DNA of 64,000 bases from Treponema sp. (lineage in GTDB: Bacteria; Spirochaetota; Spirochaetia; Treponematales; Treponemataceae): positions 95,257-159,256 of the forward strand of contig JAGBIY010000051.1 in NCBI GenBank assembly GCA_017934745.1, read 5' to 3'. A program made the position numbers and the translations under genes. The notes under the pieces were generated by a model. It ran no database searches. It saw only the letters and a program-made list of their open reading frames with translations, and had not been told where the DNA came from. Below, in pieces: positions 1 through 64,000 of this stretch; the first letter of the stretch is position 1, and each line of letters begins with the position of its first letter.

Positions 1-1
1 C

Positions 2-1003
2 ACGCCAATCGGCAAGCTCGACACTGAGAACCTCGAAGTCAAGAAGGTCGGAACGCCGCGCAAATTCGACTTCAAGCCGAAGGACCACGTCCAGCTCGGA
101 GAGGAGCTTGGAATCATCGACTTCGAGAGGGGAACGAAGGTTTCTGGACCTAAATTCTACTATTTGAAGAACGAGGCCGTCTTCCTTGAAGAGGCATTGA
201 TAATGTACGCGTTGAACATCTTGAGAAAGCACGGCTTCACCACATTCATCACACCGGACGTGGCGAAGGAGGAAGTCCTCAAGGGAATCGGCTTCAACCC
301 ACGCGGAAACGAGTCGAACGTCTACGCAATCGAAGAGGAAGGAACCTGCCTTGTCGCCACCGCCGAAATCACGCTCGGAGGCTACCACTCGAACGAAATC
401 CTCGACAAATCCGCCCTTCCGCTCTTCTACTGCGGACTCTCGCACTGCTTCAGGCGCGAGGCAGGCGGAGCGGGTCAGTTCTCGAAAGGCTTGTACCGCG
501 TCCACCAGTTCGACAAGGTTGAGATGTTCGTGTACTGCCTCCCGGAGCAGAGCGACGAACTCCACGAGAAGCTCAGGCTGATAGAGGAAGAGATTTTCAC
601 GGGACTCGGCATTCCTTTCCATGTCGTCGACACCTGCACGGGAGACCTCGGCGCGCCTGCGTACAGGAAGTGGGACTTGGAGGCATGGATGCCGGGACGC
701 GCGAACGAGGCGCACCCGGACGGAGACTACGGCGAAGTCACATCGACATCGAACTGCACGGACTTCCAGGCCAGAAGGCTCAACGTCAAATACCACGACG
801 ACGACGGAAAGAACAAGTACGTCCACATGCTGAACGGAACTGCAATCGCCGTTGGACGCGCAATGCTCGCGATTCTGGAGAACTACCAGAACGAGGACGG
901 CTCGGTCACAATTCCTGAGGTCTTGAGGCCAATCTGCGGATTCGACAAGATTGGACCGAAGACAAACGTAAAAGACCCTGTCTACCACGCTTCGAAGAAA
1001 TAA
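2..1003 (+). CDS. serS: Serine--tRNA ligase, C-terminal part (5' end outside window)
   Basis: The reading frame is open from base 2 and ends with TAA at 1001-1003, so about 334 C-terminal residues are present and the N-terminal coiled-coil arm is mostly missing. The visible part is the class II synthetase core that charges tRNA-Ser. Motif 2 is seen in [10 protein letters not shown], followed by a conserved-looking [11 protein letters not shown] stretch. Motif 3 is near the end, [20 protein letters not shown]. The linker [21 protein letters not shown] is the usual junction between tRNA-binding arm and catalytic domain. It is followed after 20 bp by a separate membrane-protein gene on the same strand, so the two may be co-transcribed. 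Confidence 0.95.
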
Positions 1004-1023
1004 GGCTATTTAGGGGACAAAAG

Positions 1024-2160
1024 ATGAGCGGCGGCAAAACGGATTGGTCAAAAGGCATATTCTTCCTGATTTTCTTCCTGTGCATCGTTGTGGGCGCGGG
1101 ACTTCTCAAAATCATGGAGGAAGTCACAAAACCTGTCGTCCTGTCGGTTTTCATGTCGTTCATCTTCTTCACCCCGATAAAGAAACTGAACGAAAAATTC
1201 CGGGTGCCGTGGTGGCTCGGAATGACAATCGTGTTCATCGTCTTTTTCGCGTTCTTTTTCGGAATCGGAAACATAATACTCGCGAGTTTCAAGTCGATAC
1301 TGGACAAGGCTCCCGAATACGAAGAGAGGTTCAACACAATCTCCATGTCGATTCACGAGCTGATATCGAAGAACAGGGACTCCAAACTGTTCGAGCTTTT
1401 GAAGATAGACAAGGACCAGACGATTGCGCAGTACTTCTTGCAGTCGTTCGACATCATAGGCACCGTAAAAAATTTCGCGGTCGGCTTCACTGGATTCGTT
1501 CTCAACTTCTCGAAAACGCTGTTCTTCGTGGTGCTCTTCTCGATTTTTCTGCTTACGGAGATGCAGTTCACTCTCAAAAAGACATCGAAAGTAATAACGA
1601 GGAAGCACAGATACAGAATATTGAAGATAATCAAGAAGACGACGACGGATGTGACACAGTACATATCGATAAAGTTCGCCATGTCGATTATATCGGGAGT
1701 CTACGTGACAATCGTGTGCGCTGCCTTCAAGATGGATTTCGCGGTCGTATGGGGCTTCCTCTCGTTCGTCATGAATTTCATACCGAAATTCGGCTCGCTC
1801 ATCGCATGGCTCATAACGACAGTGTTCGCGATAATCATGTTCTACCCGTTCCCGATACCCATCATACTTTCGTCGGTGCTCATAATCATCGAGAATCTCG
1901 CAATCGGAAACCTCATCGAGCCAAAAATCGAGGGAAAGAACCTTGACATATCCCCGTTCGTCATCCTCGTGAGCCTGTCGATATGGGGTTGGATATGGGG
2001 TTTTTTGGGGCTTCTGCTCGCGGTTCCGCTCACGGTCACGGTAAAAATCATCTGCGAGAACATATCGTTCCTGAAGCCAATCGCGATAATAATCGGGGGA
2101 ATGACATCGTCGGACGAGCGAGTTCCTGCGCAGATTCAAGGGGAAGAGGAGAAACAATAG
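1024..2160 (+). CDS. AI-2E family transporter-like integral membrane protein
   Basis: This 378-residue protein has about eight hydrophobic segments in the AI-2E/PerM arrangement: two or three helices in the first 90 residues, a charged extracytoplasmic stretch of about 60-70 residues, then a run of helices from about 155 to the C-terminus. The late motif PLTVTVKIICENI and the NLIEPKIEGKNLDISPFVI block are typical of the family, in which the signature around the last two helices is most conserved. Family members export AI-2 or act as antiporters; the substrate here cannot be told. The ATG has an AGGGGA site 7 bp upstream. The gene follows serS and ends only 3 bp from the convergent PilZ-like gene. 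Confidence 0.85.
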   Translation: MSGGKTDWSKGIFFLIFFLCIVVGAGLLKIMEEVTKPVVLSVFMSFIFFTPIKKLNEKFRVPWWLGMTIVFIVFFAFFFGIGNIILASFKSILDKAPEYEERFNTISMSIHELISKNRDSKLFELLKIDKDQTIAQYFLQSFDIIGTVKNFAVGFTGFVLNFSKTLFFVVLFSIFLLTEMQFTLKKTSKVITRKHRYRILKIIKKTTTDVTQYISIKFAMSIISGVYVTIVCAAFKMDFAVVWGFLSFVMNFIPKFGSLIAWLITTVFAIIMFYPFPIPIILSSVLIIIENLAIGNLIEPKIEGKNLDISPFVILVSLSIWGWIWGFLGLLLAVPLTVTVKIICENISFLKPIAIIIGGMTSSDERVPAQIQGEEEKQ

Positions 2161-2163
2161 ACT

Positions 2164-2961
2164 TCAGCCCACCATGTCGTCCAAAAAACGGAGATCCTCA
2201 AGCTTTATCCCAGAAAATTTTCCGAACAGGCAGAAACCTTCACCGACAGGAGCCCTCAACACCCGCTCGACTACAAAAGAGACGTATATCTTCCGCTCGT
2301 TCAACGGTCTCTTGAGTGGGAATTTGAGCCATGCGGCGAATTCCTCTCCAGTTTTCGCGTCGAACATCATGCTGCCGAACCCGAGCGCGATTTTCTCCTT
2401 TGAAAGGAAAACGACATCGGCTCCCGAACATCTGCCGCTTCCAAGCGCATCGAAATAAGATGCCGCAATCGACTCAGGAGAAGAATCCATTCCGCCACCG
2501 GACATGACGCAATCGCACACGCGGCACTCGACAGTCCTCTTGTTCCTGAAAACGGTACCGTCCTTCGCCCTCTCATCGCGCTCGAAGAAAAGCTCGACGG
2601 AGAAATCTGAGGAGATTTTTCTGCCGGACTCATCCTGCTCCGCGCAAAAATCCAATGACTCAGGCATGACGAACGCCATCCCGGCGGACACTTTTTTGAG
2701 CACAGACTGAAACGAATACGGGACAGAATTGTAAACAAACGAGACTACGACATTTTCCCCGGAAAAATCAAAAAGGGAAGCAGGAGGATTCTGGACAAGG
2801 ATTATCTTGTAGTCCAGAATTTTTATCGAGGCAGAATCGACAGTCACGGAAGACGATGAAGTCCCGACCACAAGCGGAATTCTCTTGCGAATCACGCTCT
2901 CCAAGATGATGTTCCTCTCGATTTCGTAAACCTTCTTTGAACCGCTTTCCATAAAGCCCAT
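2164..2961 (-). CDS. Conserved protein, possibly a PilZ/YcgR-like domain protein
   Basis: The product is 265 residues with no signal peptide or membrane segment, so it is probably cytoplasmic. The first 100 residues are beta-rich, like the N-terminal YcgR barrel. The C-terminal region (about 190-262) ends with a GEGFCLFGKFSGIKLEDLRF pattern like the last strands of a PilZ barrel, the c-di-GMP-binding fold. I do not see the canonical RxxxR and D/NxSxxG motifs clearly, so ligand binding is uncertain. The ATG has an AAGGAGA site 5 bp upstream. It lies downstream of a lipoprotein gene on the same strand (38 bp gap) and is convergent with the AI-2E-type permease gene with almost no spacer. Confidence 0.5.
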   Translation of the reverse strand: MGFMESGSKKVYEIERNIILESVIRKRIPLVVGTSSSSVTVDSASIKILDYKIILVQNPPASLFDFSGENVVVSFVYNSVPYSFQSVLKKVSAGMAFVMPESLDFCAEQDESGRKISSDFSVELFFERDERAKDGTVFRNKRTVECRVCDCVMSGGGMDSSPESIAASYFDALGSGRCSGADVVFLSKEKIALGFGSMMFDAKTGEEFAAWLKFPLKRPLNERKIYVSFVVERVLRAPVGEGFCLFGKFSGIKLEDLRFLDDMVG

Positions 2962-2999
2962 GTTTCTCTCCTTACACTGCCGTCATGAACGGCATCGAA

Positions 3000-3704
3000 T
3001 CACCGAACAGGCGTATTTGCCTTGACAATGTGAATCTGGTCAATCTTCCAGCTTCCAGCCTCTTCCGAAAAATACAAGGCGACATCCAGGAAATTCTTCT
3101 TTTCAGAATCATAGAATCTGACGGGCACCTCGTAGGAAGTTCCAGCCGAAAACGAAGAAGCGATGACATACGAAGAGACGGACGGGATTTTCTTGTCCGT
3201 CTTCAGCGATTCAAGCTCCCTCAAGAAGAACGCGAGCGAATAAAGGCAACTCTTCGACACGAACGAATCGGCATCAGTCCCGCCAACAATCGAATCGCAG
3301 AAGCCAGTCGCCAACGAAAGCACCGTTTTCGGAGTCTTAGACACGTCGAGCAGGCCGAAGCCGGCAATGTACGGATAAACGGCATCTTCCGCCCCACCGA
3401 TTTCCGACTCGCCGCCATCTGACGCAGGCTCAGGCATAGAGCAGAGAATCGCCAAAGGGGACATGCGCACCTTGTCGGATATGTTTCCGTAGCGCGACAC
3501 GTCCTCGCTCAAACGTCCCGGCTCAAGCTCCTCGCTCCACTGGAAATCGTCCAGCATCTGCTCAATCTGGTACCGAAGCGTATTCGAGCTTCCATCATCG
3601 ACAACCCCGACTTTCTTGGCGCACGACGAAAAAAAAAGCGCGGGCGCACAAAAGAGAGCGAAGAGGATTTTCGGGGATTTTTCCAGATTCTTTTCCATTT
3701 GCAT
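3000..3704 (-). CDS. Hypothetical lipoprotein
   Basis: This 234-residue protein starts with a Lys-rich n-region and a hydrophobic core, followed by a lipobox ending FFSSC at about residue 28. It is therefore probably lipidated and exported. The rest is a soluble domain without a motif I recognise. The C-terminal half, with FYDSEKKNFLDVALYFSEEAGSWKIDQIHI, resembles the short NTF2/DUF-type beta domains of other treponemal lipoproteins. A second in-frame ATG lies two codons downstream, and the upstream AGGT site cannot decide between them. It is probably transcribed with the downstream PilZ-like gene and is divergent from the aconitase gene. Confidence 0.6.
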   Translation of the reverse strand: MQMEKNLEKSPKILFALFCAPALFFSSCAKKVGVVDDGSSNTLRYQIEQMLDDFQWSEELEPGRLSEDVSRYGNISDKVRMSPLAILCSMPEPASDGGESEIGGAEDAVYPYIAGFGLLDVSKTPKTVLSLATGFCDSIVGGTDADSFVSKSCLYSLAFFLRELESLKTDKKIPSVSSYVIASSFSAGTSYEVPVRFYDSEKKNFLDVALYFSEEAGSWKIDQIHIVKANTPVR

Positions 3705-3804
3705 TCGACCTAAGCAACAACGAAATTATCAGCGATGTCCATTATAGCAGAATTCACGACTTTCTGAATCCGCCCGACAATGGACTTTGAGTGGGTTTCT
3801 AATC

Positions 3805-3817
3805 TATAATTTCCACA
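3805..3817 (+). promoter_or_regulatory. Predicted promoter -10 of the aconitase gene
   Basis: A perfect TATAAT at 3805-3810 lies 35 bp before the aconitase ATG, in an AT-rich stretch of the divergent intergenic region. The -35 box is weak, so this rests on the -10 hexamer and its position alone. Confidence 0.45.
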
Positions 3818-3844
3818 CAAATCTTTATTTTCAGAGGTAAAAAA

Positions 3845-5872
3845 ATGGCTTTGACACTTGCCGAAAAAATTTTGCAGGAACACATAGTTCCAGAGGCTTG
3901 CCCGAACATCGATTTCAAAAAGGGAACGCGAATCCCGCGCGGCGAGGATATCGCCATCCACATCGACCAGACATTGACGCAGGACGCGACAGGAACGATG
4001 GCCTACCTCCAGTTCGAGACAATCGGAATCCCGCGTGTCAAAACAGACCTTTCGGTCTCATACATCGACCACAACACGCTCCAAACTGACTTCAAGAACA
4101 TGGACGACCACAGATACCTCCAGTCTGTCGCTGCAAAATACGGCTTGTACTTCTCAAGGCCAGGCAACGGAATCTGCCACCAGGTCCACCTCGAGTGCTT
4201 CGGAAAGCCGGGAAAGACGCTCCTCGGCTCGGACTCGCACACACCGACAGGCGGCGGAATCGGAATGATAGCGATTGGAGCCGGCGGATTGGACGTGGCT
4301 GTCGCGATGGGCGGCGGAGCATTCCACACGCCGATGCCGAAAATCTTCGGTGTCAAATTGACAGGAAAACTCAGGAAAGGAGTCGGAGCGAAGGACATCA
4401 TTCTTGAAGTATTGAGAAGGGAGACTGTGAAGGGCGGAACCGGAGCAATCTACGAATACTTCGGAGAGGGGGTCGAGACGCTCACGGTTCCACAGAGGGC
4501 CACGATAACGAACATGGGCGCGGAACTCGGAGCGACATGCTCGATATTCCCTTCAGACCAGAAAACGAAGAAATTCCTGGAGTCCATGGGAAGAGGAGCC
4601 GACTGGACGGAGCAGAAGGCCGACGAGGGCGCCGAATACGACAAGCTCATCGAAATCAATTTGGACGAGCTCCACGCGCTCGCAGCCTGCCCGCACAACC
4701 CGGACGTAATCGACACGATAAAGAACCTTTCAGGAAAGAAAGTGACGCAGGTCGTAATCGGCTCCTGCACGAACTCTTCTTTGGACGATCTGGAGTCGGT
4801 CGCCGCAATCGTCAAGGGCAAACACATCGCGCCGGGAGTCGAGGCGGGAATCGCTCCGGGAAGCCGCACGACGCTCCTGATGGCGTCAAAGGCCGGAATT
4901 CTCGGAGACTTGATCGAGGCAGGATTCAGGATTCTCGAATCGGCCTGCGGACCATGCATCGGACAGGGATTCGCGCCGAACTCGGAAGGAGTCACGCTCA
5001 GGACTTTCAACAGGAACTTCAAGGGAAGGTCTGGAACGGCGGACGCGAACGTGTACCTCGTCTCACCGGAGACTGCCGCCGCGGCCGCAGTCACAGGAGT
5101 CTTCACGGAAGCGGAGACCTTGACCTACGACGACCCGGCCTACAAGACAGGCGTGAGGGTCTCCATGCTCGACGGACAGGACGAGAGGCTTTCTTCGGCT
5201 GACGTATTGAGCGCGGCGCAGAACAGGGGAATGATTATCGCCCCACTCTCGGTCGAGGACTCGCAGAAAGTGGAAATTCTCCGTGGACCGAACATCAAGC
5301 CGTGCCCGCCATGCCGCGAGTACGCTCCGAAACTTTCGCTTCCGGTCAGGCTCAAGGCGAGCGACAACGTTTCGACGGACGACATCATGCCGGCCGGCGC
5401 GAAAATGCTTCCGCTCCGCTCGAACATACCGGAAATCTCGAAATTCACGCTCACCAGACTGGACGAGACTTTCTACACGCGCTCGGAAGAGGCCAAGTTC
5501 GCGGACTGCTGCGTAATCGGAGGAGAGAACTACGGACAGGGCTCTTCAAGGGAGCACGCTGCGCTGGGACCGATGTACCTTGGAGTCAGGGCCGTCATCA
5601 CGAAGTCTTTCGCGAGAATCCACAAGGCGAACCTCATCAACTACGGAATCATCCCGATGACGTTCAAGGACGCTGCCGACTACGACAAAATCAAGCAGGG
5701 AGACACGCTTGAGCTTTCGAACATCGACGAGGCGTTGAAGAACGGAACGAATTTCAAGGTCCTCATCAACGGCAAGGACGAAATCGAGTGCGTGAACGAC
5801 ATCGCCAAACGCTCGGCCGAGATAATCATGGCAGGAGGATTGGCGGCCTACACGAGAAAGGGCGGAAACTAA
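3845..5872 (+). CDS. Aconitate hydratase (short, Aquifex-type)
   Basis: The enzyme isomerises citrate and isocitrate through aconitate with a [4Fe-4S] cluster. The 675-residue length fits the short Aquifex-type aconitase rather than the roughly 900-residue AcnA. Cluster ligands are seen in VIGSCTNSS (about residue 306) and in ACGPCIGQG (about 366-369). The substrate-binding SDSHTPTGGG motif lies near residue 126. The C-terminal swivel domain carries YGQGSSREHAA, with the family's catalytic serine. The ATG follows a GAGGT site. A strong hairpin terminator follows, so the gene appears monocistronic. No other citric-acid-cycle gene lies in the window, which would fit a partial cycle feeding glutamate synthesis, but that is inference. 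Confidence 0.93.
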   Translation: MALTLAEKILQEHIVPEACPNIDFKKGTRIPRGEDIAIHIDQTLTQDATGTMAYLQFETIGIPRVKTDLSVSYIDHNTLQTDFKNMDDHRYLQSVAAKYGLYFSRPGNGICHQVHLECFGKPGKTLLGSDSHTPTGGGIGMIAIGAGGLDVAVAMGGGAFHTPMPKIFGVKLTGKLRKGVGAKDIILEVLRRETVKGGTGAIYEYFGEGVETLTVPQRATITNMGAELGATCSIFPSDQKTKKFLESMGRGADWTEQKADEGAEYDKLIEINLDELHALAACPHNPDVIDTIKNLSGKKVTQVVIGSCTNSSLDDLESVAAIVKGKHIAPGVEAGIAPGSRTTLLMASKAGILGDLIEAGFRILESACGPCIGQGFAPNSEGVTLRTFNRNFKGRSGTADANVYLVSPETAAAAAVTGVFTEAETLTYDDPAYKTGVRVSMLDGQDERLSSADVLSAAQNRGMIIAPLSVEDSQKVEILRGPNIKPCPPCREYAPKLSLPVRLKASDNVSTDDIMPAGAKMLPLRSNIPEISKFTLTRLDETFYTRSEEAKFADCCVIGGENYGQGSSREHAALGPMYLGVRAVITKSFARIHKANLINYGIIPMTFKDAADYDKIKQGDTLELSNIDEALKNGTNFKVLINGKDEIECVNDIAKRSAEIIMAGGLAAYTRKGGN

Positions 5873-5911
5873 AGTCATCCCACCAGCAATCTAGAATAGA
5901 TTCCTCAAAGG

Positions 5912-5957
5912 ACCGGCGCGTTTTCCAAAAATGAGGCGCGCCGGTTCATTTTTTTTC
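5912..5957 (+). terminator. Rho-independent terminator after the aconitase gene
   Basis: A perfect 9-bp GC-rich stem (ACCGGCGCG at 5912-5920 with CGCGCCGGT at 5937-5945) is followed within a few bases by a run of eight T. Confidence 0.9.
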
Positions 5958-5975
5958 AATCTTCCCTATTTGATT

Positions 5976-6004
5976 TTGCAGAGCGGCAATTTTGGGATTA
6001 TAAT
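5976..6004 (+). promoter_or_regulatory. Sigma-70-type promoter for the ComFB-domain gene
   Basis: TTGCAG (5976-5981), a 17-bp spacer and TATAAT (5999-6004) lie just downstream of the aconitase terminator and about 30 bp before the next ATG. A transcript starting near 6011 would have a short leader carrying the AGGAGA ribosome site. Confidence 0.75.
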
Positions 6005-6034
6005 GTAAGCATATTTTTCAGGAGAAGAAAATTT

Positions 6035-6757
6035 ATGAACGTCCACAACATAATGGAAGATGTAGTCGCACAACATGTCAACGTCATCTACGACATGCTC
6101 AAGGAATCGAAGGCGGCGTGGCTGACATGCGACTGCGAGAACTGCAGGCTGGACACGATAAGCTATGTCCTGAACAGGATACCTCCTAAATATGTAGTCT
6201 CAGGACGGGGATTGACATACAGCAAGACAGCCCTAGACGACGACATGCAGCTGAAAGCCGACATCGACGCCCTGACGAACGAGGGTGTGAAAATAATCAG
6301 CGAGACGAAGCGTCCGTTCCACGCATATCCAAGGAAGGAGTGCGAATTGAAGAAGAACGACGTTCCGGTCTTCAATTTTCCGACATTCACGGGGACAATC
6401 CTGGACGGAACGACATTCGAGCCGATCGCGGACGCGACAATCCTGCTCAAGTGCGACGGAGAGGTCGTGGAGATGGTGGACAGGACATGGACGAACCCGG
6501 CCAAAACTTACAAGTCGACAAAGGGCACATACTCGTTTTGGATAAAGCCTTTCCAGACGAATGCGGAAGGAACATCGCAGAGATTCAGTTTCACGCTCGA
6601 AATCACGGCGAACGAGTACACTCCGATAGTCTATTCGTTCGAGCTCCCACTGACCAGCGACAGCGCAGCGAAAAACGAGCTGAATTCGACATACTCCGTG
6701 AAGATAAAGGATTTGGTCATGTTCCACAAGGACGTGAAAAACCCGATGGAAGACTAG
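6035..6757 (+). CDS. ComFB-domain protein with C-terminal beta-sandwich extension
   Basis: The N-terminal 60 residues match the ComFB family: a helix with NIMEDVV, a cysteine cluster C32-x-C34-xx-C37, then LDTISYVLNRIPPKYV (residues 39-54) and a closing SGRG. ComFB was first named as a late-competence protein of Bacillus, and members of the family have more recently been reported as cyclic-dinucleotide receptors. Residues 120-235 are beta-rich with an early FTGTILDGTTFEPIADATI segment, which looks like a carboxypeptidase-regulatory or transthyretin-like fold. That is an unusual partner for ComFB. There is no signal peptide. The gene has its own promoter and a terminator on either side, so it is monocistronic. 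The function in this organism is unknown; a c-di-AMP or c-di-GMP sensing role is inference. Confidence 0.75.
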   Translation: MNVHNIMEDVVAQHVNVIYDMLKESKAAWLTCDCENCRLDTISYVLNRIPPKYVVSGRGLTYSKTALDDDMQLKADIDALTNEGVKIISETKRPFHAYPRKECELKKNDVPVFNFPTFTGTILDGTTFEPIADATILLKCDGEVVEMVDRTWTNPAKTYKSTKGTYSFWIKPFQTNAEGTSQRFSFTLEITANEYTPIVYSFELPLTSDSAAKNELNSTYSVKIKDLVMFHKDVKNPMED

Positions 6758-6764
6758 GAAACGC

Positions 6765-6813
6765 AAAAAAAATCCGCTTTTCAAGGCACACGCGATGAAA
6801 AGCGGATTTTTTT
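6765..6813. terminator. Bidirectional terminator between the ComFB-domain and Fur-like genes
   Basis: An A-run plus ATCCGCTTTTC (6765-6782) pairs with GAAAAGCGGAT and a T-run (6795-6813). With A-tract and T-tract on the two sides it can end both convergent genes. Confidence 0.9.
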
Positions 6814-6827
6814 TACAAAAGCGGACG

Positions 6828-7064
6828 CTAGATTATGGCGACAGCCCTCTTCGATATGAAGCCCATGTCCTCAAGGCTCCTTATCGTTCGGTAGACGGTC
6901 GCCCGGCCTATCCCGTTGTCGTTTTTCCGCGCCAGATAATACAGTTCTTTGCAGGTGCAGCCTGGATTCTTTAGAATCACAGACAAGAGCTTTTTTCTCT
7001 GTTCAGTGACTCGCCCACCGTTTTTCTTGAAAGCATTCAAAATTTCTTTGAATTTCTCATCCAT
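6828..7064 (-). CDS. Short Fur/PerR-like protein: winged-helix DNA-binding domain only
   Basis: The 78 residues match the N-terminal half of Fur-family regulators: GGRVTEQRKKLLSVIL, then the recognition region ATVYRTIRSLEDMGFI. Full-length members have about 130-150 residues; the metal-binding and dimerisation domain is missing here. The stop codon is followed at once by a terminator, with no decayed Fur C-terminus, so the short form is probably the natural product. The ATG has a GGAGGA site 9 bp upstream. A palindrome lies in the promoter region. It may still bind DNA and interfere with, or replace, a full-length regulator, but how it would dimerise or sense metal is unclear. Confidence 0.75.
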   Translation of the reverse strand: MDEKFKEILNAFKKNGGRVTEQRKKLLSVILKNPGCTCKELYYLARKNDNGIGRATVYRTIRSLEDMGFISKRAVAII

Positions 7065-7105
7065 TTTGTAGAATCCTCCGTGTCATGTCATTTTTTCTCA
7101 TCAGT

Positions 7106-7121
7106 GTTAGCATAAACTAAC
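7106..7121. promoter_or_regulatory. Inverted repeat upstream of the Fur-like gene (candidate operator)
   Basis: GTTAG-N6-CTAAC lies about 45 bp before the start codon in an AT-rich region. Its size and position suit a winged-helix dimer site, and autoregulation is the simplest reading. This is inference. Confidence 0.4.
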
Positions 7122-7184
7122 TTTTATTAAAGAGCAATAACAAAATCGGAGGATTTTTCAAAAAAACTGAGAAAACAGGGCTCC

Positions 7185-8978
7185 CTACCTCAGCGCATCG
7201 ATGTTGGCGAAGCCGGACTTGACGAACGGCAACACGGTCTCGCTCCTGGCAATCTTCACGCGGACGAACGAAGGGCCGCTCTCGCCGAAAGCCCGCTTTT
7301 CCCAGTCAGAATCAGAGTCGGCGTCGACACTGCGGATTCCGAAGCCCGACGCTATCGAAAGCAGGTCAGGGCGGAATTTGAAGGTGCTGGCGGAATAGTT
7401 CCTGTCGAAAAGATACTCCTGCTGCTGCCGCACCATTCCAAGGCATCCGTTGTCGAGGACTATCACCGTGACGTTCAATCCAAGCTCGCTCAAAGTCGCG
7501 AGTTCCTGAATGTTCATCATTATGGAGCCGTCCCCTGAAATGCAGACGACTTTCTTCTTCGGCGACGCGATTGCGGCTCCGATTGCGGCGGGAAGACCGA
7601 AGCCCATCGTGCCGAGAGAGCCGGAAGTCAGAAGCTGCCGCGGGTTCTTCACGGGATAGAACTGCGCCGTCCACATCTGGTGCTGGCCTACGTCGGTCGT
7701 GATTATCAAGTCGTCCTCGCCTATCCCGAATTTCGCAGCCACGGCCGGAATCGAAGCGATGAACGAGCGCGGGTTCCTGAATTTCTCCCCGGCCTTCACT
7801 CCGCAGCTCTTGCGTCCGCAGCAGTCGGCGGAATCGCACGTCATCGGAAGGGACACTTCATCGACTTTCTTCAACTCAAGGCAACTTCCGAACCACGCCT
7901 TCCTTTCGGCATTGAACCGGCTGTTTTCGACGTCCGCTTCGGAAAGAGCGTCGTTTATCGAAGAGAACGCGAACGCGCAGTCCTCTACGAGGGAAACATC
8001 GCTTTGGACAATCTTGTTTATCTCGGCCGCGTCTATGTCGATGTGGAGGACTTCCGCACCTGGGCAGAATTTCGAGACGACACCGGTCGCCCTGTCGTCG
8101 AAGCGCACGCCTGCCGCCAAAACGAGGTCGGAATCGTACATCACCTTGTTGGCGGCGTAGCTTCCGTGCATTCCGACCATGCCGAAGAAGTTGTCGGATT
8201 TCGCGGGCACGACCCCGATTCCCATGAGCGAGGAAACGACGGGGACATTGTAGAGGGAAAGGAATTTCTTGACGGCCTCGGAACTTTCGGGATTGTTCGC
8301 GCCGCCGCCCAAATAGAGGACGGGCTTTTTGGCGTTCAGGAGCTTTATCGTGAAATTCTCCACCACGGCGGAAATCTTCTCGTCGTCCGTCTTGAATTTG
8401 ATTCCCTTGTGGTTCGTCACATACTCGTCGTAGATTCTCCTGAAGCAGGTGTCGAAGTCGTCCGGGACTTCTGCGTATTCAGATTGCACGTTCCTCGGCA
8501 CGTCGATGAGGACAGGACCCGGGCGGCCGCTCTCGGCTATGGCGAACGCCAGCGGAACAGCCCTCACAAGCTCCGCCGCGCTCTTCACCATCATCGAGTG
8601 CTTCGTTATCGGGAAAGACAAGCCGAAAGTGTCGGCCTCCTGGAAGGCATCCGTTCCTATGAGGGAAAGGTTGACCTGGCCCGTTATCGCGACGATTGGA
8701 ACGGAATCGCATCTCGCGTCCGCAATCGATGTCAAAAGGTTCATGGCCCCAGGCCCGCTAGTCGCCATGCAGACCGCGGCCTTTCCAGTGACACGGGAGA
8801 TTCCCTGGGCGATGAAGCCAGCGGCCTGTTCCTGCCGGACGAGGACGTGCTCTATGTCCGATTTTCCAAGTTCGTCATACAAAGGAAGAATGGAACCGCC
8901 CGGAATTCCTGCCACCGTCCTTATTCCGTTCTGTTTCAAAAGCTCTATTATGATTTGCGAGCCGGTAAGTTTTCTCAT
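7185..8978 (-). CDS. ilvB: Acetolactate synthase, large (catalytic) subunit
   Basis: This ThDP-dependent enzyme condenses two pyruvates, or pyruvate with 2-oxobutyrate, in valine, leucine and isoleucine synthesis. The catalytic glutamate is in VRQEQAAGFIAQG near residue 50. The FAD/central domain carries GIPVVSSLMG-type sequence. The ThDP site is GDGSIMMNIQEL followed by VIVLDN. I start at MRKLTG (8978), which has GAGG 7 bp upstream; an in-frame extension further 5' lacks a site and runs into the neighbouring gene. At 597 residues it is slightly long because of a Cys-rich insertion (about 7800-7845). No small regulatory subunit gene is adjacent, so ilvN must be elsewhere or absent. Confidence 0.9.
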   Translation of the reverse strand: MRKLTGSQIIIELLKQNGIRTVAGIPGGSILPLYDELGKSDIEHVLVRQEQAAGFIAQGISRVTGKAAVCMATSGPGAMNLLTSIADARCDSVPIVAITGQVNLSLIGTDAFQEADTFGLSFPITKHSMMVKSAAELVRAVPLAFAIAESGRPGPVLIDVPRNVQSEYAEVPDDFDTCFRRIYDEYVTNHKGIKFKTDDEKISAVVENFTIKLLNAKKPVLYLGGGANNPESSEAVKKFLSLYNVPVVSSLMGIGVVPAKSDNFFGMVGMHGSYAANKVMYDSDLVLAAGVRFDDRATGVVSKFCPGAEVLHIDIDAAEINKIVQSDVSLVEDCAFAFSSINDALSEADVENSRFNAERKAWFGSCLELKKVDEVSLPMTCDSADCCGRKSCGVKAGEKFRNPRSFIASIPAVAAKFGIGEDDLIITTDVGQHQMWTAQFYPVKNPRQLLTSGSLGTMGFGLPAAIGAAIASPKKKVVCISGDGSIMMNIQELATLSELGLNVTVIVLDNGCLGMVRQQQEYLFDRNYSASTFKFRPDLLSIASGFGIRSVDADSDSDWEKRAFGESGPSFVRVKIARSETVLPFVKSGFANIDALR

Positions 8979-9010
8979 TTTGTACCTCAAAGAATAAATT
9001 CGTTGCGACC

Positions 9011-10123
9011 TCACTTTCCGAGGTCTATGTTGCGCCTGTTCCATGTGAACGGGTTGTATTTCTCAAGCTCCGTTATCTCCTTCCAGTGGAAATCGATTTC
9101 GCTCACGGGGAAAAGCGGCTTCGGAGGATCCTTCCTCCGCTTGTTGTTTTCGGAGACGATGGCGAGCAAATCCTCTTTTGACTCGCCGTTCGGAACACGC
9201 ACGAGATAAGGCTTTCCGAACGCGCAAATCGAAAAGTCGGAATCGTAGACAGTGCCGTCGGGCATTGAATTCGTCTTCTCTATGTTCCGTATCTTCGTTC
9301 CCCTTCCAGTCGTGCACTGGTACAAATCGGCACCGATTTTTAGGAATTTCGGCACCTCGAACGTTCTGGCTCCGTCGGTGAAAGTCGCCACGGCATCAGG
9401 GTCGAAGTCCATGCCGCTCTTCCAGTAGCGGAGCCTGTACACAGCGTCGTTTCCGCTTCCGTCCTCGTCCTTGACGATGTAGTAGGACTGAACCTCCTTC
9501 CTGAAGCGCGGCGGGGAAATCGTTATCCCATCGGCGTTTGAGGCGCACCCCCAAAATCCGCCGTTCGAGTCTCCCTTCACAACCCTAGGCACGCCGTTCT
9601 CGACCTCGACTTTCGGATTGACCAGGAAATCCAAGTAGAGCCGGCCGTCGATTACAGCTATCGGAACGAAGAGAGACTCCGTCCTCGCGACTTTTCCCGT
9701 GGAATAGACCGCACCGGGATAAACAAGCTCAAGCTCGTAGACACCGGCGTTCTTCGACTCGTTCTCGAAAAGCACCCGGCAGTTGACAGAAATGTCCTCG
9801 GGAGTTCTGGACTCCGCATCGTTCCTGTCCCGCGTCTTTATCTCCCTGAACGAAGCGTTCTCGGCAGCGCGGTCGTCGTACCATGCATAGAAGACGCGGA
9901 GGACGACACCGAAATCGAACGAAAGCGCACCCTCCGAAGAATCATCAGCGGAGGAATCGGCATTTTTTCCCTCGAAAAGGACAAGCCTGTCGGTTCCCTG
10001 CCAAATGCCGCCCAAAATCGGCTTGGACTGATTTTCCGCCCGGTCCTGCTGAACACCGTTCTGTGAAAAAGCAAAAAACGCGCCGAAAAAAAGGACAGCG
10101 CAACAAAAAAATAATTTCCGCAT
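9011..10123 (-). CDS. Hypothetical exported protein
   Basis: The 370-residue product begins with a clear signal peptide (MRKLF, hydrophobic core, cleavage near FAFSQ). The rest looks like a soluble, beta-rich periplasmic or surface domain. It has an early [15 protein letters not shown] motif and a late [14 protein letters not shown] tail. I recognise no family; the pattern resembles treponemal exported proteins that describe a value, its state and a range, without catalytic motifs. It ends 32 bp before ilvB on the same strand, so co-transcription is possible although the functions do not suggest a link. It is divergent from the RlpA-like gene. Confidence 0.6.
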
Positions 10124-10183
10124 AATAGATTATCGGAGAATTTATCAATAAATTCTCAAAAGCAAAAAGCCGATAATGAATTT

Positions 10184-10948
10184 ATGAAAAAATTACACAT
10201 AGTTTTCTTGCTTTTACTCACAGTTTTCTCTGCATCGACTTTCGCGGAGGAACTTTTCAAATCGAACGTGACCGCTTCATACTACGCTGATAAATTCCAC
10301 GGCAAAAAGACGTCAAGCGGAGAGACGTTCAACATGTACGCCTTCACAGCCGCCCACAAGACGCTTCCGTTCAACACGATTGTCAAAGTGACGAACCTCT
10401 CGAACGGAAAATCCGTGAACGTCAGGGTGAACGACAGAGGTCCGTTCTCCGAGAACCGGGAAATCGACGTGTCGAAAGCGGCCGCCGAGAAGCTCGACAT
10501 GGTCGCGGCAGGCACAGCCCAGGTTTCCCTCGAAATCGTCCAGCTCGGAGATACGGTCGCCACAGAGACAGCCGCGACTCCGGCCTCGTCCTCAACGTCA
10601 TCGGCCTCATCAATCGAGGAGACAATCAACAAGCTCAAGAAGCTCGATCCGAACAAGCGATGGGACATCCAGCTCGGAGCTTTCGCCAAGAGGGAGAACG
10701 CGGAGGCTCTCGCCCAGAAGCTCGTGGACGCGGGATTCAAGAACGTCGTGTTCCAGAGGACGACAGAGGTGACGAGGGTCGTAATCAAGGACACTCCGAC
10801 ATCGGAAGTCCAGGGAGTGCTCACAAGCCTCGAAAGCAAAGGATTCACCGACTATTTCGTCAGGGAGAGGAAAGCCGATTCCGTGACATCGACGAACCCT
10901 TCGACGATTCCTACCGATTCAGACTCCTCGACTGTGGACGCAAAATAG
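10184..10948 (+). CDS. rlpA: RlpA-like septal ring / peptidoglycan protein with DPBB and SPOR domains
   Basis: The 254 residues hold a signal peptide (to about residue 21, SPI type with no lipobox cysteine, so not a lipoprotein as in E. coli). A double-psi beta-barrel follows (about 28-115), with [25 protein letters not shown] and the catalytic-type VNDRGPF motif. A Ser/Thr-rich linker follows, then a SPOR domain (about 160-232, [21 protein letters not shown]). RlpA cleaves naked glycan strands at division sites, and SPOR targets those denuded strands. The gene is monocistronic with a strong terminator after it. Confidence 0.88.
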
Positions 10949-10960
10949 AAAGACAGACAT

Positions 10961-11004
10961 AAAAAAATCCTGCACTTTGGAAAGCAAATTGCAGGATTTT
11001 TTTT
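10961..11004. terminator. Bidirectional terminator between rlpA and the small lipoprotein gene
   Basis: AAAAAAATCCTGCA (10961-10974) pairs with TGCAGGATTTTTTTT (10990-11004). It can terminate both converging transcripts. Confidence 0.9.
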
Positions 11005-11024
11005 AGCGTCAGAAAAAAGACAAC

Positions 11025-11258
11025 TTAGTTAGTGACAGCGTTAACTGCTGTATCCGCCGCAGACTCGATAGTCTCTGTAGCCTCAGATGTGGCCGCGTTC
11101 ACTGTTGAATCGACAGCGGTCTGAACAGCCTCTTTGACTTCCTGCTTGGCTGTCTCGGCGTTTGACTTAGCGGCAGCCTGTGTTGAAGAGCCGCAAGAAG
11201 CGAATGCGAAAACAGAAGCGAGTGTCGCAACAACGGCGATGTTTCTGATCATTTTCAT
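11025..11258 (-). CDS. Small Ala-rich lipoprotein
   Basis: The 77 residues comprise a signal peptide with lipobox FAFASC (Cys about residue 22). A low-complexity tail rich in Ala, Thr, Glu and Val follows (TAVDSTVNAATSEATETIE), which is probably helical. The layout resembles Lpp-like or entericidin-like small lipoproteins, but no specific family is evident. The ATG follows a GGAGG site. It ends in a shared terminator with rlpA. Confidence 0.65.
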   Translation of the reverse strand: MKMIRNIAVVATLASVFAFASCGSSTQAAAKSNAETAKQEVKEAVQTAVDSTVNAATSEATETIESAADTAVNAVTN

Positions 11259-11394
11259 AAAAAATTGCCTCCAAATGAAATGAATGTGAAGAGTTTAGCA
11301 GAATTTTCACACAATGTTAATCATGTGCCACAGATTCAACTTGAAAAAAGGTCAAAAAACTTCAATAAACAGAATGAAAAATCCTATCATCCTT

Positions 11395-11424
11395 GGGCCT
11401 GTTCCGAAGTTTCCGAACAGGCCT
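11395..11424 (-). terminator. Hairpin at the end of the acyl-CoA ligase gene
   Basis: GGCCTGTTC and GAACAGGCC form a perfect 9-bp stem that overlaps the stop codon of the ligase gene. The T-tract after it on the minus strand is weak, so it may protect the 3' end or terminate only partially. Confidence 0.5.
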
Positions 11425-13381
11425 ATTTAAAAAGCCTTGCATATTCCTTCTTGTATATCTCCGTGATTTTGTGGCGCATGAGTTCCTGCTTGGCGTTGAT
11501 TTCCTTGCCGAGCTCGAACGACTTCTTGAGGAGGACGAATTTTCCTATGCGCTCGCAGGTGCGGAATCCGTTCTTCGCGTTGTCCAAAGTGTCGATTTCC
11601 GTCTGGAAAAGGTTCTGGATTTCCTTCGTCTCAAGGAGCGACTCGTAGTTGTCGTAGAGGATGTTGTTCTCCTCGGCGTAGGCGAGCACGTTCTGCTGGT
11701 CGGGGACGACGAGCGCGCCGAGGTACTTCTTGTCCTGCCCCACCACGACAGCGCGTTCGATGTAGGGGCTTGCGTTGATGGCCTTCTCGATGACCTGCGG
11801 CTCTATGTTCTCCCCGCCAAGAAGCACTATCGTGTCCTTCGCCCTGCCGACGATTTTCAATTCCTCGTCGTACGAAATCATTCCAAGGTCGCCGGTGTTG
11901 AGCCAGCCCTCGGAGTCGACGACCTTCTCAGTGAGGTCGGGCCGCTTGTAGTAGCCCTTCATGACCTGCCGCCCCTTCACGAGGATGATTCCGCGCTTTC
12001 CCGGCTTGAGCGGCTCGCCGTCCACAATCTGCCCGTCCTTCTCCGCGACAATCTTCACGTCGAACGAAGGGAATACGAGGCCGACGTTGTTGCTCCTAGG
12101 CTTTTTCGAGTTCCTGACCGAAATGACAGGGGCGGACTCCGTCATGCCGTAGCCTTCGAGCAGGTTGAAGCCGATGGCATGGTAGAACGCCTCGATGTCC
12201 GGCTGCAGTGCGCCGCCTCCAGAAATGACCGCGCGGAAATTCCCTCCGAAGCGGGAACGGAGCTTCTTGAAGAGCGTAATCTCGCAGAGGAGATGCGGAA
12301 TCCACAAAAGCGCGAACGGAACGACGCTCCAGAGCACATCCAAAAAGCGCGGATACCATCTGTAGCGGCACCTCAAGCCCAAGACGCCCTCCTTCATCTT
12401 GTAGTACATCTTTCCGATGAGTATCGAATACTTGAAATGGAACTGCTGCCACTTGCTGAGCTTCTTCACCTCGCGGAAAAGCCCCTGCGCCACAGCCTCG
12501 AACAATCTCGGCACGACGTTCATCCACTGCGGCTGGACGAGGTTCATGTCCTGGAGCATGACGGACGCTATCGGACGCGAATAGGCGAAGCCGCCCTCAA
12601 GGGCGACGACCATGTAGCAGAAGGCGCGCTCGAACGAATGCCAAATCGGGAGGACAGTGAGCCATATGTCGCCGGACTGCATCAGGCCAAGCACGGAATG
12701 GGCTACCTCGCACTGCGCGATGTAGTTGTCGTGCGTGAGCTGCACGCCCTTCGGAAGCCCTGTCGTTCCGGAAGTGAAGATGATTGTCGCAACGTCGTCC
12801 GGCTGAATTTCGTCCATGCCCTTCTCTATCTCAATCCACTCCTCCTTCGATATGTTCACGCCCTCGCTTTCGAGGAAGTGGTAGTTCAAGACCTCAAGCC
12901 CCTTCTCGCGGGCCTCGGCAAGAATCGGTCCCTCCTGGTAGTCGAAGAGGATGGCGGTCTTTAGCGAAGGCACCTCCTCGATTTTCTCAAGCACCTTCTG
13001 GAGCTGCCTGGCATTCTCGAAGAAGCACATTTTGCACTCGGCGAAATTCAATATGAAGCGCATCTCCATGCCCATCGAATCGCAGCCGCGGGGGACGTCG
13101 ATCGCCCCAAGAGAGAGAATGGCCAAGTCGGTGATGAGCCACTCGCGCCTGTTGTCGGCCATTATGCCGATGTTGTCCCCCTTCTTGACCCCGATTTTCT
13201 TGAGGCTGGAAGCGAATTCGACAGCGTGCTGGTAAACCTGCGAGTAGCTGTATGGAACGAAGACACCGCTCTTGTTCTTCACAAGCTGCAGCGTGTGGTT
13301 CGGGACCTTCTTCACCTTCTCTCTGAACATGACGGGAATTGTGGCTCCGAGCGTCCTGTCCATCTTTGATTCGTCAATCAT
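11423..13381 (-). CDS. Long-chain acyl-CoA ligase (AMP-forming), FadD/FACS family
   Basis: This 652-residue adenylate-forming enzyme activates fatty acids with ATP and CoA. The ATP-binding motif is IIFTSGTTGLPKGV (about residue 220). Next come the A5-type motif GYGMTESAP and the hinge region LNTGDLG. The insert and the hydrophobic FALLWIPHLLCEITLF stretch are typical of treponemal and eukaryote-like long-chain ligases that lie at the membrane. I use the ATG at 13381, which has GGAGG 5 bp upstream; a TTG four codons earlier lies inside that site. The gene stands alone; the thiI gene diverges from it across a 274-bp gap with an inverted repeat. Confidence 0.9.
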   Translation of the reverse strand: MIDESKMDRTLGATIPVMFREKVKKVPNHTLQLVKNKSGVFVPYSYSQVYQHAVEFASSLKKIGVKKGDNIGIMADNRREWLITDLAILSLGAIDVPRGCDSMGMEMRFILNFAECKMCFFENARQLQKVLEKIEEVPSLKTAILFDYQEGPILAEAREKGLEVLNYHFLESEGVNISKEEWIEIEKGMDEIQPDDVATIIFTSGTTGLPKGVQLTHDNYIAQCEVAHSVLGLMQSGDIWLTVLPIWHSFERAFCYMVVALEGGFAYSRPIASVMLQDMNLVQPQWMNVVPRLFEAVAQGLFREVKKLSKWQQFHFKYSILIGKMYYKMKEGVLGLRCRYRWYPRFLDVLWSVVPFALLWIPHLLCEITLFKKLRSRFGGNFRAVISGGGALQPDIEAFYHAIGFNLLEGYGMTESAPVISVRNSKKPRSNNVGLVFPSFDVKIVAEKDGQIVDGEPLKPGKRGIILVKGRQVMKGYYKRPDLTEKVVDSEGWLNTGDLGMISYDEELKIVGRAKDTIVLLGGENIEPQVIEKAINASPYIERAVVVGQDKKYLGALVVPDQQNVLAYAEENNILYDNYESLLETKEIQNLFQTEIDTLDNAKNGFRTCERIGKFVLLKKSFELGKEINAKQELMRHKITEIYKKEYARLFK

Positions 13382-13496
13382 TTTCTCCTCCAATCGAAAA
13401 GCGGCCGGCTACGGAAACTGGCGTCCCCAAACCGATTCGTTCTATTTGATTTCTTTTTTTTTTCGATTCTATTCTATCCATGTGAGTTTGTTTTTC

Positions 13497-13527
13497 AAAA
13501 TGACATTTTAACAATTTTTGTCATTTT
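13497..13527. promoter_or_regulatory. Inverted repeat between the acyl-CoA ligase and thiI genes
   Basis: AAAATGACA (13497-13505) and TGTCATTTT (13519-13527) are perfect 9-bp arms separated by 13 AT-rich bases. No GC stem or T-run follows, so an operator is more likely than a terminator. Confidence 0.4.
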
Positions 13528-13655
13528 GTCGAAGTAGGTGGACGGACAACGACACCGAGAAAAATCAGAGAGACGCCCCATATAGCACCATTCCGCCCAT
13601 TTCCGATAAAATCAAATCTGTTTACAAATCACGAAATTCAACAAGGAAAAAAACT

Positions 13656-14903
13656 ATGCAGCACACATTTTTGGGAAAAGTCGGCGAATTGATGCTCAAA
13701 GGCTCCAACATAAAGACGTTCGAGAGGATTCTCGTGCAGAACATAAAGACATCTCTACAGTCGGTGAAGGCGGACGTCATAATCAGGGCGGGAAGACTGT
13801 ACGTGGAATGCCCTGACGAATCCGTGGAGGCCGTGAAGTGGACGCTCTCGCACACTCTCGGAATAACGGGCTGGGCCGAGGCCGTGGTGGTAGAGAAGAA
13901 CATCGAGGCAATCAAGGACGAAGTGGCGAGGCAGTGCGAGGAAGCGAAGAAGATGGGCGCGAAGACGTTCAAGACGGAAGCGAGGAGAAGCGACAAGTCG
14001 TTTCCGATGGACCACTACGCGATAATGCGCGAAGGAGCGACAAAAGCATACGAGCAGAAGATACTGGAAGTTGACGTGCACAATCCCGACGTTCAGATAA
14101 ACATCGAAGTTCGAGAGAAGTGCTTCGTCTACTCGGACGCGATGAAGGGACGGAGAGGTCTTCCGCTCGGCTGTTCGGGGAAGGGGCTGCTTCTGCTCTC
14201 CGGCGGACTCGATTCCCCTGTCGCGGGCTACCGGATGATGAGGCGCGGAATGAGCGTGGACTGCTGCTACTTCCACGCCTACCCCTACACTAGCGACCAG
14301 GCCCGCGAAAAAGTCGAGAAGCTCGCTGAAATCATCTCCGGCTACGGAATGAAGACGCACATCAACATAATCCCGTTCACGGAAGTGCAGATGCAGATAA
14401 AGAAGAAGTCCCCGGAGAACATGACGACGCTCATGCTCCGCCTCTGCATGATGAAGTGCGCGAACATGCTCGCGGCAAAGACGAACGCCGACTGCATCAT
14501 CACGGGCGAGAGCCTTGGGCAAGTCGCGAGCCAGACGATACAGAACATGGAATGCACGGAGTCGTTCGCGGAAAGACCGCTCTTGCGCCCGCTCGTGGGA
14601 CTCGACAAAGAGGAAATCATCGACACCGCAAAGGAAATCGGAACTTACGAGACGTCGATTCTGCCGTACGAAGACTGCTGCGTCCTCTTCTCCCCGAAGC
14701 ACCCCATCCTGCACTGCTCCGTGGAGGAGGCGAAGAGCGTCTACGAGTCGCTTGAAGTGGACGAACTGGTGAAAAAGGCGTTCGAGGAAAGGGTCGTCAA
14801 AAGATACGAGGCTCGGAGCACAGTCGCATCCCTTTTCGGCACCAAGGACAACACGGAGGAACTCAAGTCGATAAACGGCACCGTCTGCACTGCGAGAATT
14901 TAG
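13656..14903 (+). CDS. thiI: tRNA 4-thiouridine sulfurtransferase, rhodanese-less form
   Basis: ThiI adenylates U8 of tRNA for thiolation and can supply sulfur for thiamine synthesis. The 415-residue protein has the N-terminal ferredoxin-like region starting GKVGELMLKGSN, a THUMP domain (about 60-165), and the PP-loop ATPase motif LLLLSGGLDSPVAGYRM. The long E. coli form has an extra C-terminal rhodanese domain with the persulfide cysteine. This protein ends without it, so sulfur must come from a separate desulfurase, as in Bacillus. The ATG at 13656 has AGGA 10 bp upstream; upstream in-frame sequence is noncoding-like. The 3' end abuts a repeat region. Confidence 0.92.
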   Translation: MQHTFLGKVGELMLKGSNIKTFERILVQNIKTSLQSVKADVIIRAGRLYVECPDESVEAVKWTLSHTLGITGWAEAVVVEKNIEAIKDEVARQCEEAKKMGAKTFKTEARRSDKSFPMDHYAIMREGATKAYEQKILEVDVHNPDVQINIEVREKCFVYSDAMKGRRGLPLGCSGKGLLLLSGGLDSPVAGYRMMRRGMSVDCCYFHAYPYTSDQAREKVEKLAEIISGYGMKTHINIIPFTEVQMQIKKKSPENMTTLMLRLCMMKCANMLAAKTNADCIITGESLGQVASQTIQNMECTESFAERPLLRPLVGLDKEEIIDTAKEIGTYETSILPYEDCCVLFSPKHPILHCSVEEAKSVYESLEVDELVKKAFEERVVKRYEARSTVASLFGTKDNTEELKSINGTVCTARI

Positions 14904-14910
14904 AATTGTG

Positions 14911-15090
14911 CCTCGACTTGCCTCGGCTCCGCTCGGCAACCGTGCTTCGGCTTCGCTCGGCAACCGTGCTTCGACTCCGCTCGGCAACCGTGCTTCGGCT
15001 CCGCTCAGCAACCGTCACTCAGGGAACAGTTCAGCAACCGTGCTTCGGCTCCGCTCAGCAACCAGCTTGTTCATTGAGCGGAGTCGAAAA
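14911..15090. repeat. 24-bp tandem repeats with an inverted end copy
   Basis: About five imperfect copies of a 24-bp unit of the form CGGCTCCGCTCGGCAACCGTGCTT follow one another directly after thiI. One copy is interrupted by about 26 bp. At 15073-15090 the core recurs inverted (GAGCGGAGTCGAAAAG). Copies vary at C/T and A/G positions. The motif resembles the short CTCCGCTCAGC-type dispersed repeats found near gene ends in many genomes. It is noncoding as far as I can see, and it can fold into a hairpin through the inverted copy. Confidence 0.8.
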
Positions 15091-15311
15091 GTGCTACGAC
15101 AACTGCAGGATGGAAAGTTTTTTTTGCGACCCTCAAAAAGGAAAAAATATATCAGATGGACACGACAAGGATGACCGTTGAAGAAGTCAAAAAGGAAGTC
15201 TGGAGATACATTTTTGCTTACTACAACACAGTAAGAATCAGCACCGTAAACGGAGGCCTTCCTCCAATAAAATACAGACTGTCAAAAACTGCACTGTTAA
15301 ATGCAGCTTAA
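15089..15311 (+). pseudogene. IS3-family transposase (OrfB) C-terminal remnant, frameshifted
   Basis: Two frames together give a typical IS3 OrfB end. KCYDNCRMESFF is read in one frame. After an eight-T run (15118-15125) the other frame gives ATLKKEKIYQ and then VKKEVWRYIFAYYN, ending in PPIKYR and a TAA at 15309-15311. The family pattern is CYDNAxxESFFxTLKxE followed by YIxxYYNxxR. One extra T explains the shift. Everything upstream, including the catalytic DDE residues, is missing and replaced by the tandem repeats, so this is a dead fragment. Confidence 0.8.
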
Positions 15312-15666
15312 TTTAAGGGGTATTTGGGACTGCACTTTTCTTGACTATTTCAGGATTGCTTCGGCGGCTGCGACACGCACAAGCACGCCATTCATAAAAT
15401 CCCCACTGTGATTCAATCCCAAATTCATGAACATTTTACAGAAATCAGAACAGTGAATTTACATTCTCGTGGTATAAAGATGGTGACAGACTTCGTTCCA
15501 CTCTAGCAGAGCGAGCAGGAATAGCTCGCATTTTCGATGGAAGTTTTGGAAAAGAACCGCAAGGAAAGTTTCCGAGAATGCGCAGGAGCAAAATCGATTT
15601 TATAGAAAAGTCGGTATTTGTCGGAGCGATTTTGGGAACAAATTTTTATATACGAGGAATATCAAA
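15312..15666. other. Gene-free stretch between the IS remnant and the AT-rich gene
   Basis: I see no complete gene here. A frame open from about 15451 to the start of the next gene encodes about 70 residues without an evident start or family, and may be a decayed 3' fragment. A 6-bp hairpin (GCGAGC, 7-base loop, GCTCGC) lies at about 15512-15530. The terminal inverted repeat of the IS element could lie just after 15311 but is not identifiable without a reference. Confidence 0.4.
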
Positions 15667-16734
15667 ATGAATAAGGCAAATGAAGAAATTGTACCAATAA
15701 TCGATACAGAAGGAAAACAAGTAAATCCCGTTGATGATTATTCAGAAGAAGACAGAAACCCTTTTGAAAATTTTTCTTTAGATGAAAATTTTGTAAATGC
15801 AGTAAAACTAACAAACTCAATAGTAAATAAACTTTATAACAAACCTACCATAAAAGAAAAAGTATTCCCTGCTGTTTTTGTAATAGACAAAGATAATATA
15901 AAAAATCTGTATGACAAGATTCACTACAAATTAAATTTGCATGACATTCGTGATACAGAGTTCAATATTTCTGTATTGGGTGCTGACGAAAATGATAATA
16001 AGCAATCAACAGAATATAAGTCTATAGATGAATTTACTCGTACAAACGATACAAAAAATTTATTGACAAAGCTTGTTGTTATGGAGTGGAGAACAAAACT
16101 ATTTTTAAATAATTCTCATAATCCAATTTCAAAAATTATTGGGGAAGAATTTGATATCGAAATTGCAATCTCCTCAGCTCCAAAAGACAGTTCAGATGAA
16201 GCATATTATATTTTTAACGACTACCCAATAAAATCGAAAGGAATAATTCGAGTTTCTGTTGTACATAGCAATCAAGTCATAGCGGATGAGTTGATTCAAC
16301 ATGTCAGTGATTTTGTTAGTGGGATTGAAGATAAAAAATATAAAAAGAATAGTTTTATATACAATCACAAACGAAAAGTTGCACAAATTGCCGAAAAACT
16401 TCTAGGAATACCAGCTTTTATTCCATTAGTATTTTTGTTCTTTAACATTCATTCATGCTTGAATAATTCCAACAATGTGATAAAGCTGATTTCAGCTTGT
16501 ATGGGATTTTTTATTATTTCAATTACATTCGGAAATACGATTGGAGCATTAATTTACAATTTATTAAGCAAAAGAAAGTCCACCTCTTGGATAATTTTGA
16601 ACGACTATGCAAAACAAGAATATGAAAAATACAAATCATATTCAAATCCTGCTGTAAAAGCTTTTCTCGTATTTTTATTACCAATTATTCTTAATATAAT
16701 TTCAACAATTATTTCAACTAAAATTGGAAAGTAA
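15667..16734 (+). CDS. AT-rich membrane protein of unknown function (accessory)
   Basis: The 355-residue product has a soluble, acidic N-terminal region of about 240 residues. Three hydrophobic helices follow (about 250-268, 277-303 and 333-352), the last reaching the C-terminus. There is no signal peptide, so the large domain is probably cytoplasmic. No family is recognised. Base and codon use differ sharply from the surroundings, with mostly A/T third positions in a roughly 50 % GC chromosome. It has a good GAGGAA site 9 bp before the ATG. With the adjacent IS3 remnant and repeats, this points to horizontal acquisition. A membrane-anchored defence or toxin-type effector is possible but has no motif support. 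Confidence 0.6.
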   Translation: MNKANEEIVPIIDTEGKQVNPVDDYSEEDRNPFENFSLDENFVNAVKLTNSIVNKLYNKPTIKEKVFPAVFVIDKDNIKNLYDKIHYKLNLHDIRDTEFNISVLGADENDNKQSTEYKSIDEFTRTNDTKNLLTKLVVMEWRTKLFLNNSHNPISKIIGEEFDIEIAISSAPKDSSDEAYYIFNDYPIKSKGIIRVSVVHSNQVIADELIQHVSDFVSGIEDKKYKKNSFIYNHKRKVAQIAEKLLGIPAFIPLVFLFFNIHSCLNNSNNVIKLISACMGFFIISITFGNTIGALIYNLLSKRKSTSWIILNDYAKQEYEKYKSYSNPAVKAFLVFLLPIILNIISTIISTKIGK

Positions 16735-16788
16735 GAGGGAGATATACCTCCCCCAAAAAAAGAATCCATACACTCACCAATGCACAAT

Positions 16789-16840
16789 GAAAACGGAGAA
16801 TTGAAATTTTTCATCTTTCAACTTTCAATTCTCCGTTTTC
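16789..16840. repeat. 18-bp perfect inverted repeat (hairpin) between convergent genes
   Basis: GAAAACGGAGAATTGAAA (16789-16806) and its exact complement (16823-16840) flank a 16-base loop. T-rich and A-rich sequence lies on both sides, and a partial extra copy of the CCGTTTTC core follows at about 16854-16862. It could terminate both convergent genes, or it could be one end of a small mobile repeat. Confidence 0.7.
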
Positions 16841-16867
16841 AATTTACACCTTTCCGTTTTCCATTCC

Positions 16868-18730
16868 CTAATACTGGTACTTCACCGAGACTGAAAAATA
16901 GTGGTTCACCTCGTCGTAGAGCTGGTCAATCCAGTCCTGGAGCTGGGTCGCAACAGCGTTCTGGACTTCGCTCGATTCCTTCAACTCGTCCCAGCTTGAA
17001 TAGGTGCTCTCGCCCACAGAGTAGGTTCCGTCCCCGTTGTCAGTCCAGTCGATTGTGCCGCCCTCGTAGACGTTCGTGTTCACGTTGGCGTTCCTGACGT
17101 ACTCGAACGTGTAGCCGAGTTTGAGGGAGAACTGGCCGCCCTTCGTCTTCGGAAAGTCGTACTGGGCGGAGAGACCGGCCTGGCAGACGTACATCTTGTG
17201 GTCGCTCGTCATGAAGCCCAAGCGGTTCCACGCCTGGTCGACGTGCTTGCCGGTTCCGTCGCCTGTGAACATCTGCTGCATGAACGCGGTTCCGTTCGTG
17301 GCGTACTGGCCCTTCTTTGCAAGCACATACTCTGCCGCGTCGGAGTCGTTGAAGTCCTCGGAGGAATTGGCGTGGCGGGAGAAGAGGGTCGAAAGGTCGA
17401 CGGTCAAATTCTTCACGGGATTGAAAGAGGCGTTGAACTTCACGGCGTCGGAGTTCGGATAGAGGGTCGAGCCGATTTGGAGGCCGTTGTTCGTGTAGTT
17501 CTGGTAGTTGTACGCCTCCCCACTCATCACGCCGTCGTCGTTCGCGTCGTATTCCCAATGCGAGTAGACGTAGGGCATGACGCAGGTGTAGTTCATCGAA
17601 AGCTTCTTCACGGAAGAGTCGGAAGGATAATAGATTAGGCCGCTCTGGAGGGCGAAGCGGTACTTGGAGTCGAGGTCGAGCTTCACGATGTCGTTCACGG
17701 CGAAGTCGTCGATGAAAAGGTCGGTGGACCAGAGAAGGCCCGGAATCGGGCGGTAGTCGAAGAGAAGCCCCATCTGCAAATTCGAGGCGGCGCCTCCGAT
17801 TGTCTGCACGGCGATGAGCGGAGCCGGGAACATGTAGGTCAAATCGAAGCCGGGACCGAAAAGGATGTTCTCGTAGTACGAAAGCGAGAATTTCTTCGAG
17901 ATGTCGAATCGCACGGAATGGAATACGAGGAATTTGTTGTCCGAGAGATTTCCGCCGAGGTTGTCGGTGGCTCCAATCGACTCAAGCACCGTGCAGAAGC
18001 TCCACTTGTCGCGGGTCACGTTGAAAGTCAGGTTCGTGGAATGGTAGCCCGTGTCGTTCAGCGCAAGCCCCTCCCCCAGAAAGTCGCCGAAGCCGATTCT
18101 TGAAATGCCCACGGTCGAGTAGAGCCAGTCCACACCGACCTGCGCGTTCGTGTTGAGATTCGAATACGTGTTGAAAGGCCCGATTTCGGATGCGTCGTAG
18201 ATTGAATCCACGTCCTTGTTCACGAAAAGAGGAGCGTAGTCGCCGAAGCTATTCTTCGTCTCGCCGTAGAGGGAGAGGCTGTAGCCGAGCGAGACGAGTT
18301 TGAACAAGTCCGCGTCCCCCCGCACACCGATTTCGGCGCGGATGTTCTTGGCCTTCTTCGTTTCGTCCTCGTTACCGGAATTCTCGTCGTAGTCCACGCC
18401 CGATATTTTTCCGTCCGCTCCAACACGCGCGAAAGCGTGGAGGCGGCTTCCGAAAATGCGCTCGTACTCCTCGGAAGCGAGCGCGATGTCCTCGTCGGTG
18501 GCGTTGCCGCCCGCGTTCTCTATGACGGCGGAAAGAACTTCCCTCACGACCGAAAGCGGATACGGACGGAGCTGCGGAAGCGGTTTTTCGACAAGCCCGC
18601 GGAGGCTCCACGCTTGAACCTCCTCATAAAATCTGTCGTTCGGGTCCACCGAAACCTGCGCGGACAAGGCTGAAAACGACAATAAAAGCAAAGCCGAAAC
18701 GGCAAGCGCCTTCAATTTTTTGCAGAACAT
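16868..18730 (-). CDS. Outer-membrane beta-barrel protein, possibly Wzi/capsule-assembly-like
   Basis: The 620 residues begin with a signal peptide (cleavage near SALSA-Q). A helical N-terminal section includes WSLRGLVEKPLPQLRPYPLS. From about residue 120 alternating amphipathic strands continue to a C-terminal aromatic (SVSVKYQY), the usual barrel-assembly signal. The helical start with 'pLsr..v' followed by a barrel recalls the capsule-anchoring Wzi family, and LFGPGFDLTYMFPAPLIAVQ resembles its central region. That assignment is tentative. It sits 41 bp downstream of a related barrel gene on the same strand, so the two are probably co-transcribed. Confidence 0.65.
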   Translation of the reverse strand: MFCKKLKALAVSALLLLSFSALSAQVSVDPNDRFYEEVQAWSLRGLVEKPLPQLRPYPLSVVREVLSAVIENAGGNATDEDIALASEEYERIFGSRLHAFARVGADGKISGVDYDENSGNEDETKKAKNIRAEIGVRGDADLFKLVSLGYSLSLYGETKNSFGDYAPLFVNKDVDSIYDASEIGPFNTYSNLNTNAQVGVDWLYSTVGISRIGFGDFLGEGLALNDTGYHSTNLTFNVTRDKWSFCTVLESIGATDNLGGNLSDNKFLVFHSVRFDISKKFSLSYYENILFGPGFDLTYMFPAPLIAVQTIGGAASNLQMGLLFDYRPIPGLLWSTDLFIDDFAVNDIVKLDLDSKYRFALQSGLIYYPSDSSVKKLSMNYTCVMPYVYSHWEYDANDDGVMSGEAYNYQNYTNNGLQIGSTLYPNSDAVKFNASFNPVKNLTVDLSTLFSRHANSSEDFNDSDAAEYVLAKKGQYATNGTAFMQQMFTGDGTGKHVDQAWNRLGFMTSDHKMYVCQAGLSAQYDFPKTKGGQFSLKLGYTFEYVRNANVNTNVYEGGTIDWTDNGDGTYSVGESTYSSWDELKESSEVQNAVATQLQDWIDQLYDEVNHYFSVSVKYQY

Positions 18731-18771
18731 TTTTCTATTTTTCCTCTTTTTTCTTCAAATTATTTTTCAAT

Positions 18772-20502
18772 CTACTTCTTCAATTTGCACAAGTCGATGT
18801 CCACGGCGAACGCAATCTCCATTCCCTGCCGGCTCTCGCCCGATACGTTGCCGTTGTTGAACGTGAAGACGAACGCCGGCTGCAAAGTGAACTTGAGCCA
18901 GTCGTTGGCGTGGTAGACGCCCCGGACGGCGAAGCGGTTCACGTACTCGACAGTGCCCGACGGAGACGACTTGTCGCGGTTGCTCTCCCAGTCCTCCTGG
19001 CTGTCCTTGTCGGGATAGGCCCACCACGAGGTGTCCTCTGGGGCGTCGGTGTCGAATTCGGTCTTCTGTCCGCCCCACCTCACGTCGCCGTTCTCGTCGT
19101 AGTACTTGAAAACGTTCGTGCCGGACTGCTCCCCCCTCGCCATGAAGAGATATGTGAAGTTGACCGACCACTTCCCCGGAACCTCGTAGCCCGCCTGCAG
19201 CTCTCCCGAAATAGTGTCAGGGCCGAACGGAGAGCCAATCCACTCGTAGAAGATGGCCTTGTCGCCCATGTTCTCGCTGTAAGTCCTCACCATCGACCAG
19301 TTCGGGCTTTCCTTTATGTAGAGGTACGGGTCGGCCCAGTAGCCCTCGATTCCGAAGCGGAAGCGGCCGCCTTTGTACGGAACGTAGTACTCCGTTCCAA
19401 GCTGCGCGCCGAGTCCGTTCGGGGTCGGAGTGTCCGGGTAGTTCGACCTCTCGTAGGCCGTCTGGAACTGCGTCATCGCGAAGAGGCCGTAGACGCGGAG
19501 ATTGTCCACAGGGGCGAACTGCGCCTTCACGCCCATGTAGTCGCAGGTGTGGCTCTCAGGGTCGTCCTCGTCAGGCTCGTAGTCCCTCCATGCCGCCCAG
19601 CCGTGCAGAATCGTCCACGGGTTCAGGTAGCGTAGTTCAAGCGGCGCGTAGACCAGAAGCCCCTCGAACACGGTGAGCTGGAATTTCTTGAAGAACCTCG
19701 CGTCAATCTGGTGCGCGTAGACGTACTTGTCCACGTTGAACTGAGAGACGGTGCCAGTGTACTTGAAGACGGGACAGTAGAATTCGAGCTGGCCGTAGGA
19801 GACGCCCGTGAGGTATTCCGACCAGATGACGCTCCCCATCATGGTGTCGCCGATGTTCCTCGAGCCTTTCCCCAGCTGGAAGGCGAAACCGGTCTTCTCC
19901 GAGAGAATCATGCCGGTGCTCAAATACGCCGTGTCCGGGAAGTTGATGTCGAAGTCGTCGGGATTGTAGAGGATGTTGGTGTAGTTGTCGTCGTGCAATG
20001 ACGCGCCCTTGTTCTGGGAAAGAATCGTGTCCATGCTCATCGTAACGTAGTCGCCCACTGTTATCTTGAACGGAACTCCGAGCATCGGCTTCCTCTCGTA
20101 CCTGTCCCACACCCAGTCCAAATCGTCCTCGCTCTTGTAGAATCCCTCCAGGCTCACGGAAGGCTCGATTCCAATCGACAAGATGTCGTACCCGAACGAG
20201 AGGTTCGACTCGGAAAGGTAGGCCTCTATTCTCTCAAGCTGCCTCTTTCCAGACTCGCTGAGCTTCTCTTCATCGATTTCGCTCATGTAGAGTTTTAGCT
20301 GCTGAATCGAAATCGGAGTGGAGTCGGCGAAGTTCACAAGCCCGCATTCGAGCGAGACTTCCTTGAACGCGTCGTAGACCCAGTGGCCGCTCTCTATAAG
20401 CTCCTGCGCCCCCCGTGGAGACGCGTAGGAAGCGAACTGGCAGAACGCCCAGAAAAAAAGCGGCGCGAAAAAAGACGCGCCCGTGCGCAACACATTTCTC
20501 AT
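18772..20502 (-). CDS. Outer-membrane beta-barrel protein, possibly Wzi-like, paralogue-type neighbour
   Basis: The 576-residue protein has a signal peptide (core FFAPLFFWAFCQFAS) and the same N-terminal plan as its downstream neighbour: a helical SLECGLVNFADSTPISIQQLKLYM section, then many amphipathic strands with aromatic girdles. LRYLNPWTILHGWAAW near the middle is a good match to the region where Wzi-like proteins name an exposed loop. The C-terminus (DIDLCKLKK) does not end in an aromatic residue, which is unusual for a barrel. I use the ATG at 20502 with AGGGGA upstream; a TTG six codons earlier overlaps that site. The first gene of the two-gene unit, it is preceded by a large palindrome. 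Confidence 0.6.
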   Translation of the reverse strand: MRNVLRTGASFFAPLFFWAFCQFASYASPRGAQELIESGHWVYDAFKEVSLECGLVNFADSTPISIQQLKLYMSEIDEEKLSESGKRQLERIEAYLSESNLSFGYDILSIGIEPSVSLEGFYKSEDDLDWVWDRYERKPMLGVPFKITVGDYVTMSMDTILSQNKGASLHDDNYTNILYNPDDFDINFPDTAYLSTGMILSEKTGFAFQLGKGSRNIGDTMMGSVIWSEYLTGVSYGQLEFYCPVFKYTGTVSQFNVDKYVYAHQIDARFFKKFQLTVFEGLLVYAPLELRYLNPWTILHGWAAWRDYEPDEDDPESHTCDYMGVKAQFAPVDNLRVYGLFAMTQFQTAYERSNYPDTPTPNGLGAQLGTEYYVPYKGGRFRFGIEGYWADPYLYIKESPNWSMVRTYSENMGDKAIFYEWIGSPFGPDTISGELQAGYEVPGKWSVNFTYLFMARGEQSGTNVFKYYDENGDVRWGGQKTEFDTDAPEDTSWWAYPDKDSQEDWESNRDKSSPSGTVEYVNRFAVRGVYHANDWLKFTLQPAFVFTFNNGNVSGESRQGMEIAFAVDIDLCKLKK

Positions 20503-20535
20503 AAAAAATCCCCTGTCCAAAAATTCAAATTATTA

Positions 20536-20702
20536 GGTCGAATGTCGAGTTTATGCATATCGTAGTCGCAGAAACAAGCTCCCAGCGGGAACCCGCCAAC
20601 AAAAACGGCAGTACCGCTCCGCGGTGGCTGAGTGTTTTTGTTGACGGAACCCCGCTTCCGCTTGTTTCTGCCATTGCACTTGTAAAAACTCGACTTTCGC
20701 CG
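20536..20702. repeat. Nested palindromic element of about 160 bp
   Basis: Five nested complementary pairs are visible: GTCGAGTTT 20544-20552 with 20686-20694, GCAGAAACAAGC 20568-20579 with 20660-20671, AGCGGG 20584-20589 with 20651-20656, AACAAAAAC 20598-20606 with 20634-20642, and ACCGC/GCGGT at 20613-20625. The outermost pair extends imperfectly on both sides. It fills nearly all of the gap between the glycosyltransferase gene and the barrel-gene pair. No T-run follows on either strand, so it is not a simple terminator. Confidence 0.75.
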
Positions 20703-20705
20703 CAA

Positions 20706-22037
20706 TTATTTTTCATCGCCCTCGAAACCGTCCCGGATTTCAAAGTCCGACTCGTCTATCCCGACTTCCATGCGGAATTCCGAGTCGAATTCGTCCCAGA
20801 GCTTCTCGGACTCGGAATCGTAGAAGCCCTCCACAATCTTCACGGCCTTCTCGTAGCACTTGACCAGCGTCGGGGTGAGGTTCGAAATCTTCCATTTCGC
20901 CCCCCACGCCAACGCCTCCTTCGACTTCTGCTTCCGTAAATTCTGGTTCGACATCAGCTCCACCACACGCCCGGAAAATTCCTCAAGGTCGTCGGCCACC
21001 ATGAAGCCGCCGTGGTCTCCGTCCATCACGTCCACCGTCCCCATCTCGCCAATCGCCACGACAGGAAGACCTGAGAGCATCGCCTCCACGGTCACAAGCC
21101 CCTGCGTCTCGGTCTTGCTCGGGAAGACGAAGACGCTCGCCATGCGGTAGAAGTACACGAGGTCGTCGCTCCCGATGTAGCCCGCGAACGCAACGGAATC
21201 CGAAAGCCCCCGGCTCTCGGCCTCCTCCTCAAGCTCCTCAAGGTACGGCCCTCCGCCCACGAAAAGCAGCGCGGTCTTGGGGAACCTCTCCCTCACGCGG
21301 GAGAGCACGTCGAAAAGGAACGGAAGGTTCTTCTCCTTCACTATGCGCCCCACAAAAAGCAGAATCTTCTTTCCCTTGAGCTGCGGGAAAGTCTTGTTGA
21401 GTCTTGACGAAATCTGGAAAGAGCGCGCGAAAGAGTACTGGAACTGCTCGTCCGGGATTCCCGTGGGAAGGATGTCCACGCTCTTGTCAATGCCGTAGTC
21501 CCTCACGACGGAAGCGATTCTCTCGGTGGGCGCGATTATGACGTTCGCCCGCTTCAGGTAGAATTTCACCACGCTGCGCCCGATTTTCCTCAGTGTGAAG
21601 TCGGGGAGGAAGTTGACATAGTTCGCCAGGTAGTCCTCCCACATCGTGTGGAACGTGAAGACGAACGGAACATGGCGGTGCCTCGCGTACATCGCCCCGA
21701 AATAGCCGACAGTCCACTCGGAGTTGATGTGTATCACGTCCGGGCGGAAACGGTCCATGGTCTTTTTAATGAGCAGCCACTTGTCGATTCGAATCATCCT
21801 GTCCTCTTTGGAGAAAAGCGTCTTGGAGGAAGGAATCCTGATGATTTTGAACGGAGACATCCTGTCGTTGCTCTTCTCGTCGAAAGAAGACGTCCTCTGC
21901 TGCTCCTCGGAATATTCGAGGCACACCACGGCGACCTCGTGGCCGAGCTTGGTCAGCTCGCCTGCGTAGGAGCGGACAGAAACCGCCACGCCGTTGATGC
22001 GCGGAAAGTATGCGTCCGTGAACATTGCGATTTTCAT
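20706..22037 (-). CDS. Glycosyltransferase, GT4 family (DgdA-like)
   Basis: This 443-residue GT-B protein starts with MKIAMFTDAYFPRINGVAVSV, the N-terminal signature of GT4 enzymes that glycosylate diacylglycerol or phosphatidylinositol. The C-terminal nucleotide-sugar site has the E-x7-E motif in KTETQGLVTVEAMLSG, preceded by GRIVKEKNLPFL. There is no signal peptide; such enzymes are cytoplasmic-face membrane-associated. A glucosyl- or galactosyl-diacylglycerol transferase role would suit a treponemal glycolipid envelope, but the acceptor is inference. The acidic C-terminal tail (about 405-443) is extra. It is divergent from the uracil-DNA glycosylase gene. Confidence 0.85.
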   Translation of the reverse strand: MKIAMFTDAYFPRINGVAVSVRSYAGELTKLGHEVAVVCLEYSEEQQRTSSFDEKSNDRMSPFKIIRIPSSKTLFSKEDRMIRIDKWLLIKKTMDRFRPDVIHINSEWTVGYFGAMYARHRHVPFVFTFHTMWEDYLANYVNFLPDFTLRKIGRSVVKFYLKRANVIIAPTERIASVVRDYGIDKSVDILPTGIPDEQFQYSFARSFQISSRLNKTFPQLKGKKILLFVGRIVKEKNLPFLFDVLSRVRERFPKTALLFVGGGPYLEELEEEAESRGLSDSVAFAGYIGSDDLVYFYRMASVFVFPSKTETQGLVTVEAMLSGLPVVAIGEMGTVDVMDGDHGGFMVADDLEEFSGRVVELMSNQNLRKQKSKEALAWGAKWKISNLTPTLVKCYEKAVKIVEGFYDSESEKLWDEFDSEFRMEVGIDESDFEIRDGFEGDEK

Positions 22038-22123
22038 ACGTTTTTAAAAGATAACTTTTCATCGAAAAACAATAAACCACTACAAGGTAAACAATTCAAC
22101 AAAATTGCACTAAAATCGAACAA

Positions 22124-22912
22124 ATGACAAGAAACGACAAACTGAAGATATACGATTTGCTAAAAAAATCTTCCGATTGCATATACGGCTTCTCATCCCC
22201 CACATTCCCGAAGGAGACTCCGAACCTCATAGACGACATGGAGACGAAGGCGGAAGCCTCCCTCGCCGACAGCCTGCTCGAAGAGATATCGTCATCCGGG
22301 AAAGGCGGACAAGCGGGAGCGGATTTTGACGGGAAAAGAGAAAAGCTCGACCGTCTGGCGAAGAAAATCGCCGCCTGCAAAAGGTGCCGCCTGTGCGAGG
22401 GCAGGACGAACACCGTCCCCGGCATGGGCGTTGAGAACCCGTTCGTGCTCGTCGTGGGAGAAGGACCTGGCGAGCAGGAGGACTTGAGCGGACTTCCGTT
22501 CGTGGGCCCCGCAGGGCAGCTTCTGGACAAGATGCTCGCGGCGATATCACTTTCGAGGACGACGAACTGCTACATCGCGAACATCGTAAAGTGCCGCCCC
22601 CCGAAGAACAGAATCCCGCTCCCGGAAGAGGCAGACGCCTGCATTTCCTTCCTCCAAGCGCAGATAGCAGTGCTCAAGCCCAAGGCCATCCTCGCGGCCG
22701 GAAGCACCGCCGTGAAGAATCTGCTCAGGACATCGAACGGAGTGATAAAACTGCACGGCCAAATCCTAGACTTCAACGGAATCCCGCTCATGGCCACATA
22801 CCACCCCAGCGCGCTCCTGCACGACCCGAGGAACAAGAGGACCGCATGGGAGGACCTGAAGATTTTCCGAGAGAAACTCCGGCAGCTCAATCCCGAATAC
22901 GAAAAGCAATAG
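22124..22912 (+). CDS. Uracil-DNA glycosylase, family 4 (Fe-S type)
   Basis: The enzyme removes uracil from DNA. The 262 residues contain a divergent N-terminal extension of about 80 residues, then the cluster cysteines CKRCRLC (about 86-92), motif 1 GEGPGEQEDLSGLPFVGPAGQLLDKM, the CRPPKNR loop, and motif 2 HPSALL. These are the marks of family 4/5 enzymes with a [4Fe-4S] cluster, as in Thermotoga. In many genomes the N-terminal extension is a fusion relic of a phage polymerase domain; here it has no recognisable fold. It is probably transcribed with priA, 29 bp downstream. Confidence 0.92.
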   Translation: MTRNDKLKIYDLLKKSSDCIYGFSSPTFPKETPNLIDDMETKAEASLADSLLEEISSSGKGGQAGADFDGKREKLDRLAKKIAACKRCRLCEGRTNTVPGMGVENPFVLVVGEGPGEQEDLSGLPFVGPAGQLLDKMLAAISLSRTTNCYIANIVKCRPPKNRIPLPEEADACISFLQAQIAVLKPKAILAAGSTAVKNLLRTSNGVIKLHGQILDFNGIPLMATYHPSALLHDPRNKRTAWEDLKIFREKLRQLNPEYEKQ

Positions 22913-22941
22913 AACTGTTTTTTAAGGAAGAGAAGAACGAA

Positions 22942-24984
22942 ATGGCAAAATATTTGGAAATAGTGCTGAACAAGCCGATGCTCCAGTCCTTCACATACCA
23001 AAACCTCCCGGACTTGGAGGGGGAAAGCCTCGTCGGAAAGCGCGTCGACATGAGATTCGGGAACTCGAGCGCGAAGGGCTTCGTCATAGGGGAATTCGAC
23101 GAACTTCCGAAGGACCTCGGATTCGACCCGGCAAAGATACGCCCCATAAAGAAGGTCATAGACAAGGAGAGGACTTTCACGGAAGAGACAATCGAGATGG
23201 CGAACTGGGTGTCGAATTTCTACATCTGTTCGGTGGGAGAAGCCATATCGATGATGATTCCGGGCGGCAAGAGGGAGACGGAAATCAGCGGGATGGGCTT
23301 CTCGGACACCGACAACACGGATTTCCAAAAGAAGGAACTTTCCGAGGAACAGCGGCGGGCGGTAGACGAGATAATCGCTGAATCGGAGAAAGAAGACGGA
23401 AAACTCCTCCACTACCTCTACGGCCCCACGGGAACAGGAAAGACGGAAGTTTTCCTGCAGGCGGCCGACGAAATCCTCGCGAAGGGCAAGGGAGTCATCT
23501 ACCTCGTCCCTGAAATATCGCTCACAAAGCAGGTCGTGGACGCGGTGCAAGAGAGATTCGGAGACACCGTGGCCGTCCTCCACTCCGCCCTAACCCCAAG
23601 CCAGAAGCTCAAGGAATGGAACAGGATTCTCTCGAAAGAGGCGCGCGTAGTGGTGGGGGCAAGAAGCGCAGTGTTCGCCCCGGTGCCCGACCTTGGACTC
23701 ATCATAATAGACGAGGAGCACGACGGCTCTTACAAGTCGGGCTCGACTCCGAGATACCACGCCAGGCAGGTAGCCATGCACAGGTGTTTCAGACACAAGA
23801 TTCCGCTGTTGATGGGAAGCGCGACGCCGAGCGTGGAGGCGTGGAAGATGATGAAGGACAGGACGATAATCCCCCACACGCTCACGAAAAGGCTCGCCGG
23901 CGGCGCGATGCCGACTATAGAATGCGTGGACCTGACGAAATGCCCGGCCGATACCGGATGCATATCGCCAGAACTAAGGAAGGAAATAGACGAGGCCCTC
24001 AAGGAGAAGAGGCAAACGATTCTCTTCCTGAACAGGCGTGGCTTCTCCCACTATTTCAGGTGCAACTCGTGCGGATACGACATGAAGTGCAAGAACTGCT
24101 CCGTGTCGATGACTCTGCACAGGAAGGACAAGAGGCTCCGCTGCCACTATTGCGGCTGGTCGGTCGAGCAGCCGCAGAGCTGCCCGGAATGCGGCTCCCT
24201 CGACATCGGCTATTCGGGATTCGGGACGGAGTACATAGAGAACGAGGTGAAGGCGAAATTCCCGCTCGCCCGCGTCATCAGGCTCGACACGGACAGCGTG
24301 ACGGCGAAGGAGCTGCCAGAGAAAATCGAGGCGTTCAAGAAAGGCGAGTACGACATCCTTCTTGGAACGCAGATGGTCGCCAAGGGCTTGAACTTTCCGA
24401 ACCTCAAGCTCGTGGGCGTGGTTCAGGCGGACACGGGCCTGCACATGCCGGACTTCCGCGCCTCGGAAAGGACGTTCGCCCTCATAACGCAGGTCGCCGG
24501 GCGCGCCGGCAGGTTCTTCCCGGACGGAAAGGTTCTCGTCCAGACCTACAATCCGTTGAACGAGCCGATAGACTACGCAGTGCACGGCGAAATCAGCAGA
24601 TTCTACGATGAAGAGATTGAGGCCAGGGAGGCGACGGGCTTCCCTCCGTTCTCGCGCATGGTGCAGCTCGTGTTCCGCTCGCCGTCGGAGGAAGTGAGCG
24701 AGGTGATGGCCGACAAGGGCGGAAGCCTCCTCGGCGACATACTCGACAAAATCCGCAGGCAGAGCAAGAACCCAAAGACGGCAGAGCAATGCGACGAGAC
24801 CGAAATCCTAGGCCCCTCCGAGTGCCCGATATACAAGCTGAACGACAACTACAGGAACCAGATTCTCCTCCGCGGCCCCAACATCCAGATAATGCAGGCC
24901 ATGGCGCGGGAGTTCATCTACGGCTACCGCACACCAAGCAACCTCTACATCGAATGCGACGTGGACCCGGCCTCGCTTTTGTGA
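22942..24984 (+). CDS. priA: Primosomal protein N' (replication restart helicase)
   Basis: PriA reloads the replisome at stalled forks. The 680-residue protein has the Walker A motif YGPTGTGKTEVF, the DEEH box in IIIDEEHDGSYK, and the zinc-binding insert with four CxxC pairs (CNSCG, CKNC, CHYCG, CPECG). The helicase C-terminal motifs include LLGTQMVAKGLNFPN and QVAGRAGRF. The 3'-DNA-binding N-terminal domain is present but divergent. The start is ATG 22942 (MAKYLEIVL), with a GGAAGAG site upstream; the frame is open far upstream but only through the uracil-glycosylase gene. It is convergent with a nitroreductase gene with 11 bp between stops. Confidence 0.93.
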   Translation: MAKYLEIVLNKPMLQSFTYQNLPDLEGESLVGKRVDMRFGNSSAKGFVIGEFDELPKDLGFDPAKIRPIKKVIDKERTFTEETIEMANWVSNFYICSVGEAISMMIPGGKRETEISGMGFSDTDNTDFQKKELSEEQRRAVDEIIAESEKEDGKLLHYLYGPTGTGKTEVFLQAADEILAKGKGVIYLVPEISLTKQVVDAVQERFGDTVAVLHSALTPSQKLKEWNRILSKEARVVVGARSAVFAPVPDLGLIIIDEEHDGSYKSGSTPRYHARQVAMHRCFRHKIPLLMGSATPSVEAWKMMKDRTIIPHTLTKRLAGGAMPTIECVDLTKCPADTGCISPELRKEIDEALKEKRQTILFLNRRGFSHYFRCNSCGYDMKCKNCSVSMTLHRKDKRLRCHYCGWSVEQPQSCPECGSLDIGYSGFGTEYIENEVKAKFPLARVIRLDTDSVTAKELPEKIEAFKKGEYDILLGTQMVAKGLNFPNLKLVGVVQADTGLHMPDFRASERTFALITQVAGRAGRFFPDGKVLVQTYNPLNEPIDYAVHGEISRFYDEEIEAREATGFPPFSRMVQLVFRSPSEEVSEVMADKGGSLLGDILDKIRRQSKNPKTAEQCDETEILGPSECPIYKLNDNYRNQILLRGPNIQIMQAMAREFIYGYRTPSNLYIECDVDPASLL

Positions 24985-24995
24985 GGGGGAATAGC

Positions 24996-25523
24996 TCACC
25001 TCACCCAGTACACGTTCTCCTTTCTAGGAGCGGCTGGGGCCTTTCCGCCCTCCTCCGGGTAGCCGAGAGCGATGTGCGCGATGCCCTCGTAGTCGCCCTC
25101 TATTCCCAAATCGGAGAGGATTTTCTTTCCGAACTCGGAGTCGAACTCCTCTTTCGCGCGGTGAATCCAGATTCCGCCGAGCCCGAGGCTCTCCGCGGCG
25201 TTCAGGAGGTTTCCAGCTACGAGCGAGCCGTCATAGACATGTGTGGCGGCGGACTTGTCGGCGACCACGACCAGCACAGCGGGCGCGCCGTAGAACGGGT
25301 CGAACCCTTCCCGTCCGAGAATCTTCGCGTTCTCCGCGCTTATCCTGTCGCGCAAATCCTTGTTGGTCACGACCAGTATCTTCACGGGCTGCATCCCCCT
25401 TCCGCTCGGCGCGAAAGTGCCTGCCCTGACGACGGCCTTCAACTCATCCTCGCTCGGCATCTTGCCCGCGACGAATTTCCTGCAGCTTCTCCTGGACTCA
25501 AGAACCTTCAATGTTTCGTTCAT
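24996..25523 (-). CDS. Nitroreductase family protein
   Basis: The 175-residue FMN-type protein begins with ESRRSCRKF, the usual phosphate-contact motif. It has APSGRGMQPVKILVV and, near residue 105, LLNAAESLGLGGIWIHRAKEEF. The late IAHIALGYPEE segment and the C-terminal PRKENVYWVR are also typical. Family members reduce nitro, quinone or flavin substrates with NAD(P)H. The physiological substrate is unknown. It is a single gene facing the ZIP transporter on one side and convergent with priA on the other. Confidence 0.88.
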   Translation of the reverse strand: MNETLKVLESRRSCRKFVAGKMPSEDELKAVVRAGTFAPSGRGMQPVKILVVTNKDLRDRISAENAKILGREGFDPFYGAPAVLVVVADKSAATHVYDGSLVAGNLLNAAESLGLGGIWIHRAKEEFDSEFGKKILSDLGIEGDYEGIAHIALGYPEEGGKAPAAPRKENVYWVR

Positions 25524-25701
25524 ATCAAACTACTTGACTAAAAAATACTTCGGCTTCAACCGAATGATGAATTTCAATCTACAAAACAAAATTCGGGTTG
25601 TAAAGGAAAAAAGCGTTCTCTTGAGAAAAGGCTATCATTTAGATGGGAAAACGGTGTTGCCAGGTGTTTTTTCAGCTAGAATGAATGGACAGGAGGTGGA
25701 A

Positions 25702-26487
25702 ATGGATTCTATCGCGTTGGGGCTTTCGATTCCGTTCTTGGGGACGACGCTCGGCTCGGCCTGCGTTTTTTTGATGAAGAAGAGGATGAACGACTCCGTA
25801 CAGCGTTTGCTTTTGGGCTTCGCCGCGGGCGTGATGGTGGCGGCCAGCGTGTGGTCGCTTCTCCTTCCCGCGGCCGAGATGAACAAGGACATGGGAAAGA
25901 TGGCTGTCGTCCCGATTCTCGTGGGATTCTTCCTCGGAATCGGCTTTCTGTTCCTGCTCGACAAAATCACGCCGCACCTGCACGCAATGGCGAACAAACC
26001 GGAGGGGCCTGAGTCGTCCGTGAAGAAGACCAGCAGGACGATGATGCTTTTCCTGGCAATCACGCTTCACAACATCCCGGAAGGCATGGCCGTCGGTGTC
26101 GTTTTCGCAAGCTCCATGAGCGGAGGAAACGCAATCTCCCTCGCGGACGCGATCGCGCTTTCGGTCGGAATCGCCATACAGAATTTTCCTGAAGGAGCCG
26201 TCGTCTCCATGCCGCTGAAAAGCGAAGGCAACGGAAAACTGAAGTCGTTCATCTACGGGACACTCTCCGGAGCCGTGGAGCCTGTCGCGGCGGCAATCAC
26301 AATCCTGCTCACGTCGCTGGTTCTTCCGTTTCTCCCCTACCTTCTTTCTTTCGCGGCCGGAGCCATGCTCTACGTCGTAATCGAGGAGCTTGTCCCGGAA
26401 GCGACGAGGGACGAGAAGAACGACATCTGCACAATCGGCTTCTCGGTGGGCTTCGCGCTCATGCTCGCGATGGATTCGGTGTTCTAG
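25702..26487 (+). CDS. ZIP family metal transporter (ZupT/GufA-like)
   Basis: The 261-residue polytopic protein has eight predicted helices, and the signature helices carry HNIPEGMAVGVVFA and IQNFPEGAVVSMPL, which hold the metal-site His, Asn and Glu residues. A histidine-poor cytoplasmic loop lies between helices 3 and 4. ZIP proteins import zinc, iron or manganese. I start at ATG 25702 (MDSIALGL) with AGGAGGT 4 bp upstream; the frame is open further 5' but those residues are not hydrophobic and overlap the divergent promoter region. It is convergent with truA with a 10-bp gap. Confidence 0.9.
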   Translation: MDSIALGLSIPFLGTTLGSACVFLMKKRMNDSVQRLLLGFAAGVMVAASVWSLLLPAAEMNKDMGKMAVVPILVGFFLGIGFLFLLDKITPHLHAMANKPEGPESSVKKTSRTMMLFLAITLHNIPEGMAVGVVFASSMSGGNAISLADAIALSVGIAIQNFPEGAVVSMPLKSEGNGKLKSFIYGTLSGAVEPVAAAITILLTSLVLPFLPYLLSFAAGAMLYVVIEELVPEATRDEKNDICTIGFSVGFALMLAMDSVF

Positions 26488-26497
26488 GAGAGAAGCG

Positions 26498-27283
26498 TCA
26501 GACGTGCCGCCTGATTCCGTCGAAGCTCACGTTCCAAAGGAAAAGGCCGTTCGGAGGGGCTGTGGGGCCCGCCCTTTTCCTGTCGCGGCTCTCAAGCGCG
26601 CTCCTGAAAAACGAAGCGTCCTTCCCCGTCTTCTCAAAGAAAACCAGGCTTCCTGTAAGGCTCCGCACCATTTTCCAGAGGAACGCGTTCGCGCTTATTT
26701 CGAAGACAATCCTCTCTCCGTTCGTGGAATCGGGATAGAAGACTGCGTTGTTGATGTACCTGTTCGTGGAAAGGCTCTGGTCGCCCGCGGCGGCGAACGT
26801 GGCGCAGTCAATCTCGCCCCTCAGGCACGAAGCCATCTCGTTGAGCACGCGGAGGTCGGGATAGCGGTGGAGCGGCCAGACATAGCGCATCTCGCTCGCG
26901 AGGGGGCTTTGCCCGCAGTGCAGAAAATAGCGGTAGGTCCTGCTCGTCGCCGAAAAGCGCGCGTTGAACGTCTCCGGCACTTCCCTTGAAGAGTTGATTC
27001 GTATGTCGTGAGGCAGGAACGAATTCAACGCCTGGACATAACGCTCAGGAGGAATCGAGTCTATCGGAGAGAAGAAGTTGGCGGCCTGTCCGGCTGCGTG
27101 GACCCCGGAATCCGTGCGGCCGCTTCCGTACAGGTTGACCTTCCGCTTCAAAAGCTTTGCCAGAGCGGCTTCCAATTCGCCCTGCACGGTGCGGACGGCT
27201 TTTCCCTTGTCGGCGAAATCCTGCCTCTGCCAGCCGCAGAAGTCCGTTCCGTCGTAGGAGATGTTCAGCAGTATGTTCTTCAA
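26498..27283 (-). CDS. truA: tRNA pseudouridine(38-40) synthase
   Basis: TruA modifies positions 38-40 in the anticodon arm. The 261 residues carry the catalytic GSGRTDSGVHAAGQAANF motif near residue 55 and the late FLWKMVRSLTGSLVF motif. The start is a TTG (27281-27283) preceded by an AGGGGA site; there is no ATG alternative near it. It is the last gene of the minus-strand operon that begins at dxs, 18 bp after the DUF2225 gene. Confidence 0.93.
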   Translation of the reverse strand: MKNILLNISYDGTDFCGWQRQDFADKGKAVRTVQGELEAALAKLLKRKVNLYGSGRTDSGVHAAGQAANFFSPIDSIPPERYVQALNSFLPHDIRINSSREVPETFNARFSATSRTYRYFLHCGQSPLASEMRYVWPLHRYPDLRVLNEMASCLRGEIDCATFAAAGDQSLSTNRYINNAVFYPDSTNGERIVFEISANAFLWKMVRSLTGSLVFFEKTGKDASFFRSALESRDRKRAGPTAPPNGLFLWNVSFDGIRRHV

Positions 27284-27301
27284 TTCAAAAAATCCCCTGC
27301 A

Positions 27302-28207
27302 CTACTCTTCGTCATCCGGGATGTCGGCCTCGATGGAGTTGGCTTCCTTCAGCTCGTTGTTGAGTCTGTCGTAGAGTTCCCTCGCGTGCTCCAGAAGCGG
27401 CCCCGGCTTCTCCTTGTTGGACTTTCCGATTCCGAAGATGCGCGCGATTGAGCGTTTGTTCTCTCCGAATTTCTTGAAGCGCAGGTTCATGTCCTTCGTC
27501 TGCCCGTACTTGTACTCAAGGATGGCGTTCATGTAGATGATTCCGTTGTAGCCGTAGTTGAAGTCGGTGTCGGGTCCGTATGACGGGAGGTTTCCGACAG
27601 GCTCCGTCCCCATCTGCTCGTTTATGAGGGTCTGTCCGTAGAAGAAGAGCGACTTCTTGTAGAACATCTTTGAGATGTAGTCGTAGTTGTGCCCCGGAAC
27701 CTTCTTGTTCAACTCGTCGCAGAGCCAGGCGAGACGCACGGAGAGCATGGCGCGCTTGAAGGTCGGGGAATACGCGAGGTCGATTTTCTCGTAGGAGAGG
27801 AGCGCGAGATAGTACATGGCGGCTCCGTCCAAGAGCGTCCTGTCGCGCCTCAGGTCGTAGTTCGGGAAGATGGCCTTCACAGCGTTCTGCCTGTTCAAGT
27901 CGTCGTCGCGGAGGGCGTTCAGGCTGGCCTTGTCGTCCTTTATCGCCATGAAATCCGACCAGAGGAGAGCCAAATGGCAGCGGGGGCACGCGCCCACGGA
28001 ATAGATGAGCGGAAAGACCTCGCCGAATTTCGCGGTCGGAACGTACAGGCGGTGAAGCTCGTCGGTCAACTCGCCCGCGTTCACGCGTCCCTTGAAAAGC
28101 TCCTCCTTTTCGAATTCCCTGTTGCAGACAGGACAGAGGCACTTGTCCTTCGACCTGAAAGAGATTTTTCCAGGCTTCTTAACTTCTGGCTCTTTTTTTC
28201 TTAGCAT
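27302..28207 (-). CDS. DUF2225 family protein with zinc-ribbon-like cysteines
   Basis: The 301-residue soluble protein has the DUF2225 layout: an early CPVCNREFEKEEL, then a second cysteine pair in ACPRCHLALLWSDF about 60 residues later, which together could bind zinc. Helical repeats follow to the end. The family is common in spirochaetes and clostridia and has no established function. It sits between acpS and truA in the dxs operon. Confidence 0.75.
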   Translation of the reverse strand: MLRKKEPEVKKPGKISFRSKDKCLCPVCNREFEKEELFKGRVNAGELTDELHRLYVPTAKFGEVFPLIYSVGACPRCHLALLWSDFMAIKDDKASLNALRDDDLNRQNAVKAIFPNYDLRRDRTLLDGAAMYYLALLSYEKIDLAYSPTFKRAMLSVRLAWLCDELNKKVPGHNYDYISKMFYKKSLFFYGQTLINEQMGTEPVGNLPSYGPDTDFNYGYNGIIYMNAILEYKYGQTKDMNLRFKKFGENKRSIARIFGIGKSNKEKPGPLLEHARELYDRLNNELKEANSIEADIPDDEE

Positions 28208-28212
28208 TTTCT

Positions 28213-28623
28213 TCAGTTCTCCTTTTTCCCACCGGTTTCTATTACGACGAAAGCCGTCGCATATTCCTTCTCGTGGCTTATTGAAACGTGGACGAGAAAA
28301 TCATCGCCCGTGATATCTGAAATCCGTTCAAGTGTCTTCTTCCCAAAATAAAATTCCGGTTTTCCGCTTGAATCGTTGACTATTCCGAAGTCGGAAAGCT
28401 CAAGCCCCACAAAACCTGTTCCCAGGGCCTTGGAAAAAGCCTCCTTCGCGGCGAACCTGGCGGCGTAGTGCTCGGAAAGGGACTGGATTCTCCTCTCAAG
28501 GGATTTTGAATCGACTTCCACTATTTCCCTCTCGTTGAAGAACCTGCTTATCAAATTCGGGTTCCTCACCCATTTTGAGAAACGGGAAACTTTCGATATG
28601 TCAGTGCCGATTCCGAATACCAT
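28213..28623 (-). CDS. acpS: Holo-[acyl-carrier-protein] synthase
   Basis: AcpS transfers the 4'-phosphopantetheine arm from CoA to acyl carrier protein. The 136-residue enzyme has the metal-binding GIGTDISKVSRF near the N-terminus and ARFAAKEAFSKALGTG in the middle. The end shows the VHVSISHEKEYATAFVVIE motif. The ATG at 28623 has GGAGGGGG directly before it; ten further in-frame codons upstream belong to the preceding gene's end. It overlaps none but follows cdaR by 16 bp. Confidence 0.93.
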   Translation of the reverse strand: MVFGIGTDISKVSRFSKWVRNPNLISRFFNEREIVEVDSKSLERRIQSLSEHYAARFAAKEAFSKALGTGFVGLELSDFGIVNDSSGKPEFYFGKKTLERISDITGDDFLVHVSISHEKEYATAFVVIETGGKKEN

Positions 28624-28639
28624 GCCCCCTCCATCAGAG

Positions 28640-29707
28640 TCAGTCGTCAACATCCCCGGCCGCGGAATTCTCGGCAGGGGATGCCTCGACAGGCGACTCG
28701 TCCACTCTCTTATTTTCGACCTGAACGGCTTTTGTATTGAACGTAACGGAAATATTCTTGTATATTTCTCCGGTCAACTCAAGATTCGAAGGCACGTTTA
28801 TCGTCACGGGAAGGTTGTATTTTCCCGCGGAGCGGACGGACGAGCAATCAACGACGATGAAATCCTTCGGAACAGAGAACGAGTCGACATCGCTCTTGTT
28901 CCCGTGTATGTCGACAGACACGCTTCCGACCATTTTTGAAATCTCCACGGCAGGATTCACGTTCTTGTATGTCACTGGAACCAAATCTATCGTCCTGGTC
29001 GCCTTTATTGGGACGATTTCCACCTCAACGCTCACGGACTCGTCGGAAATCTCGGAGAGGAAGAGGGTGTCCTCAATCCCCACGTCCTCGTTCTTGAAAC
29101 TCGTCCTCGCGTTCGTCACGTTCACGACTTTCGTCTGCACGAAATTCTTCCCTTCGATTATGGACTTCGGCCCCCGCACCATTACCCTCGAAGGCTCGAT
29201 GAGAATCGACTTCAGCTCGTAGCCGCTGGCGGGCTTGCCGGAAATGACAGGCTCCACGTCTATGAATCCCGTTATGATTTGGTCGACCTCGATTTCGACG
29301 TGGCTCGGAGTGCAGCCCGTCTGGAGGAGTATCGAACTTTTCGCGCGGTCGGAAAGGCGCAGGAGCACCGGCAGATTCTGGATTCCGCTAGAGGAGACGT
29401 ATGACAAATCTATGTACGGCGTGAAATCTGAAGAGTCGAACATCTCCGCGTTCTCGCCCTTGAGCGTTATCTGTATGTACTGTGTTGACGGCGGTCCCGA
29501 CTGCAAAAAGCCGTTGGAGTTGTTCTTCTCGATTTGCAGTTCCGCGTTTATCGTCTTCGTCTCGACTTTCTGGCTGTTGTAGACCCAAACAATCAGGCAC
29601 GATATGGCGAAGCAAGTCACCAACGCAGGGAGGTCCACCTTCTTCTCCCTGACGAGCCTCCTGACAAGTTCGTAAAAATCGCTTCTCAATGTCTTAAACG
29701 TTTTCAT
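28640..29707 (-). CDS. cdaR: CdaR-like protein with YbbR repeats (regulator of diadenylate cyclase)
   Basis: The 355-residue protein has one N-terminal membrane helix (about 27-45) followed by an extracytoplasmic array of four YbbR-type beta domains. Repeated FIDVEPVISGKPASGYELKSILIEPSRVMVRGPKSII segments show the YbbR pattern. In Firmicutes, CdaR sits next to CdaA and modulates its c-di-AMP output. Its 14-bp overlap with the end of the cyclase gene on the same strand supports this pairing. The C-terminal tail (about 320-355) is acidic and low-complexity. Confidence 0.87.
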   Translation of the reverse strand: MKTFKTLRSDFYELVRRLVREKKVDLPALVTCFAISCLIVWVYNSQKVETKTINAELQIEKNNSNGFLQSGPPSTQYIQITLKGENAEMFDSSDFTPYIDLSYVSSSGIQNLPVLLRLSDRAKSSILLQTGCTPSHVEIEVDQIITGFIDVEPVISGKPASGYELKSILIEPSRVMVRGPKSIIEGKNFVQTKVVNVTNARTSFKNEDVGIEDTLFLSEISDESVSVEVEIVPIKATRTIDLVPVTYKNVNPAVEISKMVGSVSVDIHGNKSDVDSFSVPKDFIVVDCSSVRSAGKYNLPVTINVPSNLELTGEIYKNISVTFNTKAVQVENKRVDESPVEASPAENSAAGDVDD

Positions 29708-30500
29708 CGCTGGCCCCTTTGTTTCCGTTCTTCGCTTTGTCGCTGTTCAAGAGCTTGTCCAAAGTCGGGATTACCTGGTCGACGGACAAGTCGTAGTCGA
29801 ATTTGGAGTCGTATGCGAGGCTTATGGCTCCTGTCTCCTCTGACACGATGAGGACGACGGCGTCGGTCTGCTCGCTCGTTCCGATGGCGGCGCGGTGCCT
29901 CGTTCCGAACGTCTTCTTGAGGTCGTTTCGCGACGTGAGAGGAAGAAAGCATCCAGCGGCGATTATCTTGTCCTCGCGGATTATGCAGGCCGCGTCGTGC
30001 AGGGCTGTCTCGAACGAGAAAATCGTCAGGAGAAGGGCGGACGAGATGTCGGCGTTCAGCTTGGTTCCCGTCTCGATAAGGTGGTCGAGGTTCGTACCCC
30101 TCTCGAAGACGACGAGCATTCCCTTCTTGCGCTTTGAAAGCTCCTCGGCCGCCTTCACTATGTCGTAGGCGTAGGTGTGGCGGGTGTCCTTCTGGAGGAA
30201 GCTCAGGTTCATCTGCCCTATCTTCTGTATGAATTTCTTGATTTCGTCCTGGAATATGAGGACTATGCTGATGGCCAACGCAGGCGTCAGTTTTCCGAGA
30301 ATGAACATCATGACCTCAAGCCGAAGCACGAAGACGACGATGTAGACGGCGATTATGACAAGCGCGGCGCGGATAATCTGCAGTGTGTTCGTCTTGACGA
30401 GAATCTGGTAAATCGCGTACAGGATTCCCGTCAGCACGCAGATGTCCAAAAAAGGCTCTATCGCGAAGTAGGCGTTCTTGAACCCCTCAAATGCAGGCAT
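29694..30500 (-). CDS. cdaA: Diadenylate cyclase CdaA (c-di-AMP synthase) with altered DGA motif
   Basis: CdaA makes c-di-AMP from two ATP. The 268-residue protein has three N-terminal helices (to about residue 85), then the DAC domain (about 105-225). The RHR motif is present in GTRHRAAIGTSE (R201-H202-R203). The DGA motif, normally HDGA, reads HDAA (D169-A170-A171). The aspartate is kept and the glycine is replaced. The ATG at 30500 has GGAGG 7 bp upstream; ten further in-frame codons upstream overlap folP. The gene overlaps folP by 14 bp at its start and cdaR by 14 bp at its end. Confidence 0.9.
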   Translation of the reverse strand: MPAFEGFKNAYFAIEPFLDICVLTGILYAIYQILVKTNTLQIIRAALVIIAVYIVVFVLRLEVMMFILGKLTPALAISIVLIFQDEIKKFIQKIGQMNLSFLQKDTRHTYAYDIVKAAEELSKRKKGMLVVFERGTNLDHLIETGTKLNADISSALLLTIFSFETALHDAACIIREDKIIAAGCFLPLTSRNDLKKTFGTRHRAAIGTSEQTDAVVLIVSEETGAISLAYDSKFDYDLSVDQVIPTLDKLLNSDKAKNGNKGASDENV

Positions 30501-31335
30501 CTTCTTTCCTCCCAAACCTGATTTTCTCAAAAACAGACAGAATTTTCAGAGTGTCCACCGTCTCCTTCACGTCGTGCACGCGGACGAACGAAGCTCCGTG
30601 GAGCACCGACAGCAAATCGGCGGCAAGAGTCCCGGCAAGCCTCCCGTCCACATCGCGCCCGGTCACGCTCCCGATGCACGACTTCCTCGAAAGCGCCATG
30701 AGAACGGGATACCTTCCACCGCACAGTTCCCCGGAGCGCGCCATGAGCGTGAAATTTCCGTCAATGTCCTTCCCGAACCCGATTCCGGGATCGACAATTA
30801 TCTTCGAAGGCTCGATACCTTTCGAGACCGCATATTCTGCGCGGGAAGAAAGGTATCCGCCCACCTCGGAGAACACGTCCGAATACGAAGTGTCCTTCTG
30901 CATGTCGGCGGGCGTCCCCCGTTTGTGCATCAACACGACGGGAATCTTTTTCTCGGCGGCGAAAGCGGCGAGATTGTCGTCGTCCTCCAACGCGGATATG
31001 TCGTTCAAAATGTCCGCCCCTGCTTCGTAGGCGGCCTTCATCACCTCGAACTTTCTCGTGTCGACGCTTATCGGAACATCGGATTTCCTCCGAATCGCCT
31101 CGACCACAGGAACGACGCGCCTGATTTCCTCCTCGGCAGAAACGTACTCGCTGCCAGGGCGAGTCGACTCTCCACCGATGTCCAGAATGTCCGCACCCTC
31201 TTCCAAAAGACGGAACGCCCGCTCTTCCCCTCCGCGGCTCCCGTCCCAAAAAGAGTCTCCATTCGCGTTCACGATTCCCATGACGAAAGCCGGAAGGGAA
31301 GTCTCAATCGTCCTGTCAGCCAAGCAAAATTCCAT
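30487..31335 (-). CDS. folP: Dihydropteroate synthase with divergent loop 1
   Basis: DHPS joins p-aminobenzoate to the pterin pyrophosphate in folate synthesis. The 282 residues show DILDIGGESTRPGSEYV, the ISVDTRKFEVMKAAYEAGADILND block and IIVDPGIGFGKDIDGNF, all typical. The N-terminal loop that usually reads NxTPDSFSDGG is here NANGDSFWDGSRGGE, with Thr-Pro replaced by Asn-Gly (residues 25-26). I start at ATG 31335 (MEFCLADRT), with GGAGA 6 bp upstream. It lies 22 bp after dxs. No other folate gene is in the window. Confidence 0.9.
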   Translation of the reverse strand: MEFCLADRTIETSLPAFVMGIVNANGDSFWDGSRGGEERAFRLLEEGADILDIGGESTRPGSEYVSAEEEIRRVVPVVEAIRRKSDVPISVDTRKFEVMKAAYEAGADILNDISALEDDDNLAAFAAEKKIPVVLMHKRGTPADMQKDTSYSDVFSEVGGYLSSRAEYAVSKGIEPSKIIVDPGIGFGKDIDGNFTLMARSGELCGGRYPVLMALSRKSCIGSVTGRDVDGRLAGTLAADLLSVLHGASFVRVHDVKETVDTLKILSVFEKIRFGRKEDACI

Positions 31336-31357
31336 ACAATTCTCCAAACAAAAAAAA

Positions 31358-33301
31358 TCAAAACGAGTCGGCGCCGAGCGCATCAAGAGCGGCTGCGGCG
31401 ATGTCTTTCGGACTCATTCCGCAGTCTTCGAGAATCTGCTCCCTGGTTCCCTGCGCGAGGAACCTGTCCGGGCAAGCGACAATCCGCATCTTTACCGCGA
31501 TTCCCCGCTCGAACAGCGAATTCTCAAGCATCTCCCCGACACCGCCCGAGCGAACGCCGTCCTCCACGAAAACCACAGCATCGTACTTGGAAGAAATCGC
31601 CGCGAACGAATCGAAGTCGAACGGCTTTATGAACCTGAGCGAGAATATGTCGGTCTCGACACCACGCTTCAGCAACATTCTAGCGGATTTCAGGACTTCG
31701 CAGAACATTCCTCCCGTAGAGACGAGAAGAGCCTTCTTGTGTCCTCGCTCCCGCCGCTCGTCACCGCCGGCGAAGTCATCGAACTGGACACTGAGTGAAG
31801 GCTCGAATTCCTCGCATCTCAAAAGCACACCCCTGCCCGGTTCGACATCCGAAGAGAACGAGGCGAAATCGGAAGGAACGGACGATTTTGGGTAGCGAAT
31901 CATGACGGGAGAGGATGCGGAGAATGCGAAATCAAGGCACTTCCGCAAATCGGACTCGGAAGCCGGAGAGAGGAGCGTCAAATTCGGGACGCTCTTGAAA
32001 ACGGCGATGTCGAACACGCCCTGGTGAGTCTCGCCGTCCCCCGGCACAACGCCAGCCCTGTCCAAAACGAAAACGGCGTGGAAATTCGGAATGGCTATGT
32101 CGTGGATTATCTGGTCGACGGAGCGCTGCATGAAAGTCGAATAAATCGCGACGACCGGGACAAGCCCTCCCCTGGAAAGCCCGGAGGCGAAAGTGACGGC
32201 GTGCTCCTCCGCGATGCCCACATCGAAGAACCTGTTCGGGAATTTGCGGCTGAAAGAATCCAAGCCCGTCCCCTTCGACATCGCAGCCGTTATCGCGACG
32301 ATTCTGGAGTCCTTGGAAGCCCTCTCAACAATCTCCTGGGAGAATATGCGGGTGAAGCTCTTCGAATCGAATTTCTCCATGACGCCGTTCGAGATGAGGA
32401 ACGGTCCGACCCCGTGGTAGCTCGCGGGGTCGTTCTCGGCGGGACTGTACCCCCTGCCCTTCTTCGTCCGCACATGAACAACGACCGGCTTCTTCAGCTG
32501 CCGGACTCGGCGGAGGACGATCTCAAGGTTCTTCACGTCGTGTCCGTCCAGAGGCCCCACGTACTCGAATCCCATGTCGGTGAAGAAATTGATGTTGAGG
32601 AAGGCTCCCTTCAATCCCCTTTTGAATTTGTAGATTAATTTTCCGAGATGATGCTCGGAGTAAGGAATCTTGTCGACGAGCGAATCAACAAACCTGCGGA
32701 AACTCTGATACCCCCTCGTCATCGTCATAGTCGAGAGGAAACGCGAAAAAGCTCCGGTGTTGGCGGAAATGGACATCTGGTTGTCGTTCAACACGACTAT
32801 GAGGTTGTTGGAAATCTGACCTGCATGGCAGACGGCTTCGAACGCCATCCCCCCGGTCATGGCCCCGTCGCCAATCACGACGACGACTTTCCTGTCGGTC
32901 TCCCCCTCAAGGTTCCATGCGGTGAGAAGCCCAAGCCCCTGCGATATCGAAGTCGAGGAATGCCCGTTGTCGAAAAAGTCGTGGCAGCTCTCAGCGTTTT
33001 TCGTGAAACCGGATATTCCGCCGTGCTTGCGAATCGTTCCGAAAGCCGAACAGCGTCCGGTCAAGAGCTTGTGAGTGTAGCACTGGTGGCTCACGTCGAA
33101 GACCACAGCGTCGCGGGGGCTGTCGAACACCCTGTGGATGGCCATCGTAAGTTCCACGCAGCCGAGATTGCTCGCAAGGTGCCCCCCGTTCGCGGCAACG
33201 ACCTCGATTATCTTCTTCCTGATTTCCTGAGAAAGCTCGCCAAGTTTCTCTTCGGGAACGGATTTCAAATCCTCTGGTGAATTTATGCTAGAAAGAATCA
33301 A
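31358..33301 (-). CDS. dxs: 1-deoxy-D-xylulose-5-phosphate synthase
   Basis: Dxs condenses pyruvate and glyceraldehyde-3-phosphate, the first step of the MEP isoprenoid pathway, using ThDP. The 647-residue protein shows GGHLASNLGCVELTMAIH near residue 40, HKLLTGR, HGGISGFTK, the ThDP motif GDGAMTGGMAFEA and, in the second half, GIAEEHAVTFASGLSRGG. Key His and Glu residues are present. The start codon is TTG (33299-33301) with AGGGG 7 bp upstream. It is the first gene of the seven-gene minus-strand operon ending with truA. Confidence 0.95.
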   Translation of the reverse strand: MILSSINSPEDLKSVPEEKLGELSQEIRKKIIEVVAANGGHLASNLGCVELTMAIHRVFDSPRDAVVFDVSHQCYTHKLLTGRCSAFGTIRKHGGISGFTKNAESCHDFFDNGHSSTSISQGLGLLTAWNLEGETDRKVVVVIGDGAMTGGMAFEAVCHAGQISNNLIVVLNDNQMSISANTGAFSRFLSTMTMTRGYQSFRRFVDSLVDKIPYSEHHLGKLIYKFKRGLKGAFLNINFFTDMGFEYVGPLDGHDVKNLEIVLRRVRQLKKPVVVHVRTKKGRGYSPAENDPASYHGVGPFLISNGVMEKFDSKSFTRIFSQEIVERASKDSRIVAITAAMSKGTGLDSFSRKFPNRFFDVGIAEEHAVTFASGLSRGGLVPVVAIYSTFMQRSVDQIIHDIAIPNFHAVFVLDRAGVVPGDGETHQGVFDIAVFKSVPNLTLLSPASESDLRKCLDFAFSASSPVMIRYPKSSVPSDFASFSSDVEPGRGVLLRCEEFEPSLSVQFDDFAGGDERRERGHKKALLVSTGGMFCEVLKSARMLLKRGVETDIFSLRFIKPFDFDSFAAISSKYDAVVFVEDGVRSGGVGEMLENSLFERGIAVKMRIVACPDRFLAQGTREQILEDCGMSPKDIAAAALDALGADSF

Positions 33302-33349
33302 CGGAAAGCCCCTTTTTCGACATCAACTACCTATTTTCTTTGGCGATTC

Positions 33350-33386
33350 AAAAAAAAGACCGCGTAGTTTTACAACTTTCGCGGTC
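33350..33386 (-). terminator. Terminator after the mS38-like gene
   Basis: On the minus strand GACCGCG (33380-33386) pairs with CGCGGTC (33358-33364), then a run of T (complement of 33350-33357). It separates this mini-gene from dxs. Confidence 0.85.
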
Positions 33387-33407
33387 TCCTCGACAATTTC
33401 AAAGCAA

Positions 33408-33497
33408 TTACTTGCTCTTATGTCTGTTGCGTCTCAGCATCTTCTTACGCTTATGTGTTGCCATCTTCTGGCGCTTTCTTTTCTTTCCACAAGGCAT
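33408..33497 (-). CDS. AURKAIP1/COX24 (mS38-like) mini-protein, putative ribosomal protein
   Basis: A 29-residue, extremely basic peptide with MPCGKKRKRQKMATHKRKKML at the N-terminus and RNRHKSK at the end. About 60 % of its residues are Lys, Arg or His. This matches the bacterial AURKAIP1/COX24-domain mini-proteins, relatives of the mitochondrial small-subunit protein mS38. It has a good GGAG site 10 bp before the ATG and its own hairpin terminator, so it is an independent, likely highly expressed unit. Binding to 16S rRNA is inferred from the mitochondrial homologue. Confidence 0.8.
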   Translation of the reverse strand: MPCGKKRKRQKMATHKRKKMLRRNRHKSK

Positions 33498-33619
33498 TTG
33501 GAAGGCACTCCTTTCTCTATAAGATTTGTTTGATTATTATTATCAAAAGTCGCCTCTTCGTCAATCTTGCGCCATGCACATAAATCGACAAAGAAAAAAC
33601 TTTCTATAGTAATCCAGAT

Positions 33620-33826
33620 TTATTTGTCCTCGATGGACTCCACCTTCTCGTATTTCACTTCGTTGCAGAAAATCTGTCTGGCGGCGAGAGAAACGCTCTT
33701 TCCATCGTTGTCATCGAGAGCCTTGTCCTTCGTCATCGCAAGTTGATAAGCTCTTTTGCTGGCAGCTGCCGTGGCCTCGTATACATTGTCTGTGAATTTT
33801 ACAAGCTGTTCCAATGGAAAAATCAT
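33620..33826 (-). CDS. rpoZ: RNA polymerase omega subunit
   Basis: The 68-residue protein reads FPLEQLVKFTDNVYEATAAASKRAYQLA, which has the omega pattern 'NxYExxxxAAxRAxQL'. SVSLAARQIFCNEVKYE near the end is also typical (KxVxxAxxEixxgkix in most bacteria). Omega helps RNA polymerase assembly. The AGAGGT site lies 6 bp before the ATG. The spirochaete form is divergent, so the call is good but not certain. It stands alone, divergent from recO. Confidence 0.72.
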   Translation of the reverse strand: MIFPLEQLVKFTDNVYEATAAASKRAYQLAMTKDKALDDNDGKSVSLAARQIFCNEVKYEKVESIEDK

Positions 33827-33950
33827 CGTTTTACCTCTTCAAAATGTCTTTTCAATATAATGGAATATGCTGTCTCTGTCAAATTTGGCTGTAAAAATGA
33901 ACAAAACTTTTGTTGCCCGCTTGGAACAAAAACACTAAATTCTATACCGT

Positions 33951-34760
33951 ATGCAATCCAGAAATTTTTCGACAAAAGGGCTTGTCATCAACACGAAACC
34001 AAAGGGAGAATCGAACAGGCTCGTCACGATATTCACGCCGGAAGACGGCATTTTCTCGGCGACGCTCTACGGAGGCCCGAAAAGCCGCCTCCGCTCCCAG
34101 GTGTCCCCCATGAATTCGGGAACGATGTACCTCTACAAGGACGAAGCGAAAAAAAGCGTGAAGATAAGCGACTTCGACGTAAAAAACTACCACGCGTCGT
34201 TCAGGGAAAGCCTCTTCAAATCGTTCGCATCTTCGCTCGCATCCGAGATTCTCATGAAGACGCACTGCGCTGGAAATTCAGAGCAATCGTGGATTCTCAT
34301 GAACGGGTTCCTGGACGGAATGGATTTTTTCGGGGAAGAAGAGGCAAGAATCGGGCTGGTCAGGTTCCTTTGGCGGTACATCGCGTTGCTCGGAATCCAG
34401 CCGGACACGGTGAACTGCTGCCAGTGCGGGCTTCCGTTCAAAAGCGGATTGAGGAACATTTCCATTGGAAAAAACGCGGACGATACCTTATCATATAGAA
34501 ATGCGTTCGATTTCAGGGCGAACGGATTCGTCTGCGGTGACTGCATGAAAAACCAGCAGAAATCCGGCTCGAAGATGGAGATTGGAGGCGAATCGATAGA
34601 ATACCTCGGCAATCTTTCGAACATGGCTCCGAAGGAAGCCAGGAGACTTAAAATAGACGATGCAGTGCTCGGAGAAACGAAGAACCTGTGCCTCTCGATA
34701 ATCGAGAATGCCATAGGCTCAAGGCTCATGACGCTCGAATCGTCGTCGGGAATACTGTAA
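33951..34760 (+). CDS. recO: DNA repair protein RecO
   Basis: RecO anneals single strands and loads RecA with RecR in gap repair. The 269-residue protein has the N-terminal OB fold starting FSTKGLVINTKPKGESNRLVTIFTPEDG. A helical domain follows and then a zinc-finger-type CCQCGLPF with a partner CGDC about 70 residues later. The C-terminal helical tail is short. No clear ribosome site is seen before the ATG. It is followed after 122 bp by deoA. Confidence 0.85.
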   Translation: MQSRNFSTKGLVINTKPKGESNRLVTIFTPEDGIFSATLYGGPKSRLRSQVSPMNSGTMYLYKDEAKKSVKISDFDVKNYHASFRESLFKSFASSLASEILMKTHCAGNSEQSWILMNGFLDGMDFFGEEEARIGLVRFLWRYIALLGIQPDTVNCCQCGLPFKSGLRNISIGKNADDTLSYRNAFDFRANGFVCGDCMKNQQKSGSKMEIGGESIEYLGNLSNMAPKEARRLKIDDAVLGETKNLCLSIIENAIGSRLMTLESSSGIL

Positions 34761-34882
34761 ACATCGAAAAAAAACAGCCGATTCCCAGAATTTTTTGCAG
34801 AAAATAAAAAAACATAGATAAATATGGTATTGGGAAGGAACAGAATCGCAGCCATCTCCCCAAACCACCCAAGGAGGCTTTT

Positions 34883-36250
34883 ATGCGCGCTATTGACATC
34901 ATCATGAAAAAGAGAGGAACGAACGTCCGCGACGGCAACGGAAAGAAGGTGCTCGCAGGCAGCACCACGCTCACGAAAGAGGAAATCAAATTCCTCGTCG
35001 ACAGCTACGTCAAAGGCGAAATCCCGGACTACCAGATGAGTTCGTTCCTGATGGCGGTCTACTTCAACGGAATGACGTTCGAGGAGACGGGCGCGCTCAC
35101 GGATTCCATGCTCCACTCAGGAGACGTCATCGAACTGCACGGAGAGAAGGGAATTCCGTCGCTCGACAAGGAAATCTTCGTCGACAAGCATTCGACGGGC
35201 GGAGTCGGCGACAAGATTTCGCTCCCGCTCGCGCCGATTGTCGCGGCCTGCGGCGTGAAGGACCCGATGATGAGCGGGCGCGCGCTCGGACACACGGGCG
35301 GAACACTGGACAAACTCGAATCAATCGAGGGATACAACGTCAACCTCACGGAAGAGGAATTCAAGGCGGGAATCGTCGAGAACGGATTCGCGATGATGGG
35401 ACAGACTCCGAAGATTGTTCCAGCGGACAAGAAGATGTACGCGCTCAGGGACGTCACGGCTACAGTGGAGTCGGTGCCGCTCATAACAGGCTCGATTCTT
35501 TCAAAGAAAGTCGCTGAGGGAGCCGACGCGCTCGTCTTCGATGTCAAATACGGAACAGGCGCGTTCATGAAGACGAAAATCGACGCGGAGGAGCTTGCGA
35601 CGTTCCTTGTCAAGACGGCAAAGGCGATGGGCAAGAAGGCGGCGGCCTTGATAACCGACATGAACACCCCGCTCGGCCGCACTGTCGGAAATTTCCTCGA
35701 AATCGAAGAGACGGTGGAATGCCTCCAGGGAAAAGGTCCCGCCGACGTCATGGAACTCACATACCAGCTCGGAGCGCAGATGATACTTCTCGCGGGAAAG
35801 GCGAAGACGAAGGAAGAGGCTCTGGAGATGGAGAAGAAGGCTGTGGAATCCGGCAAGGCCCTGGAGATTTTCCTCGCGAACGTCAAGACTCAGGGAGGAA
35901 ACCCGGAGAAGCTCATGAGCCAAATCGGAAAGAGAAGAAGCCAGTTCAGGACGGAAATCAGGGCGAAGCAGGACGGATTCATAACGCTCGACGCGTTCAA
36001 GACAGGGCTTGCGGGGGTCTATCTCGGAGTCGGAAGGAACAAGTCGGACGACAAGGTATGCGCAGACGCGGGAATCATCATGCACAAGAAGACGGGTGAC
36101 TCCGTAAAAAAAGGGGACCTGATTCTCGAAGTGTTCGGAAAGGACGGCGAATGCCTGGAACCGGCCGTGAAAAAGCTGGAGGAAGAGGCCATATCTTACT
36201 CGGACAAGGAACCGGAAAAGAGCGAACTGATTTTCAAGGTCATTGAATAG
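34883..36250 (+). CDS. deoA: Thymidine/pyrimidine-nucleoside phosphorylase
   Basis: The enzyme splits thymidine, deoxyuridine or uridine with phosphate, feeding deoxyribose-1-phosphate into catabolism. The 455-residue length and the signature SGRALGHTGGTLDKLESI (about residue 112) are diagnostic. The KHSTGGVGDK phosphate site and the C-terminal barrel-sandwich GDSVKKGDLILEVFGKDG domain are present. Whether it prefers thymidine alone (DeoA) or pyrimidines broadly (Pdp) cannot be told. An excellent AAGGAGG site precedes the ATG. It starts a three-gene unit with recJ and an M23 peptidase. Confidence 0.92.
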   Translation: MRAIDIIMKKRGTNVRDGNGKKVLAGSTTLTKEEIKFLVDSYVKGEIPDYQMSSFLMAVYFNGMTFEETGALTDSMLHSGDVIELHGEKGIPSLDKEIFVDKHSTGGVGDKISLPLAPIVAACGVKDPMMSGRALGHTGGTLDKLESIEGYNVNLTEEEFKAGIVENGFAMMGQTPKIVPADKKMYALRDVTATVESVPLITGSILSKKVAEGADALVFDVKYGTGAFMKTKIDAEELATFLVKTAKAMGKKAAALITDMNTPLGRTVGNFLEIEETVECLQGKGPADVMELTYQLGAQMILLAGKAKTKEEALEMEKKAVESGKALEIFLANVKTQGGNPEKLMSQIGKRRSQFRTEIRAKQDGFITLDAFKTGLAGVYLGVGRNKSDDKVCADAGIIMHKKTGDSVKKGDLILEVFGKDGECLEPAVKKLEEEAISYSDKEPEKSELIFKVIE

Positions 36251-36259
36251 GACTCGGCG

Positions 36260-38419
36260 ATGAACATTTGGAACAAAAAGCCGATAACATCCGACGAAGT
36301 AAATTCAATTTCCGCGAGATTCAAAATCGACAAGCTCACCGCTGCCATACTCGCAAGGCGCGGAGTCACGGAGGGAAAGGACATAGAGTTCTTCCTTGAG
36401 GACAACGAGCGGTACATGCACAATCCGTTCCTGTTCAACAACATGGAGGATGTCGTCGACAGGATTTTGCAGGCGAAGGACGAAGAGGAGAAGGTGCTCA
36501 TCTTCGGCGACAGGGACGTTGACGGAATAACATCGACAACAGTCCTCTACGACTACCTCACATCGATAGGCATCGACGTGCAGGCAAAGCTTCCGGGAGG
36601 GACAGACCCATACGGACTAAACCTGCGTGCCATAGACGACTTCGAGAAGGACTACGGCAGCCTCATCATAACAGTGGACTGCGGAATATCGAACGTGAAG
36701 GAGATTGCATACGCGGCGGAAAAGGGAATGGACGTGATAGTCCTCGACCACCACAATCCGCCCGATGCGCTGCCGGAGCCTGCGATAATAATCGACCCGA
36801 AATGCGCCGACTCAGGCTACCCGTTCAAGGACATATCCGGTTGCGCCGTCGCGTACAAGGTCGTCTCCGCTCTCAGATTCGCATTGAGCGACCTCTACAA
36901 GAACGAAGTCGCCCTTTTGACGGTGAGAGACGAAAAGACGGCCGAAGGGGCGTTCGTAATCGACATAATGAAAACCGTCAACCTCGTGGAGAAGTCGTCG
37001 ATTACGGAGGAAGTCATGCCGGGAACGTCAGTCTCGTCGACACGGCTCCCAAGCTACCTTAGAGGCCAGCAGATTTTCGTATGGGACGAGAAGAGGACGA
37101 AGGCCGCACTCTCGAACATATTCGGAACGGGAACTGACTTCAACTGCTACGACTTCAGGAATTCGGTGAAGGAATTCTGGCCGTCGTTCGGGAACATGAC
37201 GCTCGGCGAAATGCGCAAAAAGTCGAAGATAGCGGTCTACAACCCGGAATTCGACACGGAGATAAAGGCGTTCTTCAACATATTCGTCACATACCACGAC
37301 ACTTACGTCTCGAAGAAATTCCCAGGAAACTCGAAATCGAACGAGAGGGACCTGCAGCTCGTCGCGCTCGCCGCGCTCGCCGACATAATGCCTCTGAAGA
37401 ACGAGAACAGGATTTTCGTGCGCAGGGGCATAGACTCGATGAACAAGGGGCATTCCAGGGAGGGGTTGCTTGAGCTTCTCGCGATACAGAACATGCTTGA
37501 GAAGAAGATAACAAGCACGGACCTCTCGTGGAACATAAACCCGGTTCTGAACGCGACAGGAAGGCTCGGACAGCCGGAGGTCGGACTCGGCATATTCTTG
37601 ACGAAGGACGCGGACAAGCGGCGGGAAATCGTGAACGAAGTCATCGCGATGAACACGAAGAGGAAGCAGTTCGGAATGGACGCGTGGGAAATCGGGAACC
37701 CGAAGGCGAAGGACTCGATAGCGAAGCACGGCGGAAAGCTCTGCGTCATCATGGACGAGAGGATAAACAGGGGTGTTTCGGGCACACTCGCGGCGAAGCT
37801 TGTCCAAACATACAACGTTCCCGCGATGGCGATGACGGTCGTCGAGAACACTGTAATCGGCTCCATGAGAAGCTGCCGCGGTTTCGACGTGACGACATTC
37901 CTCGACGCTATGGACCAGTCCCCGGAAGACGGCGCGCCGCTTTTCATAAGCCACGGAGGACACAACTACGCAGCTGGATTCAGCTTCGACAAAAGCAGGC
38001 TTGAACATTTCGAGAAGGCACTGGACAAGCTCGTCCCGACGATACGCCTTTCCGGCGACGAATCCGAGACAATCGAAATCGACGCGGAACTGACAGGCAA
38101 CGAACTGACTCCAGAAATACTGAATCTCATAGACAGGTTCGAGCCATACGGAGAAGCCAACAGGGAGCTGATATTCTTGAGCAAAGAGCTGAAGATAGAC
38201 GACTTTCTCATAATGGGAAAGGAGAGCCAGCACCTCAAGCTGACTCTCAACACAGGAAAGTCGAAGTGGCCGGCGATTTTCTGGAGTGGCGCAGAGAACA
38301 TACACAAGGACTTCGACAAGGGAGACTGCATCGACGTCATATACACAATCGAGCGCAACACTTACAACGGGAACACGACACCGCAGATGAAAATCATCAA
38401 GGCATGGAGGAGCGTATGA
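36260..38419 (+). CDS. recJ: Single-stranded-DNA-specific exonuclease RecJ
   Basis: RecJ degrades single-stranded DNA 5' to 3' in recombination and mismatch repair. At 719 residues it has motif I as GDRDVDGITSTT (usually DYDVDG), motif II in VDCGISN, the DHHNPPDALP motif III and an IIDPK follow-up. The DHHA1 domain includes FISHGGHNYAAGFSFD. A C-terminal OB-type region follows (about 600-719). The gene follows deoA by 9 bp and overlaps the next start codon (ATGA), so translation is coupled to the peptidase gene. Confidence 0.92.
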   Translation: MNIWNKKPITSDEVNSISARFKIDKLTAAILARRGVTEGKDIEFFLEDNERYMHNPFLFNNMEDVVDRILQAKDEEEKVLIFGDRDVDGITSTTVLYDYLTSIGIDVQAKLPGGTDPYGLNLRAIDDFEKDYGSLIITVDCGISNVKEIAYAAEKGMDVIVLDHHNPPDALPEPAIIIDPKCADSGYPFKDISGCAVAYKVVSALRFALSDLYKNEVALLTVRDEKTAEGAFVIDIMKTVNLVEKSSITEEVMPGTSVSSTRLPSYLRGQQIFVWDEKRTKAALSNIFGTGTDFNCYDFRNSVKEFWPSFGNMTLGEMRKKSKIAVYNPEFDTEIKAFFNIFVTYHDTYVSKKFPGNSKSNERDLQLVALAALADIMPLKNENRIFVRRGIDSMNKGHSREGLLELLAIQNMLEKKITSTDLSWNINPVLNATGRLGQPEVGLGIFLTKDADKRREIVNEVIAMNTKRKQFGMDAWEIGNPKAKDSIAKHGGKLCVIMDERINRGVSGTLAAKLVQTYNVPAMAMTVVENTVIGSMRSCRGFDVTTFLDAMDQSPEDGAPLFISHGGHNYAAGFSFDKSRLEHFEKALDKLVPTIRLSGDESETIEIDAELTGNELTPEILNLIDRFEPYGEANRELIFLSKELKIDDFLIMGKESQHLKLTLNTGKSKWPAIFWSGAENIHKDFDKGDCIDVIYTIERNTYNGNTTPQMKIIKAWRSV

Positions 38420-39501
38420 AAACGGACATGCGATTTCTGATTCTTTCCATCGCGATTCTGCTATCCTCGTTCGGCGCGGCGGCTGAAAAATACGAAGCGG
38501 TTTTCGACAAGTACAGCGCGACCATCCACTACAACGCCTTCACGCTTCCAGGAGACGCAGTTTTCGTAAGGGTGAATCTTTCGACAAAGGACAAGTACCT
38601 GAAGGACTCGCCGGTGAAGACGTCCGGCAGAATCCAGATTTTTTCGGGGACGGCGGACGGCTTCGACTCAGGGAAGAAAGCCGGGAAGGATTTGGGGCAC
38701 ACGGACTTCTACCAGGTCGCGATGAGCGACGGAACGGAAGCGCAGTCCATTTCAGACAGGAAGACGCTCCGAAAAATAAGGAAGATGCCGAAGAGCGAGA
38801 CTGTGCTTGCCGGAATCCCGCTATCGTCATACTTCAAGACAGGAGACTACACGCTTCTCGTCACGCTCAATCCGTTCGGGGGGAAGCAGGACGAAATAGC
38901 CCTTCCTCTGAAGGTGAATGAGAAGGAGTTCGTGAAGGAGACGATACAACTCGACGCGCGCAACACTTCGATAAAGACGAACGACTCCGACGAGCGGTGG
39001 AAACAGATAAAAAAGCTGAACGGAATCCTCGAAACAAGGCAGGCGGACGGAGTGTACGACCTCGGCCCCTACGAGGCGCCAACACCGGCGACAAGGCGAA
39101 CATCGTTCTTCGCAGACAGGAGGACATACGCGTACACAAACGGAAAGTCATCCACGAGCCTGCATTACGGCATAGACTACGGAATCAAGGAAGGCAGCGA
39201 AGTGCGAGCCTGCGCGGCTGGAAAGGTCGTCATGGCCGAAACGAGGATATCGACAGGATGGAGTACCGTCATAGAGCATCTTCCGGGATTGTACAGCCTC
39301 TACTACCACCAGAAAGAATTGAAGGTGAAAGTCGGGGACATAGTGCAGAAGGGCGACCTCATCGGCTACTCCGGCATGACGGGACTGGCGACGGGACCGC
39401 ACCTGCACTGGGAGATGAGGCTGAACATGGAAGCCGTAAGCCCTGATTTCTTCCTTGGGGACTTCACATTTGAGAAAGCCCAAGAGAGCCGTCAGAACTA
39501 G
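38416..39501 (+). CDS. M23 family (LytM-type) metallopeptidase, exported
   Basis: The 361-residue protein has a signal peptide (core FLILSIAILLSSFGAAA), an N-terminal domain of about 200 residues with beta character, then a LytM domain. The zinc ligands are seen in HYGIDYG (H-x3-D) and in HLHWEMR (HxH) near the end, with the ALVxHxG-type segments between. Such enzymes cut peptidoglycan cross-bridges in the periplasm. I use the ATG at 38416, which overlaps the recJ stop; a longer in-frame start lies within recJ. The 3' end overlaps the convergent membrane-anchored gene by 38 bp. Confidence 0.87.
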   Translation: MKTDMRFLILSIAILLSSFGAAAEKYEAVFDKYSATIHYNAFTLPGDAVFVRVNLSTKDKYLKDSPVKTSGRIQIFSGTADGFDSGKKAGKDLGHTDFYQVAMSDGTEAQSISDRKTLRKIRKMPKSETVLAGIPLSSYFKTGDYTLLVTLNPFGGKQDEIALPLKVNEKEFVKETIQLDARNTSIKTNDSDERWKQIKKLNGILETRQADGVYDLGPYEAPTPATRRTSFFADRRTYAYTNGKSSTSLHYGIDYGIKEGSEVRACAAGKVVMAETRISTGWSTVIEHLPGLYSLYYHQKELKVKVGDIVQKGDLIGYSGMTGLATGPHLHWEMRLNMEAVSPDFFLGDFTFEKAQESRQN

Positions 39502-40084
39502 TCGTTATCTCATAGACGACACCGTCCTGAAGTTCCGTCAGATTCATGGTGCGCATTCTTGAATACTTCGACTGGAATTTTTTCGACTGGAAATCCGCGA
39601 AAACCGCGAAAGCGGTAACAGCGGATCTCTTTTTTTTCGCCGAAAACGGCGAGACAAAAGCGCACTCCCCCCCGTCCATGTAGTACCTTGTCAAATCCAG
39701 CCCCTTGCTGACAACAGCGCGCCCGGACGGCAAGTGGTGCCCAGAATATAGGCGTATAGGAAAAAAGAGGCTCTTTCCACCGAATTCCGCGCTTGAGAAT
39801 TCAACATACAGGGACTGGTTTGACCACGACCTGTCGATTATCGCGAACTCCTTTCCTGTGGAATCCACAAGGGATATGTGCGCGCTCATCGACTCCGGGC
39901 TTTTTCCATAGAGCATGACACGCATCAGCACCACGCTGTTGAATTCCGGGATGTCATCTGCGACGAAAAAGCAGCGCAGGAATATGAACAAGTAGAACGA
40001 GGCGAACGCAAAAAGGATTAAAAGAGAAACAAGAGACACGAACCTAATCACGACTGTAGATTTTTTCATTCCACGATTCTCCAT
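39464..40084 (-). CDS. Hypothetical single-pass membrane protein
   Basis: The 206-residue product has one strong N-terminal hydrophobic helix (about 13-36) and then a soluble, probably periplasmic, beta-rich domain. No lipobox and no catalytic motif is visible. The ATG at 40084 has GGGAGG 5 bp upstream. It is the last gene of the minus-strand run that includes ligA and trmB, and its 3' end overlaps the convergent peptidase gene by 38 bp. Function unknown. Confidence 0.6.
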   Translation of the reverse strand: MENRGMKKSTVVIRFVSLVSLLILFAFASFYLFIFLRCFFVADDIPEFNSVVLMRVMLYGKSPESMSAHISLVDSTGKEFAIIDRSWSNQSLYVEFSSAEFGGKSLFFPIRLYSGHHLPSGRAVVSKGLDLTRYYMDGGECAFVSPFSAKKKRSAVTAFAVFADFQSKKFQSKYSRMRTMNLTELQDGVVYEITTSSDGSLGLSQM

Positions 40085-40114
40085 TTTTCCCTCCCACTGC
40101 GCAAAAAAAATCCA

Positions 40115-42079
40115 TCATCGCTGTTCGACAAGCTTCAAGAATTCCTCTTCGTTTATTATCCTGACTCCGTACTTGGCGGCCTTCTGGTTCTTTGACGACC
40201 CCGACGAAGTGTCGTTCGTGACGAGATAGCCCAAATCCTTGGTCACGGAAGACTTGCAGACGCCGCCCCTCTCCTTGACGAGAGCCTCCGCGTCCGCCCG
40301 CTTCATCGACTTCAACTCCCCGGTGAAGCAGAACGAAAGTCCGGAGAGCGAACCTTCAGAAGCCCCGGAAATCTCGACGACGCCGTTTTCGACAAGACGC
40401 AGCATCTCTTCCTTGTTCTCAGAAAGTCCCAAAACCATCGTCTCCGCCATGACCTCGGCGAACCCGTAGACGGAAGCGAACTCCTCGGCGGAAGCATCGA
40501 AAAGCTTCTGGAGAGTGTTGTACCCAGCGTCCACAAGCTTCTGCACGACAGTCTCGCCTATGCCCTCGATGTCGAACCCTGCGACAAAGACCGCAAGAGA
40601 CATCTTCCTGTGGTTCTGAATGGAGTCGAGGACCTTTTTCGCGCCCAACGAGTCCTTCTTCTTTTCGATGGAGGCCGCATCAAGAAAATATGGCGAAAGC
40701 GTTTCCAAATCAAGGGAGTACAAGTCTGAAACTGAACGAACCTTACAGTCCGCGAAAAGAGAGCGTATGAGAGTGTCGCCGAAATCGCGTATGTCCACGA
40801 CGGATATCCACTTCTGAAGCTGGTGGAGAATCCTCTTTGAGCAAGCCTTGTTCGGACAGTAGAGCCGGCTTCCGTCGTCCACCAAATCGCTTCCGCAGGA
40901 CGAGCACTTTTTCGGAACAGGAATCTCCCTCGTCTCGCCTTCACAATCCGAGACCACGCCCATGATTTTCGGGATGATTTCGCCCCTCTTCACGACTATC
41001 ACCTTGCTTCCGATCCTCACTCCGAGCTTCCTCATCGTGTCTGGGTTCGCGAGGCTCGCGCGCCTGACGGTCGTCCCGTTCAGCTGAACCTCGTCGAAGA
41101 TTCCCACGGGCGTGTACGTCGAACCGGACTCGCTCCACTCGACATCCCGGAGAACAGTGACCGCTTCCTCAAGGTTGAATTTGAACGCAATCTGGCGGTC
41201 CGGTCTCGCCCTTCTCGCGTCGGCGAGATCGATTCTGCGCTCCTTCACCACAAGGCCGTCGATGTCGTATTCCAGCTCCGCCCTTTTCGAATCGATTTCA
41301 GAGCGGTAGTCGATGACCTCCTGCGCGCTCTTCTTTATCGCCAGCGGAACGACATTGAACCCGCATTTTCCGAGCCATGAAATTTTGCCTTCCTCGTCGC
41401 TGAACGGATTTTCGCCGACAGAAGAAAGAGCGTCGTACGTTATCAGCTTGAGGTTCTCGCATCCTTCCCCGCCCTTGCGCTTCATAAGTCCGTTGGCGGC
41501 GTTTCGGCAGTTCGCCTTGTCGGCGTACATGCTGTCGTGGACGGCGTGAGTCATAATGACCTCCCCGCGCACGGCACCGGTGAAGTCCACTCTGCTTCCG
41601 TCGGAATCGAAGAGCGCGACAGGAACGCCGCCCATCCTTTTCGCGTTCTCCGTTATCTCGTCGCCGACCTCTCCGTCTCCACGCGTCACAGCCCTGACAA
41701 GAACGCCGTTGTCGTACTGCAGTTCAAGGGACGCGCCGTCGAGCTTGAATTCGACAAGGTACTCGTCGTACTTGTGGCCCTCGACCCATTTCAAAAACTC
41801 CTCCGGGTTAGAAGCCTTCTCCTGGCTTCCCATCATCATGCGGTGCTTCGCCTTTGGAAAGCCGCCGTCGAATTTTCCTTTTCCGTCGGCTCCGACTTTC
41901 TTGAACAGAGCGTTGTCCGGGTCGAGGGATTTCAGTTCGTCCCACAACTTGTCGAATTCGAAATCGGAAATCTCGGCCTCGCCGTTGTAGTACGAATCCT
42001 GGTATTTCTTCACGAGTTTTGAAAGCTCGCCAATGCGCTGGGCCTTCTCAAGTTCGTCATCGCCAAAAAGAACGTCCAT
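40115..42079 (-). CDS. ligA: NAD-dependent DNA ligase
   Basis: LigA seals nicks during replication and repair. The 654-residue enzyme has the adenylation motif EFKLDGASLE with the nucleophilic lysine near residue 112. Further marks are a C4 zinc finger (CSSC then CPNKAC), helix-hairpin-helix repeats and a C-terminal BRCT domain starting GLSFCFTGELKSMKRADAEALV. The N-terminal Ia domain is present (about 1-70). It follows trmB by 9 bp. Confidence 0.95.
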   Translation of the reverse strand: MDVLFGDDELEKAQRIGELSKLVKKYQDSYYNGEAEISDFEFDKLWDELKSLDPDNALFKKVGADGKGKFDGGFPKAKHRMMMGSQEKASNPEEFLKWVEGHKYDEYLVEFKLDGASLELQYDNGVLVRAVTRGDGEVGDEITENAKRMGGVPVALFDSDGSRVDFTGAVRGEVIMTHAVHDSMYADKANCRNAANGLMKRKGGEGCENLKLITYDALSSVGENPFSDEEGKISWLGKCGFNVVPLAIKKSAQEVIDYRSEIDSKRAELEYDIDGLVVKERRIDLADARRARPDRQIAFKFNLEEAVTVLRDVEWSESGSTYTPVGIFDEVQLNGTTVRRASLANPDTMRKLGVRIGSKVIVVKRGEIIPKIMGVVSDCEGETREIPVPKKCSSCGSDLVDDGSRLYCPNKACSKRILHQLQKWISVVDIRDFGDTLIRSLFADCKVRSVSDLYSLDLETLSPYFLDAASIEKKKDSLGAKKVLDSIQNHRKMSLAVFVAGFDIEGIGETVVQKLVDAGYNTLQKLFDASAEEFASVYGFAEVMAETMVLGLSENKEEMLRLVENGVVEISGASEGSLSGLSFCFTGELKSMKRADAEALVKERGGVCKSSVTKDLGYLVTNDTSSGSSKNQKAAKYGVRIINEEEFLKLVEQR

Positions 42080-42088
42080 ATCAAGCTC

Positions 42089-42820
42089 CTAAACTTTCTC
42101 GAACATCACTTCGGAAATCACGCGGTTTGCGTCCACGCCTTTCTGCTCGAACCTGGTCTCAGGCCTCCACTCCTGGTGCGGAGCGAAACCGTCGAACCTG
42201 TTCCGAAGCCCATCCGTGCAGGAAAGTTCCTCCAAGGCGAATTCCGCGTATGGAAGCCAATCGGTCACGAAATAGAGATAGCCGGACTTCAGAAGCTTTG
42301 ACGCGAGCAGGTTCGTCCGTGGACGCTGCACAAGGCGGCGTTTGTGGTGCCGTTTCTTCGGCCACGGGTCGGCGAAGAAGATGTGGAAAGCGGACACGGA
42401 CTCGTCGCGTATCATGTCCGCCAGAACCTCCATCGCGTCGTGCTCGATGATTCTTATGTTCTTCAACCCGCGCTCGCGAATCTCTCCGAGCAGTTTCCCG
42501 ATTCCCGGCTTGTGCACTTCTATTCCGAGATAGTTGATGTCCGGGTTGTTCTCCGCGATTATCGCTGTGGCCTTTCCCATTCCGAACCCGATTTCAACGA
42601 CAACGGGATTGTCGTTCCCGAAAACCTTCCTGAAATCGAGAAAGCGGTCGTCCCCGTCCCTCTTCTCGTAGGGAACGCCGTAGACCGGAAGAAGGTTCTC
42701 GTAGTCCCTCCTCTCAAGGTTCGTGAAGTGCCCCGCACGGATGACGAACGTGTGGACTTCCCGTCTTATTCTCACATTGTCGCCATCGTTCTCTTTTGTC
42801 TCGACGTTTTCACTGTCCAT
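42089..42820 (-). CDS. trmB: tRNA (guanine-N7-)-methyltransferase
   Basis: TrmB methylates G46 of tRNA with S-adenosylmethionine. The 243 residues contain VVEIGFGMGKATAIIAENNP (SAM motif I) and the family signature FADPWPKKRHHKRRLVQ. The C-terminal FEQKGVDANRVISEVMFE end is typical. I start at ATG 42820 (MDSENVE), with AGGAG 8 bp upstream; a longer start six codons earlier has no site. It lies 52 bp after a lipoprotein gene and 9 bp before ligA. Confidence 0.92.
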   Translation of the reverse strand: MDSENVETKENDGDNVRIRREVHTFVIRAGHFTNLERRDYENLLPVYGVPYEKRDGDDRFLDFRKVFGNDNPVVVEIGFGMGKATAIIAENNPDINYLGIEVHKPGIGKLLGEIRERGLKNIRIIEHDAMEVLADMIRDESVSAFHIFFADPWPKKRHHKRRLVQRPRTNLLASKLLKSGYLYFVTDWLPYAEFALEELSCTDGLRNRFDGFAPHQEWRPETRFEQKGVDANRVISEVMFEKV

Positions 42821-42872
42821 TCGTTTTTCTCCTGACATTCGAACGCGGCCGCAGGCTCATCTCTCAAAGCCG

Positions 42873-43544
42873 CTACCGCGCGATATTTGACATTGGAAGC
42901 AAACAGACGACTTTGTTGTCTTTTGTGAAGAAGACCGTGCGCTTGAAGGCGGCGGCCTTGTAGTCCTTCAAAATTCCCTCGTCGCTGCTCCAATTGGATT
43001 TTCTCTTTCCGATGTAGATTATCATGTTGAATTCGTTGTACAAAACGATGTTCTCGGTGGCGGATCCAAGCATTCCGCGCACCTCCGAAGATTTCGCTTC
43101 CAAAATTCCGTCGTCGTAGCCCACATTGAAGTCGAACTCGATTTCCTGCCCGGCCGCGTCTGTGTAGACGACATTGTACAGCCCCTTCTTGAACGGCTCG
43201 GAGCCGACCGTCGCAAGGTTCTCGACGAAGACGTACTTCTGGTTCTCAATCGTCACGATTTTTGGATTGGAGACAATCCACTCCATGTTCATTGTGTCGT
43301 CGGAACTCTTTACGGTGAAGCTTTCCGCGCGGCGGTTGTCGCTGTTCATGAGCAAGAAAAGCGCGAACCGCGCCTCAGGCTTGGACTCTTCGTCCTTGTA
43401 GTCGAGAACGACGGAGAAGTTCGCTTTTGAAAACGCCGGAGTGCTGTCGGCGCATGAAAAAATCACCGATGAAAGCCCCAAGGCAATTCCCAGAACAATT
43501 CCACCGATGATTTTTGAAAAAAAACAAGATTTACAAAATCGCAT
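42873..43544 (-). CDS. Hypothetical lipoprotein
   Basis: The 223-residue protein has a signal peptide whose core GGIVLGIALGLSSVIFSC ends in a lipobox (Cys about residue 31). Its mature part is beta-rich with no motif I recognise; an early FSVVLDYKDEESKPEARFALFL segment and a conserved-looking YNVVYTDAAGQEIEFDFNVGYDDG region stand out. The start lacks a clear ribosome site and follows the preceding gene by 13 bp, so it is likely translated by coupling. Unknown function. Confidence 0.6.
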   Translation of the reverse strand: MRFCKSCFFSKIIGGIVLGIALGLSSVIFSCADSTPAFSKANFSVVLDYKDEESKPEARFALFLLMNSDNRRAESFTVKSSDDTMNMEWIVSNPKIVTIENQKYVFVENLATVGSEPFKKGLYNVVYTDAAGQEIEFDFNVGYDDGILEAKSSEVRGMLGSATENIVLYNEFNMIIYIGKRKSNWSSDEGILKDYKAAAFKRTVFFTKDNKVVCLLPMSNIAR

Positions 43545-43557
43545 TTAACAACGTAAT

Positions 43558-44718
43558 TCAGAAGTTGAAAATCAAGTTGATGACCGTCAAATCGGAAATC
43601 TGGTTGACAATCGACTCGAACCTGACACCCACTTTCTTGCACGAATCGTCGAGATACGAGAAGTACATCATTCCGAGGTCCCCCCCCTCCTCTCCGTCCG
43701 GAAGCTCCCTGTAGAAATCGACAATCGTCTTTTTCTTCGTGTCGGTCGCCATCTTGTCGGCGATGTTGTCCTTCATCTGCTGGAATTCATTGTTCTGGTT
43801 GTAGAGCGTTATCTGCAGCCTTCCCTGCTTTCCGATTGCGGTCGAGCCGCCGCCCATCTTCCACTGGAGCGTTACGAGCTTGTGCTGCCTCTTCAGCTCC
43901 GAAAAAAGCTTCTCGCGAATCTCAGGGTCGTAAAGAATCGAATTCGTGTCCTCGATTCCGTTGTACATGAGTTTCGCGGCTTTCTTGAGGTTGTCGTTCT
44001 CGTTGTTGGCGACAAGCTCCATTATGAGGAGGGAGATGTCGTCCGCTATCCTCGACTTCTCCATGTATGTCTGCAGAAGGCGGCGTATCGCCACGTTGAT
44101 TTTCTCGAATCCCTCCTGCTGGAAGAAGAGGATTATGACGTACCAGTTCATGAGGCTGAGCCTGTTGAGGAATTTCTCGGACATGAGAAGGTAGATGTTG
44201 CGCTCCTCAGGCGAAAACGACTTGTTCGCAACAATCGCTTTCCAGACAGGATCCAGAATCGCCTTCTTCGCGAGCGTGACGCGGGTGGAGCTCTTCGCCA
44301 ATATCGGACGGAGCTTGGAGTCAGGGATTCTGGTGGACTCGTCTATCAAATTCCTCGGATGGTTCCTGTTGTATTTCAAGACGCAATCGCATTTGACTAT
44401 CTCCGAATAGAGGGCGCGGTCAAACTGCTTGTACATGAGGGAGAAGACTATCATCTTCGACAAATCCATTACGTCCTGACGCACAGAGACGAACTCCGAC
44501 ATGGAAATCTCCATCTTGGAAATGTAGTCGACCATTATCATGTTCTGAATCGACTGGGGATTGAAGGGATTCACAGAGATTCCAACCTCTTCCATGTCAT
44601 CGGCCAACTTGAAGTGGGTAAGCTTTTTCTTGTTGCTGATAAAATGCGAAGTGCCTTCCTCGGACAAAATAATCTTCAAAGGCAGGTTCAAGCTGAATTT
44701 TTTTCCGTTGTCACCCAT
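43558..44718 (-). CDS. Conserved soluble protein, possible degenerate HATPase-type fold
   Basis: The 386-residue cytoplasmic protein has no signal peptide or membrane segment. Two short stretches resemble a histidine-kinase-type ATPase fold: LLIMELVANNENDNLKKAAKLM (like the N-box ELxxNAxxHA) around residue 240, and EEGGDLGMMYFSYLD with a late ISDLTVINLIFNF (like GxGLG then gTxvxlxlp). The key residues are not all kept, so ATP binding is doubtful. It could belong to the SiaB/SpoIIAB-like group or be unrelated. I start at ATG 44718 (MGDNGKKF), with GGAG upstream. It leads the minus-strand run to ligA and is divergent from the envelope module. Confidence 0.45.
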   Translation of the reverse strand: MGDNGKKFSLNLPLKIILSEEGTSHFISNKKKLTHFKLADDMEEVGISVNPFNPQSIQNMIMVDYISKMEISMSEFVSVRQDVMDLSKMIVFSLMYKQFDRALYSEIVKCDCVLKYNRNHPRNLIDESTRIPDSKLRPILAKSSTRVTLAKKAILDPVWKAIVANKSFSPEERNIYLLMSEKFLNRLSLMNWYVIILFFQQEGFEKINVAIRRLLQTYMEKSRIADDISLLIMELVANNENDNLKKAAKLMYNGIEDTNSILYDPEIREKLFSELKRQHKLVTLQWKMGGGSTAIGKQGRLQITLYNQNNEFQQMKDNIADKMATDTKKKTIVDFYRELPDGEEGGDLGMMYFSYLDDSCKKVGVRFESIVNQISDLTVINLIFNF

Positions 44719-44830
44719 TCTCTTTCTCCATTTCTTTACTTTTTGCAAATGATTTCTTTATATTCTCGTTATATTTCATTGTACCCGACAGCACTTGCGT
44801 TGTAAACAAACAAACTATATCCTAATTTCC

Positions 44831-46822
44831 ATGCCCTTCCGAACAGCATCGACAGCGATATCCATTTTTCTTCTATTAATATCGAACGCTTTTTCCACAG
44901 CTCTCGATGGCAAAAAACTTTCGGACGACGTATACGAAACCGTCAAGTCGGGCGGATTCAAGAACATCGTGAAATCGAACATCGCGACGACAGGACGCGA
45001 CGAATTCGCTTACAACATCATACTGAATTTTTCGGCAGACAAAGCCGAATCCAACACAGAAAACGAAGAACAGTTGGACAGGGACTCCTACCAGAAAATC
45101 AGAAGGACATCGATGATTCTCGACTTCGTGCAGAAGGACGTAATCGGCAAGGAAGAGGAATTCATCGACCTTTTGAAGACGATAGAGTCCACAGAGGACA
45201 GGAATACGGACGTCACGGTCATATTCAGCGCGCTCGATGATTCCACGAACATAAGCGGAACGGAAGTTTTCGCAGACGGAATCGACGACACCGACACGAC
45301 GTTCTCGATTGTCGTGAAATTCGACGACATGGAAAAAAGTTCGATACTAACGGGAAACGTAAACAGAATCACGCCGCTTTGGCTCACGAGGCAAATCACG
45401 GACGCGTTCATACGCACGGACCAGGAATTCGAAATCGGCAACAATCTCGCGTCCCTATACAGGCTCGGAATATTGAAGGGCGACAAGAGAATGGGAAGCT
45501 TCATAAAGAACAACATCCCGGCGGTCGCGGTGAAATTGCGGGACGACGAGCGGAACAGCGGCTTCGACTTCCTGAAGAACATCGTGTCGAAAATCAGCGT
45601 GTTGGAAAGCGGGGAATGGGACACACACTACATATTCCTGGAACTGAGGCGGCCGTTCAAACCGGTATGGATAGACGAGAGGATATTCCTTCTTTCGTGC
45701 GTTGCGGTAATGACGCTCTCGCTCCTTCTTCTGTGCGGATTCTCCTTCATCGGAGAGTCGGGAGCGAGGTACAAGCGCGACTTCATACGCTCGTGGTACA
45801 TGATTCCGATAACGATAGGCATTTCCGTGTTCACGATGATTGCGGGACAATGGCTTCTACAATCGTCCGACGCGCTCAGAACGATGAACCCGATATACCA
45901 GTTCGGCGGCAAGATGATTTTCTCCACGATGTTCATCTCCGCGACTTTCCTTCTGCAAGAGCAGATGAAGCTGCCAATCGCGACGTTCGTGTACGGTTAC
46001 GTGACTTCGATTGTCGCTACAATCAACATGTTCCTCTTCAGCTCGGTCGACATCACGTTCTTCGTCATCTTCGGAATAGAGTACCTGCTCATACATTTCT
46101 CGCGCCCCGCGAAGCGCATTCCGTTCGTCGCGTTCTGGGCAGTGCTGATGTTCGCCCCGTTCGTTCCGTTCGCGTACAGCCTCGTCCAGGAAGCAAGCGT
46201 CGAAACGCTCTCGCACATAGTATTCTGCTCGTGGCAGACGAACGTCGCCCTGGCGTTCGCGATTTTTCCGTTCGAGATGATGTGGCAGAAGATACTCGTC
46301 AGGGTGAACATAATGATAGGAATGAAGGGACTGGGAATCGTCAAGGCGACAATCGCATACATGGCCGCCATCCTGCTCCTTCTTCTGGCGGCTTCCGCGT
46401 CTCTCGTCCTCATAAAGAAATTCTTCTATGTGAAGAACGTCACCTTCATCCAAAAAGCGACGGTCAAGACGGACGACGAAGAGAAGTATCTTTCAATGGA
46501 CGTGCTTGAGACAGAATTCCTTGGAATGAACACGAACCACATACGGATAAGGGCGAAAAAGGAAGCGCTGAGGTATTCGGTGAAGATAAGGGGATTCTCG
46601 CAGACACCCATCTACGAGTCGACATACGATTACTACCTTTCAGCCGAGAACGAGGCGACGTTCAAGATTCCCGACTTTCCTCCAGAGCTGATAACTATAG
46701 ACTACGCCGCAGACTCCAACATGGACTCTGAAATCGAGGTGTCGGCGATTTTCGACGAAGACGGAGAGCTTTTCAAGGAAATCATCGTCTGGAAAAACAG
46801 CAGGGAGAAAAAAGGCAGATGA
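44831..46822 (+). CDS. Polytopic membrane protein, first gene of an envelope pair
   Basis: The 663-residue protein has a signal-like N-terminus (core STAISIFLLLISNAFS), a large extracytoplasmic region of about 240 residues, about eight membrane helices (roughly 265-560), and a C-terminal beta domain of about 110 residues. No transporter or enzyme motif is evident. The start ATG at 44831 lacks a strong ribosome site; an in-frame TTG twelve codons upstream is a weaker option. Its stop overlaps the start of the next gene (ATGA), so the two products are made together and probably act together across the envelope. The cluster seems treponeme-specific, which is inference. Confidence 0.6.
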   Translation: MPFRTASTAISIFLLLISNAFSTALDGKKLSDDVYETVKSGGFKNIVKSNIATTGRDEFAYNIILNFSADKAESNTENEEQLDRDSYQKIRRTSMILDFVQKDVIGKEEEFIDLLKTIESTEDRNTDVTVIFSALDDSTNISGTEVFADGIDDTDTTFSIVVKFDDMEKSSILTGNVNRITPLWLTRQITDAFIRTDQEFEIGNNLASLYRLGILKGDKRMGSFIKNNIPAVAVKLRDDERNSGFDFLKNIVSKISVLESGEWDTHYIFLELRRPFKPVWIDERIFLLSCVAVMTLSLLLLCGFSFIGESGARYKRDFIRSWYMIPITIGISVFTMIAGQWLLQSSDALRTMNPIYQFGGKMIFSTMFISATFLLQEQMKLPIATFVYGYVTSIVATINMFLFSSVDITFFVIFGIEYLLIHFSRPAKRIPFVAFWAVLMFAPFVPFAYSLVQEASVETLSHIVFCSWQTNVALAFAIFPFEMMWQKILVRVNIMIGMKGLGIVKATIAYMAAILLLLLAASASLVLIKKFFYVKNVTFIQKATVKTDDEEKYLSMDVLETEFLGMNTNHIRIRAKKEALRYSVKIRGFSQTPIYESTYDYYLSAENEATFKIPDFPPELITIDYAADSNMDSEIEVSAIFDEDGELFKEIIVWKNSREKKGR

Positions 46823-49800
46823 CACCGAAACGGCTCCTCGCGCTCCTCGCCCCCCCCCTGCTCGCATTCGAATCCGCTTATGCGTCGGACATAATCGTGG
46901 AGAGCGAAACAGAAGCGTCGGGAGCGGGAGCGATAGTCTTCGACACTTCAAAAGTGGACCTTGACGGCGACGGCGAGGCGGTCTCCCTTTTCGACTACGA
47001 CTTCGGGGACAACAACGTCGAATTCATCGCGGAGGGATACTGGAAAAGCCTCGTGACGGCAAGCTCCGCGTTCACGTTCGGATTCGGGACGACCGCGGCC
47101 GGCTCCTCCCCCACGCTGGCGTTCACGCAGGATGTGGACCTGAGCCTCTGGTTCATGCTCAACAAGCACTTCTATTTCGAGGCGGCGTTCGCAGACTCGT
47201 TCGAGAAAAACACGGTCGCGGCGGGCTACGTCGGAGACGGAGCCGTGAAGTCGGTAAGAATCGCCAACAGGGGCATAGAATTCCCAAGCGTCTACTCGGT
47301 GTCGGAAGTGAGCCGTGGGATAGGAGGCGGAGACAACCAGGCGCCGGGAATCTCGGTGAACATGTCGGGAGAGAGATGGCGAGCGGACGGAGCCTTCAGG
47401 TACGACATGCTCGAAGCCGAGGAGAAAACGTGGTACGGAAAGAATTCAGTGTCGACCGAGGAAATAGCGCTTTCAAAATGGAACTCAAAAAACGAGTTCG
47501 CGCTTCCATCTTCCGCCATAACGGCCGCCGTTTCGGAAATCTACGTGGAAAATTCAAACGGAAAATACACGGACAAGAGCGGAAGGAAATTCAACAAGCT
47601 CGACACGACGCAATATCTGCTCGTCTCGTCGAAGAACATGGTAGTCATCAGCAAGGACGCGAAAATCGGGGACGGGACGGCGGTGGCGTTCAAGTTCACA
47701 AACGAAGGAATGGCGGAGCTTTCCTCCACACTCGACAGCTTTATCGAAGAGACAGACGAATGGTTTTCAGGAATCGACATCTCAAAGTACACGTTCTTCG
47801 GCTCTGACGCAGCAAAAGCGTTCGGAGAGATAGACGGGGACGAGGTCCTGTATGTGAAGCATCCGGCAGGATTCTCCCCGTTCGCGTGCGCGCACAAATA
47901 CGACTGCGGAATATCCGGCGCGACAGATGCGGCTGTCGCATCGAGAAACACGGAGACAGTCTCGTCGCTGTACGGAGTCGAGATTCTGGAAGACGACACA
48001 TCGACGGCAGCGAACGACTTCTTCTACGATTCGCACCTCTACGCGCTCGTCTACAGGACGGACTTGGAAGGAGACACGGACGACATGGCGAGGGCGGAGA
48101 CGAGGTTTCCGTTGGCGAAGGAGCACCCGGAATCGTACATCTCGACTACAGAAAAGGGCGACCTCGTCTTGAGGATCAGGACGTACACCCCAGTCAGCCG
48201 CTACGACATCGGAACGGACGCCGTACCCGGCACAGTACGCGTCTACAAGAACGGAGTCCTCGACCCGAACGCGGAATACGACCAAGAATCAGGCTCGATA
48301 GAGCTTTCGTCGTCGGCTGGAAGCGGCGACAGGATATACGCTACATGGTACAAGGACAGCGAGGACTCGGAGACAGGGGCGTTGGCGGGCGCGCTAGGAT
48401 TCGAATACAGGTTCTCCGAAAAACTCAAATCGGACGTGGCGTTCTCGGCCAGGTGGACGATTCCGAAAGAGTACGCGGACGCTACATACTCGTCACCAGG
48501 ATTTCTCACGTTGGCGACAGGAACGGAATACGAAAGCGGCCCCCTCAAGATTTCGAACGTGGCTTCGGTCTCGTTCGACGACAACAACACGACGGGAAAA
48601 TACCGCATACTCGGCATGGACGGCACGGAAAGCGGCACTTCATACCTGGCGAAAAACGCCGCGGTCGACCTGCCCGACGGATTCGCGCCGACACTCAACA
48701 CGGAAAGCGGCAGCACGGAACTTGAAGCGGAACACGACGGCTCGCTGGATGCGGAAAGCGGAGTGGCGGACCCGGAAATATCAGGATACGCGGTTCCGGT
48801 CTCCTGGGACTTCTCGCAGAACGAAGAGTCGAACCTTTTCTGGGCGGCGAAGGCGATAAAGCTTTCGCTCTCGGCGTCGGACTTGGCTTCATCGTCAAAG
48901 TTCGAAATTGCGCTCAAGGGCATAGACGGCTACACGGACGAAAAAATCTATCTGCAGCTTGGAATCGAAGCATCTGATGAATTCGAGTCCATAGAGGAAA
49001 GCGGAATAGTGCCGACATGGCTTTTGTCCGAATCCCAAAACGTGGAAATCGAGGACACTGGAGGCGACTGGAAAATCGCCACGATACTGCTCAAGGACGA
49101 GGAAAGAAGCAGAATCTCGTCTTTGGGGAAATCAAACGCCCGGATAATCGTGACATCGAGCGGTGACGGAAGCGGAACCATATACATCGGTCCATACGAA
49201 GCGAAGGAGATATCATTCCAGACGACAAGCGACAGCGCAGCCACAGTGTCATCGTTCCAGACAACCGACGCATCCCTAAGGGCATCCACCGTGGACGATT
49301 TCAACACGTCGACGAACACGGTGCAGGAAATCGACTGGAAATTCAGCGGAGACGAGGAGAGCGTGGAGATGGAGGCGGCGCGCTATTTCGAACAAACCGA
49401 CATGTCCGCGTATTCGGAACTCGGCTTCTACTTCAAGGCGGAATTCGGCGGAGCGACGGGCGCGGAAAATTTCACCTGCCTAGAAGAATCGGATTCGGCA
49501 TTCATCGAGTTCACAATCGGCGACTCGGACGGAAACGAGGCGGTCTCGTTCTTCCTCCCCCACGAATTCGCGGAGGGACTGTCTGGCAAATGGCATTCCG
49601 TATCGGTCGACATGGACGGCGGAACTGTCGAAATCGACGGAACCACAGTTTCAAGCGGAGTCTGCAACCCAAAAATCGACAAAGATGTCCTCCCCACAAT
49701 GTTCAAGATAAAAATCAATCCTTCATACGAAGACGGCGACGGAAAAAAAATCTACAAGACCGGCTCCATGTTCCTCGACGAACTCCACCTCTCCGACTCC

Positions 49801-51498
49801 CACAGGAGCGTATCGTTCCAGGACAAGACGAGTGCGAGCTTCGACAAGAAAGGCGACGTCCTGAAAATAGGAGAGGCGACGCTGGTCAAAGATTTTCACG
49901 CAAAGGCTGCGGCGGATTTCAACACGGCAGTGCGCACAGGCGACAGGGCAAGGGAATCGGCGGCGGAAGTCTACGGAGGAACAGGAGCGACGATAGCGGG
50001 AATCGTGTTGGAGACTGAAATCTCAAAGACGAGCGGAAAAAGCGGAATAAAGTCGGCATCTCACAAAGTGAAAAGCGAAAGCCCTTTGCTGTCGCTGCTC
50101 TCATTCAGCGAGGAATACAATTTCGACTCGGACGGAGAGACGGTCTCAAAAACGGACTGGGCGAAAATCGGGAGAAACGCGTTCTCGGTCTCCGCGAAGG
50201 CGACTTCCGAGTCGGACAGCTGGGCGGTGAAACAGAGCGCGGAGGCTGACATCGAAAGCTCCTTCAAGGGCACGAAAATATCGGCGCAGGCGAAGGCAAA
50301 CCAGAAAATACCGACGACCACTGACGAAAGCGCGAAGATCCGCACCGACGACTACTTCTCGTCATGGGCAGACTCTACGAAAACGCAGCTGGACACGGGA
50401 ATGGAGAACGCCACAAAAAGGGAGACGGGCGCGGAAATCAAGGCCGAGCACCAGTTCAAAAAAGCAAAGCTCAAACCGGGTGTCGCGCTCAGCTCGAAGG
50501 GAACCTACACGTCGTCATCTTCCACTACATTCTCGGACAGCTCGAAATTCACATTCGCCATTCCGTTCGCCGTGAAGAAGAACCTTTTCAGCTTCAACTG
50601 GGAGAAAAAGGCAGGAGAGACCGAGAGCGCGGACGAAGGCGGCGACTACAAGAAAGACGCGGGAGAGTTGGCGGCGAACCTCGGCGAAAAAGACTGGTTC
50701 CTAAAGTCGATTCCGGTGCGAGACCTGTTCGACACGAGAATTTCGGAGCGAGTCTACGAAAAAATCGGAGGCGACACGCAGACGGTTTTCTACTCGACAC
50801 TGTACTCTCTCGAATGGAAGCGGCAGTTCAAGGCGGCGAAATACGACTTTTTCATACCGAACAGCGCGCAAGCCTCGTTCGAGCGGGACATAAAAGCGTC
50901 GACAAGCGAAAGCGACCTCTACCAGGCGAAAATCAAGACGAATTCCACAGCGTTCAACGTGTTCGGAAAGTCGGGCTCCATGGCCCTATTTGACTGGTAC
51001 GACCAGGACGAATACACGACATCGCTCTCTTTGGCAGCGAAAATCCCGAAGGCAAAGCCTGAGAACGCGAGCATGATACTCAACGCATACACGCAGGCGA
51101 CATTCTACATGGGCGACAGCGATTTCTTGAAGACAGGTCTTGAAATATCAACAGAGGGAAAAAACGACTGGAGCGGAAAAACGACAATCATATGGAAGAG
51201 GAGAGGCTCGTCAAGGATGATGAACGGCATAATCGGAATAATCCGCCCATCGTTCGACACGGGGAAGATAACGCACACGAGGACAGACAGCCTGAACATC
51301 TCGGCGTCGTCTTCCTCGTCGTCCTCTTCAGCGTCGAACACGAGAAAGTACGGAGCATCATACTCGCACACGCTCGACTCGCAGATAACAAAGTACGTCA
51401 CAATAAACACAAGCCTGGCGGCGGACTACAGCGCGACATGGAACAAAATCGCGACAGTGACCGCTACGCTCGGCTTGGGCTGCACGGTAAAATTCTAG
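46819..51498 (+). CDS. Giant exported beta-barrel protein, SprA-like features
   Basis: The 1559-residue product has a signal peptide (cleavage near AYAS-D) and a strand-rich body ending in the barrel signal LGCTVKF. Several features recall SprA, the huge translocon barrel of type IX secretion: near residue 110, a FEAAFADSFEKNTVAAGYVG stretch leading into VRIANRGIEFP; near residue 470, the unit RVYKNGVLDPNAEYDQESGS followed by GDRIYATWYK; and near residue 990, MFLDELHLSDSHRSVSFQDK. A lectin-like domain (about 835-980) is inserted. It is shorter than the roughly 2400-residue SprA, and no other type IX gene is in the window. The alternative is an unrelated treponemal barrel. Translation is coupled to the membrane-protein gene just upstream. 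Confidence 0.55.
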   Translation: MTPKRLLALLAPPLLAFESAYASDIIVESETEASGAGAIVFDTSKVDLDGDGEAVSLFDYDFGDNNVEFIAEGYWKSLVTASSAFTFGFGTTAAGSSPTLAFTQDVDLSLWFMLNKHFYFEAAFADSFEKNTVAAGYVGDGAVKSVRIANRGIEFPSVYSVSEVSRGIGGGDNQAPGISVNMSGERWRADGAFRYDMLEAEEKTWYGKNSVSTEEIALSKWNSKNEFALPSSAITAAVSEIYVENSNGKYTDKSGRKFNKLDTTQYLLVSSKNMVVISKDAKIGDGTAVAFKFTNEGMAELSSTLDSFIEETDEWFSGIDISKYTFFGSDAAKAFGEIDGDEVLYVKHPAGFSPFACAHKYDCGISGATDAAVASRNTETVSSLYGVEILEDDTSTAANDFFYDSHLYALVYRTDLEGDTDDMARAETRFPLAKEHPESYISTTEKGDLVLRIRTYTPVSRYDIGTDAVPGTVRVYKNGVLDPNAEYDQESGSIELSSSAGSGDRIYATWYKDSEDSETGALAGALGFEYRFSEKLKSDVAFSARWTIPKEYADATYSSPGFLTLATGTEYESGPLKISNVASVSFDDNNTTGKYRILGMDGTESGTSYLAKNAAVDLPDGFAPTLNTESGSTELEAEHDGSLDAESGVADPEISGYAVPVSWDFSQNEESNLFWAAKAIKLSLSASDLASSSKFEIALKGIDGYTDEKIYLQLGIEASDEFESIEESGIVPTWLLSESQNVEIEDTGGDWKIATILLKDEERSRISSLGKSNARIIVTSSGDGSGTIYIGPYEAKEISFQTTSDSAATVSSFQTTDASLRASTVDDFNTSTNTVQEIDWKFSGDEESVEMEAARYFEQTDMSAYSELGFYFKAEFGGATGAENFTCLEESDSAFIEFTIGDSDGNEAVSFFLPHEFAEGLSGKWHSVSVDMDGGTVEIDGTTVSSGVCNPKIDKDVLPTMFKIKINPSYEDGDGKKIYKTGSMFLDELHLSDSHRSVSFQDKTSASFDKKGDVLKIGEATLVKDFHAKAAADFNTAVRTGDRARESAAEVYGGTGATIAGIVLETEISKTSGKSGIKSASHKVKSESPLLSLLSFSEEYNFDSDGETVSKTDWAKIGRNAFSVSAKATSESDSWAVKQSAEADIESSFKGTKISAQAKANQKIPTTTDESAKIRTDDYFSSWADSTKTQLDTGMENATKRETGAEIKAEHQFKKAKLKPGVALSSKGTYTSSSSTTFSDSSKFTFAIPFAVKKNLFSFNWEKKAGETESADEGGDYKKDAGELAANLGEKDWFLKSIPVRDLFDTRISERVYEKIGGDTQTVFYSTLYSLEWKRQFKAAKYDFFIPNSAQASFERDIKASTSESDLYQAKIKTNSTAFNVFGKSGSMALFDWYDQDEYTTSLSLAAKIPKAKPENASMILNAYTQATFYMGDSDFLKTGLEISTEGKNDWSGKTTIIWKRRGSSRMMNGIIGIIRPSFDTGKITHTRTDSLNISASSSSSSSSASNTRKYGASYSHTLDSQITKYVTINTSLAADYSATWNKIATVTATLGLGCTVKF

Positions 51499-51508
51499 GC
51501 CGGGAAAA

Positions 51509-53635
51509 TCACTGGAGCGGAGAGAAATACCCAGTCTCGTCGCGGCCGCTCCTGTTCATCATGTAAGTCTCGACCTCCACGGGCAAATATCTCTGACCGA
51601 AATCGGTGGGCAAGCGCGACGTGAACGAGAGCCTGTATATACCGGACGGAATGTCGACTATGTGGTCGACGACCTCGGAAAGACCGCGCGTCCTGTAGAC
51701 ATAGTATTCCTCTCCTTCCGTATTGGAAGAAAGATAGTCGATTTCTGCGTCAGGACTTCTCTGCGACAAAAGGACAGAGCTGAACCAGATTGAATTGTTG
51801 TTCATGAACGCCGACAAATCCGAAAGGCTGTACTTCTCGAACGCGTTCTGCGTCACGCTTCCGGCACCGATGAAAACAACGGCGCGCTTACTTGAGGCTC
51901 CCACAAGAGCATTGGAAGAAAGGCGCAGAGCCAAGTCCAGGGAAACGACCTCGCTCGGCCTTGTCTTCAAGGCGGCGCAAGTGAAGTTCAAAACACCCTC
52001 TGGGCTTCCCTCGTACTCGACGACAGGAACGAGTCCCGCACTCACGATGCGGAGGACACCGCGAGTCTCTCCGTCCGCATTTTTGTTTTTCTCGGCCATC
52101 GCCGACGCAATCTCCTTGACGGCGTGCTCCATGCCCTCCTCGTAATCGGCGGACTCGAACGACCTGTCCAAGACGATTGTGATGTCGGCGGTGTCGTTCG
52201 TGTAGGCGGAGCCTTCGAGTTTCAAGTTCTCGACACCGCCCTTGTTCTCGGTCAAGACGAAATTCTCGGCCTTCAATCCCACGACGCTCTGCCTTCTCCT
52301 GTTCTCGACCTTCACATCCACATAGACTTTCGGGAACGAGTCGGCGTTGACCCTTTCTATCTGCACGAAAAGACCTCCGACAAGCTCGCTCATCTTGGAC
52401 ATCACGAACACCTCGTTAGCCTTGAAGTCGGTCACGAGTATGTTTCCGTTCGCGTCGGGGACAGCGGAAGTCACGCGGGAAGGCGCGTTTCCGGTATTCA
52501 TGTTCTCGAAAATGGCCCCCGTCTCGGAATCCACGGAATAGACCTTGTTCCTGTCGCATATCACGAGGAAGTTGCTCCACGTCTTCATCGACTCCGGCTG
52601 CTTGAAAGTCTTTTCCTTGCACAAGATTCCGGTATAGTTTCCGGCTGTGTCGAACGTATATATGGCCCCCGTTATCGCGTCCACGACATAGACGACCTGG
52701 TCAACGACGGCGATTCCAGTGGGACCTTTCAAACCTGAAAAACCGGCCGTCTTACCGCCGAAGAAGAAAAGCTCCTTCCCGTCCTTGTCGAAAACGTCTA
52801 TCCTGGCGTTTCCAAAATCGGAGACATACACGTTGTCGTCGGCATCCTGCGCCAAGTACTGCGGGCCAATCATTCCACCTACGTCCCTGCCCTTGTGTCC
52901 GAAGCTCTTTATGAACCGTCCGTCTGAAGAAAGCTCGCTCAATCTGTCGCCGGCGAATTCGCTGACGAGGAGATTCCCGCTGCTCAGCCGTATTATGTCC
53001 ATCGGCCTGTCGAATCCGTTCAAAGGACCGCCCGTCCTGAAAAGCACGAATCCGTTCACGTCCATCTTCAACAGCTCGTTCGTACCGTAGGCGATTATCC
53101 AGTGAGTGCCGTCGGAATTCGGAAGCACCGACACCGGCTGGCTGAATATCAGTTCACTGTCCTTGTCAGGCTTTTTTCCCATGAAGCTTCCAGACTCCGT
53201 ATAGCGCACAGGCGAATCGTACCTGTTGTCCGTGATTCGCCTGTCCCTGACAATCTCGATTTTGTTCTTCAAAAGAAGCCCGCCGTATCCGTTCTCGGAA
53301 GCGTACTCCCACTGCTGCAAAGCCGCACCCTCTATTCCAGACCGGTAATAAGCCTTTCCAAGCCAGTCCATTATCACGTTCTCGGTCGGAAGATAATCGA
53401 GAGCCTTCTCGAATTCCACGACAGCATCGTTGAAAGCGCCCCTGTAGTACGACTGGACACCGCGCCTGAACTCCTGCTCGGCAAGCCCGGTCGCGGCGGA
53501 ACGCGCTCCTGATTTTGGATCGGGGGCGGCGGCCGCGCTGGTGAACGCACCTGTCTGGGCAAAAACCGACGAAAGACCAAGAGCCAGCAACGCGCCTGTC
53601 AAAAGTGAATATCTCAAAAGTGAATCTCGAATCAT
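51509..53635 (-). CDS. Exported TPR-NHL-VWA protein
   Basis: The 708-residue protein has a signal peptide (core LLTGALLALGLSSVFA), a short TPR-like helical segment (about 53-115, FRRGVQSYYRGAFNDAVVEFEKAL), a six-bladed NHL propeller (about 160-415, with repeated YVSDFGNARIDVFDKDG-type blades) and a VWA-like domain (about 478-640). The metal site reads DRSFES where a full MIDAS has DxSxS, so it is only partly kept. The combination suggests a periplasmic scaffold. I start at 53635 (MIRDSLL); the frame opens nine codons earlier at a TTG without a site. It ends 10 bp from the convergent giant barrel gene and is last of an operon with a TPR protein, surE and a galactokinase-like gene. Confidence 0.7.
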   Translation of the reverse strand: MIRDSLLRYSLLTGALLALGLSSVFAQTGAFTSAAAAPDPKSGARSAATGLAEQEFRRGVQSYYRGAFNDAVVEFEKALDYLPTENVIMDWLGKAYYRSGIEGAALQQWEYASENGYGGLLLKNKIEIVRDRRITDNRYDSPVRYTESGSFMGKKPDKDSELIFSQPVSVLPNSDGTHWIIAYGTNELLKMDVNGFVLFRTGGPLNGFDRPMDIIRLSSGNLLVSEFAGDRLSELSSDGRFIKSFGHKGRDVGGMIGPQYLAQDADDNVYVSDFGNARIDVFDKDGKELFFFGGKTAGFSGLKGPTGIAVVDQVVYVVDAITGAIYTFDTAGNYTGILCKEKTFKQPESMKTWSNFLVICDRNKVYSVDSETGAIFENMNTGNAPSRVTSAVPDANGNILVTDFKANEVFVMSKMSELVGGLFVQIERVNADSFPKVYVDVKVENRRRQSVVGLKAENFVLTENKGGVENLKLEGSAYTNDTADITIVLDRSFESADYEEGMEHAVKEIASAMAEKNKNADGETRGVLRIVSAGLVPVVEYEGSPEGVLNFTCAALKTRPSEVVSLDLALRLSSNALVGASSKRAVVFIGAGSVTQNAFEKYSLSDLSAFMNNNSIWFSSVLLSQRSPDAEIDYLSSNTEGEEYYVYRTRGLSEVVDHIVDIPSGIYRLSFTSRLPTDFGQRYLPVEVETYMMNRSGRDETGYFSPLQ

Positions 53636-53681
53636 TCTCAAAAACTCCTCAATGGAACTCAATTGAAATCGAACAGTCCAA

Positions 53682-54398
53682 TCAAATCGTGCCCATCACG
53701 TCCTGGGCTATCTGCAAATGCTCCGCAATCTCGGCATTGTCCGGCATCAGCTCCTTCGCCTGCTTCAAATACTTGAAAGCGTCGTTCATCAAGCCGAGCT
53801 TCATGTACACGAAACCGAGGGAATCCATGCAGGCGGCCGAATTCGGCTCTATCGAGAGGGCCTTCTTGCAATAGGAAAGAGCCGTCGACAAATCCCTGTT
53901 TTCGCTGGAAAGGACATATCCCAGTCCGTTCAGAGCGGTCGCGTTGTCGGAATCAATCTCGATGGACTTCTTGTAGTTCGAAATGCTCGACTCCACATCT
54001 CCGTCCAGCCATGAAATGTAGGCAAGCGACGCATACACGGAAGAAAGCTTGAACCCGGCCTCTATGAGCTTGTTCAGTTCGAACGTGGCGAGCTTACGCC
54101 TGTCGCTCATGACATATATTATGGAAAGTATGTACCTGCATTGAAGAACGCGGCCTGTCCCTGCCGACTCGGAACCGTCCTCTCCAACGCTCCCTGCAGT
54201 AACGACCTGCTCAAGATACAGCAAAGCGTCGTCGTACCGCCCCAACCTCGCATAGCAAAGCCCTATGTAGTACGCCAACTCGATATTGTCCAAATCGGCG
54301 TCGTCCGGAAGCGAAAGGAAGAACGTCAATGCGCCGTTGTAGTCCTTGTTGTTGTACAGAACAATTCCGTCGTGAAAAATACTGTTTTTACCACCCAT
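53682..54398 (-). CDS. TPR-repeat protein
   Basis: The 238-residue soluble protein is built from about six tetratricopeptide repeats (ALTFFLSLPDD, IELAYYIGLCYARLGRYDDALLYLEQV, then AYISWLDGDVESSISNYKKSIEID and ALNGLGYVLSSENRDLSTALSYCKKAL). There is no signal peptide, so it is probably cytoplasmic. TPRs mediate protein contacts. The start ATG at 54398 has AAGGG upstream. It lies between surE and the TPR-NHL-VWA gene, 24 bp and 46 bp away, and may work with the latter. Confidence 0.8.
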   Translation of the reverse strand: MGGKNSIFHDGIVLYNNKDYNGALTFFLSLPDDADLDNIELAYYIGLCYARLGRYDDALLYLEQVVTAGSVGEDGSESAGTGRVLQCRYILSIIYVMSDRRKLATFELNKLIEAGFKLSSVYASLAYISWLDGDVESSISNYKKSIEIDSDNATALNGLGYVLSSENRDLSTALSYCKKALSIEPNSAACMDSLGFVYMKLGLMNDAFKYLKQAKELMPDNAEIAEHLQIAQDVMGTI

Positions 54399-54422
54399 TT
54401 TAAAACCCTTGCACACACGAAA

Positions 54423-55220
54423 TCAGAATATCGAACCAGAATCATCGAAAGAGGTCGGCTCGGCAAAGACTCTCGTGACGGAAATCCCTCCCCTAAAGGA
54501 AACATCAAAATCGACAGGGGCTTTTCCTCCCCGTGACCGGCTTTTGATTTCACCGCCCTTGAAGAATCCATAGAAGACATCCTCGTTGCCGTTCGGATCA
54601 TCCAGAATTGAAATCCTGTCGCAGTAGTCACGCTCGCACAGAGAAGTGAAAACCGCATCTTTATGATTATCGGAAGAACAAGCGTTCACACTTACAAAAA
54701 GGTCGCAAGAAGAAGACGGAGAAGAACCGGACGCGGAAAGCCCAATCAGCTTGTCAAGGTTTTCAGCGCAGAAGTCGGCCACATCGCTGAATTTCCAAGT
54801 GCCGTCGTAGGACTCAACGCTTACGGCGATTCCGGGAACTTTGTACAGCACGCTTTGGCGGGCGGCGGCGCACGTCCCGGAATAAACGATGTCCGTTCCG
54901 AGATTCGCGCCCTTGTTGATTCCCGAAAAAACAGCGTCGAATTCCACACGCTCCCCGAACACGTCGGAGCAGAGCGCGGCTATCACGCAATCGACAGGGC
55001 TGCCTGAACAAGAGAACCACCTGTCGCCCTTGTCCCGTCTCCTGACGAACTTCATGGGACTCGTCATCGTAAGAAGGCTGGAGACAGCGGACCTGTTCGA
55101 GTCAGGGGCGAGGACGTACACCTCGACACCTTCGAGCATTGAGAGCCTGTCGGCGAGAGCCTTCATCCCCTCCCCGTCAATTCCGTCATCGTTTGTCACA
55201 AGTATCTTTCGCATATCCAT
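54423..55220 (-). CDS. surE: 5'/3'-nucleotidase SurE
   Basis: SurE is a metal-dependent nucleoside-monophosphate phosphatase of stress survival. The 265 residues begin ILVTNDDGIDGEGMKAL, whose two aspartates bind metal. VLAPDSNRSAVSSLLTM and FSGINKGANLGTDIVYSGTCAAARQ follow, both family hallmarks. The C-terminal region is divergent. The gene starts 3 bp before the preceding stop, indicating co-translation with the galactokinase-like gene. Confidence 0.93.
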   Translation of the reverse strand: MDMRKILVTNDDGIDGEGMKALADRLSMLEGVEVYVLAPDSNRSAVSSLLTMTSPMKFVRRRDKGDRWFSCSGSPVDCVIAALCSDVFGERVEFDAVFSGINKGANLGTDIVYSGTCAAARQSVLYKVPGIAVSVESYDGTWKFSDVADFCAENLDKLIGLSASGSSPSSSCDLFVSVNACSSDNHKDAVFTSLCERDYCDRISILDDPNGNEDVFYGFFKGGEIKSRSRGGKAPVDFDVSFRGGISVTRVFAEPTSFDDSGSIF

Positions 55221-55223
55221 ATT

Positions 55224-56549
55224 TCATTTGCCGACTTTCGTGATTTGAACACCGTCTGCGCTCTCTATTTTGTGGCAGGAAGTCTTGAACCCGAAAATCT
55301 TCGTGTAGTCCGAAAGCCTCTCCTCGAATTCGGGAACATGGGAGTCATCGAGGATGGCATAGAGATGCCGGGACATCCCCTTTCCTGTCACGCGCCCGCA
55401 ACAGACGGGTGTGTGTCTCCCATCCGAATTCGGATTTATCTCGACAAGCCTCCGCAAAATCCAGTCGATTTCAGGGCACGACATGTCGTACAGTTCGGAC
55501 ATGACGCTGTGGCTTGAGTTCACAGCCTTCACAAACGCGACAAAATCCTTCTTGACCATCGCGTCGTACGCGTCGAGCACGAACTTGTGCTCCTTCACGA
55601 TTCCCAAAAGATGCTTGTTGTCCACTCCGAAAACACTGCCGAGCGCGCTGTTCACCTCGCTGTCGCTGTCGTACCCCCAGCCGCCGAACACAGATTTCTT
55701 GACTTTTATAGAAGAAAGAAGCGACTTGTATTCGGCCTTCATTATCGAAGATTCGTCCCATACGGTGAACCGAGGAACCTTCGTGTCCACAAGAAGAATC
55801 GACTTGCCGGGAAAATCGAAATCGACAGTAGAGAAAGACGACTGGGAAAGAACCTTGTCGGAATGGTCGGTAAAGACAACGGCATTTTTCTTGGAGAACA
55901 TCGCCGTTATGTTCTCAGCGAAGTGGTTCTCGACGACGCCGTTCTTGCCTTCCTTCAAAAATTCAGTGTTTCCCTTGTCGATTATGGAAAAAATCTCGGA
56001 ATCCGAGCAGTCAAGCTCCAAAACATCGTTCAAAGCGGCGGCTGCGCAAATTTTCAAAGCCGTCGTCACTCCCATGCCCGCAAACTGGGGAAAATCGGAA
56101 GCGACACAGAAATCGAATCCGAGAACGCCATCCGACAAATCGAAGAACTTCTCGGAAACAAGCCCGTGGACGACAGCCTTTATGGAATTCGCCCATTTGT
56201 CCTCTTTCCTGAAGCGCAACGCAGAAAGGGAAATGTGCTTCGTCTCTCCGCTCTCGGCCGAATGGAAGTACAGATTGTCGTCGTTTCTTCTAGAAACAGA
56301 CACGCTGACGAACTTGTCGATGCCCATCGAAATGGTCTTTCCACCGAAAAACCACGACCTCTCACCCATAAGATGAAAACGGCATGGGGCCGTCGCGACA
56401 ACAAGCGGTTCGACTCCAAAAAATTCCTTGTGAAGGGAGACAATCGCATTGACCTGCCCGTCTCTTCCGGCATGTATTTTTTGAGCCTTGTTTTTCTTGC
56501 TGAGCTTTTCTTTTTTCAGATTTTCTGTCTTGTCTTCCGAAGATTTCAT
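55224..56549 (-). CDS. Galactokinase-like GHMP-family protein with degenerate active site
   Basis: The 441 residues keep the galactokinase/GHMP layout: an N-terminal APCRFHLMGE segment, a central P-loop region and a C-terminal lobe. Signature residues have changed. The galactokinase GEHTDYNGG motif reads GERSWFFGG. The P-loop usually written PxGxGLSSSAA appears as FPQFAGMGVTTALK, so the Ser-rich ATP loop is gone. A Lys-rich N-terminal tail of about 30 residues is extra. It is unlikely to phosphorylate galactose. It may be a regulatory or structural relic, or act on another small molecule. It starts the operon that includes surE and ends with the TPR-NHL-VWA gene, and is divergent from lnt. 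Confidence 0.65.
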   Translation of the reverse strand: MKSSEDKTENLKKEKLSKKNKAQKIHAGRDGQVNAIVSLHKEFFGVEPLVVATAPCRFHLMGERSWFFGGKTISMGIDKFVSVSVSRRNDDNLYFHSAESGETKHISLSALRFRKEDKWANSIKAVVHGLVSEKFFDLSDGVLGFDFCVASDFPQFAGMGVTTALKICAAAALNDVLELDCSDSEIFSIIDKGNTEFLKEGKNGVVENHFAENITAMFSKKNAVVFTDHSDKVLSQSSFSTVDFDFPGKSILLVDTKVPRFTVWDESSIMKAEYKSLLSSIKVKKSVFGGWGYDSDSEVNSALGSVFGVDNKHLLGIVKEHKFVLDAYDAMVKKDFVAFVKAVNSSHSVMSELYDMSCPEIDWILRRLVEINPNSDGRHTPVCCGRVTGKGMSRHLYAILDDSHVPEFEERLSDYTKIFGFKTSCHKIESADGVQITKVGK

Positions 56550-56595
56550 CTAACTTTTCATGACCGCCAAAATGGCAAGGCCGCTTTGTAAAAGA

Positions 56596-56662
56596 TGCAA
56601 TACACTATACAAATATTGCACATCATTGCTTTTTTAAATACTATTGAATAAAATAATAGTAT
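56596..56662. promoter_or_regulatory. Two inverted repeats in the gap between the galactokinase-like gene and lnt
   Basis: TGCAATA (56596-56602) pairs with TATTGCA (56614-56620), and ATACTATT (56638-56645) pairs with AATAGTAT (56655-56662). Both are perfect and lie in the divergent promoter region. They could be operators or symmetric promoter structure; neither is followed by a T-run. Confidence 0.4.
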
Positions 56663-56663
56663 A

Positions 56664-58382
56664 ATGTATCGTTTTTTACAAGTTTTTTGTTCACTTTTTT
56701 CGGCGGCAATGGTGGCGACGGCCATCCCGAACGAAATATTGAAATTCGGCTCGCCCGCAATAGGCCTCGTCTCCGTCTTTCCTCTATACATTGCAATATG
56801 CAACTCGCGAACATACAAAGGCGCGTTCGCGGTCTGCTTCCTCCAGGCAACAACAGCGCACATACTCTCAAGTTTTTGGCTCGGCAACTTCCAGGGATAC
56901 GTTTTTTTCACGCTCGGCGCCTCGGCGGTGGGAACAGGATTCGTGATGGCATTCATGTCACTGTTCTTCTACTTCCCGATTCTCTACACAAAAAACAAGG
57001 GAAAACTCACGGAGACGGCCAACCCGGAATCAAATTCGATACCGCTGAGGATGGTATGGTTTGCCGCAATCTACACGACATGGGAATGGGTAAAATCGAC
57101 AGGATTTCTCGGCTACCCATGGGGGACGCTCTCCATGACGGCATACAGATGGCCTTTCATAACACAGATAGCCGACATCACAGGCCCATACGGAGTCACA
57201 TTCCTCTTCGCGTTCTTTTCAGCGGTGCTTGGAGAAGGAGCTATGATGCTTTCAAAAACGGCTAAGTTCCATTCATTCAGGAAATCCCACGCATACATGA
57301 GCGCGGCAAGGGCGTGCATGGCACTCTTCATCGTGTCCTCAATCTACGGAATCTACGAATACAACATGGAAAGGACGCAGACGAAAACGCTCAACGCCGT
57401 CCTCGTCCAGCAGAACGGAGATCCGTGGTTCAAAGGAGAAAAAGTCTCGATAGGAATATCAAAGAAACTTTCCGAAGAGAAAATCGAAGAGATGAGGAAA
57501 GCGGGAAAAGGCTGCGACCTTGTAGTCTGGAGCGAAGCGATTTTGAAGAAACGCTTTCCAGGCGCGAAAAAATACTACGAGACATTCCCCGACGACGAGC
57601 CGCTCTCCGACTTCATAAACAGAATGGACGTTCCGTTCATAATCGGAGGCCCGGTAACGATAGACGCGGAAAAGCACAGGTACGGAAATTCCGCGCTGCT
57701 ATTCGACAGGAACGGAAAATATTCAGGCTCGTACCAGAAAATGCACCTCGTTCCGTTCGCCGAGCTGATTCCCGGAGTCGGAAACGAGAAAGTCCGCGCC
57801 ACAATGAAGAAATTCGTCAAATTCTCCTACGGCTGGTATCCGGGAAAGACCGTCACGCTCTTCGAAATCCCGATTTCCACCCCGCCGAAGGACATCCGCC
57901 CCTACAAGACAATCACAATAGGAGACGGCATCGACACGCCGGAGGAAAATCCACCGAGGCCAAAGAAGACCGTCACAATCGGAACTCCGATATGCTTCGA
58001 CGACACGGCCGCCGAAGTCTGCCGGGCGATGTTCCTCTCAGGAAGCGAGGCGTTCGTGAACATAACGAACGACGCATGGTCGCAGACAGAGTCGGCAGAG
58101 ATACAGCACGCCATAGTCGCGCACTACAACTCAATAGAGTACAGGACGACACTGGCCCGCGCGACGAACGCCGGATACACGATAGTAATCGCGCCGAACG
58201 GGAAAATAATAGACGAGCTTCCCCTTTTCACGGAGGACGCGATGGCGGCGGAAATTCCCATATTCCAACGGCAGATGACGATATACGCGATGCTCGGCAA
58301 CTGGCTTCCGATATCGCTGGCGTTGGTGGCAGTAGCGTACATGCTCCGCACCGCACTGAAAAAAAGAAAAATTCTCGATTGA
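56664..58382 (+). CDS. lnt: Apolipoprotein N-acyltransferase
   Basis: Lnt adds the third acyl chain to lipoproteins at the outer face of the inner membrane. The 572-residue protein has about six N-terminal helices and a nitrilase-like domain whose catalytic triad is visible as E291 in VVWSEAI, K359 in SYQKMHLVPFAE and C444 in GTPICFDDTAAE. The FVNITNDAWSQTESAEIQH follow-up is typical. A C-terminal helix returns to the membrane. A TATAAT overlaps the start codon and no ribosome site is seen, so expression may be low or the start misjudged by a few codons. Fits the many lipoproteins in this window. Confidence 0.92.
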   Translation: MYRFLQVFCSLFSAAMVATAIPNEILKFGSPAIGLVSVFPLYIAICNSRTYKGAFAVCFLQATTAHILSSFWLGNFQGYVFFTLGASAVGTGFVMAFMSLFFYFPILYTKNKGKLTETANPESNSIPLRMVWFAAIYTTWEWVKSTGFLGYPWGTLSMTAYRWPFITQIADITGPYGVTFLFAFFSAVLGEGAMMLSKTAKFHSFRKSHAYMSAARACMALFIVSSIYGIYEYNMERTQTKTLNAVLVQQNGDPWFKGEKVSIGISKKLSEEKIEEMRKAGKGCDLVVWSEAILKKRFPGAKKYYETFPDDEPLSDFINRMDVPFIIGGPVTIDAEKHRYGNSALLFDRNGKYSGSYQKMHLVPFAELIPGVGNEKVRATMKKFVKFSYGWYPGKTVTLFEIPISTPPKDIRPYKTITIGDGIDTPEENPPRPKKTVTIGTPICFDDTAAEVCRAMFLSGSEAFVNITNDAWSQTESAEIQHAIVAHYNSIEYRTTLARATNAGYTIVIAPNGKIIDELPLFTEDAMAAEIPIFQRQMTIYAMLGNWLPISLALVAVAYMLRTALKKRKILD

Positions 58383-58453
58383 ACCGGGATCGATTTTGAA
58401 ACGCGCAGACAGCGCAATAGAATATTCAAAGAAAACAACGGGAGGTAATGAAG

Positions 58454-58951
58454 ATGAGATGCCCATATTGCGGAAAAACCGAAGACAAAGTCCTTGAATC
58501 AAGAACCATGGCGAACGGAGAGCACATACGAAGGCGAAGGGAATGCACCTCCTGCGGATACAGATTCACAAGCTACGAAAGGATAGAAGAAAAACCTCTC
58601 ATGGTGGTGAAGAGAGACGGAAGAAGGCAGCCGTTCGACAGGACGAAAATTGAGAAGGGCGTTGACAGGGCGCTCGAAAAGAGGCCGGTGCCGACGAACA
58701 CAATCGAGAACATCGTCAACGAAATCGAGGAGCGGGCCCTCATGAAAGGAAGGGTCTCAAGGGAAATTTCCACGACAGAGCTAGGCGAGCTTGTGCTGGA
58801 GCGGCTGAACGAAGTCGACAAGGTCGCATACATCAGGTTCGCGTCGGTCTACAAGCACTTCGAGAATCTCGATGAGTTCATAACAGAGGTCAAAAAAATC
58901 GGAGAAAAAAATTCAAAAAAAGCGGAGGAACCTGTTGACACAAAATCATAA
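58454..58951 (+). CDS. nrdR: Transcriptional repressor NrdR
   Basis: NrdR represses ribonucleotide-reductase genes when dATP is high. The 165-residue protein has the N-terminal zinc ribbon (CPYCG then CTSCG), then an ATP-cone starting [30 protein letters not shown] and ending FENLDEF-type sequence. I start at the second ATG (58454), 8 bp after the GGAGG site; the ATG at 58448 is only 2-3 bp from it. It is followed directly by the tRNA gene, whose promoter starts inside its 3' end. Confidence 0.93.
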   Translation: [165 protein letters not shown]

Positions 58952-58964
58952 ATTTTGATATATT
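58935..58964 (+). promoter_or_regulatory. Strong promoter of the tRNA gene
   Basis: A consensus TTGACA (58935-58940), an 18-bp spacer and TATATT (58959-58964) place transcription start just before the tRNA 5' end at 58978. The -35 box lies inside the 3' end of nrdR. Confidence 0.8.
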
Positions 58965-58977
58965 ATATTCATCACTT

Positions 58978-59050
58978 GGGGGCATAGTCCAGCTGGTAGA
59001 ACACCGGACTCATATTCCGTATGTCATAGGTTCAAATCCTATTGCCCCTA
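58978..59050 (+). tRNA. tRNA with CAT anticodon (Met elongator, or Ile2 if lysidine-modified)
   Basis: A 73-nt cloverleaf: acceptor GGGGGCA pairs with TGCCCCT (one G-T), anticodon arm CCGGA-CTCATAT-TCCGT gives CAT, and the T arm is ATAGG-TTCAAAT-CCTAT. CCA is not encoded. CAT serves elongator Met or, after lysidine modification, Ile. The loop and acceptor are closer to elongator Met, but this cannot be settled by eye. An initiator tRNA is unlikely because the anticodon stem lacks three G-C pairs. Confidence 0.9.
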
Positions 59051-59057
59051 AACCTTG

Positions 59058-59097
59058 AAACCTACTTGTTCCTTGGGCAAGTAGGTTTTTCTTTTTA
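59058..59097 (+). terminator. Terminator after the tRNA, overlapping a candidate argF promoter
   Basis: AAACCTACTTG (59058-59068) pairs with CAAGTAGGTTT (59078-59088), followed by a T-rich tract. TTGGGC (59073-59078), 17 bp and TATTAT (59096-59101) inside the same stretch could start the argF transcript. Confidence 0.85.
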
Positions 59098-59131
59098 TTA
59101 TGGAATCCTGAAAATTCAAGAAGGAGATTTT

Positions 59132-60088
59132 ATGTTTGAAGCAGAAAAATTCGAAACGCCATTCAAAGGTCGCTCGCTGCTGACTTGGCTCGACTACACG
59201 CCAGAGGAAATACTTCAGATTCTCGACTATGCGTTCCTCGTGAAAAAACAGGCGCATGCCGGAGAAGTCCACCAAAGATTTCTCGGAAAGACAATCGCAC
59301 TCATTTTCGAGAAACGCTCAACAAGGACGCGCTCGTCGTTCGAGACTGCGTTCGGAGAGGAAGGCGGACACCCTGTGTTCATGTCGACGCAGGACATTCA
59401 GCTCGGCGGAAAGGAGAGCGTGGAGGACACGGCAAGGGTGCTCGGAAGAATGTTCAGCGCGATAGAATTCAGGGGCTTCAAGCAGGAGCACGTGAAAAAA
59501 CTCGCGGAGTTCTCAGGCATCCCGGTCATAAACGGATTGACGGACGACTACCACCCCACCCAGGCTCTCGCCGACATCATGACGCTCAAAGAGAATTTCG
59601 GAAAGCTGAAGGGGCTGAAATGGGCATTCTGCGGAGACGGAAGGAACAACGTTGCCCGCTCGCTCATGATAATCTCGGCGAAGCTTGGAATCGACTTCGC
59701 AATCTACAGCCCCAAGGAACTCTTCCCTCCAAAGGACATCCAGGAAATCTGCAGACCAATAGCGGAGGCGAGCGGTTCCAAAATCGAAATTTCATCTGAA
59801 ATTTCAGTTGTAAAAAACGCAGACTGCCTTTATACTGATGTATGGGTTTCGATGGGTGAGGAATCGCTCAAAGAAGAAAGAACCCGATTGCTTTCGCCGT
59901 ATCAGGTAAACGAAAGTCTCATGGCGGCAACAGGAAAGCCAGGCACGATTTTCATGCACTGTCTTCCAGCGGTCAAGGGACAGGAGGTTACCGAACAGGT
60001 TTTCGAAAGTCCTGCAAGCAAGGTGTGGGACGAAGCCGAGAACCGAAAGCATACGATAAAGGCAATAATGCTTGCACTTATCAAATAA
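59132..60088 (+). CDS. argF: Ornithine carbamoyltransferase
   Basis: The enzyme makes citrulline from ornithine and carbamoyl phosphate; catabolic use in the arginine deiminase pathway is also possible. The 318-residue protein has the carbamoyl-phosphate motif FEKRSTRTRSSFE, the ornithine-loop GLTDDYHPTQALAD and the late HCLPAVKGQEV. I start at ATG 59132 (MFEAEKF) with an AAGGAGA site 5 bp upstream; an earlier in-frame start overlaps the tRNA terminator. The transcript probably begins at the promoter overlapping that terminator. No arc or other arg gene is adjacent, so anabolic or catabolic use is open. Confidence 0.93.
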   Translation: MFEAEKFETPFKGRSLLTWLDYTPEEILQILDYAFLVKKQAHAGEVHQRFLGKTIALIFEKRSTRTRSSFETAFGEEGGHPVFMSTQDIQLGGKESVEDTARVLGRMFSAIEFRGFKQEHVKKLAEFSGIPVINGLTDDYHPTQALADIMTLKENFGKLKGLKWAFCGDGRNNVARSLMIISAKLGIDFAIYSPKELFPPKDIQEICRPIAEASGSKIEISSEISVVKNADCLYTDVWVSMGEESLKEERTRLLSPYQVNESLMAATGKPGTIFMHCLPAVKGQEVTEQVFESPASKVWDEAENRKHTIKAIMLALIK

Positions 60089-60119
60089 CAATTTTTTGTG
60101 CAAGAAAAGGAGTTTTTGT

Positions 60120-60560
60120 ATGAAAAAATCATTTATCATTTCGGCACTGCTTTTCGCAGTCTTCGCGTTCTCTTCTTTCGCTCAGGAGAGCAAGTCAGAG
60201 AAAGAGTACAAGTATCCGTTCCAGGAAGCAAGCATCTCTTACCACAACGTGACAGTCTACAAAGTCCTCGACCAGAAAGACGCCTACATCGTCATGTACG
60301 CCAAGGGGCACGGCTCGGTCGGAACAGTGACAGTTCCAAAGGCCTGGTACTCGACAGACGGAAACAAGTCCTCAAAGCTTTCGTTCAGGCCGCTTCCGAA
60401 GGGAATGGCTCCATGGATGACAGTCATTTCGAAGGACGGCTCTTTCAGCCATGTAATGCTCACGATGCCGGTCTCAAGGACGCATGCGGCATGGGGCGTC
60501 GCTGACAGCAACGCAAAGGTCGAAGACGCCGACAAAGAGACGCTCGAAATCGTTTACTAA
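60120..60560 (+). CDS. Small exported protein of unknown function
   Basis: The 146-residue protein has a signal peptide (MKKSFIISALLFAVFAFSSFA-Q) and a compact beta-rich body with KEYKYPFQEASISYHNVTVYKVLDQKD and GTVTVPKAWYSTDG stretches. No lipobox is present. Related small exported proteins are common in treponemes without assigned roles. The ATG has AAAGGAG 8 bp upstream. A strong terminator follows, so it is monocistronic and separate from the downstream phosphoesterase. Confidence 0.65.
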   Translation: MKKSFIISALLFAVFAFSSFAQESKSEKEYKYPFQEASISYHNVTVYKVLDQKDAYIVMYAKGHGSVGTVTVPKAWYSTDGNKSSKLSFRPLPKGMAPWMTVISKDGSFSHVMLTMPVSRTHAAWGVADSNAKVEDADKETLEIVY

Positions 60561-60582
60561 TCGGGTTTCACAAACCTTCACA

Positions 60583-60620
60583 AAGAGCTGCCGATGAAAA
60601 ACGGCGGCTCTTATTTTTTT
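60583..60620 (+). terminator. Rho-independent terminator
   Basis: AAGAGCTGCCG (60583-60593) pairs with CGGCGGCTCTT (60602-60612) with one G-T pair, followed by seven T. It lies between the small exported protein and the phosphoesterase gene. Confidence 0.85.
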
Positions 60621-60650
60621 CCAAAACAAAACTCAAAGCGAACAAACAAA

Positions 60651-61631
60651 ATGAAAATAATCCCAGACGAAAAGATAAAAGAATTCGCATCATTTGTGGA
60701 CGCCCACGACTTTTTCTACATAATCGGACACAAGGAACCAGACGGAGACGCAGTTTTCAGCTGCCTGGCAATGGCGGACCTGATTGAGCGCAAGGGCAAA
60801 AAGCACCAGCTCCTCTCGGCAGGTCCGTTCAAGAGGACGGAAATAAAGCAAAAGGCAAATCTCTTCACGAATTCTCCAACAAAATTCCAGAACGCGGAAA
60901 AATCAAAGACCGCATTGATAATAATCGACTGCTCGGAATCATCGAGGTTCGGGGAAATCGATGGTGATTTGAGCGGTCTCGACACATACATAATCGACCA
61001 CCACAAAACATCGGAAGGCGGAGAGAACTGCATAATCGACCCGTCCTCCCCTGCCGCCGCATGCCTCGTGCAGCAACTCTACGAAAAAACGGTCGGCGAA
61101 ATTCCTCAGAATGTCGCCGAATACCTGTTCTTCGGACTATCTACGGACACGGGATACTTCCGGTTCCTGAACGAAAAGTCGGCGGAAGTTTTCAGGCAGG
61201 CGGCAAGACTCGTCGAGGCGGGGGCGAACCCACGCACCATATACGACGAGATGACCGCGGGAAAAGCCTACAGCACGAGAAAGCTCCTCGGACTCATGCT
61301 CGGCCGGGCTGAGAGAAAATTCGGGAACAAACTAATCGTGACTTACGAGACAATGGAAGACACGAAAAAGCTAGGCCAGGAAGGACGCGACAGCGATGCG
61401 CTCTACTCGCTGCTTCTTTCGGTGGAGGACGTGGAGGCGGTCCTCTTCGTCAGACAGGACACGGAAAAAACATGCACGGCCGGCTTCAGATCGCGCGACA
61501 AAGTGGACGTGAGCGCGATTGCCGCGAAATTCGGCGGCGGCGGACACAAGAACGCGGCCGGATTGAGCATAGAGGGAAAACTCGACAGCGTAATCCCAAT
61601 GCTCTGCGCAGAATTCAAAAAAATTTTTTGA
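60651..61631 (+). CDS. DHH/DHHA1 phosphoesterase (NrnA / DhhP-like)
   Basis: The 326 residues carry GHKEPDGDAVFSCLAMADL (DHH motif I), ALIIIDCSESSRFGEI (motif II), YIIDHHKTSEGG (motif III) and the DHHA1 end GGGGHKNAAG. Stand-alone enzymes of this type degrade nano-RNA and pAp (NrnA) or, in Borrelia, c-di-AMP (DhhP). With cdaA in the same window, a c-di-AMP or pApA hydrolase role is attractive. The start is ATG 60651 (MKIIPDEK): the next in-frame ATG upstream (60594) lies inside the terminator hairpin just before, so it cannot be used. A terminator follows. Confidence 0.85.
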   Translation: MKIIPDEKIKEFASFVDAHDFFYIIGHKEPDGDAVFSCLAMADLIERKGKKHQLLSAGPFKRTEIKQKANLFTNSPTKFQNAEKSKTALIIIDCSESSRFGEIDGDLSGLDTYIIDHHKTSEGGENCIIDPSSPAAACLVQQLYEKTVGEIPQNVAEYLFFGLSTDTGYFRFLNEKSAEVFRQAARLVEAGANPRTIYDEMTAGKAYSTRKLLGLMLGRAERKFGNKLIVTYETMEDTKKLGQEGRDSDALYSLLLSVEDVEAVLFVRQDTEKTCTAGFRSRDKVDVSAIAAKFGGGGHKNAAGLSIEGKLDSVIPMLCAEFKKIF

Positions 61632-61680
61632 ATTTTTTTTACGGATTTTCTTAATGAAAACTTAAACAAAAAGCAAAAAA

Positions 61681-61717
61681 CTTCACCGAACATCCCAAAT
61701 TCGGTGAAGTTTTTTTT
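61681..61717. terminator. Bidirectional hairpin terminator
   Basis: CTTCACCGAA (61681-61690) pairs with TTCGGTGAAG (61700-61709), followed by eight T and preceded by an A-run. It ends the phosphoesterase gene transcript. Confidence 0.85.
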
Positions 61718-61820
61718 ATGTTTTTGGAGATTTTCGCGTTTTGCAAAGTGTTATTGAGAATTTTTCGCAACTACAACATCTTTTCCGGCAAAAAAACGCA
61801 AAATCTCCATTTTTTCCATA

Positions 61821-61836
61821 TGGCACGGAATTTGCT
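61821..61836 (+). promoter_or_regulatory. Near-perfect sigma-54 (-24/-12) promoter
   Basis: TGGCACG at 61821-61827 and TTGCT at 61832-61836 match the sigma-54 consensus TGGCACG-N4-TTGCW at all key bases, with the GG and GC pairs 12 bp apart. Transcription would start near 61847, 24 bp before the start codon, leaving just enough room for the CGGAGA ribosome site. It is the only such match I noticed in the window. Confidence 0.8.
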
Positions 61837-61870
61837 TGCATAAATGTATCTAAAATACGGAGATGCACAA

Positions 61871-62797
61871 ATGAAAAAGTTCGAGGTAAACGAAATTCCA
61901 CAGCTGTTGGAGTCAAGGGAAATCACCCAGAATGAGGCGACGGAGCTGCTTTGGGTCGACATCTATTTCAATCGGGAGAAATACAACCTGAAAGAACTGG
62001 ACGAGGACGACATAAGCGACTTTCTGCTCACATACAGGAGACGTTTCCCAAACATCATGAGAAAATACGACAAGAGAAAGGCAGACTTCACGACCTTCAT
62101 GAGAAGCTGCATGATGCAGTTCAAGTCAAGCTGGAACAGGAAAAGGGCGAAAGCGTGGACGGAATCAATGAGCGTTGAAAACTCAATGAGGAAAAGCGGC
62201 GACACCACCGATTTCAGCTTCGAAGAAGAAACCATAGACGCCATGGAGCGCAAGGCAAACGCAAAAAACGGGAAAGAGGAGCGGCAGGCCGAAGACAAGC
62301 GGAAAGAGGAGCGGGAAGTCCGGGAGACGGCGCTCGTCCTCGCGCTCAAATCGTGCCGGTACATTGACGACTCGATGGTCGCGAAACTCAGCAAATTCAC
62401 GAAGAAGAACGAGGAGGACCTCCACAAAATCATCGACGGGCTCAAGACCACAATGGAAAAGAAAGAGAGAATACAGAATTTGATGATAATGAGGAGGAAC
62501 AAGTCGTTCTTCAAAAAGAGGAAACTCAACGCCGAAATGGAACACCTCGAAGAGGACTGCGGAGAATACAAAAAGGTAAAGAGCCTCTATGAAAACCAGC
62601 TCCGCTCGTGGAAACGGACGAACGAGACTCTCACGCACAGGTACGTAATGTCGCCCAAAAATTCAGAGATAGCGAGAATAATGGGAATCTCGATACGGAA
62701 AGTCTACTACTGCATCTCGCACGCGAAAGACGAGGAGAAAATGCGGCTGTTCCAGCAGATGTTCAGGCAGGGAATGGAAGAGAGCGCGGAGGAATGA
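61871..62797 (+). CDS. Sigma-70-like protein (region 2-like and region 4-like parts)
   Basis: The 308-residue soluble protein has an N-terminal segment (about 25-95) resembling a sigma region 2 helix bundle, with LLWVDIYFNREKYNL, then FNIMRKYDKRKADFTTFMRSCMMQFKSSW. A charged, flexible middle of about 120 residues follows. The C-terminal part holds a helix-turn-helix, NSEIARIMGISIRKVYYCISHA, like sigma region 4.2. Similarity is weak, and it could also be a phage-type or anti-sigma regulator. It is preceded by a sigma-54 promoter; the start ATG at 61871 follows the predicted transcript start. The HAM1 gene starts only 33 bp downstream, so the two are probably co-transcribed. Confidence 0.55.
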   Translation: MKKFEVNEIPQLLESREITQNEATELLWVDIYFNREKYNLKELDEDDISDFLLTYRRRFPNIMRKYDKRKADFTTFMRSCMMQFKSSWNRKRAKAWTESMSVENSMRKSGDTTDFSFEEETIDAMERKANAKNGKEERQAEDKRKEEREVRETALVLALKSCRYIDDSMVAKLSKFTKKNEEDLHKIIDGLKTTMEKKERIQNLMIMRRNKSFFKKRKLNAEMEHLEEDCGEYKKVKSLYENQLRSWKRTNETLTHRYVMSPKNSEIARIMGISIRKVYYCISHAKDEEKMRLFQQMFRQGMEESAEE

Positions 62798-62830
62798 GGT
62801 GCCGTGGCTAATTTCAAAAAAAAGGATATG

Positions 62831-63466
62831 ATGAAAAACATGAAACTATATTTGGCAACAGGAAACGAACACAAGAGAATCGAAATGCAGCAGATTCTGC
62901 CGGAATTTGAAATTTTGATTCCTAAAGACGAAGGAATAGAATTCGACCCGGCCGAAACAGGCTCGTCATTCTACGAGAACAGCATGATAAAGGCTAAAGC
63001 ACTTTGGGACATCGTACACGCGCCGGTGATAGCCGACGATTCGGGAATTTGCGTGGACGCGTTGGGAGGCGCGCCCGGCATATTCACGTCGCGCTACGCA
63101 GGCCCGCAGTACATGCATGGACGACCGGACGGCAAGAAAATTTCACAGGATGAACAGAACAGGTTCCTCATAGAGCAGCTCAACGACACGAAATCAGGGA
63201 ACAGAGCGTGCCACTACACCTGCTCCATCGTTCTGATGCTCACTCCCGACAGGTTCTTCGTCGCTCAGGAGACGTTCGAGGGCACCCTCATAGAGTCCAT
63301 AGACAAGCAGGCGGGGTCAGGCGGATTCGGATACGACCCAATCGTGTTCCTTCCCGAATACGGAAAGACAGTTGCGGAAATTTCGGCCGACGAAAAAAAC
63401 AGGATTTCACACCGCGGAAAGGCTGTAAAAGTGATAAAGAACATCCTTTCGGCAATTTTTGCATAA
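62831..63466 (+). CDS. Non-canonical purine NTP pyrophosphatase (RdgB/HAM1)
   Basis: The enzyme hydrolyses dITP, dXTP and related nucleotides to monophosphates, keeping them out of DNA. The 211 residues contain KLYLATGNEHKRIEMQQIL at the N-terminus and FYENSMIKAKAL, then APVIADDSGICVDALGGAPGIFTSRYAG and, near the end, GGFGYDPIVFLPEYGKTVAEIS, all typical. The start is uncertain: ATG 62831 has AAGGA 4-5 bp upstream and is preferred, but a GTG at 62804 with GAGGT is possible. It is probably transcribed from the sigma-54 promoter with the sigma-like gene. Confidence 0.9.
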   Translation: MKNMKLYLATGNEHKRIEMQQILPEFEILIPKDEGIEFDPAETGSSFYENSMIKAKALWDIVHAPVIADDSGICVDALGGAPGIFTSRYAGPQYMHGRPDGKKISQDEQNRFLIEQLNDTKSGNRACHYTCSIVLMLTPDRFFVAQETFEGTLIESIDKQAGSGGFGYDPIVFLPEYGKTVAEISADEKNRISHRGKAVKVIKNILSAIFA

Positions 63467-63493
63467 AAATTAGCATTTTTTTTGCAAAAAAAA

Positions 63494-63521
63494 TTGATTT
63501 TTTTCTGAAGTAGTTTATAAT
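63494..63521 (+). promoter_or_regulatory. Promoter of flaB
   Basis: TTGATT (63494-63499), 16 bp and TATAAT (63516-63521), directly before a long leader. I found no good flagellar sigma-28 motif here, which is unusual for a flagellin gene. Confidence 0.6.
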
Positions 63522-63653
63522 AAAATCCGAAACGACGAAATAAGTTACACTCAAACAACTTCGTTGAAGATTTCAGAGTGAGCTTATCAGCCGTAAAAGA
63601 AAACGGATGTAGCCTTGTAATACATTTTGTTTTCTTTAAAACCAAACCAAAAA

Positions 63654-63675
63654 CGGACAGAAAGGATTCTGTCCG
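63654..63675 (+). promoter_or_regulatory. Leader hairpin with AAGGATT loop, candidate CsrA site
   Basis: CGGACAG (63654-63660) and CTGTCCG (63669-63675) form a 7-bp stem with the 8-base loop AAAGGATT. The GGA in the loop and a second GGA in the Shine-Dalgarno (about 63688-63692) are spaced as in known two-site CsrA targets. A further stem (63556-63596 region) precedes it. Confidence 0.6.
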
Positions 63676-63699
63676 GTACATTTCCACGGAGGAAAAACT

Positions 63700-64000
63700 A
63701 TGGTAATCAACCACAACATGTCAGCAATGTATTCTAACCGCCAGCTTGGAATCACAAACTTGAACCTCAGAAAAGACATGGAGAAACTCTCATCAGGAGA
63801 GAAAATCAACCGCGCTGGCGACGACGCTTCAGGACTCGCAGTTTCTGAGAAAATGAGATCTCAGATCCGCGGCTTGAACAAGGCTTCTGAGAACGCTCAG
63901 AACGCTATCAGCTTCATCCAGACAACTGAAGGCTACCTCCAGGAGACAACTGACATCGTTCAGAGAATCCGCGAGTTGGCTATCCAGTCTTCAAACGGAA
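63700..64000 (+). CDS. flaB: Flagellin FlaB, N-terminal part (3' end outside window)
   Basis: The gene starts at ATG 63700 behind an ACGGAGGA site and runs off the window edge after 100 residues. The start [19 protein letters not shown] and the D0/D1 heptads ([30 protein letters not shown]) are those of spirochaetal core flagellins, which build periplasmic flagella and are not secreted by a signal peptide. The leader of about 170 bases is unusually long and structured for a flagellin. A preceding promoter of the sigma-70 type and the CsrA-type hairpin suggest that translation is the main control point. Confidence 0.95.

Follow-up and report, generated by a model that had tools for sequence, protein, structure and literature searches.

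A sigma-70-like protein family behind a conserved sigma-54-type promoter in Treponema and other Spirochaetia

Among known sigma-54 circuits of the spirochetes, the best studied is probably the RpoN-RpoS pathway of Borrelia. According to the available portions of two articles, sigma-54 and an NtrC-type activator transcribe a sigma-70-family gene in the Rrp2-RpoN-RpoS pathway of Borrelia burgdorferi (PMC3037356; PMC12655853), and the second also describes an EbpA-sigma-54 pathway in Leptospira (PMC12655853). Sigma-54 control of sigma-S in Borrelia and of sigma-32 in enterobacteria is mentioned in the accessible part of Francke 2011 (PMC3162934). For the Hpk2/Rrp2 pair of Treponema denticola, one paper gives Rrp2 as a predicted enhancer-binding protein for sigma-54 that is unstudied, and the available excerpt names no Rrp2 targets (PMC12070737); the flagellin promoters of this species are given, again in an excerpt, as sigma-28 and sigma-70 promoters (PMC9481697). 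Finally, the accessible part of a study surveying 1,414 organisms links genes for sigma subunits (COG0568, COG1191) to sigma-54 and singles out a heat shock cluster with IbpA; for Spirochaetia it gives nitrogen fixation genes, a protease COG, transposases and ATPases, and that part does not name the protein family discussed below (PMC12316311).

We analysed a locus within a 64-kb stretch of Treponema DNA (the window), for which an initial annotation had proposed sigma-54 control of another sigma-type factor. Conservation of the promoter, the presence of rpoN and an activator in the genome, and homology to sigma regions 2 and 4.2 support this proposal, and we think it likely that the 308-aa product of 61871..62797, which we call protein X, is a diverged sigma-70 superfamily protein and that its gene needs sigma-54 for transcription. 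The kinds of component involved are known; what is new, as far as our search reached, is the family with its insert, the occurrence of its sigma-54 promoter across the class and a circuit with several targets. Among the titles and abstract openings covered, mostly open access, none deals with a sigma-like protein under sigma-54 control in treponemes, or in Spirochaetia other than Borrelia, which is no proof of novelty.

The predicted promoter and its gene

On the plus strand, a sigma-54 type -24/-12 promoter sequence occupies 61821..61836: TGGCACG (61821-61827) is followed by four bases (GAAT) and TTGCT (61832-61836), which gives the TGGCAC-N5-TTGC core with GG-N10-GC spacing. The initial annotation had called this a near-consensus sigma-54 promoter, and a direct reading of the letters confirms it: the site is the sole exact match to TGGCACGN4TTGCW within the window on either strand (three others carry two mismatches), and it is conserved at orthologues. 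Promoter geometry puts the predicted transcription start at about 61847, some 12 bases past the GC of the -12 element and 24 bp before the ATG at 61871, the distance that had been claimed. The reading frame of X (plus strand) runs from this ATG to the stop at 62797, with a fitting ribosome binding site (GGAG, 61859-61862). A second in-frame ATG at 61844 lies ahead of the predicted start of the transcript and is probably unused.

Downstream on the same strand is a gene for a HAM1/RdgB nucleotide pyrophosphatase (62804..63466; Ham1p_like, PF01725, 170.8 bits). Its ATG at 62831 does lie 33 bp past the stop of X, as first noted, and it is possible that HAM1 is the second gene of the X transcript. 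The frame 3′ of HAM1 reads in translation like a flagellin and runs off the end of the window. Upstream of X is a gene for a DHH-family phosphoesterase (60594-61631). No anti-sigma gene adjoins X, whose neighbours are the DHH phosphoesterase and HAM1. By eye, a hairpin (AACTTCACCGAA...TTCGGTGAAG) with a run of T after it can be seen at 61679-61717 of the window; it is likely the terminator of the DHH gene, parting that gene from the sigma-54 unit. Between this hairpin and the promoter, at 61726-61808, is an inverted repeat (GGAGATTTTCGCGTT / AACGCAAAATCTCC) with one extra base in its first arm, which we regard as a candidate activator site; its gap exceeds the 14-base limit of our dyad scan. 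That scan (arms of 5-7 bp, gap of at most 14) found no perfect dyad common to the 85 upstream regions searched, and the idea of a shared activator-binding palindrome of this form was dropped. Dyads of 7 bp were in excess in the same 85 regions (47 against a shuffle mean of 17.6), and we take the excess for putative terminators.

Relationship of protein X to sigma factors

The initial annotation had noted region 2-like and region 4-like stretches in X. Both are real, though they are weakly detectable in X alone: Pfam gave Sigma70_r4_2 at residues 252-286 (E 0.012; 15.7 bits against a cut-off of 25.7) and Sigma70_r3 (E 0.014), and NCBIfam returned nothing useful, with no match to TIGR02937 and none to a group 2 model. 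Alignment by hhalign to six sigma factors of the same genome placed region 2 at residues 9-84 (E 0.0078) and 18-86 (E 0.0017) and region 4.2 at residues 263-290 (E 0.01 and 0.0019); these matches are weak (probabilities of 4-15 percent) and fall in the right places. Sequences of the same genus match assorted helix-turn-helix families and leave the sigma assignment ambiguous. At the level of the order, Sigma70_r4_2 was found in 9 of 34 members and Sigma70_r2 in 6 of 34 (E of at most 1), and HTH_36 in 3 of the 34, reaching 1.1e-6. In the PDB, the own-genus profiles brought up LuxR-type and homeobox chains, which were discarded; the class-wide alignment gave sigma factors.

In our view, the class-wide sequences settle the question of homology. 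The sigma70-ECF model TIGR02937 matches 34 of 41 of them (E of at most 0.1, best 4.1e-11), and the NCBIfam models that come next are mainly other sigma models. Nine of the ten orthologues listed singly match TIGR02937, seven of these aligning from profile position 2-4 to position 159-163 of 165, and the top orthologue scores 42.8 bits against a cut-off of 42.9. Pfam Sigma70_r4_2 is found in 18 of the 41. When the class profile was compared with the PDB, the 11 best of 31 rows were sigma factor chains, with E between 0.0022 and 0.12, and 6dxo gave a region-2 match at E 0.23. The class consensus at the C-terminal helix-turn-helix is IAxVLGIPKGTVDSGL, and its profile finds region 4 of sigma factors in the PDB.

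The AlphaFold model of X (pLDDT 87.5) suggests how these parts are arranged. A region-2-like N-terminal domain spans residues 1-108 (61871..62194), and a region-4.2-like C-terminal helix-turn-helix spans residues 262-286 (62654..62728; helices 264-271 and 275-285), where Sigma70_r4_2 also matches. Between the two lie helices covering residues 124-256, of which residues 181-256 (62411..62638; helices 181-224 and 231-256) form an antiparallel helical hairpin inserted before the helix-turn-helix. Comparison with sigma regions 2 and 4 bears out the assignment at both ends: the model of residues 1-108 resembles region 2, with 38 sigma rows ahead of the first unrelated row, and the C-terminal profile finds region 4 as described above. 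With the full-length model, four of the 50 VIA rows for the PDB cover the N-terminus, all four being region 2 of sigma-E, and the rest are mainly coiled coils; a Foldseek search of the PDB with this model gave no match at E of at most 0.001. A viral fold library yielded none at that threshold either.

These results bear on a reading in which X is an ordinary helix-turn-helix and coiled-coil DNA-binding regulator, its likeness to region 2 reflecting a common four-helix arrangement. We consider this very improbable, given that sigma models dominate among the class-wide orthologues (TIGR02937 in 34 of 41) and that the 38 sigma rows precede anything unrelated in the region-2 comparison. The main rival to a sigma factor is instead a sigma-like partner protein or decoy, that is, the product of a sigma-54-dependent gene that would use its region-2 domain or helix-turn-helix to bind an anti-sigma factor, another sigma factor or DNA and would not initiate transcription itself. 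The sigma-like domain of PhyR acts as such an adaptor or decoy, and Pfam PhyR_sigma-like does match, in two of the 29 own-genus sequences, with E 0.013 at best. A role of this kind would also fit the long coiled-coil insert of the model, the fast divergence and weak family scores, and co-regulation with a canonical sigma gene (see below). It is nevertheless unlikely in our judgement: region 2 and region 4.2 are both kept class-wide, with the consensus given above, and TIGR02937 spans the two. A pure decoy in particular is disfavoured because it would have no need for both region 2 and a DNA-binding region 4.2.

X has the region 2 (sigma-2) fold of the sigma-70 superfamily and, as seen through its orthologues, a homologous region 4.2 DNA-binding helix-turn-helix. 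It falls short of the curated cut-off, lacks the short linker between regions 2 and 4 and has no adjacent anti-sigma gene, and is not filed here as a canonical group 4 ECF factor. We describe X as a probable sigma-70-family factor, divergent in sequence and carrying a coiled-coil insert.

Conservation of the gene and of the promoter across Spirochaetia

A protein search found relatives of X in 43 of the 59 genomes covered; within the genus the figure is 35 of 36, the genome of the window included. Profiles extended this to 220 of 242 genomes of the order and 128 of 148 genomes of Spirochaetia. At class level the profile misses every one of the 11 genomes of family f24 (1.0-1.8 Mb), G061 at 1.1 Mb, and a further eight spread over various families; from size and kinship we infer that f24 is Borreliaceae and that G061 is Treponema pallidum. 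Identity to X at class level is 13-19 percent, and orthology rests on the gene order DHH-X-HAM1, which holds despite this low identity. HAM1 follows X on the same strand in 58 of the 68 own-genus loci and in 27 of 29 from other genera of the family, as it does in 6 of 7 in f3, 1 of 1 in f2 and 2 of 2 in f4; the corresponding counts for DHH on the 5′ side are 40 of 68, 16 of 29, 7 of 7, 1 of 1 and 2 of 2. Across 40 class loci, HAM1 follows X in 29 and DHH precedes it in 21. Stop codons break one orthologue (L006, G028:C4:74859-75762) into pieces in two reading frames; it is either decayed or an assembly error.

A site was counted as conserved where GG-N10-GC was kept, with at most 2 mismatches in 12 positions, between -250 and +40 of the estimated start. 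The initial annotation had named recurrence of the promoter upstream of orthologues as a check, and this count bears it out. Across 125 loci (from the 220 matching genomes of the order), the site precedes X in 57 of the 68 that belong to the own genus and in 18 of 29 from other genera of the family, and further in 6 of 7 in f3, 1 of 2 in f4, 0 of 1 in f2 (where it has 3 mismatches) and 1 of 18 in f5. As controls, windows of equal length elsewhere in the loci, mostly coding, had it in 2 of 1494 cases, and the opposite strand of the windows searched had it in 0 of 125. At class level, 30 of 40 loci (from 128 matching genomes) drawn from 31 other families carry the site; among 388 control windows 4 do, and on the opposite strand 0 of 40, and 23 of the 31 families have it in at least one locus. 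The site lies mostly 20 to 115 bases ahead of the estimated start. The loci were drawn from the upper parts of the score lists, and low-scoring members of f3 to f5 are under-represented in these counts; the broken orthologue L006 and L144 (G076) were omitted from the 125, and second copies of earlier loci (L032-L038, L040, L043, L048) were dropped before counting. Among named relatives, T. bryantii B25 (L171) has the site with one mismatch and T. socranskii with two, and T. bryantii XBD1002 has no site; in g21, presumed to include T. denticola, 1 of 7 loci has it.

The site stands well above background before orthologues, and this is the strong evidence that the sequence at 61821-61836 is more than a chance match. 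One might still suppose that the -24/-12 motif arose by chance or serves another factor, and that X is transcribed from an unrelated promoter. Sites with at most one mismatch are not commoner in the own genome than those of a reversed-pattern control (12 against 26, from which we take isolated weak sites to be noise), 10 of 68 own-genus loci have no site at up to three mismatches (132 bases were searched in one of these, L049), and 17 of 18 f5 loci have none at up to two. Set against the presence of the site in most of the genus and in 23 of 31 other families, at control rates of 2 in 1494 and 4 in 388, and against 27 exact sites in eight genomes compared with 4 for the reversed pattern, this supposition is most improbable, and we keep to a predicted sigma-54 promoter.

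The f5 loci (L117-L123, L125-L129, L131-L135, L138) keep X and differ in arrangement: HAM1 is a neighbour in 0 of 18, DHH in 10 of 18, the site is present in 1 of 18, and rpoN is matched in 18 of 18. This is a natural rewiring of the locus. Co-variation of promoter loss with rpoN loss was dropped as a line of evidence, since rpoN is matched in 235 of 242 genomes of the order and in all 18 f5 genomes whose loci were counted.

A proposed wider sigma-54 circuit and its relation to known systems

The initial annotation made its proposal depend on rpoN, and the genome has one rpoN match carrying all three sigma-54 domains (AID, CBD, DBD), together with an NtrC-type enhancer-binding protein. Eight activator-type matches were found, six of them weak (20-32 bits). 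One on contig C12 (L073) is a canonical activator with a receiver, AAA domain and Fis-type helix-turn-helix (REC-Sigma54_activat-HTH_8). Active sigma-54 activators carry the loop motif GAFTGA. A 300-aa protein, L074 (1318-2217), has an activator-like AAA domain, no receiver or helix-turn-helix in Pfam and the loop GAFTDA, and is possibly unable to activate. AtcR was set aside as an activator, having a LytTR domain; in the accessible text it is Rrp2 that is predicted to be the sigma-54 activator (PMC12070737).

There are four exact matches to TGGCACGN4TTGCW in the 3.58-Mb genome, and two of the four precede sigma-type genes. Apart from the site before X, one (C22:41587) is identical to it over 16 bases and lies 52 bp ahead of the start codon (ATG) of an RpoD/RpoS-type sigma gene encoding 276 aa, one (C68:62035) lies before an Hsp20 gene and one (C45:125459) falls within a long open frame. 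The RpoD/RpoS-type gene is the only one of the seven genes with Pfam Sigma70_r2 in this genome to have the exact site, and a site with at most two mismatches is found in 29 of its 30 own-genus loci, taken from 39 genomes. By eye, this gene (L061, 1501-2383, from G000:C22:41587 onwards) adjoins a divergent groES-like frame. The Hsp20 gene (L064, 1428-988, minus strand) has its exact site at 1516-1501, an arrangement shared by G063, G190 and G052, and in L064 an inverted repeat, TGTCAG-N8-CTGACA, lies between the site and the start codon.

The same partners recur in eight relatives. Of their 27 exact sites, 16 lie before an X orthologue (8), a sigma-70-family gene (5) or Hsp20 (3), and 9 of the other 11 are inside open frames of more than 150 codons. 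Seven of the eight genomes had been chosen for an already-known exact X site, and the eighth, G052, from another family, is the only blind test; it has the exact site before X and before Hsp20. In four genomes (G209, G204, G001, G003), X holds one of just two exact sites per genome. A second sigma paralogue stands behind exact sites in three relatives (L217, L218, L220; own copy L084). The label RpoH was rejected for it, as NCBIfam ranks RpoD/SigA and RpoS models above RpoH.

In the circuit that we infer from this, a signal through a histidine kinase would lead to phosphorylation of the NtrC-type activator on C12, which would enable sigma-54 polymerase to open the promoter at 61821-61836, and X, perhaps with HAM1, would be made. 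X would bind core polymerase through its region-2 domain, promoter recognition would fall to region 2 together with the region-4.2 helix-turn-helix at its C-terminus, and the inserted coiled-coil hairpin may serve regulation or partner binding. The RpoD/RpoS-type sigma gene and Hsp20 would be driven together with X, which would place sigma-54 above a small stress-type sigma network. The recurrence of the site across the class hints that this two-step control is old. If this reading is correct, control of sigma-type factors by sigma-54 would be ancient and general across Spirochaetia, what rpoN does in treponemes would be open to direct testing, and a hypothetical protein widespread in the class would gain a role.

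How does this arrangement compare with described systems? Group 4 (ECF) sigma factors are about 190 aa long with a short linker, and an adjacent anti-sigma gene is common among them, if not universal. X resembles these factors (TIGR02937; E. coli sigma-E, SigW) in its region 2 fold and region 4.2 helix-turn-helix, and differs from them in its 308 aa, the long helical hairpin between the two regions, the conserved sigma-54 promoter and the want of an adjoining anti-sigma gene. The C12 protein is like T. denticola Rrp2 in being a predicted sigma-54 activator, here with a receiver, AAA domain and Fis-type helix-turn-helix, a likeness that is one of description. The Treponema genome, too, places a gene of RpoD/RpoS type behind a sigma-54 site, and the match there is exact. 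The target of a Borrelia-type cascade is an RpoS-type (group 2) factor; X is no RpoS and represents a distinct family, unnamed in Pfam and NCBIfam and found in 0 of 11 genomes of f24, the family taken to be Borreliaceae. We suggest tentatively, and at slightly less than even confidence, that this mostly single-copy, class-wide family is an ancestral sigma-54 target of Spirochaetia, that sigma-54 has switched X, one or more RpoD/RpoS-type factors and Hsp20 since early in the class, and that the RpoN-RpoS pathway of Borrelia is a reduced remnant left after loss of X. Borrelia and T. pallidum would then be the exceptions, in which one arm of the circuit has been lost.
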